Of a stretch of DNA of 64,000 bases, positions 1 through 64,000 are shown in pieces. A program made the translations under genes and the position numbers. Source of the stretch: Magnolia sinica. Its lineage: Eukaryota; Streptophyta; Magnoliopsida; Magnoliales; Magnoliaceae. Numbering within the stretch: the stretch's first letter is position 1; each line of letters starts with the position of its first letter. The DNA lies in contig NC_080588.1 in NCBI RefSeq assembly GCF_029962835.1, positions 19,238,001 through 19,302,000 on the forward strand, given 5' to 3'. The notes beneath the pieces were generated by a model, which saw nothing but the letters and a program-made list of their open reading frames with translations, was not told the DNA's origin and searched no databases.

Positions 1-3000
1 CTTGAAACTCGTCCTACCTGGTCAGGTTATGGAAGATGTCACTCAGCCCAACAACACGACAGAATTGGGGAACTTTGATAATCGTGATGACTTGTCTGCT
101 TATCTCAAGGATGAGTGGTTCTCAGTTGATGATCTACTGATCGAAGTACTAATGGCAACGACCGAAGCATGGGAAGTGTCTTCACTTGCTTTCAAGTAGA
201 TAGGGATGACTAGGCAATCAATAAGAACGTTGAATGTTCTGATGTAAGCTTTGATAAGCAGCACTGTTCAGAAACACCGGAGGGCAATGTTTGAGTTTAG
301 AGATTATTTTTGGATCATTGCCACTCTTGGTGTTTGATTGCAACAGGTACTTACTCTACCATTTAGATTCCAAGCCAAGCCATCTCAGCCCATTGGGATG
401 GTAGGTGATGTGGGGAGCTCGGTCTTCCTGTAGTGATGCAACATGCTTCCTTTTCATTAGAAGGTATAATTGAAGAAGCATCGAGAACAAGCGAAATATC
501 ACAGGTAAACACTGTCACCGTGGAGTCTAGGGCATCATATGAAAAAGTGATAATAGAAAGGCCCACTCATGTCATGGTGTAACACCTTAAACCATTGTAA
601 ATATCTGCCCACCTTGGGCATTGCCTGGTCACTAGAAATTTGGTCGATAATGGGGCAGCCTTTAATCTTCTTCCAGTGAGAATGATGCCAAAATTGGGAA
701 AGACTCTGACCAATTTGATTCCATCTGAAGTTACAGTCAGTAACTTTGTCGGCTATATCACAAATACACATGGTGTATTACCAGTCGATTTGACCATATA
801 AACTAAAAGAGTATTGGCTCCTTTATTTGTGGTTGACATTTCGTCTATGTACAATGCTATGCTCAGGAGAGATTGGATTCACTCTTTTTTGTGTATTCCA
901 TCATCCTTTCATCAGTTTATAATATTTTGGAATCAAGATAAAGTCGAGTTGATACTGTCCGATAACAAGCCGTTCTTGGCTACATCAAATGCAAATGACG
1001 CCTACTACTATAGGGATGATGTAGGGTCGATTCGCTTCACCAGAAGGAATAAGTACGAACATCCAACCGAGATATCTATCAAGAAGAATCCAAATAGTAT
1101 TGTGCAAGATATTACTGTTGTAATTTGTCCAGTTAATAACCCGCCGAGGGATATTATACGTTTTTGGCCGATCCCACATTGTACCATGAAAGAAATTCCA
1201 TGATTAGTATACCAATAGACAAAGAATGAATGGTCAACTTTAGGCTAGAATAAAGAGGCAAGAAGATAGCCTAAAAGATGTTGACAACGATTGCTTCATA
1301 AATTTGATCGATATGGTCATTTCAGCCAATGAGATAGATGGAGACGAAATAGACATGGACTTAAAGAAAGCCCCTAATAAGCTGGAAGATTCCCAAGCTC
1401 ATGTTCAGGATCCCTTGGTTGAAGTGAACCTAGGAATCAAGCAGGACCCTAAGCTAACCTTTATCAGTGAATTGTTAGAGCTATAAAATAAAGTTAAACT
1501 CACTAGTTTGCTTGGAGAATTTGCTTATTGCTTTGCATGAGACTATCATGAGATGTTAGGACTATATCGAAGCCTAGTCGAACATAAGTTACCGATAAGG
1601 AAAGGGTATTGATAATACAAGCAACCATCTAGGAGTGACAATAGATGTCACTCAGAAAATAAATGAAGAAATCAAGCGATTACTAAAGGCCGGTTTCATT
1701 AGACCTATTAAGTATGTCAAATGGATCTCGAACGTAGTCCTAATAATATAAAGCACTCGAACATGGTCCCAATGATAAAAAAGAACGGTAAGTTATAGGT
1801 TTGTATCGATTTTAGAAATTTAAATATGGGCACGCCCAAGGCTGAATATCCGATGCCTATGGCCGATTAGTTGATCGAATGATCGATCGGATACCAGATG
1901 GTTTCCTTCATGGATGGCCATTCTGTATATAACCAGATATACATCGCACTTAATGATGTATTAAAAATATCATTTAGGTACCCTAGGCCTTTGGGAACCT
2001 AATAGGTGGTTATGCCATTTGGGCTCAATAATGAAGGAGCTACATACCAAAGGGTAATGAATACCGTACTCCAATTCATGGAGATTTGTGTCGATGAAAT
2101 GGTAGTTAAGTCGGCTAACATGGAAAACCATTTTGCTCATTTACGCAAGTCGTTTGAGCGAATGAGGCTTCATAAGTTAATGATGAAACCCCTTAAATGT
2201 GCCTTTGGAGAGTAGGTAGGTTATTTACTGGAATTCCTTATACATCAACGCTGAATCGAGATATAACAAAATAAAGCTTGAGCAATCATAAATGCTCACC
2301 CATTAAGGAACAAATCAGAATTGTAACATTAAGGTAGATTTCATGCAAAGGTTTATCTCTAATTACGTAAGAAAAACTAAGGTATTTTCTCCGTTGATAA
2401 AACTGAAATAAGGAGCTAAGTTCGAGTGGGAGGTAGAACATCAGCTGACTTTTGAAAGGATTAAGGAGTATTTGTTAAAGCTACTAGTGTTAATGCCACC
2501 GGTCAAAGGTTGACTACTCAACCTATATGTTGTGGCATCGGTAGAGTCGGTTAGAGCATTATTAGCTTAAGATGATGATGATCGAAAAGAGCATGCAGTC
2601 TACTATCTTAATCGGAAGCTCCTCGATATCGAGAGACAATACTTAGCAATAGAGAAGTTATATTTATCTTTGTACTTTGCAGCCACTATACTAAGGCATT
2701 ATTTGAGGCACTCTGTGCCTACATGAATTCACCTTGCACTAGTACCGGAATGAGCTTGTTTGCATTAACATATGGATACGATGCAATGGTACCTTTTGAG
2801 GTCACTATGTCATCATTAAGGGTTGCACACTAGACTAGTTTGACCCCTCCCAAGTTCATATAAGCAATGCTGGTTGAGGTCGAAAAGTTAGATGAGACCC
2901 ACATGAGAGTCTTAGACTCTATAGTAACTAACAAGACCAAGGTCGGCCGGGCATATAACAAAAGAATGAAAGGAAAGTCCTTTGAGGAAGGAGATAAAAG

Positions 3001-3180
3001 TTTAGAAAGTAGTGTTGCCAATAGGGCACAAAGACTAAGCCTTGTGCAAGAAATGGTCACCTACTTGGGATGAGCCCTATGTAGTCGTCCAAGTTCTGAA
3101 GGGTGGAGCTTATGTCTTGGCAATAAAGATAAAAAAGTTACAAGAACTCTAATTAATGGTCAATTCTTGAAAACTAACTA
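1..3180 (+). pseudogene. Degraded Ty3/gypsy (Tat-type) retrotransposon pol region
   Basis: Remnant of a retrotransposon polyprotein, readable only by changing frame and passing many stops. In order: a linker with LSAYLKDEWF (1-199); an aspartic-protease-like stretch with YNAMLRRDWIH (814-1203); reverse transcriptase from about 1655 (INEEIKRLLKAGFIRPIK) through VCIDFRNLN, SFMDGHSVYNQI and VMPFGLNNEGATYQR to KPLKCAFGE at 2215; RNase H-like sequence around 2430-2710 (YYLNRKLLDIERQYLAIEK); and an integrase C-terminal part at 2740-3175 (LTYGYDAMVPFEV, then WDEPYVVVQVLKGGAYVLAIK). The RT catalytic YVDD box reads CVDE, so it is dead. Most of the integrase core is missing between RNase H and 2740. 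The order PR-RT-RH-INT is that of Ty3/gypsy, and the wording resembles the Tat clade. The linker resembles 40350-40480 of the second Tat-like fragment. The 5' end lies outside the window. Confidence 0.85.
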
Positions 3181-3369
3181 CCCTTCTTTATAGTAGATAG
3201 TACAAAATTAGGCTGAGTAATAGAAAAAAAGTGACTAATAAGTGTCATACCGCTGATCATGAAAAGAAATAGGATTTCATTGCCACAGGAATGAGACTTA
3301 GGTCATCAACCATATATATAAAAAAATAACATAGAAACTCAAGGACTTTGATCGATCAAACAACTCAAA

Positions 3370-4050
3370 CATAGGCTGCCTTGATCTCCCTGAACTCCTT
3401 GAATGCGAATGCTTTAGCCTCCTCGACCTGTTTCTTCTTAATCCTTTAAGATGTCTGCCCAGTTACAACGTGATTGAGGAAGTTGAGGACCTCATCGATG
3501 TGGCCGCCGACTACGGCAACCTCGCTTTCAGCCTCCTTGGGTTCGACACTCTCTTGCGATCGAGCTTGGTAAAGTCCGATATTAGATTTAATAAATGTCA
3601 TGAGCTCTTGGGAATCTGGTTGATCCCTCCTAGGATAGAGACATTTAGTCTCATTGAGGTCATCGGTCGGCTCCTTGCGCTGGACCTAGAACGTTCATAG
3701 TATTGCCTTGTTGAAATGGTGTTGACAGGTCCAATGCAAGTGATGGTTCCATGCAGTGTCATAGAGGGTGGAGAGAGCTTTAGACTCTATGTAAATTGTA
3801 GATCGCTCCCTCATTAAGTCAGCATACTTTTGGATTTAGAAGTCGACTTTGAAGTAAATGTCCCCAAGATGCTCCAATTCTATTAGAACCTTTAGAAGTT
3901 CTTTAAGAGGTTAGTCAGTTTGAGATGCCTCCATAGCATCCCTGACAAAACGATAAACATCATGGAGCATAGATTGGGAGAAATACTCAATTCCCGTGGT
4001 AAGGTCTCCTTCAGAAAGGCCAATAATTATTAATAGAAGATGGAGGAAGA
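3370..4050 (-). pseudogene. Antisense ORF remnant downstream of Tat pol, copy 1
   Basis: On the minus strand, with frameshifts, a protein-like string can be read: PLKELLKVLIELEHLGDIYF, NHHLHWTCQHHFNKAIL, then AVVGGHIDEVLNFLNHVV and a lysine-rich end. It is clearly related to the stretch at 4850-5528 (VGGHIDEVLNF against IGGHVDEVLHF; NHHLHW against NDHLHWNKV). The two copies lie in the same orientation about 1.45 kb apart, so this is a diverged tandem duplication. I do not recognise a characterised domain. Its place between pol and the PMD-like remnant fits the extra antisense ORFs known in Tat-lineage elements; that assignment is inference. Confidence 0.55.
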
Positions 4051-4849
4051 CATGAGGGTTAGAGAATGTAGAGAGAGTTTAGAGACAGAGGAAGTGGTAG
4101 GGAAGATGTACGATGCGGAATAGGAAGGAATGATGCTTTTATAAGCGTCATTGAAATCATTTAATGCCCAAGTTTGAGGGATGTGGTAATTTGAAGATGA
4201 CTGAATTAAAGGATGTGACACTAGAATAGTTCCTAAGAAGTTGGAACGTGTAGCGGTAATAAGTACTGACTCCTTGAAAAATGGTAGACATGATTTCCCG
4301 TATGGCTCACCCGTCAACTAGGTAGTTATGACCAAAAGAAAGAGGAAAATACTAAGTGTTGATGGTAGTCGAGCTTGGGATGTGGCACTATCTCGACTAA
4401 TTTTATTAGGCAGAAAATCGTCAATCAACAACAACATTTCTTTGCAGGGAGTCAATTGATAAGGTAACTTTCAATAAAAGCACTAATCTTGATCCCTTTG
4501 CACATCCATTTATGGTGCACACACAGCCGAAAGATTCTCATCGGCCAAGTGTCCTATATCAGATATTATCGACCACAACGATAATCTACCATTTGGTATT
4601 TTTGTTCTGAAATGCCAAATACGGATATCGAAACAACAATAATATTGTTCTATGTTGGGAAAGATAAGACCAAGTGAGTAGCAATATGTGTGACACTTAG
4701 ATTATGAAAAGAAAGTGATTTTATTGAAGGAAAAGGTGGGCCGGTGGTCGAGTCACAAAAAAAAAAAGAAAAAAAGAAAAAGAGTAAAAAGAGAAACAAC
4801 CATCGGTTGAGAGAAGTTGTCTAGGCATATTTTTCCTTAATTTCCTCAA

Positions 4850-5528
4850 ACTTACAGATGACACAAATTTTATCTGCATCTAGAGTATTCTTCTGGTTCT
4901 TCTAGTGAAACCCCTCGGCTATGAAGATGTTTCAGAAGTGCAGGACTTCATCGACATGACCGCCAATTGAGGAAACTTTGTCCTCCACTTCCCTCTTGCC
5001 AGCGAAGGTCACATGCGATTGAGCCTAGTAGTTAGTAATCTACAAGTCCATGAAGGAAAAAAGATCCTCTGGAATTGCAGAATCCTTTGCAATGTAAGCA
5101 TGCTCTTTCTCCTTAATATCATCCATGAGTTCTGTACGTTGAGCCTGGAGCACTCGCAGCATGGTCCTATTGAACTGGTGTACCTTGTTCCAATGAAGGT
5201 GGTCGTTCCATGCTTTTTCCTTAAGCATCGCTTAGAGAATTAGATTCTTCTCGGGTAAGGGTTTATTGTCTCAAATATTCAACAACTCTTTGTAATTCAA
5301 ACTCGAGTTGGAAGTATCTCTCTCTGAGATGGTGGAGTTTCCTTAGGACCTCTAGAATTTTTTCTAAAGGTTTGTCACTAGTGGCGGCCTTAAAGACAAC
5401 AATGATGATGAAAGTGGTGTGAACAAAAGGGAAGAATGACCATAATCAGAGAGGTCGAGATCGAAGATCTCATTCAAATAGGCCTTAACCTAATTAAGGA
5501 AAGGAGAAGAGGATTGGTTGGAAGCCAT
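4850..5528 (-). pseudogene. Antisense ORF remnant downstream of Tat pol, copy 2
   Basis: The minus-strand start ATG is at 5528 (MASNQSSSPFLN, then a stop). Frame changes follow through KPLEKILEVLRKLHHLRERY, AWNDHLHWNKVHQFNRTMLR, QRTELMDDIKEKE and GGHVDEVLHF. Charged, leucine-rich segments suggest coiled coil. It is paralogous to the remnant at 3370-4050, and the flanking non-coding bases around 3230 and 4690 also match, so the duplicated unit is longer than the ORF. The function is unknown. Stops and frameshifts make it non-functional. Confidence 0.55.
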
Positions 5529-6049
5529 ATTCACAAATCAAAGATAAGATTTTTGGAAGTTTGTGGGCTTTAGTGAGTTGCAATATGGGATTGAGTGCAG
5601 TTTATATAAGCAATTACACTTCCCCCACGTTCGATGCATTACATGTAGTAATGGCATGCAATAATGCATTATATTCTGAGGATTGAGACTTGCAACCATC
5701 ATGACATTTATTTCAGTTGAAACAGTGCACGACTCCTCATATTTTATATGCTACATCACTAAGTTGTGGATTGCCAAAGCAAAGAAAATGCTAAGTAAAA
5801 AGATGGCTGAGAAAGCAAGACAGAAAGGTCGCTGGGAGCCTTATTCTATTAATTGTCGAATATACAGGATATAAGATAGAACTCAAAAGAAGGAAAGTAA
5901 GTAATTGCATCCTTCACTTTCCCCTGTCTATCCTTCTTCTTAGCCAGAATTGCCTGATATTTCAAGGTTGTGCGTCTAATCTAACTGATCGCCTCTGTTT
6001 ATACACGGGTAAACACAAACAAGTCTTTAATTATTTCTAACTTCTAATT

Positions 6050-9000
6050 ACACACCTCTCTCTTCTCCTTGAAATGCCTCTTCAATATCTCAAGTCGTGC
6101 TTCAAGAGTGATAATTTGCACGCTTATAGCATCCAGCTCGGCATCGAATTTCTTTAGCTCTTCATGTTTGGCTGATAGCTTCTATGCAACATCATTGGCT
6201 GTAACCACCTGAGAAATCGTGTTCGCTTTCTCAGATTCAAGATGTTCGATCATGGTATGGAGCTCGCGATGTTCTTCCATGAGATTAAAAAATTCTCCAA
6301 GTATCGGTAACTTGACCACAAGGCCATCATCCAAGTAAGAGAAGACTGGGAAGTGATTGACGAGTTTGGTAAGTTTCTCGATCAGCTCAGTTAACACAGT
6401 CTCCTGCACCCCTAAGCATACGAGCGCCTGGATTTTGTTTTTAAGTTGTTATAGATTGATAGAAGGCATGAGAGACTTGGTCATGGAAATATCATTGTTA
6501 GGAGCTTGCTGGAGGGGGAGAGAATGTCCTCAATTGGAAGCATGTCTTTAATCGCCATAGGAGAGACTAAAGCACAATCAACTGACATTGGCGCTTGATC
6601 AAGTATTGGCTATGAATGAGGGACAGAGACATCGATGGCCTAGCCAGAGGTGACGACTTCACACATCGTGCATGACTGAAGCGGTTCTTCTTCATCATGG
6701 GGGGATCCTAATGCTGGAGATGGAGGTTAAGTAGATGCTAAAGTATATCACAAAGATGACGCTCTATGAGAAATCCGAGGAGTGGAAAAAAGAGGATGGT
6801 CATCCCCTTCAATTCATCTTCTCCATTTCCTTCGTCAAGAACAATGGCGGGTGTCTGAGGTTGATCAACTGTATGCATAGGTTCTATCTCATCGACCGTT
6901 GTTTCTAGGATTGGAGGAAGACAAAGAGGTTTGTTGCTTAAAGTTCTCTCGAAATCGGTAGCTTATAACTCTACTACCTTAATGGCTTCAGTAGCTTATT
7001 CGATATGTGGAAATGTTGGTTCTCAAAGAACTTGCTTTTCCATAGCCGATAACTCCCGAGTGACTACAAGTAAAGGGAGCGGAGTTAGAAAAATGATAAA
7101 AAAGAATGTGAACATGGAGGAATGAAAGTAACACTACCTAAGTCAGAATGGACAACGACAATGGTGAATCAAGCATCCACTGACCGAGGATTTCTAAGGA
7201 TCATTGCCATCGGTCGAGTACAAGTTGAGAATGGTGGTGGTTGGGTTTATATGGGGTAAGATGTTTGTCATCTAAAGGAAGATTTGGGTTATTCAATTTC
7301 TCTTTAACTTGCCACAATTTCGTCCAACATTGATTATAATGAGCGTCTCTATGACGTTTGAGACCTTCCTCAATTTTCGTGGTGTAATCTTTAATAGAGA
7401 GCCATGACCAATACTTAGTATTGACATATTTTTCAAATGAAGATATAATGTCGGACAAAGAAGTATCTAATTTCTTTGATGCTACTCGCCCACTTGTTAT
7501 GATTGACATTGGTTGATTCGTTGGTGTTGGCAGTAGGATTGGGCCAGCTCGAACAATAACTAAAGTAAGAGGTTTGAGAGATGGACTTAGAGGAGGTCAC
7601 AAGTCAAAGATCCTTGTGAGAGCAGATAGAGAAAACGACAAACGCTTTCCTTGTAGCTTTTTGGCATTTTGGCTTTGGAGCAGTCTCGCCCACTTGAGTT
7701 GCTGCTACGGTTGTAGTATCAACGAATGTATTCTTTGACCTGGTTGTCCTTCGGCCAGAAGTTGTGGCCGATTAGGATGCCACTTTCTTATTTCCTCATA
7801 AATTCATCGAGGAATAGAGTTGAGCAGTGATGAGCTCAGCGGGTTTTGCAACCAATTATTTGTAATGGTTCCTCCACCATTTAGAAAAAGTGTCCATTAA
7901 TTCGTGACGATTTGGAAATGCAGGGAGTTCAAAAGACATATTGGCTAACTGGTAAGAAGAGTGGAAAGACTAGTAAAGATTAACCCGATCGACAATCAGT
8001 CGAGTGTAAGGGGATTGGTTGCAAGTTTTTTAGATAAATGGACATGGGATGTATTGAGTGAGACCGAATTGTCGAGCAAGAAAATTTGGACAGTATTGCT
8101 CGATTCCAACCTTGACATTTTTACCAGTCTCTACCATGCCGCCATAAGGGACATCCCTGTAGGTGAGGTAACTTTCCCAAGCAGTGAGGCTATTTGCTCA
8201 TCATTTTCTTAAAAATGGCTTATGAACTAAGCCAAACCAAACTCTTTTAAGTAAAAAGGAATGAAAGTGCGATAACGTTTACCAGAGTTGAGATGAAAGA
8301 AAAGGGAGTCCATATATGTAGAAAACGTATAGATTTCTTAAGAAAAATGAATGTTGCGATGACCATAAAAGGTATAAATGATATCAGAGGGAGGATGAGA
8401 TTGTATAAGACAAGAATGAAAGTATTCCTAAAGCCACATTTGGAAAAGCCATAATGACCCTCCGTTGAGAAATAAATCTTTGGTGGTTAGCTCATACATC
8501 CTCTATACAAGCGACCAAGTACAAAGGGCACAAGGGATAATTTTTTACCCTAGGAAAGTCCCTAGGCTAGTTGAATGTACTCATTGGTGATCTGGAGAGC
8601 GTTCACACAGACTAAGTGACGACGGATCCCATAACAATAGGAAGGTCATGTGTTCCTCATAGTTGACTTAGCCTTTATGTTTATGATACAAGAGTATGAA
8701 ATGAGAATAGGCCTTGCCGGCCTTGTTGCTGAGATGTCTTTCTTCATTATGAGTGAAACTTGAAAAAAAAGTCTCGCCAAAGGATAGAAGTTTGGTGAGA
8801 GCACAAACATTTAAAATTGTTGGACTCATAGGACTTCACCCGAAGAAGAAGGTATTGGTGGATGAATTTCAAAATGTTGATGTTGCAGTGAGAAGAGGGG
8901 GATCTGGTGCGTAATTAAATGGTGCTAGTTTAATGTATTCGTAGATGCCAATCTCTCTCCAAGAAGCTTCGTATTGTGCAGCAATGCAATCAAACCAATC

Positions 9001-9342
9001 ACTCCATCCAAGTAAGGGTTTTGGTTAGGATCGTGGAGTTTTTAGAGCATTGGAAGAATATTGAATTGATTGGGATTGGATTAACATGTTTTTGCCAACA
9101 TAGTTGGGAAAAAAATGATACAATCGACAGATCTCATCGTTATTGATTTTGGCAAAGAAAGCTAGTCTGAGGCAATATTAATCTTCGATTGGCGATTGGA
9201 AGATGAACTTTTTATAATGGGCATTTAATGTATATATTAGATCATCTTGATTGAAAGTTGGGGAAACAGAAGATGAGGAAGCAACCTTTGCAAGAATGAG
9301 AAAGTTAAGGTTTCGAAGACAAAGAAATAGAGAAGAGGGCAT
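6050..9342 (-). pseudogene. Antisense plant-mobile-domain-like ORF of a Tat element, decayed
   Basis: The minus strand starts at an ATG at 9342 (MPSSLFLCLRNLN, with DDLIYTLNAHYKKF). It continues, with stops and frameshifts, through FAKINNDEICRLYHFFPNYV, NEERHLSNKAGKAYSHFI, KNYPLCPLYLVAYIEDV and GGSLWLFQMWL, to NVKVGIEQYCPNFLARQFGL and TQYIPCPF near 8040-8110. These phrases follow the plant mobile domain (aminotransferase-like) family; the closing ARQFGL/IPCP motif is characteristic. Further along come WSWLSIKDYTTKIEEGLKRH (7201-7509) and a coiled-coil tail, MIEHLESEKANTISQV (6182-6409). Tat/Ogre-lineage retrotransposons are known to carry such an antisense ORF between pol and the 3' LTR, which is exactly this position. 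Domain identity is from motif recognition only. Confidence 0.7.
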
Positions 9343-10090
9343 AAGAAATTAGGAAATATATTGAAATATGGTTTATATCGGCCAAAATTGGGTTCATTAA
9401 TTAGGGTGTAATCATTATCTCATATGGTACAATTTTTACACACGTGTTGCCACGAGGTAGCACTCTATTTAGAAAAAAAAACACGACCATCACTCAAAAT
9501 AGTCTCGGTTAGGTTTGGTAAATGAATTGTCGTCATGTGGCTTTTAAGACCCTGTCTATTCCGTATGACTTTCTATGTTTATGTACATGATAATCTACGC
9601 CCTTAACTAAACCTGGACTGGCCGTTCATAGTACATACCCGACTGACTGGGACCCCAAGACCTCGAAACCTATCTCATATCGACCGCCCCGTCGCCGCAA
9701 TCGTGGAGGTACCACCCGTGCATCAGTATGATAATCTGTTAGTGAGATACGCCATGAAGAATAATAAGTGTATCATGTGCGCATGACACCATGTATTTCA
9801 TTCCACACATGTGCACAACACATGTCATGCACACATGTACATGCCACACATGGGTGAGAGAATCTCTACCCATGTGTGTGATGTCATATACCCATTCCTC
9901 TTCTCTCTCATGTGCATGAAAAGTCAACCTTTCTCCATGCCATACACTATGCATGACATCACTACACCATGCCATCCCATGCTCCTTTAATCCACCATTA
10001 ATTACAAAGCATGAATTAAGTACCATAATCATAGTCTAAACTAATATTAATCACATTAGCTTAACTTAACCAAAATTTTATCCATTTCTT

Positions 10091-10098
10091 TATAAATA
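10091..10098 (+). promoter_or_regulatory. TATA box of the LTR-like block
   Basis: TATAAATA sits in a cytosine-rich context and is followed 30-60 bp later by a GAGAGAGAG tract. A consensus 5' splice site (AAGGTGAGT) follows about 125 bp downstream. The arrangement looks like a retrotransposon promoter with an untranslated leader. It is inference from motif spacing only. Confidence 0.4.
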
Positions 10099-10439
10099 CC
10101 CCTCCATCCCTTAGCATTTCACCATTTTTCATAAGAGAGAGAGAGAGGAGTGATCTTGGTGGGCCATCAACTCCATCAATCCCATCCCTTCCATCCATCT
10201 CCACCTTCCATCTAATTCATCAAGGTGAGTACACCTACCCTACTCATTCTTATTTTGTCTTTGTTGTGTTTTTGTATGGTGAAAATGATGTTGATGATAA
10301 TGATGTGATCAATGGTGTGGATATGTAGGAGAGTACATATAAAAAGATGATAAAAAAATGGTGATGATATGATAATAATGGTGTGGATTCATGGAAAAAT
10401 ACATATGAAAAGAATAATAATAGAAAAAAAAATATATTT

Positions 10440-11290
10440 TTTTGGTGGGACCCATTGATTGTGGGCCCCACTAGAATTTTGTAGGCCATCCAAATCATCC
10501 AAAGTGTGGTCCATTGTGTTGGCTAAACACACACACATGCCCATGCACACACGTGCACACAACACAAAAACAACAAAAAAAATAATAAATAAAAAAAGAA
10601 TACACTGCAGCGTCCTCTGGACGCTGAAGCAGGCAGCGCCTGGCTGCTTAAATAGAGGGGTTTGGACTGTGGGTCCACAGCAGGCCCCACCCATGATGTA
10701 TGTATCAAATCCACGCCGTCCATTCAATTTTTCAGATCATTTTAGGTGTTGAGCCAAAAAATGAAGCCAATCCAGTTCTCTGGTAGGCCACACCATTAAA
10801 AATCATGTGAAAACATGCTAAAACATATAAAAGTACTTTCTGGGGGCCCACCTGAAATTTTGATGTATCTGAAACTTGGAATGACCCCTTAACCTAGTGG
10901 GACACACGCAATAGACGGACTGGATCGTCCCGTTGTGGGCCCCAAATATGAAAAACAAAAAAAAATGCAAAACAGCGATGACGTTGTTGCTGCCAGCGTC
11001 TGACGCTGTAGCAAGCAGCATCTCTGTTGACGCTGGAAAGAGGTGGGTTGAACATCAGCACCGTACATTTAATGGATCCCGTTTAAAAATGGGTCACCCC
11101 CAAATTTTAGCCATACACGGAACTCAGGTGGCCCACACCATCAAAAATCATGTAAAGACATGCTAAAATATACAAAAGTACTTGATGGGGCTCACCTGAA
11201 ACTTTGATGCATCTGAAACTTGGACCGACCCCTCCACCAAGTGAGACACACACTATGGATGGACTGGATCTCTCAAGTGACCCACCTTGA
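10440..11290 (+). repeat. Diverged tandem duplication of about 340 bp with conserved hairpins
   Basis: The text from 10785 to 10935 (ACACCATTAAAAATCATG, then AAAAGTACTT, then GAAACTTGGA) recurs at 11127-11280 with about 80% identity, an offset near 340 bp. The segment before each copy carries a short perfect hairpin. One is CAGCGTCC-TCT-GGACGCTG at 10608-10626; the other is CAGCGTC-T-GACGCTG at 10994-11008. Both sit beside A-rich runs. Confidence 0.6.
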
Positions 11291-13222
11291 TGAGAAAATA
11301 TACAAATAATAATAATAATAATAATATCAAAATAAAATAATGGTGTGAGGAAATGACGTCCACATTTGGGGTAAAATTTTGTGGGCCGATCATGGCCACA
11401 CCACAATGTATGTGCTAAATCTACACCATTCATCCATCTTACTAGTACCATTTATTGTATGGTCCCAAAAATCAAGCCGATTAGAAGTTCATGTAGGCCA
11501 TGCCACTTGGACAGTGAAAATTGTACACAAAATACTTAGATTTTTTTCTGGGGCCCACCTTGGTGATGAAAGGTATATCTGGGCCATTCATTCACTCCTT
11601 AAGACCATTTTAAGTCATGAATAAAAGAATGAGGCAGATCCACAACTTAGGTGGACCACACTATAAGAAACAATAGGAATAAAATTCCCTACTATTAAAT
11701 CATTTGAGTTCTACTGTGACGTGTGACTGCCACTAAAGTTGAGTTAGCCATTAGATCATGGAGCCAACTCGTTACATGTATTTTACATCCCAGTCGTCTA
11801 TCATTTAGACCATCCATGTGTCATAAGTCCCACTCGACGTATGTACCTTATATCCATGTCATTCATCTAGTGGGTGGTATCAGCTATGATGTTGTTTGTT
11901 ATATGAACTGTTCATGGGGTGAACCCCACCATGTCAAGGAAAGGGAATTGCATGCTTACCAATGAAAGCTTCCTTGGACATAATGTGATGCATGTGAAGC
12001 CCACCTAGGTGCATGTGTTGTATACCCACACTGCCTATGTATTTTCCAGTCACTTAGGAAGTGAGCCCACCTCTTGCTCGTGGACACAAGATGAAGTAGA
12101 ACTCAATTTTAGGTGGGTCAGGCCATGCTACAAGTAGAAACAATGTAATAACCATTAGAAATTCTTAGGCTCTAGTGTGCCCTTATATGCGGGGATGCTT
12201 CCTTGGCCATAGACTCCACTTTGTAGTATGATGTAGATCTATGCCTTTCATCGGTTTATCCTCATCATTGTAGGGTATGGTTCCATAGACTAGTCAGATC
12301 CAAATCTCATGCCACGGGAGCAATATTGATCACTTGTCCACCGTTAAATATTTCCTAGAGTTACAGTAATGTTTGTGAGAAATCTATCCATCTATTCCTT
12401 TTAATCGATCATGGACCACCTAATATACATGTTTCACCAGCCATTCATCTATTTTGATTAGATCATTTTAGAGTGTGGGGCTGCCTATATATTTACGGCA
12501 ATCTAAGTCGTTTTCATGGTGCCTATTGTAATAGTTATTCCTCATTTAGTCCGCCAGTTGGTAGGAATCATGTGGATCACTACACTATAGGAATTTGGGA
12601 TCTCGAGTGGCCCAACTAGTAGTGTGGATTGGTGGAAGTTGTGTGGACCACCACATGAGAGTGCTTGATTTTCTATAGCCCACCTAACTGTATGAAAATT
12701 GGGGCAATCGTGTGACTACTTGTTTAAGTAGATTTATGATTGTTGTGGCCATTAACCATATGATCACTGACGGGATGAGTGATAACTAGATTTGATAAAA
12801 TGGTGCTAAATATATAGCTCATAAATCTTGTAATCATGCGTGACGTGGATAGCCGTAAATCATGTGGGTATGTAGGGAATGTGTAGCCCAACCATATGAT
12901 CAAGTAGTGCTTTGGTGACTACTAAACTATGTGAAATTGTGGTACTGGACACCCGGCTACGTGAAAATTTAGTAAAGCGGTTGCCTCATTATGCGAAATA
13001 TGGTATAATAATAATAATAATAAGTAACCATCTCACCTTAAGTCCCTTATTATGACAAGTAGAGTGACATTTGTATGGCCACTCAACCATACGGACTTTT
13101 GATAATGGAGTGGCCATAAGACCATGTGGGCATATGAGAAATTGTGTGATTACTCAGACTCATGGACTATGCCGATGGTGTAACTTCCCGGGTACATGAA
13201 CTTAGAACTTGTGACAAATTGA

Positions 13223-13700
13223 TCATAGACCCATTGAGATATATTTTCGGCCCATATGATGAGGCTCATTGTGATGTATTTCCTACCCATGTGATGTGGC
13301 CCATAGTGATGTGAATTAGGCCCAGGTATGTGGCCTACTTGTGAAATAGATTTAAGGCCACTTGCAATGTATTCGAGGCCTAATGTGATGTATTTGAGAC
13401 CCATGGGCGTGGCTCATTGAGATGTATTTTAGGCCCGTGGGTTATGGCTCATTGTGATGTATTTGAGGCCCATGTGTAGGGCCCACCTCTTATGTATTTG
13501 AAGCCCATGGGTCGTGAAGCCTGATGTGGTGTATCCATGGCCCATGAACCGAGGCCCATTGCGATGTGTAGTGCACATATGATACGGCCCAATGTGATGT
13601 ATATGTGGCCCATGAGTGAGGCCCAATGCGATGAATGTGCGGCCCTTGTGTGAGACCCAAAGCGATGTATCTAAGGACCGATGTGATGTGTGATTTCACC
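13223..13700 (+). repeat. Degenerate minisatellite, GAGGCCCAT-GTGATGTATTT units
   Basis: About a dozen imperfect units of roughly 35-50 bp are built from GGCCCATG and AATGTGATGTATTTGAGG words. Unit length drifts, so this is an old, decayed tandem array inside the LTR-like block. Several short open frames here (for example on the minus strand) are by-products of the repetition. Confidence 0.65.
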
Positions 13701-15458
13701 ATGATATATGTATTGATGTTTATGTGGGTCATTCCTTGGGGGCAATGTTGGTTAAATGTCCACATTGTTGAAGCCGATTGTTGAGGCCGGTTATTGATAC
13801 TGATTATATGTATGTGACAGCATAACATCATCATACATGCCCATACGCATTATTTGCATGTTTGTTATGAGATGTGGTTGACCATTGCATATGTCGTTGG
13901 ACAGATTGTTATGAGACCCCCTGATAGGCGAAAGTTATCTCACATGAGTGCACGGTATACGCAGGATTGATGCATAACTGTATTGTATGACTCATGCATC
14001 TTGCATTGTGTGCCCTAGCGACATCAGGGCTGTAGCCTCCACAGGCAGATCGTGGATGGCCAGATGGGACACCGAAAATGTTTGGTTCTAGCATACGGGC
14101 GCCATAGATGTCCCTGGGTGAAAATCCCTAAACCTCTGAGGCTAGGAGACGCCCCAACGTCGATACCGAGTGGATATATGAGCGCCCGAGTACTGAATAC
14201 CAGGAGGCTACGTCTCCCACTGTGTCATGGTCAGTTGGGAGGGGGTGTGGCCTTACCCGCCCGAGGGTAGGGGGCATTACTAGGCTGAGTTTGACCAGCT
14301 CGTGAATGGGTCCGCTATCGACGTGCCAGATAGGTATTGACAGACTATTGGCCAGGTGGATAGTGAGGTTTCTTACGCTCACTTGGACTGTGCTGCTGGG
14401 AGGGAAACAGTGCCATTTGGAGTGTACTAAACTCCGGTGATGATCCCAGAGATGAATTGTAATGATATGTGGACTTATTGAGCAGGAGTTGCATACTCAT
14501 TCATTCATTCATTTACGATCCACTCGAGCTGGTGGTGCGCAATTATTTGTTACGTGTACCTTCGTAATGGCCAGGATTTCGGTTGGGGCGCGCGACTAAC
14601 CTGAGATCAGGAGTTTACCACATTGAGTCTGACTATCCAAATTATATATGGGACTAGTTTGGATAGAAGTCCTTTGTGATAGACTCCATAGTCTGCGATA
14701 CTACGTACTATCATCCTACTTCAAACCAGTATAGTCACTTCATTCGCACCACATATTGTATTACGTTAGTAACATTTAGCATTTCAGGTTATTATGTTTC
14801 AGTATTTAGATACGGCTGACGGTATTTGTGAACTCATCCGGAACTGTATATTACATTGCATCCTCGACATTTGATATTTGGCTCTTTATAACTCTTCATT
14901 TGCATAGCTAATTTATATTGTGTACTCTGATAATGTATGACTCATGGACTTGTCAGTATTTTCGATATTGTATAATTATGGCATGACAATATGATGATGA
15001 TGATGTGATTACGGATGCATGTAATATGGTTATGATTGTGGTATGATTTTCTTGTAGCATATTTATCTTGCTTACAGGTAGAACACACTGCACACACGTG
15101 TGTACTCACTAGGCTTTTTGCCTAAGCCTCCTATTTTCCATTTTTTTCAAGGCTGGAGTAGCTTGGAAGACTTTGCTTTCTCGATGCATTGCATCTATTT
15201 TTCAATTTGGCAATGTTGACGTTGTGTACCTTTGGAAAGCATTGTACTTGTAGCAATCAGGATTTCTATTGGAGAGTGTTGCTTAGTAATTTGATCACGG
15301 ATCTTTATGCTTAGGTATTACTATGTATATAAATAAATAAAAAATCAGTCAAAAAATCTTTCTTGTGGTGTGCCGAACTCGGGACTTGGTATATAGAAGT
15401 CGAGTGCCGAATTCGGGGCATCACGGAAGCTGTCCGTCCCCGGATTTGGGGCGTGACA

Positions 15459-16386
15459 TGGCCTAAAGGACGGCCACATTTATGAGAGGTCACACGTAGC
15501 TTTCACCTTTTACCAAAGGCGAAGCAGTATAGGGGAAATATTCTATCCTATTTCTGTCCATTCCTTTGTAAGCCAATCTGAAAGGGACACGTGTAATTTT
15601 ATGAGAGTTACGTGGTGTATTTGAGAAATGCAGAGATACTAGAAGATGATTTTGCAGTAATACAACTGGCATTTATTGAGTGATGCCACGTCATTTACAA
15701 ATCAAGAGTGGCCGAGTGGAACATGGTCTAGTCAATAAGGAAGCCTAAAGCGGTTATCATGATAGGTGACAAGCTTAGAAGGAAGACTTTTGGAGATCAG
15801 TAGTACTGAAACGGTTATAGCAACTGTTAGAATATGAGAATCATCTAGATGGTCAATTTAAGGTTATAAATAACAAGAGAGTTAAGTAAAAAAGGGTCTC
15901 ATACCAACCAAATCAAATTAAATATATCTTTCAATTACTTTGTGCTCTTTAGTATTATTAATCTTTTACATTCCTTAGTGTAATCGGTAGCAGTAAAGTA
16001 GTTTATCAACTTTAGTTGTAATTTGGTCTATGCTCATACACTGGACTTAGTTTGTATATCAATCAAGTTCTCTATTCAGAAAGTCACTCTGCAGTTGGTC
16101 TATGCAATTGATTGTAAGAATTTCTTTTTGTTTTATTTATATCGAAAAAGTCCTTTCATATAGAAGACAAAGGTGCAACCCATCTTCAGAGGACAAACCC
16201 CACCCTCTGAAAATCACCTTATCATCTTTAACATAACATTATGTAAGTGGTCAAGAAGGTGATCGATCTTATTTGATCTCAATTATATACGATTCATTCC
16301 TATGTATCTGCCTGTCTTAGTGCTTGGGGTCGTAGTTGTTCGGTTTGAATTGAGTGACGCGTTCAATTCTAGCATGCCAATTCTAA
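15459..16386 (+). mobile_element. Tat-type LTR (probable 3' LTR of the first Tat element)
   Basis: From about 15700 this segment matches 37270-38030 in order. Shared words are a TATAAATA box (15865-15872), GGTCTCATACCAACC, CTTTCAATTAC, CCTTAGTGTAATC, TTTAGTTGTAATT, CTGCCTGTCTTAG and a closing TTCAATTCTAGCATGCC. The second copy is followed by Tat gag, so this is the same LTR family. Its place downstream of the antisense PMD-like ORF, with the long LTR-like block in between, suggests it is the 3' LTR of the element that starts the window. Homology stops near 16386. The left limit is approximate. Confidence 0.55.
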
Positions 16387-16500
16387 ATGGAGAGGCAATG
16401 CTAATGGGAATCGCTTATTTAAGGAATAAATGCTAAGCATTGCATATGAGCAGAAGGCGCGGATTTTGCTGTAAAAGCCTTTCGCAAGACGTTACTGCGT

Positions 16501-16917
16501 TGGAAACCTAGGTGGGGCCACTATGATGTTTGTGAAAAATCCAACTAGTCCATCCATTTTGTGAGCTCATTTTTGGACATGGGACAAAAAATGCATTGGA
16601 TCTAATACTCAAGTGGGCCGAAAATGTGAGGCTTGAACTTCCACAGTTGAAATATTCGTAGGGCCATGAAAGTTTTGAATCGGGCTAATATTTGTGTTCT
16701 CAGTTCATCCCAGTAGGAATGAGGTTATGAACGGTATGAATGGCATTTAAAATCACTATCAACCTAGGTTTCAACAGTAGAAATCCCCCTACCCACCTTT
16801 TCCTTTAGTGTGGCCCACTTGAATCTTGGATCCTGCTCACTTTTTGTCTCAAGTCTTAAGATGAGTTGACAGAATAGATTTCTCACAAACATCACAGTGG
16901 CCCAACCTAGGTTTCCA
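16501..16917. mobile_element. Foldback MITE, 417 bp, 41-bp terminal inverted repeats
   Basis: The left end TGGAAACCTAGGTGGGGCCA continues through CTATGATGTTTGTGAAAAATC (to 16541). The right end (16877-16917) is its near-perfect reverse complement. The interior is non-coding. No clear target duplication is visible, so the superfamily is not assigned. Confidence 0.85.
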
Positions 16918-16983
16918 CCTATGGAGAATGCCCTACCATATTATGGTTCTTACGGCTACGTCGTGTCTTCACCCACGAGTAAA

Positions 16984-17564
16984 GGTGTACACGAGTCAAG
17001 TTAGCTTGGTCAACTCGCTCGACTCGCCTCGGCTTGAAATTGGATTTGGACCAAGTCGAGCTGGATTTTGGAGCTCGAAAAAATTTCAAGCCAAGTTTGA
17101 GCTCGACTTGACTCGGATTGAACCTCAACTCGAATCGACTTGGATCAAATCAGCTCAATGACTCGGTTATTTTGATATTGACATTGCTTACCGAGTGTTT
17201 AATGAAATGAATCAACAAAGTGTTATTTCGGGTGCATATATGCTTCGAGGGATCGGTTGGTAGCGAGGAAGGAATGGATACGAAACAAATCATTCAAAAA
17301 AAACTTTATATTATAAAACTACCCTCATATGTTGGTTTTGATGTTATTTTGCATTCTGTGAGAAATTGAAGATGCACTCTATGTGTTTGAGAAAATGTCG
17401 CACATGCTCGAACTCAACTCGAACTGGCCTAAGTTGCTGACCAAACTGAGCCGAGCTAGCTAGTTAGGTTTAAGGATTGAGCTGAGTCGAGTTCGAGCTA
17501 GGGTTAGCTATTAGTTGAGCCGAGCCGAGCTATGCCAAGCTCAACTCGGTTCAACTCGTGTACA
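16984..17564. mobile_element. Foldback MITE with GTGTACACGAGT ends, about 580 bp
   Basis: The left end GGTGTACACGAGTCAAG is matched in inverse by AACTCGTGTACA at the right. Long arms rich in GAGCTCGA/GAGCCGAGC words fold on each other. This CGAGC-rich, GTGTACACGAGT-ended repeat type is widespread in plants. It abuts the integrase remnant that follows. Confidence 0.7.
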
Positions 17565-17574
17565 ACTTAAGATG

Positions 17575-18795
17575 GTGCTAGCGGTGAACTAAAAAGGATC
17601 TCCTTGAGGAAGACGGTGCTCGACCTCCCCAAAAGCTTGCTGAGGGAGCAAATCATCCAAGAGCTGTATGGAAGTGGCCTTAGTGGACACCTTGGACGGG
17701 ATAAGATGCGAGATCTTGGTGAAGAACGGTACTATTGGCCACAATTAATATGTGATGTGGGTAGAGCGGTGTAACGCTATCATGTATGTCAGGTCTCCAA
17801 GGGGCATTCTCAGAATATGTGCCTCTATACATCGTTACCTGTACCTAATGGCCCTTGGGATGACCTATCAATGGACTTCATGTTGGGTCTCCCACAAACA
17901 CAACGTGACATGGATTCGGTATTCGTGGTAGTAGATCGTTTCTCGAAGATAACACACTTTATCCCATGTAAGAAGACCCTTGACGCGACACATGTGACAA
18001 ATTTATTATTCAGAGAGGTCATGCAGCTACACGGGGTCCCTGAGACTATTACTTTTGACCGCGATATGAAGTTCATTAGCCCCTTCTAGTGGACTTTGTG
18101 GTACCGGTTTGATACACGACTTCAGTTCAGTAGTGCCTACCACCCACATACCGATGGGCAAACTGAAGTTGTGAATTGCACGTTGGGAATCTCCTTCGAT
18201 GTATTTCAGGAGAAAAGCCGAAGTAGTGAGATTTAGTTTTGTCTCAAGCAGAGTTTGCATTTAACAATATGATGAACCACTCGACAGTGAAACCCCCGTT
18301 CCAGGTTGTTTACGGTCGAGTGCATCGCCAGACACTTAACTTGGTCCCTTTGCCTAAGCTTCCAGGCAAGAGCTTTGCAACAGAACATATGACAGATAGG
18401 ATCACGGGGAAGTCGAAGCCAAGTTACACACTTTGAACAACAAGTACAAGGAGCAAGTCGACAAGCATCGACGTCAAAAGGTGTTCGAGGTGGGAGACCA
18501 AGTTATGGTCCATCTACGCAAGGAGATATTTTCGATCAGAATGCACAAAAATTTGAAGAACATGAAGATTGGGCCAGTATCGAACCTCCGAAAGATTAAT
18601 GACAATGCGTACGTTGTTGACCTTTCGAATGATATGAAGATCTCGCATACTTTCAACGTCGCGGACCTGACCGAGTATTATGAATCGAAGCAGGACAAGA
18701 ACTCGATGACGAGTTCTTTTGAAGTAGAGGGGACTGATGTAGAGCGGGATGCAGATAATTTCATGGCCAAGATGGATCAAAAGAGGCCCGATTAG
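17575..18795 (+). pseudogene. Chromovirus-like Ty3/gypsy integrase remnant
   Basis: Integrase with its N-terminal zinc-binding end (QELYGSGLSGHLGRDKMRD, then ERYYWPQL at about 17655-17750). The catalytic core follows: first aspartate in [10 protein letters not shown], second in TFDRDMKF, glutamate in TDGQTEVVN. A stop interrupts after KFISPF at 18087, where a tryptophan codon is now TAG. The frame breaks again near 18195-18240. The C-terminal part reads LSQAEFAFNNMMNHST, KHRRQKVFEVGDQVMVHLRK (18433 on), INDNAYVVDL and TFNVADLTEYYE, typical of chromovirus integrase tails. No RT or gag is attached. The 5' side is cut by the MITE ending at 17564. Non-functional. Confidence 0.85.
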
Positions 18796-20480
18796 AGACG
18801 GAGGCGATTTGGACCGTCAAAACTTAAAACTGACATATCTTGCAAATTGGAATGAGTTATCTGACATGCCATATTTGATTTGGGGGTAAGATGAGCTACT
18901 TTAGCCACCCAATCCTCCTATGCCAGGTTGTGCATGAAGAATTTATGAGATTCAATCAAATCGATGGTGGAATTTCTGTTTTTACTATTTATAGTAAGTT
19001 TTAGTTTAATTATAACTCTTTATCCATTGAGCTTTAGGAGTTGTGTCCAACATGAAAAGTGCTTAGAATTATATAGTTGAACTAAATCGGACACTTACTA
19101 TTTTTGGCCGAAAACCATAAGGTCCAGTGGAAATCAATAAGGACATACTAATTCACAATTTATGAGAGTTTTAGTTATAATATAATTTGGAAACTTCTTC
19201 CCAGGATTTATGTTATTACTTCAAAGGTTGTAAACTCGTTTTCCATCGTCAACCAATTCATTACGAATATTTAGAAATTATTCTATTTTTATTTTATTTT
19301 TTATTTTTTTATTTTTATCTTGGTTTAGAGGCATCTCTATGAAGAGTCCAGGTAACTTACGAGGAAGACGTGCTCCACGTCAACACGTCCCTCCCTGCGT
19401 CATCTGGGCTAAGGTATTCCCATAACCGAGATTGACGGTCAGGACACAAGTCACCGCCACTCGCTCCTCATGCGATCGGACGATTTTAGCCGTTCATATT
19501 CTTGTTACTAACGTAAGTAATTTACTATCCAAAAATCATTCTTCATTGATGATCCGAAACTCTGATTTTTAAGATGAATTTTAGCCGCTGAAAATTTTCT
19601 GAAGATAGTGATAGTTAAATCCATTTCGAGATCAAGTTCTAAATGGACTTCCACAATATGGACGGTTCCGATCATCAGAAAACTTAGAACGTGTATCGGT
19701 GGGTGGTGACTGACGATGTATCCTGAGTCGTGCCAGTGGCAAAACGATCTCAAGAAAGGATTGCGTAGGCCTGACTCACGTGGCCAGGAGGACCGCCTTC
19801 AATCCCCACTCTTTCTTGTGGTGTGGTCCACATAAGATTTGAATCTGTATCATTTTTAAGCTCATGCCCTAAAATGAGCTGGAAAAATGGATGGACGGCA
19901 TGGATAAAACAAATACATCATGGTGGGTCCCACAGAGCTTTTATAACATCTAGCTGGCTGGGGTTGGGGTCATAGTCAAACCGCGTCCGACTACGCTGGC
20001 CTGACTCGCGTAGGCACGAGTATTGTCTGACTTGCGCTAACTGAGCGCCATTGAAAATAACCATACATAAGATCCACACCGTCCATCAGATTCTTCACTA
20101 TATTTTGACCATACATAATATAAATCATTCCCATCGAATACTTAGGAAGACCACACTAAAGATAATATTGTAAAACCTTACCTAAAACCTCCAAATCACG
20201 TAGTCTACCCCATATGAGTCTTGAATTTTGGGAAATCCATTCATCCTATTACTATTCATTAGATGAACAGACTAGATGAGATATAAAACTACAGTGGTCC
20301 CACACAAAATTTGGACAATTTGAACCGTCGGATTTCCCTATCCATCTCACCTTTTCCTACGGAGTAGCCACCTGAGTTCTTAATCATCCCGATTTTTGGT
20401 ACGTAATCAAAACAAAGGATGCCGCACCTGATGGACGGGATGGATCTCATCCACGTCATCTCATTTCGTCCACGTCAGCG
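18796..20480. other. Non-coding interval upstream of the F-box gene
   Basis: The first part (to about 19320) may be residual LTR or 3' sequence of the chromovirus; no edges were recognised. An A/T-rich run lies at 19285-19320. A CACGTG G-box-like site is at 19777-19782. Two repeat arms of the GTGGGTCCCACC / CCGTCCATC type lie at 19811-19960 and 20050-20450. Any F-box promoter would be here, but no TATA box stands out. Confidence 0.5.
19811..19960. repeat. Single arm of a dispersed GGGCCCACC-type foldback element
   Basis: It contains GTGGTGTGGTCCACAT, CTCATGCCCTAAAATGAGC, ATGGATGGACGGCATGGATA and CATCATGGTGGGTCCCAC in the same order as the right arm of the complete foldback at 48541-49000. 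Only one arm is present here. Confidence 0.6.
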
Positions 20481-20499
20481 GTGCCCTTGGTCTTCCGAC

Positions 20500-20655
20500 G
20501 GAAGTCACGCAAGCAAGCGTTTTCGACGAGGAAATTGGTCGTGAAACGTGATATGATTGGAGAGCTTTTTTTCTCCCTTCATTTCTTCACAGCGATTTCA
20601 GGAAATTCATCTTCTCGTTCAAAGGTTCCTAGGGTTTACTCATTCCCGAACGCAG
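20500..20655 (+). other. Candidate non-coding first exon (5'UTR) of the F-box gene
   Basis: GC-richer, CT-rich leader-like sequence (CTTCTCGTTCAAAGG, CTAGGGTTT) ends at CGCAG followed by GTGTGTCCC, a plausible donor at 20656. The next sequence is T-rich intron. Joining to the acceptor at 24931-24934 (TTTTGCAG) would place the F-box ATG 114 nt into exon 2. A short ATG frame here (20481) is out of phase with the F-box frame after splicing, which supports an untranslated exon. The transcription start is not defined. Confidence 0.45.
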
Positions 20656-21447
20656 GTGTGTCCCTTTTCCTCCCCCAAACTTCCATTTTTCTAGGGTTTT
20701 CATGATTCCCGTTTCTATTCTCTGCGCATTGGTGCTTGTTTTTCATTTTTTGGTTTTTTTTTTTTTTTTTTTTTTTTTTTGGGTTCACTCTCACTCTCGC
20801 TTTGATTTTGATGATTGAAGTTGAATTTGCGTGTTGGACAAAAGCAAGTTAGGGATTTTCCCATTTATTCATTTTTTAAGGATTTGGAATTTTCATGAAT
20901 TCCAGAGAATTTATGAATCGAATGGGTATGTTTTCTTTATGTTGGAGTTTAGATCTGATCAAGGAATTCAGCATGAAATCAGTGTCAGGTTACACAATTA
21001 GTGAAGGAAAATACTAATTTCACACCCTCGTGTGATAGAGAGGTGCCATGTGTAGGTTGGATAGGTTAGGAAGGGAGAAAGGCGCTGAATTCTTTCCTTA
21101 ATTGTATAGAAAATTAGAAGGAAGAAGAATTCATGCAATCGTGCCCCATCTCACACGTGCACACTCCACATGTGTGCGCAAGAAAATGCCCCATTTCACT
21201 TTTCAGTTATTTCCACTTTTCTTTTTAAAAAAATAAAAAATTCTATGTTAGGAAATATATCTCTACGCAAGGAAATAATTATTATCAGATTTTCATGTTT
21301 ATGAGTTTTCTTATTTTAGAGATCTTGGTTAAGTATGAGCTAGGCAATAGGGTCCAAGAAAATCGCTATACACAACTGGGAATAAGAGCACTGATCTACC
21401 CTTGACAGGATTATCCTAATTATCTAGAAGGGCAAAATGTTCGCATT

Positions 21448-21636
21448 GTGGATCCCGCCAACTACGTCAAGATTGAGATTCCGAATTACTATAGTAATAT
21501 GGATCCCAAGGTTTTCAATGAGTTGCTAAAGTCAATGGTGTGGTATTTCCGCATATATGAAATGGAAGAAGCCATTAAGCTTGCTGCCCTAAAACTTAAG
21601 GGTGTGGCCCAAGGCTGGTGGTATGCTATCGAATAA
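21448..21636 (+). pseudogene. Ty3/gypsy gag fragment
   Basis: A 62-residue open stretch, DPANYVKIEIPNYYSNMDPK, then FNELLKSMVWYFRIYEMEE and LAALKLKGVAQGWW. This is the amino-terminal part of a chromovirus-type gag (retrotransposon gag domain, ending at the conserved A-x-x-W-W). It stops at TAA after IE. It lies in the opposite orientation to the RT remnant that follows, so the two do not form one collinear element. Confidence 0.7.
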
Positions 21637-21875
21637 GACTTGCAATGTTGTGACTTTTTCCTATAGGCAATTGGGAGGAAATGAAGGCAAGATTGAAACG
21701 AGCAATCCTGCCACTAGATTATGAGATATGTTTCTTCCAGGAGCTCCTCTTATTGTGGCAAGACAATCTGATTGTGGAGAAATACACAACGTGACCCATT
21801 ACCGCATGATGGAAATAAGAAATTAATAAGTGATGTGTTATTGTAATGGACTACAGTTCGACATTCAAAGAAAAC

Positions 21876-22690
21876 TAACAACAATTTGGCTTAATGGGGC
21901 TGCAATGCGAGAGAAGCCCTCAATGAAGCGACGATAATAACCCGCTAACCCCAGAAAACTCCGGATCTTAGACGCATCTGTGGATTGGCCCCACAGGCGC
22001 ACATCATCGGATCCACTGCTACTCCCTGCCTTATCACCACGTGACCGAGGAAATTCACCTCTTCCTGTCAAAATTCACAATTCTCCAGCTTTGCATAGAA
22101 TTAGTGTTTACGGAGAGTCTGTAGAGAATCTTTAGATGCTGCTCATGCTCCCCTCAGGTCCTTGAACAGATCAGAATGTCGTCAATGAATACTATAACAA
22201 ATTGGTCAAGATATGATGAAAGATCTCGTTTATCAGTTGCATGAACACCATGGGTGCATTGGTCAGTCCAAAGGAAATAACTTGGAACTCAAAATGATCA
22301 TAGCGCATCCTGAAGGCTGTTTTTGGAATATCCTCCTCCCGGACATGAACTTGATGATAATCAGACCGTAGGTTTATCTTCGAAAAGAACGCCTCCTGCA
22401 GCTAGTCGAACAAGTAATCAATCCTCGAAAGTGGGTATTTATTCTTAATCGTGACCTTATTGAGCTCGGGATAATCTATGCAGAGCCTCAATGAACTATC
22501 CTTCTTCTTCACAAAGAGTACTGATGCTCCCCACGGTGAACTACTTGGACGGATGAAAGACTAACTTGCGCAATTCGTTTAGCTACTTTTGCAGCTCTTG
22601 TAACTCTAACGGTGCCATGAGGTACAGGGCCTTTGAGATAGGCGCGGTACCAGATACAAGATCTATTTGAAATTCAGTGTGTCAGTGAGG
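21876..22690 (-). pseudogene. Ty3/gypsy reverse transcriptase remnant
   Basis: The minus strand, with stops, reads [63 protein letters not shown] and SKIRSFLGLAGYYRRFIEGF. The catalytic F-I-D-D box is still visible near 22170-22200. The end matches the RT/RNase H junction. The order is normal for chromovirus RT, but many frame breaks make it inactive. Confidence 0.8.
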
Positions 22691-22899
22691 TGGCAATCCT
22701 GGAATTTCCTAAAATACATATGTAAAATTGCAAATGACTGTGCAGTTGGTCGATGCACAAGGCGAACGACTCCTCTATAATAGAAGACATTATGGCTAAC
22801 AATTGTTCTCCACTAAGCTCAGCTACGAATTTGAATTGTGGCAGGCTGGGTATATGGAAAGTGTCTGTCCTTACGAATTTGAATTTTTTTTTGGTTGAT

Positions 22900-23260
22900 G
22901 TGTTCTTTGTGTCTTAGTTTGTATTGTATGATCTATGAGTCACATTAATTCATTCTGGATATAATTGCATCACTTCTATTAGATAGCTCATAATTTAGGA
23001 CCTTATGCAAAGGAAACTTATTATGCAAAATTTTTTTTTTTGAACTCAAAGTGTGTAATCATGTCTCTTCTAACATCTCCTGAAGTTTCATTGAAAAGTT
23101 TGCATCATTTTCCAAAGGTTTCTCAATGTTTCCCTCAGATAGTGATACACTCCCCTATGCAGCAAAATATCTTCCATGCGATTCCGATATGTTTCCATAT
23201 CCCAAAGGCGTCATACATGCATCGTTGCCGATATCTAAATCATTGCATACATGAATATTG
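22900..23260 (+). repeat. Dispersed repeat, copy 1 (pairs with 63480-63820)
   Basis: Shared order with the second copy: TTGTATTGTATGAT, GATATAATTGCATCACTT-like words, GAACTCAAAGTGTGTAATCATG, TTTCATTGAAAAGTTTG, TTTCCAAAGGTTTC, and CATATCCCAAAGGCGTCA before an atypical end. Identity is roughly 70-75% by eye. No coding capacity is evident. Confidence 0.6.
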
Positions 23261-24283
23261 ACAATAATCATAATACTCTGAGTACATTGGGCTGATCATG
23301 TCAAAGTAGGATTGGTTGGGACTGCAGCATATAGAATGAGCATAAAGCTATTAGACATTGCTTGAAGTCATTGAAGGAATTATTGGAGAAGAAAAATGTT
23401 TCACATCCGAGGCTTTTGAAGTTGTGAGGGATAATTGAGGTGGTCAAGCCCTATGAGGTGAGGCGTAAGCCTCCGGGCGTACCACTCAAAAAACTCCATT
23501 AATTGTATATTTGTAAATAGAAAAATGCTATAAAGTAGAAAGCTTTGAAAAGAATTAAAAAAGAGAGTAAACAATGAAGTATACCACATATAAGACACTG
23601 TCTTAATGCCTTCGTCTCTCACTATGCAATGTATAAGATTGATTTGTGTTGCCATGGAATTATAAAATACTCTTGCTGATTAGCAAATCCAATAAAATAA
23701 CTAATCTAAATGAATAAACAAAATGTATGGAACACCAAGTTACAAAGTCATAGATACTAGTAGCTACTCATGCCTTTGACAACCGTCTTATAGCAATGAT
23801 ATGTTATGTGTTGAATTGTGTTTGGACCCATGAACAACTGAATCAATTGATTTTGGGTCCTCTGATCGACTAATATACACACATGACTCCCTTCACATGA
23901 TGCATGGCATGAACACATTGAATATGGAAGTCAGCATATTGCAGTCCATTTTTCATGTTGCACTGAACAAAAACATATCATGTATATGCTGAAATTGGGC
24001 AAATATCCAAACATGCATTTAAGTCTCCACCATTTTCTGATGTGATTGGATTTACAAACCATGCATATAAGATGGTGTCATTCCATCTGCCAATGATAAC
24101 ATGATTTGCTAGGCTTCGACCTAGTATGTTGCTGCAGTTGGTGTAACTCCATGGAATCACGTATTGAATGGTGTGTGGCATGTTTTGCTGTATGAGTGAA
24201 ATGCGTAAACATCTCTAGTCTCTTACAAGGCATCTCTTCCCTTCTTTTATTCCCTCTTCTCAATTTGATGAATATATCTTTTA

Positions 24284-24825
24284 GGGGGGGTGCACTTCAG
24301 TGGAACCAGTATCATAGGCTTACAGTGGTACTGGGCGGATGTGAGGCCTAGTGATGTTTTAAATGGAATCCAACCTGTCCACAAGATGTGTCACCTCAAA
24401 AAAAACCTCCAGATCCCAAAGATCAGCCTGATCCAAAACTCAAATGGGCCACAGCTTAAGAAACATATTGAGAAGGAACACCCACTGTTGATTAGCATCG
24501 GGGGCTCACTGTGTTGTATATATATAATTGAGGCCATTAAGACCCTTCATCCACTTCAGATGAAGGGTCAGACAAAAAATCATGCTGTTTTGAATCTCAG
24601 ATGGGCCCCTGTGAAGTTCATGGGTTGATGTTCCATCCCAACTTGTTCCCTTTGTTGTGGCCCCCTTTAATTTTTCATTGGGCTGAGTTTTTAATTTTAA
24701 TTTTAATTTATTTGTTTTTAATCTTGGGGGTTTTCTGAGGCGACACATCTAATGGACGGGTTGGATGGTGTGAATACATTATGTGGGCCCCACATCTGCT
24801 TGGTACCACCGGAGTGCCCCCCCCC
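24284..24825. mobile_element. Foldback MITE with GGGGGGTGCAC ends inside the F-box intron
   Basis: The left arm GGGGGGTGCACTTCAGTGG, with GATGTGTCACCTCA further in, is matched in inverse at the right by GGCGACACATCTAATGGAC and CACCGGAGTGCCCCCC. TTTTA directly flanks both ends, a possible 5-bp target duplication. Arms of roughly 130 bp and a non-coding centre mark a non-autonomous DNA element. Confidence 0.75.
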
Positions 24826-25048
24826 TTTTAAATTTTTAAAAATTTTTTTTTTTTTAAAGTATATCAATCCCAAGTTTCCAAATGTGATGAGCCATCATTA
24901 AGTATATGTGAATGCACTATCCTCACTTTTGCAGGGAAACTTGCGAGTCCTATCTCATTCCCGTAATTATCAATGCCCTGAAAACAGCAGGCCCTTTGTT
25001 TATCTACTTCTATATTTCTTCTGTTTGCTGCTTCGTGGGGGGTTGAAA

Positions 25049-25810
25049 ATGACAAAGGACGAGTCATTTGGGGAAGTCCTGAAGGTTGTTTTCCCTCTAC
25101 TAGATGGTAAAGACCTAGCTTCTTGTATGCGGGTATGCCGACAATGGCGAGATATTGCCCAGGATGATTACTTCTGGAAGTGCCTCTGTGCCAAAAGATG
25201 GCCTTCGATCTGCAAAAGGCCTTCTCCGCCCATGTTAAGTTACCAAAAGCTCTTCCAAACCTTCTCTAAACGCCACCGCTGCCGAACCCTCCTTCCTCCG
25301 AGACTCTCCTTCAATGACTTAGAATTCTACATCGACATATGGTCTGGAGAGAGACTACTCTTCTCGGAAGTGGTCCCTGGTTCCGTTCTCCAAACTGGGA
25401 TCAAGAGTCCCCCGCCTGGCATCTGCAACGTGCTGAAGATCCACTTGGAGGGGCCCGAGTACAAGATGACCATGCCAGTGGAGCCGAGGTTTACCATTCC
25501 CCTCAGCCAGACTGTCAATGTCTCAGTGTTGGTGGGCCGCAAGGACACTGACAAGATTGCCTGCATTGTCAACAAATCTGTGTTTGACTATGTAGATGCG
25601 ACTTCCTTCCGTGCACTTGCCTTTGACTATCTCGACTTCTCACCTGTCTACCCATTTGTCTCAGGTATCCGGGCATGGGTGTCCTTGCTTTTCATGGAAG
25701 ATGGTAATGACAGGGTCATTGATGTTTTTGGCATCGAGATAGATTTCTGTGATGCTGCAAGCTCTGAGAATGAGGTGTTGTGGCTCTTAGACATGCTAGA
25801 CTGGAAATAA
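25049..25810 (+). CDS. F-box protein, 253 aa
   Basis: A complete single-exon reading frame. The amino-terminal F-box is at about residues 8-45: VVFPLLDGKDLASCMRVCRQ, then WRDIAQDDYFWKCLCAKRWP. It has the usual leucine/cysteine core and the conserved tryptophans that dock on SKP1 in SCF ubiquitin ligases. The remainder has no kelch, LRR or WD repeats; it is a plant-specific C-terminal region with phrases such as LEFYIDIWSGERLLFSEVVP, GPEYKMTMPVEPRFTIPL and DVFGIEIDFCDAA, ending LLDMLDWK. The start ATG (25049) follows an acceptor TTTTGCAG at 24931-24934 and a 114-nt leader. An in-frame extension upstream to 24908 would cross that splice site. The leucine-rich 47 residues it would add look like leader sequence, so I chose the later ATG. 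Codon use is GC-rich and intact, unlike the surrounding TEs. SCF adaptor function is inferred from the F-box; the substrate is unknown. Confidence 0.9.
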   Translation: MTKDESFGEVLKVVFPLLDGKDLASCMRVCRQWRDIAQDDYFWKCLCAKRWPSICKRPSPPMLSYQKLFQTFSKRHRCRTLLPPRLSFNDLEFYIDIWSGERLLFSEVVPGSVLQTGIKSPPPGICNVLKIHLEGPEYKMTMPVEPRFTIPLSQTVNVSVLVGRKDTDKIACIVNKSVFDYVDATSFRALAFDYLDFSPVYPFVSGIRAWVSLLFMEDGNDRVIDVFGIEIDFCDAASSENEVLWLLDMLDWK

Positions 25811-28270
25811 GAGCACCTACTGTTGTTTGTGCAGGCCTTCTTATGGTTCTTAGGCATTTCTTGGCTGGTAATCCAAGAAATGTTAGATATTTATTTATTT
25901 TTTCTGTGTGGAAATTATACTGTACCAGGCATTATGGTAGTTAGCATACAGCAGCAATTGCAGCGATTGGATATGGGTAATCTCAGCCAAGAAAAAAATT
26001 TAGATAGTTGTCACCGGCCGGTGGATCAATGGTGGTTGTGGAGGCATTGGATGGTAACTACCATGCATGGTATTCCGTAGTATCACACTCCCTTCTCTTT
26101 CCTTCTTTATTCTTTTTTCTTTTTGGAAGTGTTTGTAAGGCTAACATGTTCACAAATGTCCCATCACATCCCTGTTGTTCATTTGGCTGGCCCCACAGTT
26201 AATGTGCCCTTAGCCAAGAAGATCAGGCTGCTAAGTTCATCAGGTGGGCCAAACATGCACGTTAAATGTGGAATGTTGGTATACCCTTTACAAATGTACA
26301 TATTCTTGGTAGAGATGTGTGGGTCTACCTGGTCAACCAGCCTATTTACCAAGGGACTGGATTTGATGCAGTGAAATCGTTAGTTCCTGCATTGTCTTAT
26401 TGAAACACTTATGTTTTTGGTATTCTTGATAAGCGGGTATTATTAACCCCCAATGTGTTGTTGTAGCATGCATTTCACTTTAAAAACTGGGGAACTTGAA
26501 TTAATGTCCGGTCTTGGTCGGGTGGGTCCGATCAACTTGAAGACTATTTATAGGGATTTGTATCTATTACCTCATTATGGTATTTACATCACAGTACCTG
26601 TTTAAATTGACTTTTCATTATGCTACCTCATTGATTATGGTTTGTTTCATGATAGTCTTTTCTGCAGTTTTATAAGATTGACTATTTTAAGTGGCCTCTT
26701 ATCCATAAATGACAAACAATGCCCCCTTGTAAATGACACGTAAAAATTGTGAGTCTACGTTATCCAAGCTGTTCGGGCAATCCAACTGTGAAAGTGGGAT
26801 GCCCAAAATAAAAATTAAAAAAAAAAAAAGAAAAAAAGAAAAGGAAATCACACTTTCCATCCATCACATGGACCATGATGTAAATTCGGAGAATTTTGGG
26901 TGGCTATCAACTCTTTTTATGGTGTGGCCCACCTGATGATTAAATAGGCCAGGTTTTAAGGACATATCATCATCGTGGCAGGAGTCAATTCTCTGTGAGG
27001 GTTGCATGGCATACAATACAAGGAGGTCCCACATGCAATAGTTGTATGATTAGATAGGATCAACCTATGATTATAGGTCTGCTAAGTGTTTCCAGGGAGT
27101 CCACTTGTGGGCCCATGTGGAAGCCTGTTGGATACTCGAGCTTTATTGATCCCTGCTTTAATTACTCTCGAGTTGAGTGGAATGTGGCACCTGTGTGCAA
27201 GATCCAGACAGGGCCCATCATTTATATTCCACAGTGAAAAGGATGCTAGTTTACTCATGAGGTGGGCCATGCATGTATGGCAAATGTAAAGCTATTCAAT
27301 CTTTCAAAAACAGTTGTGGCATGGTGTTAAATGCCCACGTGTACTCCACTTTTTTGGCACTGGCCTCTCAAGAATTTCAATGCAAAACCATTTATCAGGG
27401 ATCCCAACGTTTCGATTCCTTGGCCCAAATAATAGATTCCTATTTTGGCACTGGCCTCTCAAGAATTTCAATGCAGGTGATTTCCTGAAGAAGCATTTGG
27501 CTTAATAATAGACGCTTAGATTTGTATTAAAAATAATTAAAAAGAGTAAATCCCAAAACTAAAACTTTGCATGCTGCCAGAGGTAGTGAGTTCCTGTCTT
27601 TGCCAACCAAGTTTTAGCACTATAATGGACATATCTGATGCACATTTGGTATACCTTTTCCTTTTTCTTGATTTTATTATTATCATTTTTTTTTAAATTA
27701 AAAAATGTGCAACTCATCCAGACCATCCACATTGTGGACCACATTGGCTGGTGCATAAGCCAAAATGATTCTAATACAATGAGCTACCTTATGCTGAGTG
27801 GACATTGCAGGTTGACAAGTTATTTATCCTTTTTAGCTGCTCAGTTGTTTGGCCACACAGATCAAATGGAGGGTTTGCGGACGTAACATTCATCGTTGAA
27901 GAACAAGTTGAATGATTTGGATTATTGTACATGTATGGTGAACGTGTGCAGCAGAACAATCCACTATTTCGTTCGTTGGGTGGCTCATGCTAGGGTTCTT
28001 GGTAGGAATCTTTTTGGTTCTGGCCCTTGGTTCCTATGAGCCCATTGGCGTGTGAAGTGAGGCAGTTAAGTTCGGTACTATCATTAGATTGGATATCTGG
28101 TGATCAACAGTATCCCTGTTGGAAATTTAATGTACAAATGACCCACTTAATGACTGAATCCATGATGTTTTGCACAATTAACCTCTGAGAAGTGCCCACT
28201 TTATATCCAGTTCAAAACCTGTGGCCACATGGAGGATCTGCGCAGGCCTAGAGAAATTCGGATAGTGAAT
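25811..28270. other. Interval between the convergent F-box and hnRNP genes
   Basis: It contains the F-box 3'UTR, of unknown length, followed by AT-rich sequence with several single arms of GTGGCCCACCTGA-type repeats (about 26200-26380 and 26860-27290) and an oligo(A) run near 26820. No open frame here has recognisable similarity. It also contains the 33-bp duplication at 27352-27475. Confidence 0.5.
27352..27475 (+). repeat. Perfect 33-bp direct duplication, offset 91 bp
   Basis: The sequence starting TTTTGGCACTGGCCTCTCAA occurs at 27352-27384 and again, identical over 33 bp, at 27443-27475. Perfect identity in decayed surroundings indicates a recent local duplication, or an assembly error. 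Confidence 0.85.
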
Positions 28271-28274
28271 CACA

Positions 28275-28280
28275 TTTATT
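28275..28280 (-). terminator. Candidate poly(A) signal of the hnRNP-like gene
   Basis: AATAAA on the minus strand (TTTATT on plus) lies about 265 bp past the stop codon. The distance is reasonable for a plant 3'UTR; no other support. Confidence 0.35.
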
Positions 28281-28309
28281 GCAGATAATTCTCATCATAC
28301 GTTAGGTTT

Positions 28310-28370
28310 ATAAAGATGCCAATAGTAATCCCCAAACATTATAAAGATGCCAACAGTAATCCCCAAACAT
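28310..28370 (-). repeat. Two tandem copies of a 31-bp unit in the putative 3'UTR
   Basis: ATAAAGATGCCAATAGTAAT... and ATAAAGATGCCAACAGTAAT... follow each other directly, differing at about one base. They lie about 175-235 bp past the hnRNP-like stop codon. Confidence 0.8.
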
Positions 28371-28545
28371 GGAAGATTCAATTTCAGGAAATGCATGCAT
28401 TAGTCCAATCATCTCATTCAATCAACTCATTCAAAACCCAAAGAAATGCATGCATCTATAACTCAACCATTAGTCCTTTTGATACAACAGGAAAGAGAAA
28501 CAGCAAGCTACTCTTAACCCTAACTCAAAAAAGTTCAGTATCATA

Positions 28546-28858
28546 TCAGAAATGGCTCCTGGAATGTTGAGGGAAAGACTCCAGACGTATGGGTTCACCA
28601 GTGAAGGGATCAAACTTGTAAGGCTCGCCGGTAAAAGGATCAAACTTCATCTGTGGGCGCTCTGGGGGACGGTCAGCAGCAGGGCCATGGCGGGACTCGG
28701 ATCCCATGCTTCCATGACCCAAGGGAGGTGGCGTTCGATAAGAGGAGAGCGACCCCATTTCTCCCACTTTTCCAATTCCAGCCCGATGTGGTAAAGGATC
28801 ATCCCTAAATGATGAGGAATATGGGTGTAGTCTTGGTGATGGTGTGTAACTTTCGTAC
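28546..28858 (-). CDS. hnRNP-like gene, last coding exon
   Basis: The acceptor GGGTGCAG ends at 28859. The first base completes the AGG codon from the exon ending at 34576. It encodes [20 protein letters not shown], a glycine/serine/proline-rich stretch, and the duplicated phrase [19 protein letters not shown], ending FPQHSRSHF and a stop. Low-complexity RG/P/S-rich tails are normal for hnRNPs. Confidence 0.88.
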
Positions 28859-31800
28859 CTGCACCCATGGATTGGAGATCAGGCTCCCAACTCTGTACAC
28901 ATGGGTCCCATAGTCGATGGTCGAGACCATTAAATCTGATGGCCCAATGGATGCTTCGATGCACCAAAATTCTTCTAGACTGAAAGCTCTTAATCCTTAA
29001 TCCGTTGTCTACAAGCACACTGCTAATAGGAAAAGGACAGCAGTAAGCTGCATTCAATGGAAAAGGGCCAAAAGATCAAGGTTTAGGATCTTTCAATCTG
29101 GAAAAGTTTGTACATCCCCCATTGATTGCAGGACCAGTTAGATCACTGGAGCAAACACCTTAACATGAGCCTCACACGCAACTAATTGGGTGTTAGTATC
29201 TTATAATTTCTCTATAGATGACATGTGAGCAGAAAAGTAACAGAAGCATCTATCGAGAGTCTTTGACACTAACAATCACCAAGGGGGAAAAAATCATGCA
29301 AGCAATGTAGAGGTTGATGCTTGGATGAACTTTCATAGTAGAGACGGAATAAGATGTGGGGGGAAATTCACAACAAAAAACATGCAACTAATGCATTGAG
29401 CCTGTACCTTTTTGCATTGGTTATGGACGAGTTAACAGAGGCATTTGTTTGTGTATATTGTTTGCAGATGAGATAGTTTTGATTGCCAAAAATACAGGGG
29501 GTAAACAAAAAGCTATATCTATTGAGGGATGCATTACAATCTAAAGGTTATAAAAGCAATTTTATTAACAACAATAGGAGAGAAAACGGGGAATTAGTTA
29601 ATATCAAAGTGACCATTTTCGATATCTTAGTTCAATAATTCAAGAGGGTGGAGAGATTGAGAAGAATGTTACTAGTAGAATTAGAGTTGGGTGGATGAAG
29701 TGGAGATTTGAGTCTTAAGAGTTTTATATGATTGCTGCATACCAATGAAATTGAAGAGGACATTTTATGGGCTTATTATGAGAACAACCATTCTTTATGG
29801 GAAAAAATGTTGGGAAGTCAAGAAACGACATGTTCATAGGACGAGAGTAGCGGAAATGAGGATGTTGGGATGGATGAGTGGCAAGACAAGGATAGGATGA
29901 GTGCATTCAAGGGAACTTGGGAGCAGTGTTTGAAATATCGGTATCGTGTTATGTATCGCATCCTTGGGATACAGATACATATCGGTTATCGCACGGGATA
30001 TGTCGTTTGTATTGGGTAATTTATCGCACTTTTTGGGAAACATTAGGAAAATGGTTGAATTTTTCAATGAAAATTCAGGGATTATTAAAAAAGACTTTAA
30101 TATAACACTTTTAAATCATAACATCTTAAAAAAGAAATGCACATAATAGGTTTCGTTTGTATAGGGACCCAAGTTGTTCACTGTTTAACTGAACTAATGC
30201 AACTATATTCAACTTGAATGCATAACATTTAGAGTGTGTGATGATCATTTCATCAAACACTCTCAAGTACTTTGAAATTAGTCTCAATTGATAGCATCTG
30301 GTTGAAGGGAAATTTCGAAAAAAATAATTTTTTTATAATTTTTAATTTAAAAATGATTTTTATTTTTCAAAAATTGACAAGGACTTAACAAATCAGTAGA
30401 TGAGCCCTCATACATGCTTGATTTCATGTTTGGAGTGCAACATTACAAGGAATTTGGGAGAAATTGGGGAAAATTTTGAAATTTCCCTAATTTTCCCCAA
30501 ATCGGACCACCTACACAAATTTCAAAATTAGAATGTATGTGATCATCATTTCATCAAATACTCCTAAATATTTCAAAATTAGTCTCGATTGACAGCTGGT
30601 AGAAGGAAAATTTCGAAAAAAGAATGGAGAACATGAAAAACCAATGGATATCGAAATCAAAGCCCCACTCCATTATTTTTCATGCAAAACATGAAGAACT
30701 AATGGATTTATAACCATTTGACACTAATTTAACATAATTTCAACAAAAATAAAAAAGGGATCGGAAACTAAAAATGCTCATCGGATCGAACGTGTGGGAT
30801 ATATCGGCACTATTTGTGCGTTTCGTATCGCACAGGTGGGATACAAGATACATCGTGGGATATATCGGCCAATATTATCGATATTTAAAACATTGCTTGG
30901 GAGTAGCACCAATAGGTGATACGATGAAGGAAAGTAGACTGATGGTTTGGCCATGTGCAACATAGACAAATAACTATACTAGTTAAGAGCAGTGTTTTAA
31001 ATATCTTATGTTATGTAGTGTGTAGCTTACACTACATAGCATAGCTTAGCCTTCATGCTACATAGCTCATGAAAATAGTTTTAAGTCGCATGTAGCCTAT
31101 TTTACACACTAATTAGCATATGCTGCATGCTACTAGCCTACACTACATGCTATGTAGCTTACACTACAAGTTATTGTTAACTAAAACATTTAAATCAATT
31201 AATGTTTTCAATGATTTGTTAGATTTTTTATATTTTAATAAAATAATATAAGTAACAATATTAAATCAGTTCCGTAGCTATTTTTATCTTTATACTTAAT
31301 TTTTCCTTTATTTTTTCAAAATTTTAGGTTGTGTTCGATTGTACCAAATATCATGAACCAAGCGTGGCCTTAATTAAAAATCCGGACATAGCGTGTAGCT
31401 TATGCCCCATGCTTCAAATGGGTGAACACTACGCTACACACTATTCACTACTTAAAACACTAGTTAGGAGTTAGTTGGTTCAAGTTGAAGGCTCTAAAGG
31501 GGTAAGGGAAAGGCCCAAAAGAACATGGGTGGAGGTAGTAAGAAAAGACTTGAGGACCTATCGTTTAACCGAGGATATGGTTTGTCATAGTGAAATGACA
31601 TAACGAGATTCGTGTAGCTGACCCCAATAAGTTCGGATAAAGCTTTGACAATGATGACGATGAAATATAGAGGAATTGTATGATCCTCACCATTGGATTT
31701 GAACACACCTTAAAAAAAATTCTATTTGAACAATCCTACCCTTCGAGCAATGGCCTACAAACATACGGTTAAGACAAAACCAAGAACAGTCTAGATTCAA

Positions 31801-32043
31801 GAGAGAACAGACAAAGTTGGTTAGGATCTTTCAATCTACGAGTTCTAGAGCATGATCCATCCACAGTAAGACCCAATAATCTAGATCGCCGAATATTAGG
31901 CCCATGTTCACACAGATTATGTGGGTAGGGGTGTTAATGGAACAGGTTAGGGCCAGGCCAAGCTTTGTCCAAGCCCAGATTGCATTGTTCGACGTAGGCC
32001 CAAACTTGGCAATAGTCCAGCCCGAGCCCAAACTGGTGCCATT

Positions 32044-32134
<91 letters not shown>

Positions 32135-32200
32135 TGGCCCTCGGGCCTAATACTCTAGCCCCAACGCCGGCCTGATGACAGTCCAAGTCTAAGGACATGC

Positions 32201-32239
<39 letters not shown>

Positions 32240-35200
32240 TGGCCCTCGGGCCTAATACTCTAGCCCTAACGCCGGCCCGTTGATAGTCCAAGTCTAAGGA
32301 CATGCATATCCTCTCTTTTTTCTTTTTTCCTTTTCCTCACATAATTTGTTGTAGATGCAACGACATGTTAGCATGTTGGATTTTCTAGGTTCACCATGTC
32401 TAACAGTGGCTATATAATTCCTTGTAGATGCAACGACATGTTAGCATGTTGGATTTTCTAGGTTCACCATGTCCAATCTCCCAGTCAATTATATGTCGTT
32501 TAAGTGTCTGAAGTTAGTTTTGGAAAGAATGGAAAAACTTAGGCGGGACCAATGTTTTAAAAAGTGGTAGCATGTTGTGTAGCGCTCAGGCCTCTTCAGG
32601 GAGCAACGTAAATAGTGTAGCGTGTAACATAAGCTACATGATACTTCTCTTTTTTTAATTTAAAAATAGAAAATATGATAAATAATAAAGAAAAAAAATA
32701 GAAAAATGCCTAAAAGATGTTTCATTTTTTCAAGTATAAGCATGTTCAAACAAGTTATAAATGATCATTTATCATTTGACATACATAAACCAAATCAAAT
32801 AATTATCATATCAACAACTTTCTAAGCAAACTACTTTAATTAATAATGTCTAATTGAAACCACAAGTTACGAGTATGAAAGAAATAAAAATCCCGAAGGT
32901 TAAAAGTATTAACTACAATACAAGTGTCACATTCCTCAACATTAGGTACAAAGAAAACATAAAAATAAATAAATACATACATTGTAGCATACACTACGGA
33001 CACTACACACTACGTAGTTGTAGCATACGCTACAACCCTTGTAGCGTACGCTACAAGTGATTTACGCTATTTTGTTGCGCTGCGCTACGCTACACAGCGT
33101 ACACTACAAGCGCTATTTGAAACACAAGGCGGGACTTTCTGTGGAGCAGAGGGGGTGATGGTCAAAGTTTTACATATTGAAATGGGAAGAGGTATGTAAA
33201 TCGAGGGATCCGGGGGGAGTGGGATTTAGGAAATTGGAGGAGATGCATATAGCATTATTAGGAAAATGGGTTTGGAGATTTGGGGTATAGGTGGGGTCCC
33301 AATGGCGAGAGGTGTTAGTTAGAAAATATGGACTGGTGGATTAAGTCGTCATCGTTATGCAAGGCACCTCATAGTTGGAAGTCAGTGGCCTCAATAAAAC
33401 ATAAAGTATGGGAATGGGTGGTTTTTTATCAGGGAATGGGAAGAATATTAGATTTTGGGAGGACAAATGGGTGGGAGATCATAAGCTAAGTGAGCTTTTT
33501 CCACAATTGGCGGGGATCTCAGTTGAGGGGTTGAGGGTAGCTAGTTGTTTTTCAATAGTTAGAGAGGAGTATGGGCGCTAACCTATAGGTAGAATTTGGG
33601 CGATGAAGAGGTGGTAGGGCTCATTCATCTGTTGAAGTTGTTATCAAAAATATCTCCGGTCTCTTTTGAAATGGATTCTATGAAATGGCTTAGGGATAAG
33701 ATTGGCGTATTCTCAGTAAAATTGTTCTATAAGTCACTTACAGGGGATGCTTCTAGGGTGGGGTTTGTTCGACTCAGTTCATTGGCGATATGGTGCCCCT
33801 CTAAAGGTGGAGGCTTTTGCATGGCTTGTTGGGAGGAAGGAGCTTACAATAGATAAATCTCTGAAAACAAAGCATTATCTTTCCAAATGTTTGTCTAGTG
33901 TGTATGCAAGCCAAGGAATCGGTGGATCACCTATTCCTTCATTACGCTCTTGAAAGAAGGTTATGGGATAATTTCTTAGGCCTGTTTGGAGTGTTATGGG
34001 TGTTGCCAACTTCAGTTGAGTGTTTCTTTCTTATGTGGCATTGGGGAAATGACCGTTGCTTCGGGAATGGAAAGAGACAGGTTTCATAGGTCTTCGGTAA
34101 AGCTAAATCTCTTATTAGAATGGGTTCTGTATTTAAAGATTGTAACTTCTTTTCCGACATCTTGGGGGGATTTGTAGCCCAATAGGGTTTGTATATTTGT
34201 ATATTCTGAGCTTCATCTTTTGCTAATAATATTATCATCGTAAAATAATAATAATAATAAAAAAAAAAAATGGCTATATAATGATGTACCACGTTAGTAC
34301 ATTGATTTTCTAAGGTCACCATGTCTATACCAAGTAACATAGCCTGAAGCTGCATGGTGCCTTTTTACTTCCTAGAAATGCTAGCATATACAACCATACT
34401 GTCGTTTTTTATGAGGCAGTAGTGCAGCACTCGTATTCAATCCTAAATTCAAGTGAAGTCTGTCATTTCTACTAAGTTATTCACATATAAGAAATCCTAG
34501 CATTCAACATGGGACCTGAAAATGCAACTTCAAAAAAATGAATTGAAAAGAAAGCCAGGCAAGTATAGCACTCACCTAGCTAAGGCAGTGCCTGCAGACC
34601 GTGACACAACTGGATCAAAGGCTGGCACATGTTTTCGACCTGGTAAACTGGGCAGCTCAGATTCCCTAGGTTCAAAATCCCTTGTTCTTCCAGGAAGATG
34701 TAGCGGTTTCCGATTCAATCCCACGTTATAAATCTGGTGCTGAGCAGAAAATAAGCAGGAAAAATGTTAGCATCTAGACACCCATGAATATAGCTGATTA
34801 CAGGAAATGTCATTTTAAAGGAAACACATACCCTAGCTATTAGCCCAGCCAGGTCTCTTCCTTTATCATACCCATCTGCACATGTTAACATGAACTGCAA
34901 ACAAAAGCCAACTGAGATAAGAAAAAAAAAAAAAGGTCGAACAAAAAGAAAAATCTAAAGGACTGAAAAGGAGTAAATGGCCAAGGGGAAGTGATGTTGG
35001 AGACCTGATCAAGGACCAATGTAGCTGCTGATAAAGGAAGTTCCTTGAGACTAGTTATCAAATGGATATCTATCTGCAAATGAGCAAACAACAAACATAT
35101 CAATAAAGCTATAATTTTTCTCAATCCCAATACTAATAATATGAATAATAGTAGTAATAATAAATAAATTTATTATTATATAATCCCAAATCAATGGTTC

Positions 35201-38200
35201 CCAGTTTTCATTGCTATGATGCTCTCAAGATTTACAGAAACTGGGACAGCCCGTCGCCTTAAAGTTATGCATCAGGATACTACTTACATCATATCGAGTA
35301 GCAATACCCAGCCGAAATATCTGAAGTAGACGTTCTGTAAGTGGTGAAGGTAAGGAAGCAACAGCCTTTTCATATGGATCAATAGCATCAGGTACCTAGA
35401 CAACACAAAGCAACAATCATATGGGTAAGACCATGAAATAGCTGTGGCAGGTTCAGCATTGTAAGATCCAGAAAAGACCAGTTCAGATAGAACCAGCCAA
35501 AATTTGACCAGAACCAAGATTAACTGGTGGCCAGCTGTTTCTTGTTAAAATGCATTGATCATCAATTGGAGCCCAGATCCAATGGCCCCATGACGTGCTA
35601 GATAGAGTGGGGGGCATGGTAGGTTTGTCATTTGGGGCTCACGAGGAAGATGTCTACAATTTTATTCAATTTGTCGAAAGTAAAGGTGCACAGAGGTGTC
35701 ATCAAGATCAGCTTTCAACAGTTAGGAAGTCTCCCAAGGGTATGAGAGAGCTCCTCAGTTTTGAGTGTTCAATCAATTACGATGTGTCGGGCAAGTCCAG
35801 CGGCAGCTCGAGGATCAGAGGGGATAGCTCAGGTGATCAAATGTTAATCCTTTCCTGGAATGTCAAAGGTTTGGGCTGCAACCTGAAAAGGGCCCAAAGT
35901 GAGGAAAATGTGCAAGAAATCGAAGGTTGATGTTATAGCACTGCAGGAATCAAAGCTTCAGGCTGTGGACAGTACCACAAATTCCATTTGGTGTATTCAT
36001 AGCAGAGACTGGATTGCTTTAGAAGCTACTGGTTCTGAGAGAGGCATTATTGTAGTGTGGATTACTGATTTTTGGTGCAAGAAGACAGTTTCTCAAACTC
36101 CTGTTCAGTTTCAGTTGTTCTTCAGGACTGTGCTTCCAACTTCAAATGGGGTTTTTTCACTTTGATTTATGGCCCTTGCTCCTATCGTTTGAGGGATTAG
36201 TTACGGTCTGAGCTTTCGGCAGTCAAACAGCGGTGGGATCTCCCCTAGTACATTGGTGGAGACTTCAATGTTGTGCGTTTCTCGTATGAAAAGTCTAATG
36301 GAGGCCGTGTTAACTGCAGTATGAAAATTTTCTCCGATTGGAAGGCTTCTCATGATCTAGTTGATCTTCCTTTGGGGGTTGCAAATTTCACTTGGACAAA
36401 CAAGCAAACCAAAGCTATTCTTTCACACCTTTACAGATTTTTAGTTTTGGTTGACTGGTTAGAAAATTTTCCTCTAGTTAATCAGCATGCTTTACTGTGT
36501 CCTATCTTTGTTCATAAACCGATTGTCTTGGAAGCGTTTGATGATAATTGGGGGCCAAGGCCATTTAGATTTGAATTGGCTTGGATGAAAATTGAAGGAT
36601 TCAAGCAGCTGGTTACAGAATAGTGGGTCTTGTTTGAAGTGGATGGTGGTTATGTGGGATTCAGATTAAGTTGCAAGCTCAAGATGCTAAAAGAAAAAAA
36701 GAAATAGCTGGAAGAAGTTAGTTTTAGGGGCTAGAGAAGCAGAATTTGAATCCATTTTGAAGAAGCTTCACCAGTTTGATATCAAGGACGAGGCCGGTGA
36801 GCTATCGGATGAAGAGAAATGAAAGATCATCTCTATCTATGAAATAAACTAGTTTCTCTAAAGAAGGGATCAAATGACAATAAAGATCTAGGGCCTTAGT
36901 TAAAAAGAAGGGGACAAGAATTACTCGTTTTCTTTTTTTATTTTTATTTTTCATAATATCACTAGCGCTCGAGCCTGGGTTAACAGCATCAGCAGCTTGC
37001 CGGTAGATGATTCTTGGACTATAAAAAAGGGGCTAATTTGTGAATCCACTGTCCAATTCTATAAGAATTTGATCTCTTGTGATCAATAGTGTAGGCCATG
37101 GCTGGATAACCTAGACTTCCCTTAGTTGTTTATAGAGGAATCAGATTTGTTCGTCCCCAAATCGGCCGTGCCTTGCAGCGACCAATTGGAGTAGGTTACG
37201 TGTGATTTGCACGGGCACGCATGGTGCGTTTAGAGATTTGCAGATATGTACGGAGGAGATTTCTTGGAAAGTGGAGCCGCGACGTATTAGCTGATGTCGT
37301 ATATCGTTAGAGCAGTTGGGAGGAGAAGCGACCGAGCAAGAGTGGCTGCACGACAGGTGGCTCAAGGAGAATTACAGGAAGCAGAAAGTGGGAAGCATCC
37401 ATAAATCAAGTAGTGAAGAACGGTTACAACAACCGTTGGGACGTGGAAGGATCCAGAACAGTTGGATCAGGGCTATAAATAGAAATGAATCACAACAAGA
37501 AAAATGGTCTCATACCAACCCAAACAAACCAAATCTATCTTTCAATTACCTTTTCAAATTATCCTGTCAATTTACATTTCCTAGTGTAATCCGTTACTTT
37601 CATTATCAAACAAATTTACATTTACAGCATAGTCTTTACTTTCCAAGTCTTTTAATTTACGTTCCTTAGCGTAATCAGTAGCTTGTAAATTTAGTTGTAA
37701 TTCAGTCTACGATCACACGCTGGACGCAGTTCATCAATCGAAAAGGTGTTCCGCAGTTGTACTTCGTGATGTTGCAAGGATTTCTTTCCTCATTTTATTT
37801 CATTTGTTTTGAAAAGTCCTTTCGTACGGAAGGCAAAGGAGTAACCCATCATCAGAGGACGAACCCCACCTAAAAATTGTCTGACCCAATTTACACATCG
37901 AGCGAGTGGCTGAATAGCCAGTCGATCTCTTTAGATCTCGGTCATACACTACGTGTCTGCCTATCTTGGCGCTCGGGGTCATTGTTGTTTGGTTTGAATT
38001 GGAGCCGCAAATCCAATTTTGGCATGCCCCACACACCAATCTAGAAAAACAAGTCGAACAATTTTCTGGCACGCCCTGTGGAACCCTGACTATTAACTAC
38101 CAGTGTGATTATTGCAAAAATGTAAAAGAAAAGTGCCCGTATTGCGGGGGTCGAGTCCTCAACACCAATTGCAGCACCTCCAAGTGAGGATGCCCCGATT

Positions 38201-41200
38201 CATGCGCCCCCCTGAGGCATCAAATCTGAATATTAACTTGACTGGAGATCAGGCTAGGCCGTCTACGTCTCAAGTCATACTCTCGGATGAGGTGTCAGTT
38301 GTACTTCGAGATGTTCAGATGAGCATCCAGATAGTACAAGAATATGGAAGAGCCCAAGCCGAGCAATTCCGTATCCAGGTCGAGAGCACCAATCGCTACA
38401 TGGCTAGTCAGACTGAGGCCATGAAACGATTGTTAGCTGTAATAACGGAACGTACACCGTTGGCTCCATAACACAATGTTGACGGAAGCTTGGTCGGCAA
38501 TGTAGTTCTGTTGCCACCGATGCTGCCTTTACAACGTAACCCACCCCCAATTCCTCCTCCGAAGGTTAGGAACGCGCCACCTCCTATGGAAGTTAGGTGG
38601 TTTGTGCCTGAAAACAGGAATCATAAATTGCCAGTTGGGTTTAATCCACAACAGAGCCTTAGGTTTCCTGATAATCTTAACCGGTTTGGTTCGGATCATC
38701 CACCTATCTTGGAGCCCCAGTGGGTGGACCACAATCAGATAATATAAGCTGTCCAGGAGGTTGTTGGCTAGGTGCTCAGCCGCAACACTATCCTCGTATA
38801 TCACAAGTCATACTCCGAGTGGGTAGATCAGCAACATCTGCTACCGAGAAATTATCGACCGGATTTTGCCCTGTTCTCGGGGGAGCCTAGTCAGTTGACT
38901 ATTGAGCACGTCGGTCGGTTCATGATGTAGTGTGGCGAACTTGCCAACAACGATTATTATAAGTTATAGTTGTTCGGTCACTCATTGACCACAACAGCCT
39001 TCACATGGTACTCAAACTTACTGCCAGACTTGGTGCATACTTGGCAAGAGTTAGAGTAGAAATTTCACGCTCAATTCTTCTCCAGAAATAGGGAGATTGC
39101 CATGGCCGATCTCGCACGATTCCGACAGTTGCCTAGGGAATCATGCGAGAGTTATATTATGCAGTTCAAGTGGACGAAGACCTGTTGTAAAGTAGTCATG
39201 ACTGAGGTCGAATTTGTGCAGCTCACACAAGATGGATTGAAATATAACCTCCATAAGAAATTCATAGGTACGGAGTTTATTGACCTATATGACTTAACTA
39301 AAAAGGTCTCTCGTTATGAAGAGCTCCTACAAGAAGGGGCTAGGCGAGTGGACTCGTCATTGGGGACGTATTACAACAACCCTAATTACAAAATTGCAAT
39401 TGTTGAAATAGTGGCTAAGAAGCCATTGGTATGCTCAACATTGGTCAAAGCGGAGTCGATCACCTCGACCGCACAAAAGACTCACAAGTTGTACACCTTT
39501 GATTTCACCCGAGCCGAAGAGATTTAATATCTTGTTAGCCGAAAAATTTATTATAGTTCCCATCAATCATAAGATACCTCCGGCCGATGAATTACAAAAG
39601 ATAGAGTACTGCAAATGGCACAGAACTCGGTCCCACTCAATTAACAAATGTTTTGTTTTCAGGAACGTCATTTAGGACCATATCGACTGTGGATTACTGA
39701 AGTTCCTGGAAAAGGGTGAAGAGGTAATGTTTATTGACACTAATCCATTCCTAGCCAAAACTGAGGTGACCATGGTCACTGCCAATCTGCGGGACCACCC
39801 GCGATCGAAGATTGACCTCGGCCCAGATAGTCAGTGAAAAATGCACGGTCGGCTTGCGCCAGGGAGTCGGTGGATTCCCCATCCTCAAGGTGATCGTCTA
39901 TCGCCATCAGAAGAAGGCACCAAGGTCCTTGAATCTACGACCGCTCGGGAGATTGCATCTTGGTCAAAAAACTCTCCCAAGTGGGGAAGGGAGGATCACA
40001 ATGACGGTCTTAACTGCCACCGGCCGATACAGTTGGCCTCCAGTCGCTGTTCACGATGGGGACCACCTGTGCCAAGGATGGTCAAACCTCCTACTACACA
40101 AGAGGGGGTATGGAAACGAGTTGCTCATCCAAAGTTTCCAGCAACGCCTGAAGCTTTGACAAGGACCCATAAGTGCCGGTGGCAGAGACAAGGTTGCCGC
40201 AAGTAGGGAAATGGAAGGGAAAAGGATACTTCCTAGGCCAGAGGTTAAAATGCCTTGCCCTTTTTGGAGGGTTCTTATTCCTGATGAGCAATTGGCAAGA
40301 TACACAGTCGAAGTCGTACTACCAACTACAGTACAGGAAGGTCCAGATGCTATTGGCGGCACGGCTCGGTCGAAAGACCTTAAAGAAGAAGGTAGCTGCG
40401 ATAACCTGTCAGATTACCTTAGCGAAGACTATTTTCCGACAGAGGAATGGCTGGCCAATGAACTCTTGTCAATCGCCAACACCCTGAAAATCTCCTCGCC
40501 CATCAAATTGGGGAGAAGCGAGCTCTCTCAAAGAATTCAGCAAAGAACTCTATCAAATCAAATTTAATGAGAGACAAAATTTTTTGGAAGAATGCCAAAA
40601 GGAAACTATCGGGACCGGCGCCTTATCCCTACCCAATGAATCAACCGTTGCCTTAATCTCCTCTTCCATAAATGGCCGCTCAAGAAAATTCGCGTCTATC
40701 ACCGACAACTTGGGGAAGTCTAAATGATCTAAGACCCGGTCCTAGGCCTATCCTCTTTAGTAAGCAGAGAATTGAAGAAATTTACGATCGCTTCACACAC
40801 CTTATCCTTTTCTGACATCTTTTACCTTGCATAACCAAAACTGCTAATTCTATTGCACCTTGCTCTTGCACTAGCAAAATTATGAAAAAAAAAAACGTGT
40901 TCTTGTCCCCTTCCTTGACCCACACTGCTCGAGATCTTTGTCTCCAAAAGATTTCCTCTTCTTTGGTAAGATTGGCATAGGACGAAGCCAAGGTATTACT
41001 GTTAATCATGTCTTCAGTTGATAGCTCACCACCTTCCCCTTTTACATTAAGATCATGAATTTCTTGGGCCAATGAATCTAAATCGGAACTCCAAGCACCT
41101 CTTTCTTCAAAACTTTTGAGTTTTTCTTTTAACAATTTTAACTTTCAACCAAGTCTAAACCTCACGAAGCCTTCAATCGAAAAGGATCCCCACCAATCAG

Positions 41201-44200
41201 CAACTGGCTCATCGAAGCCTTCTACTTCCATCCAAGCAAGTTCAAACCTAAAAGATTTACGGGCCCCAATTGTCGTCGCTAACCTCCAAGCTTATTGGGC
41301 GGTGATCTAAGACTGTTCTTGGATGACCTTTCTGATGCACTAGTGGAAACTTTTCTAACTAGTCCCCAGAAACAAGAAATTTGTCTAGACGTGCTAACGC
41401 AGCCTGATCTTGCCCATTTGACCAAGTGAATTTAGCACCTTCCAACAGTAGGTCCGCAAGCTCACTTCTACTAAACCAATTATCAATGTCACGCATACTA
41501 CATGACACCCTCCCTCTTGGCGATTTTTCATGTGTAAACCAAATGACATTAAAATCATCCCCGAAACAGCAAGGAAATCCCCACTTATCTCTTACAACAG
41601 AAAGCTCACCCCACGGCTGATCTCAAAGGCCCTCTTGACATGGACCATACACCCCAGAGAACACCTAAGTAAAACCAGACGAGACCTCCTTAAGAACCAC
41701 TGAGACAGTAATTTCCAGTGTAACTATCCTCTTTTCACCACATGTCAGTGTTCCACGCAACCAGAATACCACATGTTGATCCTAAAGAATCCAAAACAAG
41801 GTAGTCTTTATTCCCCATCCCCCAAATAGAATCTAGAGTACATCTGTCGAAAGTTTGCATCTTACTTGATCCTTTTTCACCCTGCTTCCCACACCTCTAA
41901 TATTTCAGCTGAAGACAAGTAATGATCGGCAAGTGGCAGCAAGAAGCTAACTTTTGCTCATGTCGAGGATGGCATGAGTGCGAGATCTCCTTCCTTCGCT
42001 AGAGCTGAAACCGCATTTGTGTCGGGGATGGCACGAGTGCAAGGTCTCCATGATTACAAGGAGATGAGTAATAGTTGGGGAGATAGGAAGTGTGAATTGG
42101 ATGTTCAGGGTAACCGGGACAAGAATGGGGTAGCCAGTATGGATGAGCATATTAAGGACAGATCTGATAGGATACTTATATTTGAAGGTTATGAATATCT
42201 ACCTCTTGTCGACATGTCCATTATGAGGCATGGGTAAGTTCAAACAGGGCAATTTGGCTTTGGATGGTGTAACTCTAAAGGCTTACAGGGTGCATGGCTG
42301 GGATAAAAGGGCTGGATTTTGTTTGGTATTGCAGATCTAAAGAGTCTTGGGGGTTCCTACAGTTAAGATATGGGGTTGTATAAGGGCTGATTTGGTGTAT
42401 GCATGAAATTTGTTATGATTGTATGTTCTAGATTTTTTGGCGGAACGGTAGATCAGGAGTTTCAGGTTTTTATGACCAAGATTGGGATCTAGAACAAAAA
42501 GTTTAAGGTCAGGGTTAGGGTTTTGGGTGAGAGGAAAAAAAATTGAGAAAGGAAAATAAAAGAAAGAAAAGAAACTCATATCTCAAGAGCAAAAGTTGCT
42601 CTTATACCGTTTTGTGCAAACAAGTACACGATATTCAAATCTAAGTTGTGTTTGTGACTTTGTGTAGATATGAAAGTAATACAAAATAGCTACAATAGAT
42701 AAAACTAAGACTATGTTCTATGGGAAGGATTCCCAGCAGTCCACCAGTTGAAATTAGTGATCAATCACCATATCTCTCTTCAATGGTATAGGTGAATGAA
42801 GCGTGAAGTGACACCAAATTTGGGTGTGGGAGCAGGGAATCGTCTGTTTCAAAATGTAAACAAGTAGAAAAAAGTAGGAAGCAGGAGTGGGAGTGAGAGT
42901 CAAAAGAAGAATTCGAAGCAGTAGGAGTGAGAGTCGGAAGAAGAATTCGAAGCAGGAGGAGCGCCTACTTAGAAGAATCCTGCAACTAATCTTCTACGGT
43001 TCTACCATAGGCAAGACACGCCCAAAGAGAGGCAACACATGCTATAACCCAAGGAAAACTTTGAAAGCTTAAGATACACAATAGGTTGGTACAAGCAAAG
43101 GGGCCTATATATAGACCTCGTGGCATATAAAGAAAACCCTAACAAAATAGGAAACAACAAAAAATGTCCTTGAATCCCATCACAACCATATAGGCTTTCT
43201 GCAAAGTGGCCATAACTAGTGTAATTAGAATCGTACGATTCACATCACAATAAGAATCGTGCCATTCATATCGTATCGTATGGGTGTACGATTCGAATCG
43301 TACACCCAAATTGCAAATCCCAAATAATCGGATGAATTGTATTGAATCGCATGACAATCATATCAAATCGTATGAGTCGTATGATAATTGTAGATTACAT
43401 AAATGTGCTAAAAAATTACTTACAAATTATTTTTAAAAAAAAATTTATTAAATTGTTTCTTCTTTGTACCCTTTTTGCTCATAAAACATGAAAAAGGCCT
43501 CCCCATTTAAATATATCGTCAATTTTTTCTTTTGAGAGAGAGAGAGAGAGATGGGGGGGGGGGGGGGGGGCAAGAGGAGATTAGGGGATTTTGATATTCA
43601 AAAACCCAAAACAAAGAAATCAAGATACTATTCACAAATGGAATCGAATGCCATTTTTTCTAACATAATTCTACACTTGAGAAGGTACAAAAGAACAAAA
43701 TTATTAAAGGACTCTTGTGTGTTTTTTAAGGTAAATTTTTCGAAAGACAACAAAAGAAAACGACAAGAATCCTTTAATATCATGAAATGTATGCCATATC
43801 CATTTTCTCAATTGATAATATCATGATATGTATTACTTTTTTTGTACAAGTTGAAGGGAAATGGATAATTAATGAATTTTTTTTTATCTTTTTTTATTTA
43901 CTTATATTTTTTCATCATTTGTTTTTTATATGTATATTTTTCAAATCTGAAAAAAATCTTACGATTTGCGATTCGATACGATTCAACCCCTTCTACAATT
44001 TGCAATACGATAACGATTTTGACAACATTGGCCATAATTCACTCAAAAGGTATCGAAATTACATGATCTTGGCCTCATTCAAAAGCTAAATCAATAGGCA
44101 AACAAAAAGGATCAATTATGTGTCATTTTGATATTATTCGATGACCCAAAAGTGTCCGACCTAAAGAGTGACGAAAATACAAGAGGATTTGAGATATAAA

Positions 44201-47200
44201 CTTAGATCAGTTAGGTCTTTGATCAACCAGCTTGTGTGGCCTTTTGGTTGCATCCCAGATTCTCCCGTTTTTTCCTCTTCTCTATTAACTTTGGATTGAC
44301 ATGTATGTAATTGCTAATGATAGTTTTTAACAAAATTACATTCACGATAGTTGAGATTGTAATCTAATCACAGATATTCTAGTTTTAGGTAATTTGTGGT
44401 GATTCCTGAGATGTTCAATTTCCATCTGTCAGATTTACATGCATATATAATGTATGTTGTTGGTTACATTGCATTCGTGATAGCTGTGATTCCTGTTAGT
44501 TCAATTAAAAACTTGAAAGCACGTAACATAAGTTACAAAAGCCATTACAAAAAGAACTAACAATCAACCAAAGAACTACTATTTCCCAAATGCTTTAACA
44601 CCAAATTTAGAAGTCCCAAGACTCTAAAACTTTTAATGGGTGAAGTTTTTATACCGGCATTCTAAACAAGAACAGTCTAATTCACCATTGACTACATGTA
44701 CAAAACACCAAAAATAATGATGGATTCTTGTGTTAACATTTTCTTTTTCTGATTTTTTCTTTTCTTGTCTTTTCTTTCTTTCTTTCTTTCTTTTTGTGGC
44801 ATTTTAAAAAAAAAAAAAAAAAAGAAGAAGAAGAAGAAGAAAGAATGGGCCATACGACCCATATTTTATCGGTTTTGGATTGGGCCAATATGCACCGGAA
44901 ACCAATATTCAGAACATTACACTGTGCTGACACATTTGTTCAGTTACATCACAACAATAGATTAGAAAATTAGTTTATGAAACCATATCTCAATAACTAA
45001 AATTATATTAACCAATAGCATACAACTTAACTAAATGACTAACAAACAGATAAAGATTTTTCTTAACAGCCGTGTTTATGCCTGTTTGACATGTGCATGA
45101 CACCAATGTATTCCCAACGAGGCACATTTTTGAAAAGTGGATTGTCCCTGCTACATAGCCTGCCTACTACCAAGTCCTAAAGTCAAGAGGCTATGGAGTC
45201 CAACAATATCCATGAGAAAGCACGATCAAAGATAGAAACCAATAACAAAAAACAAACCTCTCTTGAGTAATTCAGTTGTGGAGCTTTTGGTTTATGATTA
45301 TCTGAATAATCACGAGCATAAATTTCCTTAGACGATGTAGCCCGAGTTCCAGACTTATTAGCTGTTTTGCTTTGAGATTCATCACGAGCTCGCTTTCTAT
45401 CCTTTTCCGCAGGCCTTGCAACTGACACCTATTGGCATAGGAAACACCAACTGTTATAGTCATTATTGCAAAATAAAGATTTATTTATTTTAAAGGTAAA
45501 GATGAAAATTTAGCTAAGCTTGATAATTTTAAAGAACAAAACTCTAAAAGCAGAAATATTGGCTACTCATGGGGCTTAGAACCATGCCTGAATCTCAAAT
45601 TTTGGACCTTTTTCTGGCCCTTGGACCATTTTCCCATCCATTTCCTTGATTGCATTGTCGAGTTCCTGTGCAAAGAAACATCTATAAATCATACCAACAT
45701 AAGTATCAGAAACTTTACAAGAAAGCCATTTTCAAGGACATCATAGGGCTGGAACACAAGCTGGAGTCTGCGACGGAGGTAACATGATTAAACATTCGTG
45801 AAGCACAAGCCTGGTCCAATGCAGAACAATCTGGAAATAGAATCTAGAGAACCTGTACCTTAACTTAGGTGGAGAAACTGTTTCTTGGAATTTACCGTTC
45901 TGCGATCTAGTCCGAAAAAACTGAATTCCCAGCAAGTATTACTATGCTGAATATAAATTCCAGCAAACAGATATCCGAAATTGATGTAGAATGCAGTCTA
46001 CTGAAAATCCAATAACTACTGCTATGGGTGAATCTCTTATTGTTAAACTGAAACGAAAACTGAGATGTGATTTGAAGGAGGGTTGGGTGATGGGTATCAA
46101 TGAGTTGAAGGATAGGTAGTTTGAAGTCTCATCAAAACGATAGTCACGTAGAGTCTCGCTACACTGTCGACCCATATTCAATTCTAGTACTTCCAATTGC
46201 AGGAAATAGGGGGTATAAAAGCAAACTTGTATTAATCAAGACATATCTCTACATCCCATATGCTTTGTATATAATAGGTTAGAAGCTCAATCCATTTAAA
46301 CTTAGGGGTCATTTGGATTGGGGTAATTGAAATTCCCGGGTATTGCAAATACCCACTATGTTTGCAATTCCAAAGTGTGGGGTCCAATGTGTGGGGCATG
46401 ATGGCTATTGAAATTACTGGCAATTTAAATTCCCACTGGTCATTACAATACCCCAAAACTGCCACTTTTGATTCCCTAAGAAATGGTGGAATTTCACCCA
46501 AATGCCCACCAAAGATTTCCCAAATTGACCCCATGCAATATCTTACACCTTGTAAGGGGAATTGAATCCTCTACCACACTATGGGCCCACCACGTTTATC
46601 TGTGTGCCACCCACTCCATCCATCAGGTGCACTCTATTCTAGACCCCGATCCACAAATTAGGTGGGCAGCACCATAGGGAACAATGGTGATGGGACGCTG
46701 ACCATAGGTTCATGCGAGGGCAAACCACAGCGTGTATCTTTCATCAAACCCCTTCCGCAGTTGTCACTCACCAGGATGAAGGGGTGATACAAAAATCAGC
46801 CAATAAAAAACTCAGGTGGGCCACACCATGTGAACTTGGAGGTTTTAGGCATAGTTCTACATTGTTCCCATTGGCGTGGACTATATGTTTTTTCCATCAG
46901 GATAATCTTTTGTATTAACGGTGAATATAAGGGCTTTCACTTGACAGAGTAGATTTCACATATATATATAAAACATGGTAGGCCCCACAAGCCTTGGCTG
47001 CCATACGCATTGTGTCCAGTCCGCTTTTTGTAAAAGGGAAATACTTTGATAAATTGGCATGGTGCAATGGATGACATGCAGGCAGTTGGAAATTACTGAT
47101 ATGTTGCATAATTGGCATATGAGTAACTCAAATATGGGTATCCATTTAGATGTACCATGAACCAAAACTACTATTTAGTTATTTGTTAGATTATTGGATA

Positions 47201-50200
47201 TTTATTTATTTATTATTATTATTACTTTCTTTTTCTTTTTTTTTTATGAAGTCAGGGTGTCCCCGCCCCATTTTAAGGCGAGACTAGTCCCTGCGGATAC
47301 ATGCAATCACCGGCAAACCACATACATCAGGTAATCCCGGGGAGGGGAATCGAACTCGTATCTATGGGGAGCAAACCCACGACACTAGCCATTCGAACCA
47401 AACCCCGTGCGGGTGATTATCGGATATTTATTGAACAGTAAAAAAATGATATATCCAATGGTCTCATCTAAAAAAAGAAGTGTCCATGAATCAAAGGGTA
47501 GGATTGATCAACCAATCTGATTTCAGAATATAACTTACAGACAATGGGTTCCACAATTTAATCGGTTTAGTTTTAGTTAATATTTTGCACATCTACCATT
47601 TCTAAGTGCTTGCTTATCAAGTATCGGATGCAGCCAAATAACTCCCATTTTCTAAAGGAGGTTTGTTGGTTCCGCACCATATGTGAATTTACTATGACAC
47701 CTGTTATGGGATCGTTTAAAAAATGTGGGGCCCACTGCGATGTATGTGTGATATCCACTCCGTCCATCACTTTCGCTTGCTTTTATGTTAGGACAAAAGC
47801 TTAAATATGAGGCAAATCCAAAACTCAAGCGTGCCACACCACATTAAACAATGGGGATGGAAATCTCCACCACTAGAACCTTCCTAGGGCATACTATGAT
47901 GTTTATATGTCATCAAACTTTTTCACAAAATGACTCCTACAAAGGAAAACACAAAGGGATAGTTTGGGAGCTTGTAATTTAAGGTAAATGGAATCCAATT
48001 CATAATTACACTTGAATCAAGTGTAATTGGAATCCTCAATTGTGTTTCGTAGCCGGTAAATGAAATGCACTGGAATTCAAAATTTTTGTTTGTCAACCTA
48101 TAATTAGAATGCATTGGAATTTTGTATTATATTCACAAGAACCTGAATTTCATCAAGTAAATCGTCTTGAATACCCCAAATTAGTGTGCATGTGTTACAT
48201 TTGACATAACGATTGAAATAAGCCCACCAAAATATACAATTTGGCCAAAATTAGGAAATTTTAAGCCTCAGGTGGGCCACAAAAGTGGGTCCACTAATTT
48301 GTCATACATGGGGTCCATCCAACGCTCAGACAATCTAATTTTTTTAGTGCATTCGGCTTTTCAAATTTTAACTTGAAGATATTGTATGTATTTTATATAG
48401 TATTATCCATCATCCACCTAATTCTTTCTTCAGTGGGCCCCACTTCGATGTATGCGTTTTAATATTCCATCCCACGATGTATCTATTTTATCGACGACGA
48501 GACAGGCCTATGGTGGTTTTTATTGGGTCCAGATTGAGTGTGGGAACCATGGTCCTTAGACTCCCCACCATGATGTATGTATCCCATCCATGCCATTCAT
48601 CCATTTTGCCAACTCATTTTGGGGAATGAAACAAAATAAAAATAAAAATGAGGTAGATCAAAATCTCAAGTGGACCACACCACAGGAAACAATGGTGATT
48701 GAACGCCCACCATTAAAAGCTTCCTAAGCCCACTGTAATGTTTATTTGCCATCCAACCTTTTGATTAGGTCAATGGACTTGAATGAAGGGAAAACACAAA
48801 TACCAGTTTGATCCAAAACTTGTGGTCCCCAGTAAGTTTCTAATGGTGCGAGTTCAATCACCACTGTTTCCTATGGTGTGGTCCACCCGAGATTTGGATC
48901 TGCCTCATTTTTGGGCTCATGCCCTAAAATGAGTTGGCAAAATGCATGGACGGCTAGGCTAAATCACAAACATCATGGTGGAGATCACGGAACTTTTCCA
49001 GCACTGACGTGGGTACTGGAGGGGCATTACTAAATCTGGGTCCAAAGGGACCAAAATCGTCTCCAACACCTATTTTATGCATTATGCAATGTGTAAGCTC
49101 TGTGGGGGCCACCATTTGTATGTGCGAATCCAGCCCGTCCAAAATGTTGATGGGCCCCACCAATGAAAAAATCGGAGCATATCCCAACCATCCAAAAACA
49201 ATTTTTTTTTTTAAAAAAATGAGGTGGGGAGTCGCACAAACATAATTGTGGCCCCATAGAACTTTCCGTTGCGCTTGCAAGGGCTCCCTAGCATGTGTTG
49301 TAGAAAATTCATATCATTCCACATGAGTGTGGACTTTTACATGCACAGGCATACCCACATGCCCATATAAAACACGTTTGTTGTGGGGCCATTTTCGTCC
49401 ACTCACAGCAAGCAAAGACTATTGATACAAGGAAACCATCACGAATGGCACATGACAATAACCAAGATTGGAAATTCATGGCCATCATACAATTTAAGGG
49501 CAAGTGGATTGTAATAGTACTTGAATGGGATTTGATTCTTTGATCAAGTTCAAAATGGGGTTAGTTGTTATTCATAGTGAACCCTCCTTTGTAATGGTCT
49601 ACTATGATTGCAGATGGATTCCAACTAGGCCCCACAGATTCGTAAACACAAACAAATGGAGACCATTAGATCAACGATCTACAAATGAACAACATATACA
49701 TGGGCTATTTTAGATGCCATTAATTCATAAATGTCCATCTAGAAAAGTATTAGTTGATTCGTAACCATCCATCAAACGCGATTGAGTCATAACCTTCCAC
49801 TAGTTAATTTGTACTTAGGCACCAAATGTGTAAATTTTGCACATGTGGGCAATAACCACTCCACTCATAAGTTCCAACATGCAATTTACAATTTATAGTT
49901 AGAATCTGAGTTTGATAGGGTGACTGGTGGGGTGACACTTATTTTTTTCTCGATCTGGACACTTCTTAAAAAATAAACAAAACATCAATTCCAATTTACA
50001 TTTTATAATCCAGCCAAACATAAACATCACAATTACTGGGAATCACAATACTTACTATATGTAGTTAGCAAAGCAAAGATATCATGTGACTACCAATGTT
50101 GCAAGGCATTCTATAGCGAAAACGATGGTTGTAACAGCCACCACTGTTACCTTTACAATATGGGGTGTAACGACCATTGTGGGGGTCATAACGGACATTA

Positions 50201-53200
50201 TGGTCTCTATTTTTTTATTGAAAAAAATCCAAAAAACCTATATCGACCCTGTAATAGCTATTATGGGGCTTTTGTGGCCTTTACGAGAGACGTAATGGGT
50301 CATTGCAAGGGCTGTAATGGGCCACCATTACCTTTACGTAACGGACTTTATAGCCCTGTAATCATGGTGTGTCGTAAAGGCCTTTACATAAAGGTAATGG
50401 TGGCAGCTGTTACACAAAGGTAACGGTGGCACGTTATGGGGTCATAAAGGTCGAAACGGCCGTTATGGATAAAATGACCCGTAAAGGCCGTTATAGCCCC
50501 CGTAACGGCCCGTTCCCTCGTAAAGGCTGTAATGGACCCATAACAGCCCATTATGGGGCCGATACAGGTTTTTCGAGTTTTTTTCAATAGAGAAAAAAAG
50601 AAAAAAAGAAAAAAAAGAGACTGTAACAGCCGTTACAGAGGCCATAACGACCATTACAGCCCATATCGTAAAGGTAACAATGGTGGCCATTACAGCCACC
50701 ATTACTGTTATGGAATACCTTGCTCATAATGGCCTTTACAGCATACTATGAGCAATGGTAATACCCAAACATTACTCTACTTGGTAATTATAGTATTGAC
50801 ATCATTCAAATATTCCCAAACCAAACCCACATTGGATAGCTTGTGCACAAAGTAAGAACTAGACTAAACTAGGACTCTCACTCTTTTTTCTTTTTTCTTT
50901 TTTTTTTTTTTTTTGAAAGGCAATAAATTTATTGATAAAGAGGCAAAAGCCTAAAAAATTACAGATCATACCATTAACAAGATAAAACAGCTATCAACTG
51001 ATACATTAGAAGCTATTGCTCATTCAATTACACTTGATTTTGCCCTATTAAGCACTTTTGAGATTTGCCTGCTTATATTGCTAAAGCAGCGACTATTTCT
51101 TTCTATCCACATAAACCACAAACCAACAAACAAAGCCATTTTCCACAAATCCTTTCCGACCTCACCCACTCCACCTCCATGCCACACAACATAAATAAAT
51201 AAATAAATAAAAACCTTTAATCGAGCACAACGATACCCATGCCGCCCCAAAAAGATGCAAAAAACCACTCCAAATACCTCTCGCAAAAGGACAATGAAGA
51301 AAGAGATGATCTACCAACTCGCCACTCTGTAGACACATGACACAAACATTCAGAAGAAACATCCCTCTCTTGCACAAATTATCCACTGTAAGCAACTTTT
51401 TTTCCCACAAGCCAAGTGAACATCGCAAACATAGGAGCACCACATTGCCATACCGGAGCTATATGAGAGCATTGACTATCCTCAGAACAACCACTTAGAA
51501 TCTTATACCAAGATTTGATAGACAAAGACCTTGATTTTCCTTTAATCCATATCAACTAGTCTCTCATCACCCAAGGAGAAGCCCACATTCTCCATAAATT
51601 CACACCATAAATTCGTTATTAATTTCCATACTGGGGTGTTTCCTTTGTCCACCACCACCCTATTTGAACCCATACTTCTTTTCAATAATCTCTCTCCAAA
51701 GATTTCCTTGCTCTACCTAAAATCTCCAAATCTACTTCCCTAAAAGAGCTAAATTCATTTGCTCAAGATTCCAAAGACCCACTCTACCTTCCTTGATTGG
51801 CTTGCATACCTCTTCCCAGTTAACTAGATTGAGCTTGTGTTTTTCTTGTGATCCGTGCCATAGAATTCCTGCCTTAACTTTTCAATTTTTTCAACCTACC
51901 AACACTCATTTTGGACACCTACAAAGGGACATATAATAAACCAGAAGATTGGACTCTCAAATGGATCAAGGGACTACCAAAAGCAGAAGACCTAAAAGAC
52001 TAACAGCTGCAAAACTAGCCATTTTGTGACAAACCTAGAATTGTTTCTTGTAAACAAGTCGCTTAATTACTCAAACTAGGACACCTGCTTGTGAAACAAT
52101 TAATTAAGAGAGTAACTAGCACTCTTACTTAATCGAAGGACCTTGACTGAAACCTGACTGATAACCTAGTTGGGCCTGACAGGCCAGGGCTGAAGATCCA
52201 ACAAGCTAGCCCACCTGTTGACATCCTTAGTGATGACATTTTCCAGGTAAAGGCATCCAATCAATGCTTATTTATAGAACGGAAACAAAAACCATGCAAT
52301 CATGCACGATAGGAGTCCAGGTGGAAATGCAAACAAGAGGATTAAAGTAAAATTAAAGATGAATTATAAGGTCCTGATGCATTAGGATGTGAACATCATG
52401 ATGTGCCACTCATGATGAGTGGGACCCAATGTTTGATGATTCAGACAGTTGACCTCATGCGACCCACCATGAATTTGGAAACACCCAAAAATCTCCCAAG
52501 CTGGAGTTCCCTTTGAGCAGTGGACTAAAATAGGCATCAACATCATCATCTTTGTCTTCTTCCAGCAATTCAATGTCAGCTTTTAAACAATAGATTGGAA
52601 GAAAAAAAAAATCTGCAATTGGCTGCCCACAGGAATCAACCTTCCTCTTTTCATAGGCTCTTGTAAACTGGCCATGGCAGAGGTACACATTGGTAACACT
52701 CGCATGTCAACAAAGTCCTACAAGTCCTACCTAGTACATGTCAGCACATTAATAACCAGGGCTCGTAATACCTGTATCGTTACACATATTGCTGGCTGAG
52801 GATAAGGAAACATGTATTGATATCACCAATATCATTGCCGATACCCAGAAATACATTGCTGTTTGAGGGAAGCATTGGGGAAACATAGGGAAAATGGTGG
52901 AATTTCTCAATTAAACATCAGGAGATGCAAAAATACACATATTTGCTTAGTTAGGAATCAAATAATTGTAAAGATGCATACATAGTAAGTTTTCCTTTAA
53001 TGGGGGCCTAAAAGCATGTAACGTTGATTCTAGGAAACATTGGGGAAACAAAGGGAAAATGGTGGAATTTTTCAATGATACTTCGAGATGCTAAAATACA
53101 CATATTTGCATATTCAAGAATCAAATAATACCAAAAAAGAAGCATATTTGCATATTTAGGAATCAAATAAGAAGTTTCCCTTTAATGATGGCCTAAAAGC

Positions 53201-53898
53201 ATGTATTATTGGCTCAGGGAAACATTGCGGAAACATGGGGAAAGGGTAGACTCATCCATCTACATAAAAACACATGCATGATCCATCCATCCATCTAACC
53301 ATCCATGCATGCATACATACGACACATACATATATAAACACATGCATGATCCATCCATCCATCCATCCATCCCTATATGCATGCATCCATCCATCCATCC
53401 ATCCCTACATGCATGCACGCATACACACATTCATCCATCCAGCCAACCATCCAACCAATCCATCCATCCATCCATGCATGCATTACATACATTCACTCAT
53501 CCATGATCCATCCATCCATCCATCCATGCATGCATTACATACATTCATTCATCCATGATCCATCCATCCATGCATGCATACACATACAAACAATGCATTT
53601 CATCATGCAACCATGCACCCATAAAATATTTTGAAATGAAATTTGTTTTAATAAATATATTTTTGGAGATATCGATAAATTGGCGGTATCATTGAAATAC
53701 CATTTATACACTGGCGATACAAGCGACACCTAGAATTTATATAGTCGAAACATTTGCGAGACATTGGTGATACTTACGATATAACAGTGATAGCTGGAAT
53801 TTCAATATTATCAGTATCGCCGAGATGGTGATAACGAAAATATCACAATATCACTTATATACATAGACACGGGCCTGTGTGCGTGTGTTTTTGAAGCG

Positions 53899-53936
<38 letters not shown>

Positions 53937-55599
53937 TTGCAAATGGGCAAAAGCCAAAGAATACAATAATAAAAGTAAAAGAAAATTACAATAAAAACCC
54001 CCTTACAATTCTAACCAACAAGCAAGAAACTGATCAATAACTGCACTTTAGTTGCTTTCACCCATTCCATAACACTCAATTTCACCCTATTGAAGACTTC
54101 CGAGGAGCTGCGAGCCCTTCGATTTTTTAAACAACGGCTATTTTCTTTCCAACCAAACGCTCTATAACCCTGCTAATAAAGACAAATGCCAAATCTACTT
54201 CTCAACTTTACCCTTGCGCCCCTCCATGCCAAGCTAAGAAAAACTAATTAATGGAACTTGGAACAACCCATGCAACTCCAAACAAATTAAAGAAACTAAC
54301 CAAATCTTTACAGAAAAGGACAATGGATAAAGAGATGATCGACAGTCTCCTTCCCTTGATAGCATAATAAATGCACATTGGGAATAATCATGCCGTGCTT
54401 TTGCAAATTGTCAACCATGAGAACCTTGTTCCTACCCACTAACCATGCAAATGCCGCCACCTTTGAAGGAGCACGATAACGCCAAACATGGGTTGTGTGA
54501 CACTCTAACTGCTCAATATGCCCCCCATCGATCATCGTATAAAAAGATTTTACCAAGAACTTTCTAGAGTTTTCTTTTAACCACACCATAGCATCTTCCT
54601 CCGAGGTAAACGGAAGCTGATTGGAAAGTAATTCTAGCAATCAAAGCAAATCCTCCACCTCTTCATCATTCAGATTTCTTCTACAAGGAGGTGCCCAAAT
54701 AGTTTCCTCACCATGATTAGATAAACATCTATCTTGCATTATATTTGGCTCTAGCCTCTAGGGAAATTCTTGCTAACTGAGGAAAGCAATACTTGGCTTT
54801 TGGACCTCAACCCACAGATATTCCCAAAATCTAATCTTCTTACCATCACCTAATGAGAAACCCACCCCCTCCCAAACCTTAATTTTCAACAAAATCACTA
54901 CTTTCCATAGTGATGAAGCCCTTACAAAGAAGAAGCTTTTGTTCATCTACTCCCTTCCTCAGCCCCATACTTTCTACCCAACACTTCCCTCCACAAACTA
55001 CCTTCCTCTACCCAAACCTCCAAGCCCATTCATTCTCTCCAAACTCCTTAAACCTGCACCCCCTTGATCCATCGGTTTACACACCTCTTCCCACTTAACT
55101 AGATGAAATTTATGATTTTCTTCCGACCCCTATCATAGAAAGTCTCGCCTTATCTTTTCTACTTTGGCCACAACTGATTTTGGACATTTGAAGGTAGACA
55201 AAGTAAATCAGAAGGTTTGACACAGTCGACTTAATTAATCTAAGCGTACCTCCCAAGAAAAAATGCCTAGCCTTTAATGCAGGGGCATTTTCACACCGAG
55301 CTCGAGTGGGGTAGCCCGTGGGATGCGGGGACACACTCGGGGTGGTTGACCCATGTGATTTGGGGCCCACAGGGGAGGTCTCGTGTTCGAGACCCCTCAC
55401 CAGGGGTGATTAATGCGTGTTTCACACCGGGCTCAAGTGGGGTAGCCCGTGGGATGCAGGGACACACTCGGGGTGGGCGGCCCATGTAATTTGGGGCCCA
55501 CGAAGGGGGTTCGGCTGAGGTCCTAACGCATGCAATGTGGGGCCTGGGCTATGAGATAAAGGGATTAATTCGCCATACTCTAACAGTTTTTTTTTTTTT

Positions 55600-55633
<34 letters not shown>

Positions 55634-56822
55634 CATCAATTAACTACCATCTAGACATATGCTCCATCCATCATGTAGTCATATCAGGTAAGGGTATCAT
55701 ACACTAATTTGATCTTTACATATGAACTAAATTCCTAGTGGTAGGAGAAAAAAAACAAAACAAAACAAAAATAAGAACCATATCATGTTTAAACCTATGA
55801 TTGTAAACTATATTTGGAATCATAAAATTTCCCCATTGAAGTCAAGGTCGCACGCCATCCACATCGCTAAGCTAGCCTTGGAGTGTAGAAGTGAATTTCC
55901 CGTTCGTTAATTGGTTGTGATGGTCTTGCATTTATCTCTGCATTATCGTTAACAGCCATCCTTAGTAATTTCACTTGCTCTCTTGAAACAGTCCTCACCT
56001 TTTTAACCATTGTCCAGATTACATCTTGTTTGCAAGGAGGGGTAGTGAGAGATCCCAAGTATCTATAATATTTCTTACTTCCCATCTTTAAATGCCTTGG
56101 GTTAACCACTCCCACATCTCCCTCCATTTCATGAATGTCAGTAATAGATCTTGTATGTTCCATCAGCTCTAAGAGAAATGAGTCTGGTCATCCAATTTTG
56201 TACATGATTCCAACCATGGCTACTTGTCCGTTGGAGCTCTCATGAACCATGTGCACCTCTAGATCATAGCTCTTGCCATTTATGGTGTGCTCTGAAGGAG
56301 AGTGCCAGTGGCACTGTTGTAGTACATATTCAGTTCCATTAACATGAATTGATCCTGCCCCATTAACCCATTTCAACATTATATCATGTCCTCTATTCTT
56401 GAGTGTTGCATTGGATGGCTTGTAATGCTTTTTTAATCTCCTTAAATGGGACACTACTTGCACTCTTTCATGCAACAAATCGATTGGAGACTGCATATCT
56501 CCATTCTTACACATTGCCCATTCCTCATGTATATCTCCCCAATTTCCAGGCCCCTAATTACCACTCCCTTTCACATAATCAAATTCCCTCTCATCCTCAA
56601 CTTCTTGTGATGTTGTTGGGGCTGAATGAAAGATAAGTAGAAAAAGGAAAACACAAAATATGATGATATGTGTGCTCGGGTTTTCCATGTTTTTCTTTCA
56701 AGAATCAGTAAAAGCCCAAAATAAAAAAAGAAAGATCAAGTTGGCTTCTTCTTCTTTCCTTCTTTCTCTATTTCTATTTGTTGGCCGGAAATGTTGGAGA
56801 GCAATGATAGCTTCTTCTTTTT

Positions 56823-56856
<34 letters not shown>

Positions 56857-58939
56857 CAGAGCCTTCATTTCTTGAAAAAGGGCACTTATCTTCAGTTCGA
56901 GCTTTTAGCGCAAGTGGTTAATTGTCCTACATCAAATTGGTATCAAAGCAGGAGGTCTCGTGTTCGAGAATCCTCATTGGGGGTGATTAATGCAGGGGCA
57001 TTTTCACACAGGGCTCGAGTGGGGTACCTCGTGGGATGCGGGGACACACTCGGAGTGGGTGACCCATGTGATTTGGGGCCCACGGGGGAGGTCTCGTGTT
57101 CGATACTCCTCACCAGGAGTGATTAATAAGCATTTCACACTGGGCTCGAGTGGGGTAGCCCGTGTGATGCGGGGACACACTCAGGGTGGGCAGCCCATGT
57201 GATTTGGGGCCCACAAAGGGGGTTCGGCCGAGGTCCTAACTCATACGATGTGGGGCCTGGGTTATGAGATAAAGGGATTAATTCGCCATACTCTAACAGT
57301 TCGAGCTTTTAGAGCAAGTGGTTAATTGTCCTGCATCAGCCTTCCAAGAAGATGATTCTTTTCTTTCGAACCTTTCTATCACTTTGACCCATAAATGCTA
57401 GGCCGGTTTACCTACGCATAAGGAAAGACCTAGGTATGAAGATGGAAAGGAACCTGCCCTGCATCCAAAGCGTGCCGAAAAACCCTCAACCTCATCCTTA
57501 GAAAGACCCACCCCCAACAGTTCGCTTTTATTAATGTTGACCTTTAATCCTGAAATTGCCTCGAAATGTGTCATAATGGAATGGAGATTATCAACCTTCA
57601 ATTCATTCGTGTCGCATTAAAGTAGAGTATCATCCGCATAAAACTTGAAAAATTGAATTATCCACCCGAAAGCCTTCCACTAAACCTGCCACAACCCCTT
57701 GTTCTAAAATCCTCCCAAATGCCTCCACCACCACAAACAAATAAGGAGATAATGGATCTCCTAGCCACAACCATCTAGATGAAGAGAAGTACCCTTTCAT
57801 GCACCATTTACCAATATTTTCAATAACATTGCTGATACTTGGAACAATGGCAATAACCAGTACTAACCCCCAACGTAACAAGCATGCAAAGTAGGATCAT
57901 GGAGGAGCAACTATCCTGGTTCAGCAATATTGGTGAGCACAAGGAGCAATTGTCCTTGTCTGGCAATATCTGTGAGTGTGAATAACCATAATTGCACAAA
58001 GCCAGAAGGGAAACAGCAATAGATTCGGGTTGAAAGTGGGGAAGCAACTGTTATAAAATGTAAAAATATAATCTGTAGGAAAGCAGGAGAGGAGCAAGAG
58101 TCTGAACCACAATTCGAAGCAGGAGCAGCATCTAATTAAAGGATCTGGCAACTAAGTAACACACACATCAGGAAACTATTCATATCCCAATTTGTAAGGA
58201 GGATGAGTATGGGATTTTATCATGAAGCCCATTCTTTAGAATTAGGTATATAACAACAGATCATATTGATGACATCCATTTAACCATAAGAACAACCAGC
58301 CTTCACAATTTCATTCCACTTGGTTTCAGTAAATACAAGCACATGCTCACCATAATAATAAGAAAGATTAACAGAGACTTGGGTGCATAAATAAAGAGAA
58401 TAAAAGACAATGAAACATTTACTTCCAAGAAAATGGCATAACAAACGGAAACGGTAAAACTTACTGAGCGCTTAGCAAAGTGAATGAATCCAACTGGGAA
58501 GTGGCCCTTCCGGGATAGCGCCACTTTTTCCAACTGAAAGGGACACATATTTGCACAATAAGAACTCTTGCATTCGATTACAAATGAAGTCTGGGGATTT
58601 CTTCAGTGACCATAGCATACCTTTCCAAATGGCTCAAAAAGTTTCTTGAGATAACCCTCATCGGTATTTTTTGGAAGATTTCCAACAAATGCTACCTTAA
58701 TCTGGAAGTTAAACAAATATGAAAAGACCAGGCTGAAATAACTTAAATGCTGATAACATACAAAATATTCATACCCAAAACAATACTTTGAAGCTGAAGA
58801 AGTAACGAAAGAAGACTACCTTCGCCAGTTCTTCTGGATCAATTTCAGGTTCCTTCTCAGCCCAATCAACAATAGGATGCCATTTATCACCGAGCACAAA
58901 ATCTGGTTTTGACCCAATTCTATGCGCACGTGCTGCAGC
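28546..58939 (-). CDS. hnRNP Q/R-like RNA-binding protein, 3' ten exons (5' part outside or unseen)
   Basis: Exons in transcript order: 58939-58820, 58701-58621, 58533-58465, 45665-45588, 45428-45258, 35395-35288, 35073-35005, 34894-34832, 34739-34576, 28858-28546. All joins keep one frame (nine exons phase 0; the last splice splits an AGG codon) and total 1236 nt, 411 aa plus stop. The product begins in a linker ([20 protein letters not shown]), then an RRM with RNP2 VAFVGNL and RNP1 [10 protein letters not shown] (residues about 42-118). A basic stretch follows ([14 protein letters not shown]), then a helical region, [40 protein letters not shown] and [20 protein letters not shown]. This resembles the acidic/NURR-like module of hnRNP R/Q. 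The C-terminus has a repeated KFDPFTGEP and ends SRSHF. Plant relatives include the LIF2-like group; that assignment is from memory. Expected upstream RRMs were not found before 64000. A role in nuclear RNA binding is inferred. Confidence 0.85.
29924..30895. mobile_element. hAT-like foldback element A (TATCG-rich) within the RTE LINE
   Basis: Ends CAGTGTTTGAAATATCG and, inverted, CAATGTTTTAAATATCG. It is flanked by a perfect 8-bp duplication CTTGGGAG (29916-29923 and 30896-30903). The LINE frame resumes exactly at the duplication. The ends are dominated by GTATCG/CGATAC words, and the middle contains GGGAAACATTAGGAAAATGG and AAATTTCCCTAATTTTCCCC. Non-coding. Confidence 0.85.
30990..31462. mobile_element. 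hAT-like foldback element B (GTAGC-rich) within the RTE LINE
   Basis: The left end is CAGTGTTTTAAATA. The right end, TTAAAACACTA, is its inverse apart from the last base. The 8-bp duplication GTTAAGAG / GTTAGGAG lies at 30982-30989 and 31463-31470. The interior is full of GTAGCTTACACTACATAGC-type words, largely self-complementary. Non-coding. Confidence 0.8.
32046..32307 (+). repeat. (GT)n(GA)n microsatellite followed by a duplicated 105-bp unit
   Basis: A GT run (32046-32092) leads into a GA run (32093-32131). A unit starting AGCCTGGCCCTCGGGCC and ending CTAAGGACATGCAT then occurs twice (32132-32200 and 32237-32307), each preceded by GA repeats. The unit with its GA tract was evidently duplicated in tandem. 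Confidence 0.85.
32350..32483 (+). repeat. Tandem repeat of about 73 bp upstream of an L1, third copy downstream
   Basis: TTGTAGATGCAACGACATGT... to TTCACCATGTCTAACAG plus TGGCTATATAATTCC, then the same again. A diverged copy (TGGCTATATAATGATG through AAGGTCACCATGTCT) starts right after the L1 poly(A) tail at about 34271. It may be a pre-existing tandem repeat split by the L1, or an unusually long target duplication. Confidence 0.7.
32484..34270 (+). mobile_element. 5'-truncated L1-type LINE, 3' end with poly(A)
   Basis: Plus-strand ORF2 C-terminal remnant. With frame changes it reads [20 protein letters not shown], then [20 protein letters not shown] and [17 protein letters not shown] (a zf-RVT-like region, about 33770-33900). 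[20 protein letters not shown] follows, then a 3'UTR and (AAT)n/poly(A) to 34270. These phrases match the C-terminal zinc-ribbon region of plant L1 ORF2. It is interrupted by a foldback element at 32550-33127. The 5' limit is approximate. Confidence 0.8.
32550..33127. mobile_element. hAT-like foldback element C (GTAGCGTACGCTAC-rich) within the L1
   Basis: The left end CAATGTTTTAAAAAGTGG pairs with an inverted GTGTTTCAAATAGCGC at the right. A perfect duplication GGCGGGAC (9 bp counting a preceding A) lies at 32542-32549 and 33128-33135. The interior repeats the words of element B (TAGCGTACGCTACA, GCATACACTAC), so B and C belong to one family. Confidence 0.82.
34576..35395 (-). CDS. hnRNP-like gene, exon cluster C (helical NURR-like module)
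   Basis: Four exons: 35395-35288 ([20 protein letters not shown] to TRYD), 35073-35005 ([20 protein letters not shown], then LDQ), 34894-34832 ([20 protein letters not shown], then R), and 34739-34576 ([20 protein letters not shown] to ALA plus a split codon). Introns are 214, 110 and 92 bp with GT-AG ends. The last exon's start could instead be 6 nt further in (CACCAG|ATT); the choice adds or removes HQ without changing frame. Confidence 0.88.
35595..37143 (+). mobile_element. L1-type LINE ORF2 amino-terminal fragment (endonuclease)
   Basis: The plus strand reads [20 protein letters not shown], then [16 protein letters not shown] (metal-binding glutamate of the AP-endonuclease-like fold), [20 protein letters not shown] and [20 protein letters not shown]. 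The conserved DHRPI end is altered to [13 protein letters not shown] linker to about 36960 and a partial RT lead follow. Several frameshifts. It ends where the Tat LTR begins (about 37144), so the LTR element probably truncated or entered it. Confidence 0.82.
37144..38060 (+). mobile_element. 5' LTR of the second Tat-type element
   Basis: It shares ordered blocks with the LTR at 15459-16386, including TATAAATA (37474-37481), GGTCTCATACCAACC, TTCCTAGTGTAATCCG and GCTCGGGGTCATTGTTG. It runs to a GGCACGCCCTGTGG sequence at about 38068 that resembles the start of the untranslated leader in Tat elements. Gag begins soon after, so this is the 5' LTR. The left edge, TG at 37148, is tentative. A small TTTACATTTCC/TTTACGTTCC duplication lies near 37570-37670. 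Confidence 0.6.
38085..40567 (+). pseudogene. Tat-type gag and adjacent polyprotein remnant
   Basis: The gag is readable in pieces. A leader has [20 protein letters not shown] (38190-38470) and a proline-rich part follows at 38490-38747. The capsid-like core reads [56 protein letters not shown] and [13 protein letters not shown] (about 38990-39250). A zinc-knuckle-like box, [20 protein letters not shown], is near 39610-39665. Further on, [16 protein letters not shown] and [20 protein letters not shown] (40250-40480) resemble the segment at the window start, which lies just before the protease. The copy stops at about 40567, before any protease or RT, where an antisense L1 begins. Numerous stops and frameshifts. 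Confidence 0.78.
40568..41945 (-). mobile_element. L1-type LINE ORF2 fragment (endonuclease to start of RT), antisense
   Basis: The minus strand reads [31 protein letters not shown], then [49 protein letters not shown] and DHRPISLE (the catalytic DHRPI histidine/aspartate end is intact). The linker continues [35 protein letters not shown], and an RT lead ([10 protein letters not shown]). The order is that of plant L1 ORF2. It ends at the border of the Tat fragment. Decayed. Confidence 0.85.
41946..43216. other. Intron sequence without recognised genes
   Basis: The stretch 41960-42060 repeats GGATGGCATGAGTGCGAGATCTCC and GGATGGCACGAGTGCAAGGTCTCC-like text. At 42884-42960 a unit of about 36 bp (GAGTGAGAGTCAAAAGAAG, then AATTCGAAGCAG) occurs twice. 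A related phrase (CACAATTCGAAGCAGGAGCA) reappears at 58108, just outside the antisense L1. No coding signal otherwise. Confidence 0.5.
42884..42960 (+). repeat. Two tandem copies of a 36-bp unit
   Basis: GAGTGAGAGTCAAAAGAAGA and GAGTGAGAGTCGGAAGAAGA each continue with ATTCGAAGCAG. The copies are directly adjacent and differ at only a few positions. Confidence 0.75.
43217..44030. mobile_element. hAT-like foldback element D (ATCGTACGATT-rich)
   Basis: The left end TAGTGTAATTAGAATCGTA pairs with an inverted CAATGTTGTCAAAATCG at the right. The 8-bp duplication GCCATAAC / GCCATAAT is at 43209-43216 and 44031-44038. The left arm is packed with GAATCGTACGATTC words, and the right arm has TACGATTTGCGATTCGATAC. 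A (GA)n(G)n tract (43532-43570) and an AT-rich centre fill the middle. Non-coding; the open frames inside are low-complexity. Confidence 0.75.
44031..45257. other. Intron sequence without recognised genes
   Basis: AT-rich, with a (TTTC)n tract at 44759-44792 and an A-run plus (GAA)n at about 44806-44842. Nothing coding is recognised up to the exon at 45258. Confidence 0.5.
45258..45665 (-). CDS. hnRNP-like gene, exon cluster B (RRM end and basic linker)
   Basis: Exon 45665-45588 (78 nt) encodes [20 protein letters not shown], then PKFEIQ, the last helix and strand of the RRM. Its donor reads CAG|GCATGG, so the 159-bp intron is of GC-AG type. Exon 45428-45258 (171 nt) encodes [20 protein letters not shown] and a lysine/serine-rich linker ending NYSRE. 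VSVARP directly after the RRM is the usual phrase in hnRNP Q-like proteins, which confirms the join. Confidence 0.9.
46300..47188. repeat. Cluster of dispersed non-coding repeat arms
   Basis: It starts with AGGGGTCATTTGGATTGGGG, a wording usual for short plant DNA elements. Arms of the CTATGGGCCCACCACG, AGGTGGGCAGCACCATAGGG and GGTGGGCCACACCATGTG type follow. I could not pair the ends, so element limits are not given. A similar TTTGG...GGAAT wording, inverted, appears near 50790-50835. Confidence 0.45.
47207..47414 (-). mobile_element. tRNA-derived SINE with 18-bp target duplication
   Basis: On the minus strand the head reads CACCCGCACGGGGTTTGG. An A-box-like TGGCTAGTGTCGTGG and a B-box GAGTTCGATTCCC follow, spaced as in tRNA promoters. 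A tail ends in oligo(A) (poly-T on plus, about 47220-47246). The flanks GATTATTGGATATTTATT (47189-47206) and GATTATCGGATATTTATT (47415-47432) form a target duplication with one mismatch. The Pol III boxes, oligo(A) and long TSD together identify a SINE. Confidence 0.88.
48541..49000. mobile_element. Foldback MITE of the CCACCATGATGTATG family, complete
   Basis: The left arm (CCCCACCATGATGTATGT, CCATTTTGCCAACTCATTTT, GAGGTAGATCAAAATCTC, GTGGACCACACCACAGGAAA, CAATGGTGATTGAAC) is matched in inverse by the right arm (GTTCAATCACCACTG, CCTATGGTGTGGTCCACC, GATTTGGATCTGCCTC, CTAAAATGAGTTGGC, CATCATGGTGG). Arms of about 150 bp surround a 130-bp centre. Single arms of the same family are scattered through the window. 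Confidence 0.85.
49001..50092. other. Intron sequence with single repeat arms only
   Basis: A GGGCCCCACC-type arm lies at 49095-49260 with a poly(T)/poly(A) junction at about 49201-49220. The rest to 50092 is AT-rich, with no supported gene. Confidence 0.45.
50093..50735. mobile_element. Foldback element E (GTAACGGCCGTTAC-rich)
   Basis: The left arm CAATGTTGCAAGGCATTC, then AACGATGGTTGTAACAGCCACC, is matched in inverse at the right (GGTGGCCATTACAGCCACC, GGAATACCTTGC). The interior is almost wholly words such as GTAACGGCC, CCGTTATGG, AAAGGCCGTTA and CATTACAGCC. The short reading frames here are translations of these words. No target duplication was found, and the right edge is approximate. 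Confidence 0.7.
50881..51950 (-). mobile_element. 5'-truncated L1-type LINE, antisense
   Basis: The minus strand reads [40 protein letters not shown] and [20 protein letters not shown], then a 3'UTR and a poly(A) tail (poly-T on plus, 50882-50916). Upstream (51450-51950) are the preceding ORF2 phrases, with stops. GGACTCTCA is found at both borders (50872-50880 and 51951-51959), a probable 9-bp target duplication. This is the same L1 region as at 33770-34000. Confidence 0.83.
51951..52750. other. Intron sequence without recognised genes
   Basis: Nothing coding or repetitive is recognised between the L1 border and the TATCG-rich repeat that follows. Confidence 0.45.
52760..53880. repeat. TATCG-rich repeat related to element A, with internal CATC/CATG satellite
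   Basis: The left part has GTATCGTTACAC, GATATCACCAATATC and three copies of GGAAACATTGGGGAAACA-type text (about 52865, 53035, 53215). One, GGAAAATGGTGGAATTTTTC, matches the middle of element A (30030). The right part has GATATCGATAAATTGGCG, GGCGATACAAGCG and CAGTATCGCCGAG. Between them (53278-53590) is a (CATC)n/(CATG)n tract in four higher-order units. Ends and TSD were not resolved. Confidence 0.6.
55601..55632. repeat. (AT)n microsatellite in the 3'UTR of the retrocopy
   Basis: A run of TATATATA follows the poly-T and belongs to the transcribed 3' end on the minus strand. Confidence 0.8.
55867..56688 (-). pseudogene. Alpha-carbonic anhydrase, intronless retrocopy with two stop codons
   Basis: One frame runs 274 codons from ATG 56688 to TAG 55867-55869. 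Alpha-carbonic anhydrases hydrate CO2 with a three-histidine zinc site, usually in plant secretory or plastid compartments. Visible here are a signal-peptide-like start ([18 protein letters not shown]), [40 protein letters not shown] (zinc ligands in HWH), LEVHMVHES (third ligand) and [19 protein letters not shown], ending with the QPINERE region. Length and motif order are normal for plant alpha-CA. Two in-frame stops break it: TAG at 56554-56556 and TGA at 56188-56190 (in KIG*PDS, an expected CGA arginine, so a CpG transition). No other frameshift is seen. It lies antisense to nothing but intron, inside a TRIM LTR. Plant alpha-CA genes normally have several introns, so this is a processed copy, probably young. 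Confidence 0.92.
57881..58464. other. Intron sequence between the antisense L1 and exon cluster A
   Basis: It contains CACAATTCGAAGCAGGAGCA (58108), shared with 42890-42960. No coding region is recognised. Confidence 0.45.
58465..58939 (-). CDS. hnRNP-like gene, exon cluster A (linker and RRM)
   Basis: Three exons of 120, 81 and 69 nt are separated by introns of 118 and 87 bp with GT-AG ends. Exon 58939-58820 encodes [20 protein letters not shown] onward to EELAK. Exon 58701-58621 encodes [20 protein letters not shown] and LFEPFGK (RNP2). Exon 58533-58465 encodes [20 protein letters not shown], then KRS (RNP1). All are phase 0. The RRM is completed only by the exon at 45588, 12.8 kb away. 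Confidence 0.9.
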
Positions 58940-59710
58940 CTGTGATTGAATTTGCAAGTGGACAAGATCAAAATCCTAAGAGCTGGGATGGAGCGATTAT
59001 GGATCTGCTGAGCCGTTCCCCACAAGATGATACCATAAAAGACTATGATCCATATACTCGAGGTGATATATACACAGAAGTAAATGGGATACTGACAGCA
59101 GAGATGCAAGGTAAGTGCATCACTGCTCACGATCGTAGAAAAAGAGAAGCAGAAAATTAAAGAGTGCCCAACTTCTGATAAGATTGTTAACAGTCCAACT
59201 GTCAATGGTCCCATGAATCTTTACAAATATTGATGACAAAGATGATGAACAAATTGAACTGATCCAGGGTATGAAATGCTAAGGAACATTGTGAATCAGT
59301 TATTGAGATACAAAATTAAACAAAAATTGTATGCCTGCAAGCAATCAATAAGAGTAAATTTTGATATTTTGATTTGATCTCTTGACTTGATGAAAGCAAG
59401 TGAAAAATGAAGCTTCAATGGAAAGGATAGAAGCTTCAATGAAAGTGAGTACATTTTGACATTGTATGGAGAGTTCCATCATAAGAAAGAGGCATAACAT
59501 TTAGAAAATGGTTCAGTTGCTATGCTGGGGATTATGAAATGAAAAATGAGATGATCTGATTCTAGTTTCAGTTCTCAAGCCCACACAGCAAACATTAGAG
59601 AAGTTAACAAAGTCCAATGAAAAGAATGATGAATCCAATAGGACAGAAATTGGATGAAAACAAATTGTTCTGAAATATCATAATTCTTAAGAAACTTTCT
59701 CTAGCCAATG

Positions 59711-60291
59711 TAATGCAGGGGCTTTTTCACACTGGGCTCGAGTGAGGTGGCCCAGGGGCACACTCAAGGTGGGCGGTCCGCGGAACCCATGTGATTTGGA
59801 GCCCGTGTGAGGCGGGTGGCTTGTGTAAGGCAGAACCCATGGATTTGGGGCCCACAAGGAGGGTTCGACTGAGGATCTAACCCATGGATTTGGGGCCTGG
59901 GCTATGAGATAAAGGGATTAATTCGTCAAGCTCTATCAATTCGAGCTTTTAGAGCAAGTTATTAATTGTCCTGTGTCAAATTGGTATCAGAGTGGGAGGT
60001 CTCGTGTTTGAGACTCCTCACTAGGAGTGATTAATGAAGGGGCATTTCTACATTGGGCTCGAGTGGGGTGGCCTGTGGGATGCGGGAGCACACTCGGGGT
60101 GGGCAGCCCGGGGAACCCATGTGATTTGGGGCTTGTGTGAGGCGGAACCCATGGATTTGGGGCCCACGAGGAGGGTTCGGCCGAGGACCTAACCCATAGA
60201 TTTGGGGCCCGGGGCTATGAGATAAAGGGATTAATTCACCATGCTCTATTAGTTCGAGCTTTTAGAGCAAGTGGTTAATTGTCCTGCATCA
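59711..60291. mobile_element. TRIM-like element, second copy, empty
   Basis: The 5-bp duplication CAATG flanks it (59706-59710 and 60292-60296). LTR1 is 59711-59978 (TAATGCAGGGGCTTTTTCAC to GTCCTGTGTCA). The internal part of 53 bp (59979-60031) holds the primer-binding site TTGGTATCAGAG and TGTTTGAGACTCCTC. LTR2 is 60032-60291. Same family as the element at 55275-57339, but each LTR is about 90 bp shorter because the internal half-repeat is missing. Confidence 0.82.
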
Positions 60292-60296
60292 CAATG

Positions 60297-61566
60297 TCAA
60301 TTAAATTTGGGAAACTGCAATTATCACAATCATGAAGCACACAGTGACAATATTCCCATGTATTCATAATATGAAAAGCCAGTGTTTCCGCTCCAAGAGT
60401 ACCCAATGAAAGCTAATACGGTGACATACGGGGAACAAAAAATGGATTTGAAGAACCCCAAGATGCAAACAGACTTTCGGAGTGATCATTAGAAGAATAA
60501 ATCGGGTACTAGTCTCCTGTGAAATACATAGGTCTAGCATGAGAAGCCTTGCTATTGTGTATGGAACTTGAACATGTCGCTTGTTTTTCTCTATTTCTTT
60601 GACATGTGTTAGATAGTTAACACGTCTTCGTGCAGATTGAAGGCACTAAAAGAAGACACTGGGAAAATAAGGTCTGGGCTTTGCATGCAAGTCAGTGTGT
60701 TCTCTTGTAAGGCATATGGTTGATTTAGCATATCAGGTTTGAGTACCTTTGGGATTGCCCTTCATCATACTCAAACACTCATCTTCAACCATCAGAGTAA
60801 GATGGCCAGTCTTATCCTAAAGAAACTACTGATTATATGAAGCATCTCAACCTCCAAATCTAAGGGATGCTTTCTATATCATTTGCATGTGTTGGGAAGT
60901 GGATGAGTAATATTCAAAAGAAAGAAAAATCAGCAAGACCAGCTTTTACTGTTGGCTTACTCAAAATATCAAGTTCTTTGTGTAAATCCCTCCTAGATTT
61001 AAAGTAGAATCTTACAATTTCAAGCAGATGGTGAAAGTGACTGTTTGATTCGGATCCTCAAATCCTTTTCACCAAACATCCTAATCAAAACGCACTTTCT
61101 TTTGGGTAGATCTTACTCTTCATGATTCAAATCCTCCAATTCCCTCAGAAAATAATGATCATGGTTTTGGGCTGAACCACGACCTATAAATTTGGTTTTG
61201 TATTGTTTAATTTTTCATACTTGCTAGAGTTAATTTGGGGGGCTTAAGATCCAAATGATATCTCACTTCAACTAAGCACTTGTGAGAAGTATTTTGTTTT
61301 GGGATTTTTTCCAAAACCCTTAAACCTACAAGAATCTCAGGATCTCCTTTATCAGTTGATGAGTTTCCTTTCCTCCTCCTGCTACATGTCTATAGGTAAA
61401 TGGAGAGCTATATCAGCATACCATTTATACTTGACTACATTATGAAACAAATGCTTCCCCACACCTGAATCTATTGTCGCTCGGCCTCACACTTCATGCA
61501 GCTATAATTGGACCCCGTGCAGGGCTCATTGCATTGATTCAAGCTCTAGGAAATATGGGAAAGGCA
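60297..61566. other. Non-coding interval, probably upstream intron of the hnRNP-like gene
   Basis: No recognisable exon, RNA gene or element. The piece just before the ycf2 fragment (about 61440-61560, with GGACCCCGTGCAGGGCTC) may be another organelle or repeat fragment, but I could not identify it. Confidence 0.4.
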
Positions 61567-61926
61567 TGGACCTCTCAGTGGGATTCGAACCCAGATGAAA
61601 TTCTAACCATCTGTTAGAGAAAAAAGAATGAATCGATCTTGTAGGATTCCTACGAAATTCTTCGATTTTTCCAGAAACATATGATTATTCATCTGCTTCT
61701 CACATTTCATGAAGAGCAGGGACATTGAGGACTATCCAGAAAGGCATTTCGGGAATCGATCGGATTCTGTCTCTATTCAATCTGCTTGAAGAAAAGGATC
61801 CCAAAGTTTCAATCTTTCTTTTAGTCATTGAATCTCTGTTTGATTGATCAATGTGTGATATTCAGAATCCTCATTACTATTTACTAATAGAATCGCAGGA
61901 TCTTTGGATTGATCAAAAGATTCTCT
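61567..61926 (-). pseudogene. ycf2: Plastid ycf2 fragment in the nucleus (NUPT)
   Basis: On the minus strand the order is GATCAATCCAAAGATCCTGC, AGTAATGAGGATTCTGAATA, TCACACATTGATCAATCAAA, CGAAATGCCTTTCTGGATA, CTCAATGTCCCTGCTCTTCA, GTAGGAATCCTACAAGATCG and TTCATCTGGGTTCGAATCCC. I recognise this as the middle of the chloroplast ycf2 gene. It differs from the usual plastid text by many substitutions and small indels (for instance an in-frame TGA after GAGATTCAA), so it is an old transfer. About 360 bp; the function of a nuclear fragment is nil. Confidence 0.85.
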
Positions 61927-62099
61927 TAGATGATGTCAGGAGTGTGATGGAAAATGCGACAGCAGTGACAAGTTTCATCTACAATCACACTTAGTTGTTG
62001 TCAGGGATGAGAAAACAGTAGGACAGTGGCATAGTACAGATAAGGGCAACACTATCTCATCACATTAAACAGCATTAGTAAGCATAAGGCTGGATTTTA

Positions 62100-63470
62100 T
62101 TTATTTATTTATTTTTTTAATTTATTATTTTTTTAAGCATAAGGCTGGACTCAGAGTGATGTGGTTGCCATTCTGGAGCCTATTTATAGTCCTGAGGATG
62201 TTGGACGACAAAACATGGCCAGTGATGAGGCTGATGTATGAGTTCATGCGCTCAAGTAAGAGACATTGAGATTGCAGCCCCTCGGTCTTATTCTTATAAA
62301 ATGGGTGCACAATCTCATTAATGAATGGTGGTGCAGTATCCTCCGGCACACTTCACACAGTCAGTTTTTAGTTTTTATATTTAGCATTAGCCTATTGAAT
62401 TCTTATTTTTATATTGCTAATTCATTTGTGAATTAAGTTTCAGTGCGCTCACTTACTTTGAACACCTCCATCTAAGATGTATCACTATCATGTAGTATCA
62501 CAAATGATTGGAACAAAGTTTCATTTCTACTAAACAAATAGTTAAAAGATGCATGGAGCTTTTTCTCAAGTGAAGTTGCAGTTGAATTGAGGGCGGTGAT
62601 GATGCCATGTGAGTATACTCCTATTGTGTACCTAAAAGTTGATTTATGAATTAGCCACCATGAACATGCTTTACTAAAGACTAATAAATATATATGAGCA
62701 ATTGACAACCATGTCGTGGTCCATGTATGACTACCCAACCCTGAAGCTATTGGTGATCCATGTATTAACCAAGATGGTTTTATCATCGCCATGCGAGAGA
62801 AACTGAAGGACGTTTTCCTTGATCCACACATATTAAAGGAACAAGTTAGGGTACTCAAAACTCCAAAAACCCATGTTATGCCACTACAACATGAAGCTAC
62901 AAGGCAAACCAACACACTCATCCCATGATAGGCAATGAGGTAGCAGCTATAATCATTGACACCATGAAGCTACGAGGTAAATTGACGCACTCGCCTGCAA
63001 CAGGAAATAGGCAGCAGTCATAGGCATTGATGTAGACAAAGTTCTAGCTAAAGAAGTGAGTTCCTAAGACGACTCACTTGACTCCTTGACAAGAGGCCAA
63101 GCATCTGGAGGTAAGGACCATAATAAGCCATTAGGGTCAAATGGGGGTTCACATGGTTTCTTGAGATATTCAAAGAGTAATCGCCAATCAGACTGCGGTC
63201 CCCTCTTATAGATATGAAAACAGCAATGACAATAGGTACAGTGTCTACTATGTATTTGACAATGGGCATACTAGTGCAGTTTGGTGACGATGAGTACTAG
63301 AGGTATGTTAGAGGGTACGCAGCCTAGTATCATCAGGTCATGGGCATAGTATTTCAATTATGTAGCACAGCACTATTAGGCCCACCCCTTAAAAGATTAG
63401 GATGAAGACTTCAAATCGCCTTGTAACTACATGTGGATCTCTGTCCAAGGTGTATTCTTTTGTTCTTTTT
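62100..63470. other. Interval without supported genes
   Basis: A (TTTA)n run opens it (about 62098-62120). A minus-strand open frame at 62472-62921 (149 aa) has no recognisable motif and unusual hydrophobic/serine composition; I do not call it. GGCAATGAGGTAGCAGC and GGAAATAGGCAGCAGTC-like phrases near 62932 and 63003, with the shared ACACCATGAAGCTACGAGG / ACAACATGAAGCTACAAGG text, indicate a small local duplication of about 70 bp. Confidence 0.4.
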
Positions 63471-63479
63471 AGTTTTTGG

Positions 63480-63820
63480 CCGTATTGTTTGTATCTTATT
63501 ACTTGTATTGTATGATACTTGAATAATATGAACTCGTTTTGGATTATAATTGAATCACTTATGGCCGACAACACAAAGTTTTGTCCCCTAAACAATTGGA
63601 AACCGTTATAGATATTTTTACAATGTTTTGAGTTCTAAGAGTGTAATCATGTATCTTTTAAAATCTAATGATGCTTCCTTGAAAAATCTCAGCAATTTCC
63701 TAAAGCTTCCCAAATGTGTCCCTAAGACTACAATACATTACACGATACATGCAATATCTCCCGATGGTTCTTGTGATATTTCCACATCCCAAGGGGGTGA
63801 CGCTGATACATAATCGAGAT
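63480..63820 (+). repeat. Dispersed repeat, copy 2 (pairs with 22900-23260)
   Basis: It shares with the first copy TTGTATTGTATGATACTT, GATTATAATTGAATCACTT, GAGTGTAATCATG, TTCCTTGAAAAATCTC, TTTCCTAAAGCTTCCC and CACATCCCAAGGGGGTGACG in order. Confidence 0.6.
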
Positions 63821-64000
63821 TTGGTTGGATAAAGTCAACAAACTTCCCTCTAGTGAATTCGGCATCAAACCCCTGGCGGAGGTTGAAATGCTTCTCAATA
63901 TTAGGATTGACACCAACATGGTTCGTATTCCGGCAGTGGGTGCCCAAGACAGAAACAGCCCAGTGACCAAGGTATTCTGTATCGATAACAATGGCTGTGA
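63812..64000 (-). CDS. Possible partial exon of unknown gene at the window edge
   Basis: One minus-strand frame stays open from the window end to about 63740. It reads AIVIDTEYLGHWAVSVLGTH, CRNTNHVGVNPNIEKHFNLR and QGFDAEFTRGKFVDF. Its composition looks protein-like, but a second frame is also open. I know no family match, and it runs into the dispersed repeat. It could be an exon or part of a TE. Confidence 0.2.

Follow-up and report, generated by a model that had tools for sequence, protein, structure and literature searches.

Miniature LTR retrotransposons (TRIMs) and their tandem arrays are on record in plants (Gao et al., 2016, PMC4717578; PMC7215508). As characterized in the part of the literature provided by Gao et al. 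(PMC4717578), TRIMs have two short LTRs, a tiny interior and a 5-bp target-site duplication (TSD), and can form arrays in which three LTRs alternate with two interiors. The gene pieces that they captured are described there as lying in the interior, mostly in at least two copies. The account of Cassandra TRIMs in PMC7215508 likewise reports short LTRs, the word TGGTATCAGAGC beside the LTR and tandem arrays. Retrocopies of the L1-like type are outlined for dicots (PMC4838847) as intronless copies of an mRNA that end in an A-tail. Finally, plant retrotransposons can be layered, younger elements lying in older ones (sketched in PMC4717578).

The stretch of DNA analysed here, called the window, comprises 64,000 nucleotides of Magnolia sinica contig NC_080588.1 and contains such a layered structure. 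A retrocopy of an alpha carbonic anhydrase mRNA lies in a TRIM, the TRIM in an L1 copy, and the L1 copy in an intron of a host gene (Table 1). This four-level nest had been proposed in the initial annotation; every layer was confirmed and the direction of nesting is upheld. Each layer is of a well-known kind, so that the nest neatly illustrates processes already known and differs from the layered elements outlined in PMC4717578 in its particular members only. The TRIM has the short LTRs, tiny interior and 5-bp TSD of the elements of Gao et al.; in contrast to the captures described there, the gene sequence came by later insertion and is found in one LTR of one element. A limited literature search found no published description of this particular nest. 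We propose, with a probability of roughly 0.88, that three successive and separate retrotransposition events in one intron made it.

Table 1. Layers of the nest and their borders, in window positions.
Feature	Positions	Strand	Basis
Intron of the host gene (RRM type), 12,799 bp, with an exon on either side	45666-58464	-	GT donor, AG acceptor, flanking exon peptides
L1 (LINE) copy, 5'-truncated, split by the TRIM, host-gene orientation; limits approximate	53922-57814	-	19 paralogous loci, zf-RVT
TSD GCCTT, left copy	55270-55274		sequence read
TRIM 5' LTR, first 312 of 351 bp	55275-55586	+	alignment with LTR2
Retrocopy 3' tail: A14 in sense and most of the TA tract (tract 55604-55631)	55587-55626	-	border reading
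Processed alpha carbonic anhydrase pseudogene (predicted); start codon 56688, in-frame stops 56554-56556 and 56188-56190	55627-56813	-	intronless exon match, PF00194
Border sequence with A26 and 39-nt end	56814-56895		no parent homology
TRIM 5' LTR, last 39 of 351 bp	56896-56934	+	alignment with LTR2
TRIM interior, 53 bp, PBS-like word inside	56935-56987	+	length equal in 35 of 35 family arrays
TRIM 3' LTR, 351 bp	56988-57338	+	alignment with LTR1 pieces
TSD GCCTT, right copy	57339-57343		sequence read

The outermost layer, annotated as a 12.8-kb host intron, has its donor at 58465/58464 and its acceptor at 45666/45665. The exon next to it matches RRM_1 (Pfam, 6.8e-06), and its closest match among solved structures is the RRM of CELF2 (29 residues, 5.5e-06). 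Within this intron, the L1 copy carries a zf-RVT domain at 54308-54640 (Pfam, 5.7e-18). The two pieces on the reverse-transcriptase side gave no relevant Pfam match, although they align in order with genomic paralogs. Plant L1 elements are recognized by an ORF2 with reverse transcriptase and zf-RVT, and it is the zf-RVT match together with the paralog alignment that identifies the present copy. The initial annotation stated that L1 order resumes on both sides of the TRIM. This is borne out by 16 of 19 paralogous loci found via the right-hand L1 part, which are collinear across the site: their alignments end at 57340-57388 and restart within 0-44 bases at window positions 55221-55275. As for the other three, L066 and L068 restart further on and L074 never restarts. 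The alignment start, at 57811-57818 in 16 of the 19, marks the 5' end of the window copy. With L061, the paralog that scored best, identity is 79-82% by piece; one piece is inverted in that locus. No duplication was found flanking the L1 at its alignment limits; the best candidate word (15 nt, one mismatch, at 57826 and 53761) lies off these limits. A second L1 remnant is present in the same intron at 51162-51458 (zf-RVT, 3.9e-11).

The TRIM extends from 55275 to 57338. Its first LTR is interrupted at 55586/56896, and the two pieces (312 and 39 nt) add up to the 351 bp of the second. When each piece is aligned to LTR2 and the results are summed, 322 of 351 positions are identical, with 27 differences in the left piece, 2 in the right and no internal gaps, so that LTR1 freed of its insert does align across the break. 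The 29 differences are 21 transitions and 8 transversions. Both copies of the GCCTT duplication announced in the initial annotation are in place. The start of the element and the LTR length of 351 bp also stand; the second length, 352 bp, includes the initial G of the TSD, so that the element truly ends at 57338 rather than 57339. Once the insert is left out, the element measures 351, 53 and 351 bp, within the definition of a TRIM (short LTRs and a short interior, less than about 1 kb in total). Beside the 5' LTR stands a word resembling a tRNA primer binding site, one change away from TGGTATCAGAGC, which we take to be the word pairing with initiator tRNA-Met.

The assembly covered by the genome searches has 1,838,573,281 bases in 127 contigs. 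With 55275-57339 as the query, 5539 first-look candidates were obtained, of which 40 were scored, giving 98 matches; 36 loci other than the window (L023-L058) were fetched as a sample of the family. Thirty-three of them contain LTR-interior-LTR arrays, 35 in all, and three are single full LTRs. The interior is 53 bp long in all 35 arrays. The 5-bp duplication is exact in 23 of the 35, has one mismatch in five and more mismatches in seven. Three arrays (L026, L032 and L052) have three LTRs and two interiors, each with an exact 5-bp duplication. The word TGGTATCAGAGC is exact in 16 of 33 first interiors and carries one or two changes in the rest. The family is thus a true TRIM. Its LTRs begin with TAATGC or a near variant, not with TG (for instance L024, 567-1322). 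In the window element, the left LTR piece alone gives a K2P distance of 0.093, slightly more than in any of the 35 arrays sampled (0.0145-0.0895, with a median of 0.0507). Cassandra LTRs, as described in PMC7215508, contain 5S rRNA sequence, whereas the Rfam search of one member of the present family (L024) returned no 5S and nothing else relevant up to an E value of 10; a 5S origin was accordingly rejected. A tRNA origin was also rejected, with no ARAGORN match in any of eight loci. Compared by eye with the Pol III box A and B consensus, the LTR end and interior carry words resembling both boxes (example L024), which had prompted the tRNA and 5S tests. A second, shorter TRIM-type element (581 bp), diverged and flanked by the target duplication CAATG, is located at 59711-60291.

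The insert in LTR1 is antisense to the TRIM. Read on the + strand towards lower positions, homology to the parents runs from 56813 down to 55627, followed by (TA)14 and then by T14. The genes that the insert matches, one exon after another, encode alpha carbonic anhydrases and for the most part belong to a cluster on chromosome 14 (75.2-75.7 Mb). For three of these genes (L019, L020 and L021), the seven exons match the retrocopy end to end and all six introns, 91 to 887 bp in size, are missing from it. Together with the 3' poly(A), seen as A14 after the TA tract, this loss of introns is what distinguishes a processed copy, and the annotated break of LTR1 by a polyadenylated carbonic anhydrase copy is confirmed. 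Among the three parents compared, L019 is the closest, with 28 differences over 1191 sites and a K2P distance of 0.024, ahead of L021 (0.031) and L020 (0.032). Changes private to the retrocopy occupy 17 of 1164 gap-free columns, namely 16 transitions and 1 transversion; the parents differ among themselves in 36 other columns. When their exons are joined, L019 and L020 give an open frame and L021 does not; the last gene may be broken itself or wrongly joined. The joined L019 protein matches PF00194 at 7.1e-44 (Pfam).

The borders of the insert bear on how it arrived. The best exact word common to both is 5 nt long (AACAG), a length reached in 363 of 500 shuffles, so that no target duplication can be assigned to the retrocopy; it was for this reason classed as L1-like in its mode of working and not as shown to be L1-made. 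At its 5' side, 82 bp separate the end of parent homology from the LTR. This segment consists of a CT-rich stretch, A26 (56831-56856) and 39 nt (56857-56895), and has no match to the carbonic anhydrase parents outside low-complexity runs. The 39-nt part was found nowhere else in the assembly at the mismatch levels applied: with 3 mismatches allowed for a 32-mer and 2 for a 22-mer, the searches recovered the window only. Filler, a piece of another RNA and a lost 5' exon are all candidates for it. The copy thus resembles the dicot L1-like retrocopies of PMC4838847, as far as they are outlined there, in being intronless and A-tailed; unlike them, it is without a convincing target duplication and has 82 bp of foreign sequence at its 5' border. 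The most likely route would be an L1-like, target-primed one that left an A-tail, no clear target duplication and extra sequence at the 5' junction; the missing L1-type duplication counts against it, and on balance we infer that L1-like machinery probably inserted the retrocopy. A rather unlikely variant is a chimeric retrocopy, in which the carbonic anhydrase cDNA would have been linked to another RNA, or to filler made without a template, in the course of a target-primed insertion that produced no target duplication. If so, the 82-bp border would record an unusual route of plant retroposition.

Because of the nesting itself, the order of events is L1, then TRIM, then retrocopy. The divergences agree with this order: L1 copies differ by about 20% and the two LTRs by 8.3%, and 1.5% is private to the retrocopy. 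When equal rates per lineage are assumed, P is 0.0004 for the share that the retrocopy has in all changes (17 of 46) and 0.0024 for its share in the transversions (1 of 9), but the GC-rich LTRs may mutate faster than the retrocopy and so inflate the contrast in age, which the transversion test eases in part only. The history is thus datable from layer to layer, as had been anticipated. It can be proposed that the first event was the insertion of a 5'-truncated L1 copy, oriented like the host gene. A TRIM, moved by proteins of some autonomous LTR element, would then have integrated into the L1 and created the 5-bp duplication. Last, an alpha carbonic anhydrase mRNA from the chromosome-14 cluster would have been copied by reverse transcription and placed close to the end of the TRIM 5' LTR. 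The nest can serve as a clean, self-ordering worked case of retrotransposons stacked within a long plant intron, and its presence or absence can be used as a marker when related species are compared; it leaves knowledge of the individual layers unchanged.

Once reverse transcribed, a TRIM RNA bearing the insert is expected to place it in both daughter LTRs. Here, the insert is found in LTR1 and is absent from LTR2. This argues against a scenario where the TRIM itself captured the carbonic anhydrase mRNA by template switching during its own reverse transcription and integrated with it, since replication duplicates LTR sequence. Such a capture would account for a retrocopy devoid of a target duplication of its own, and gene capture in TRIM interiors is already in print (part of PMC4717578). 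However, the insert has retained an A-tract and shows less divergence than exists between the two LTRs. Moreover, a search of the genome, in which 40 of 84 candidates were scored (91 matches), yielded no second high-identity intronless copy besides the window locus and no daughter locus with the insert in both TRIM LTRs. Capture by the TRIM is therefore very improbable, and the preferred reading remains a separate insertion of the retrocopy into a TRIM already in place.

It is just as improbable that the retrocopy still works as a retrogene or serves as a regulatory intronic transcript. Most of its coding part otherwise keeps the frame, and PF00194 is matched by both frame pieces (1.5e-19 and 4.5e-18, Pfam), but in-frame stops interrupt it at codons 45 and 167 and the promoter of the parent was not brought along. 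In addition, the private changes are transitions in all cases but one, the pattern of decaying methylated DNA. Because of the two early stops, the insert is, judging from its sequence, a processed pseudogene and a dead copy. To speak of a host gene between the ends of an LTR, as the initial annotation did, is thus too strong. The further idea that the TRIM could carry this gene is not upheld either, the gene being dead, confined to LTR1 and lacking a second high-identity intronless copy among the 40 of 84 candidates scored. The three insertions would have left an inert pseudogene behind, in an intron that is itself passive. That the nest is an assembly chimera is hardly credible, since the LTR pieces are exactly complementary, the GCCTT copies match, L1 order is preserved across the element and the Magnolia sinica assembly was built from ONT reads, according to the part of PMC10999834 that deals with it.

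Parts of alpha carbonic anhydrase genes occur at other loci, for which 10 regions were fetched. Intronless stretches crossing exon junctions are present at L081 (1408-2047, on C10; 69% identity) and L082 (1516-1970, on C6; 68%). They are probably older retrocopies, as their structure suggests, and blastn found no match in them to the window LTR, the border sequence or the window L1. At five loci (L083, L084, L085, L086 and L087), exon 3 is the only exon matched in the 3 kb fetched, over 72-108 bp with 87-93% identity; two of these pieces begin exactly at the exon junction, and L087 has an extra 40-bp piece. Pieces of the last exon stand alone at L088 (1407-1558) and L089 (1272-1423), with 78-79% identity, both beginning exactly at the exon junction.
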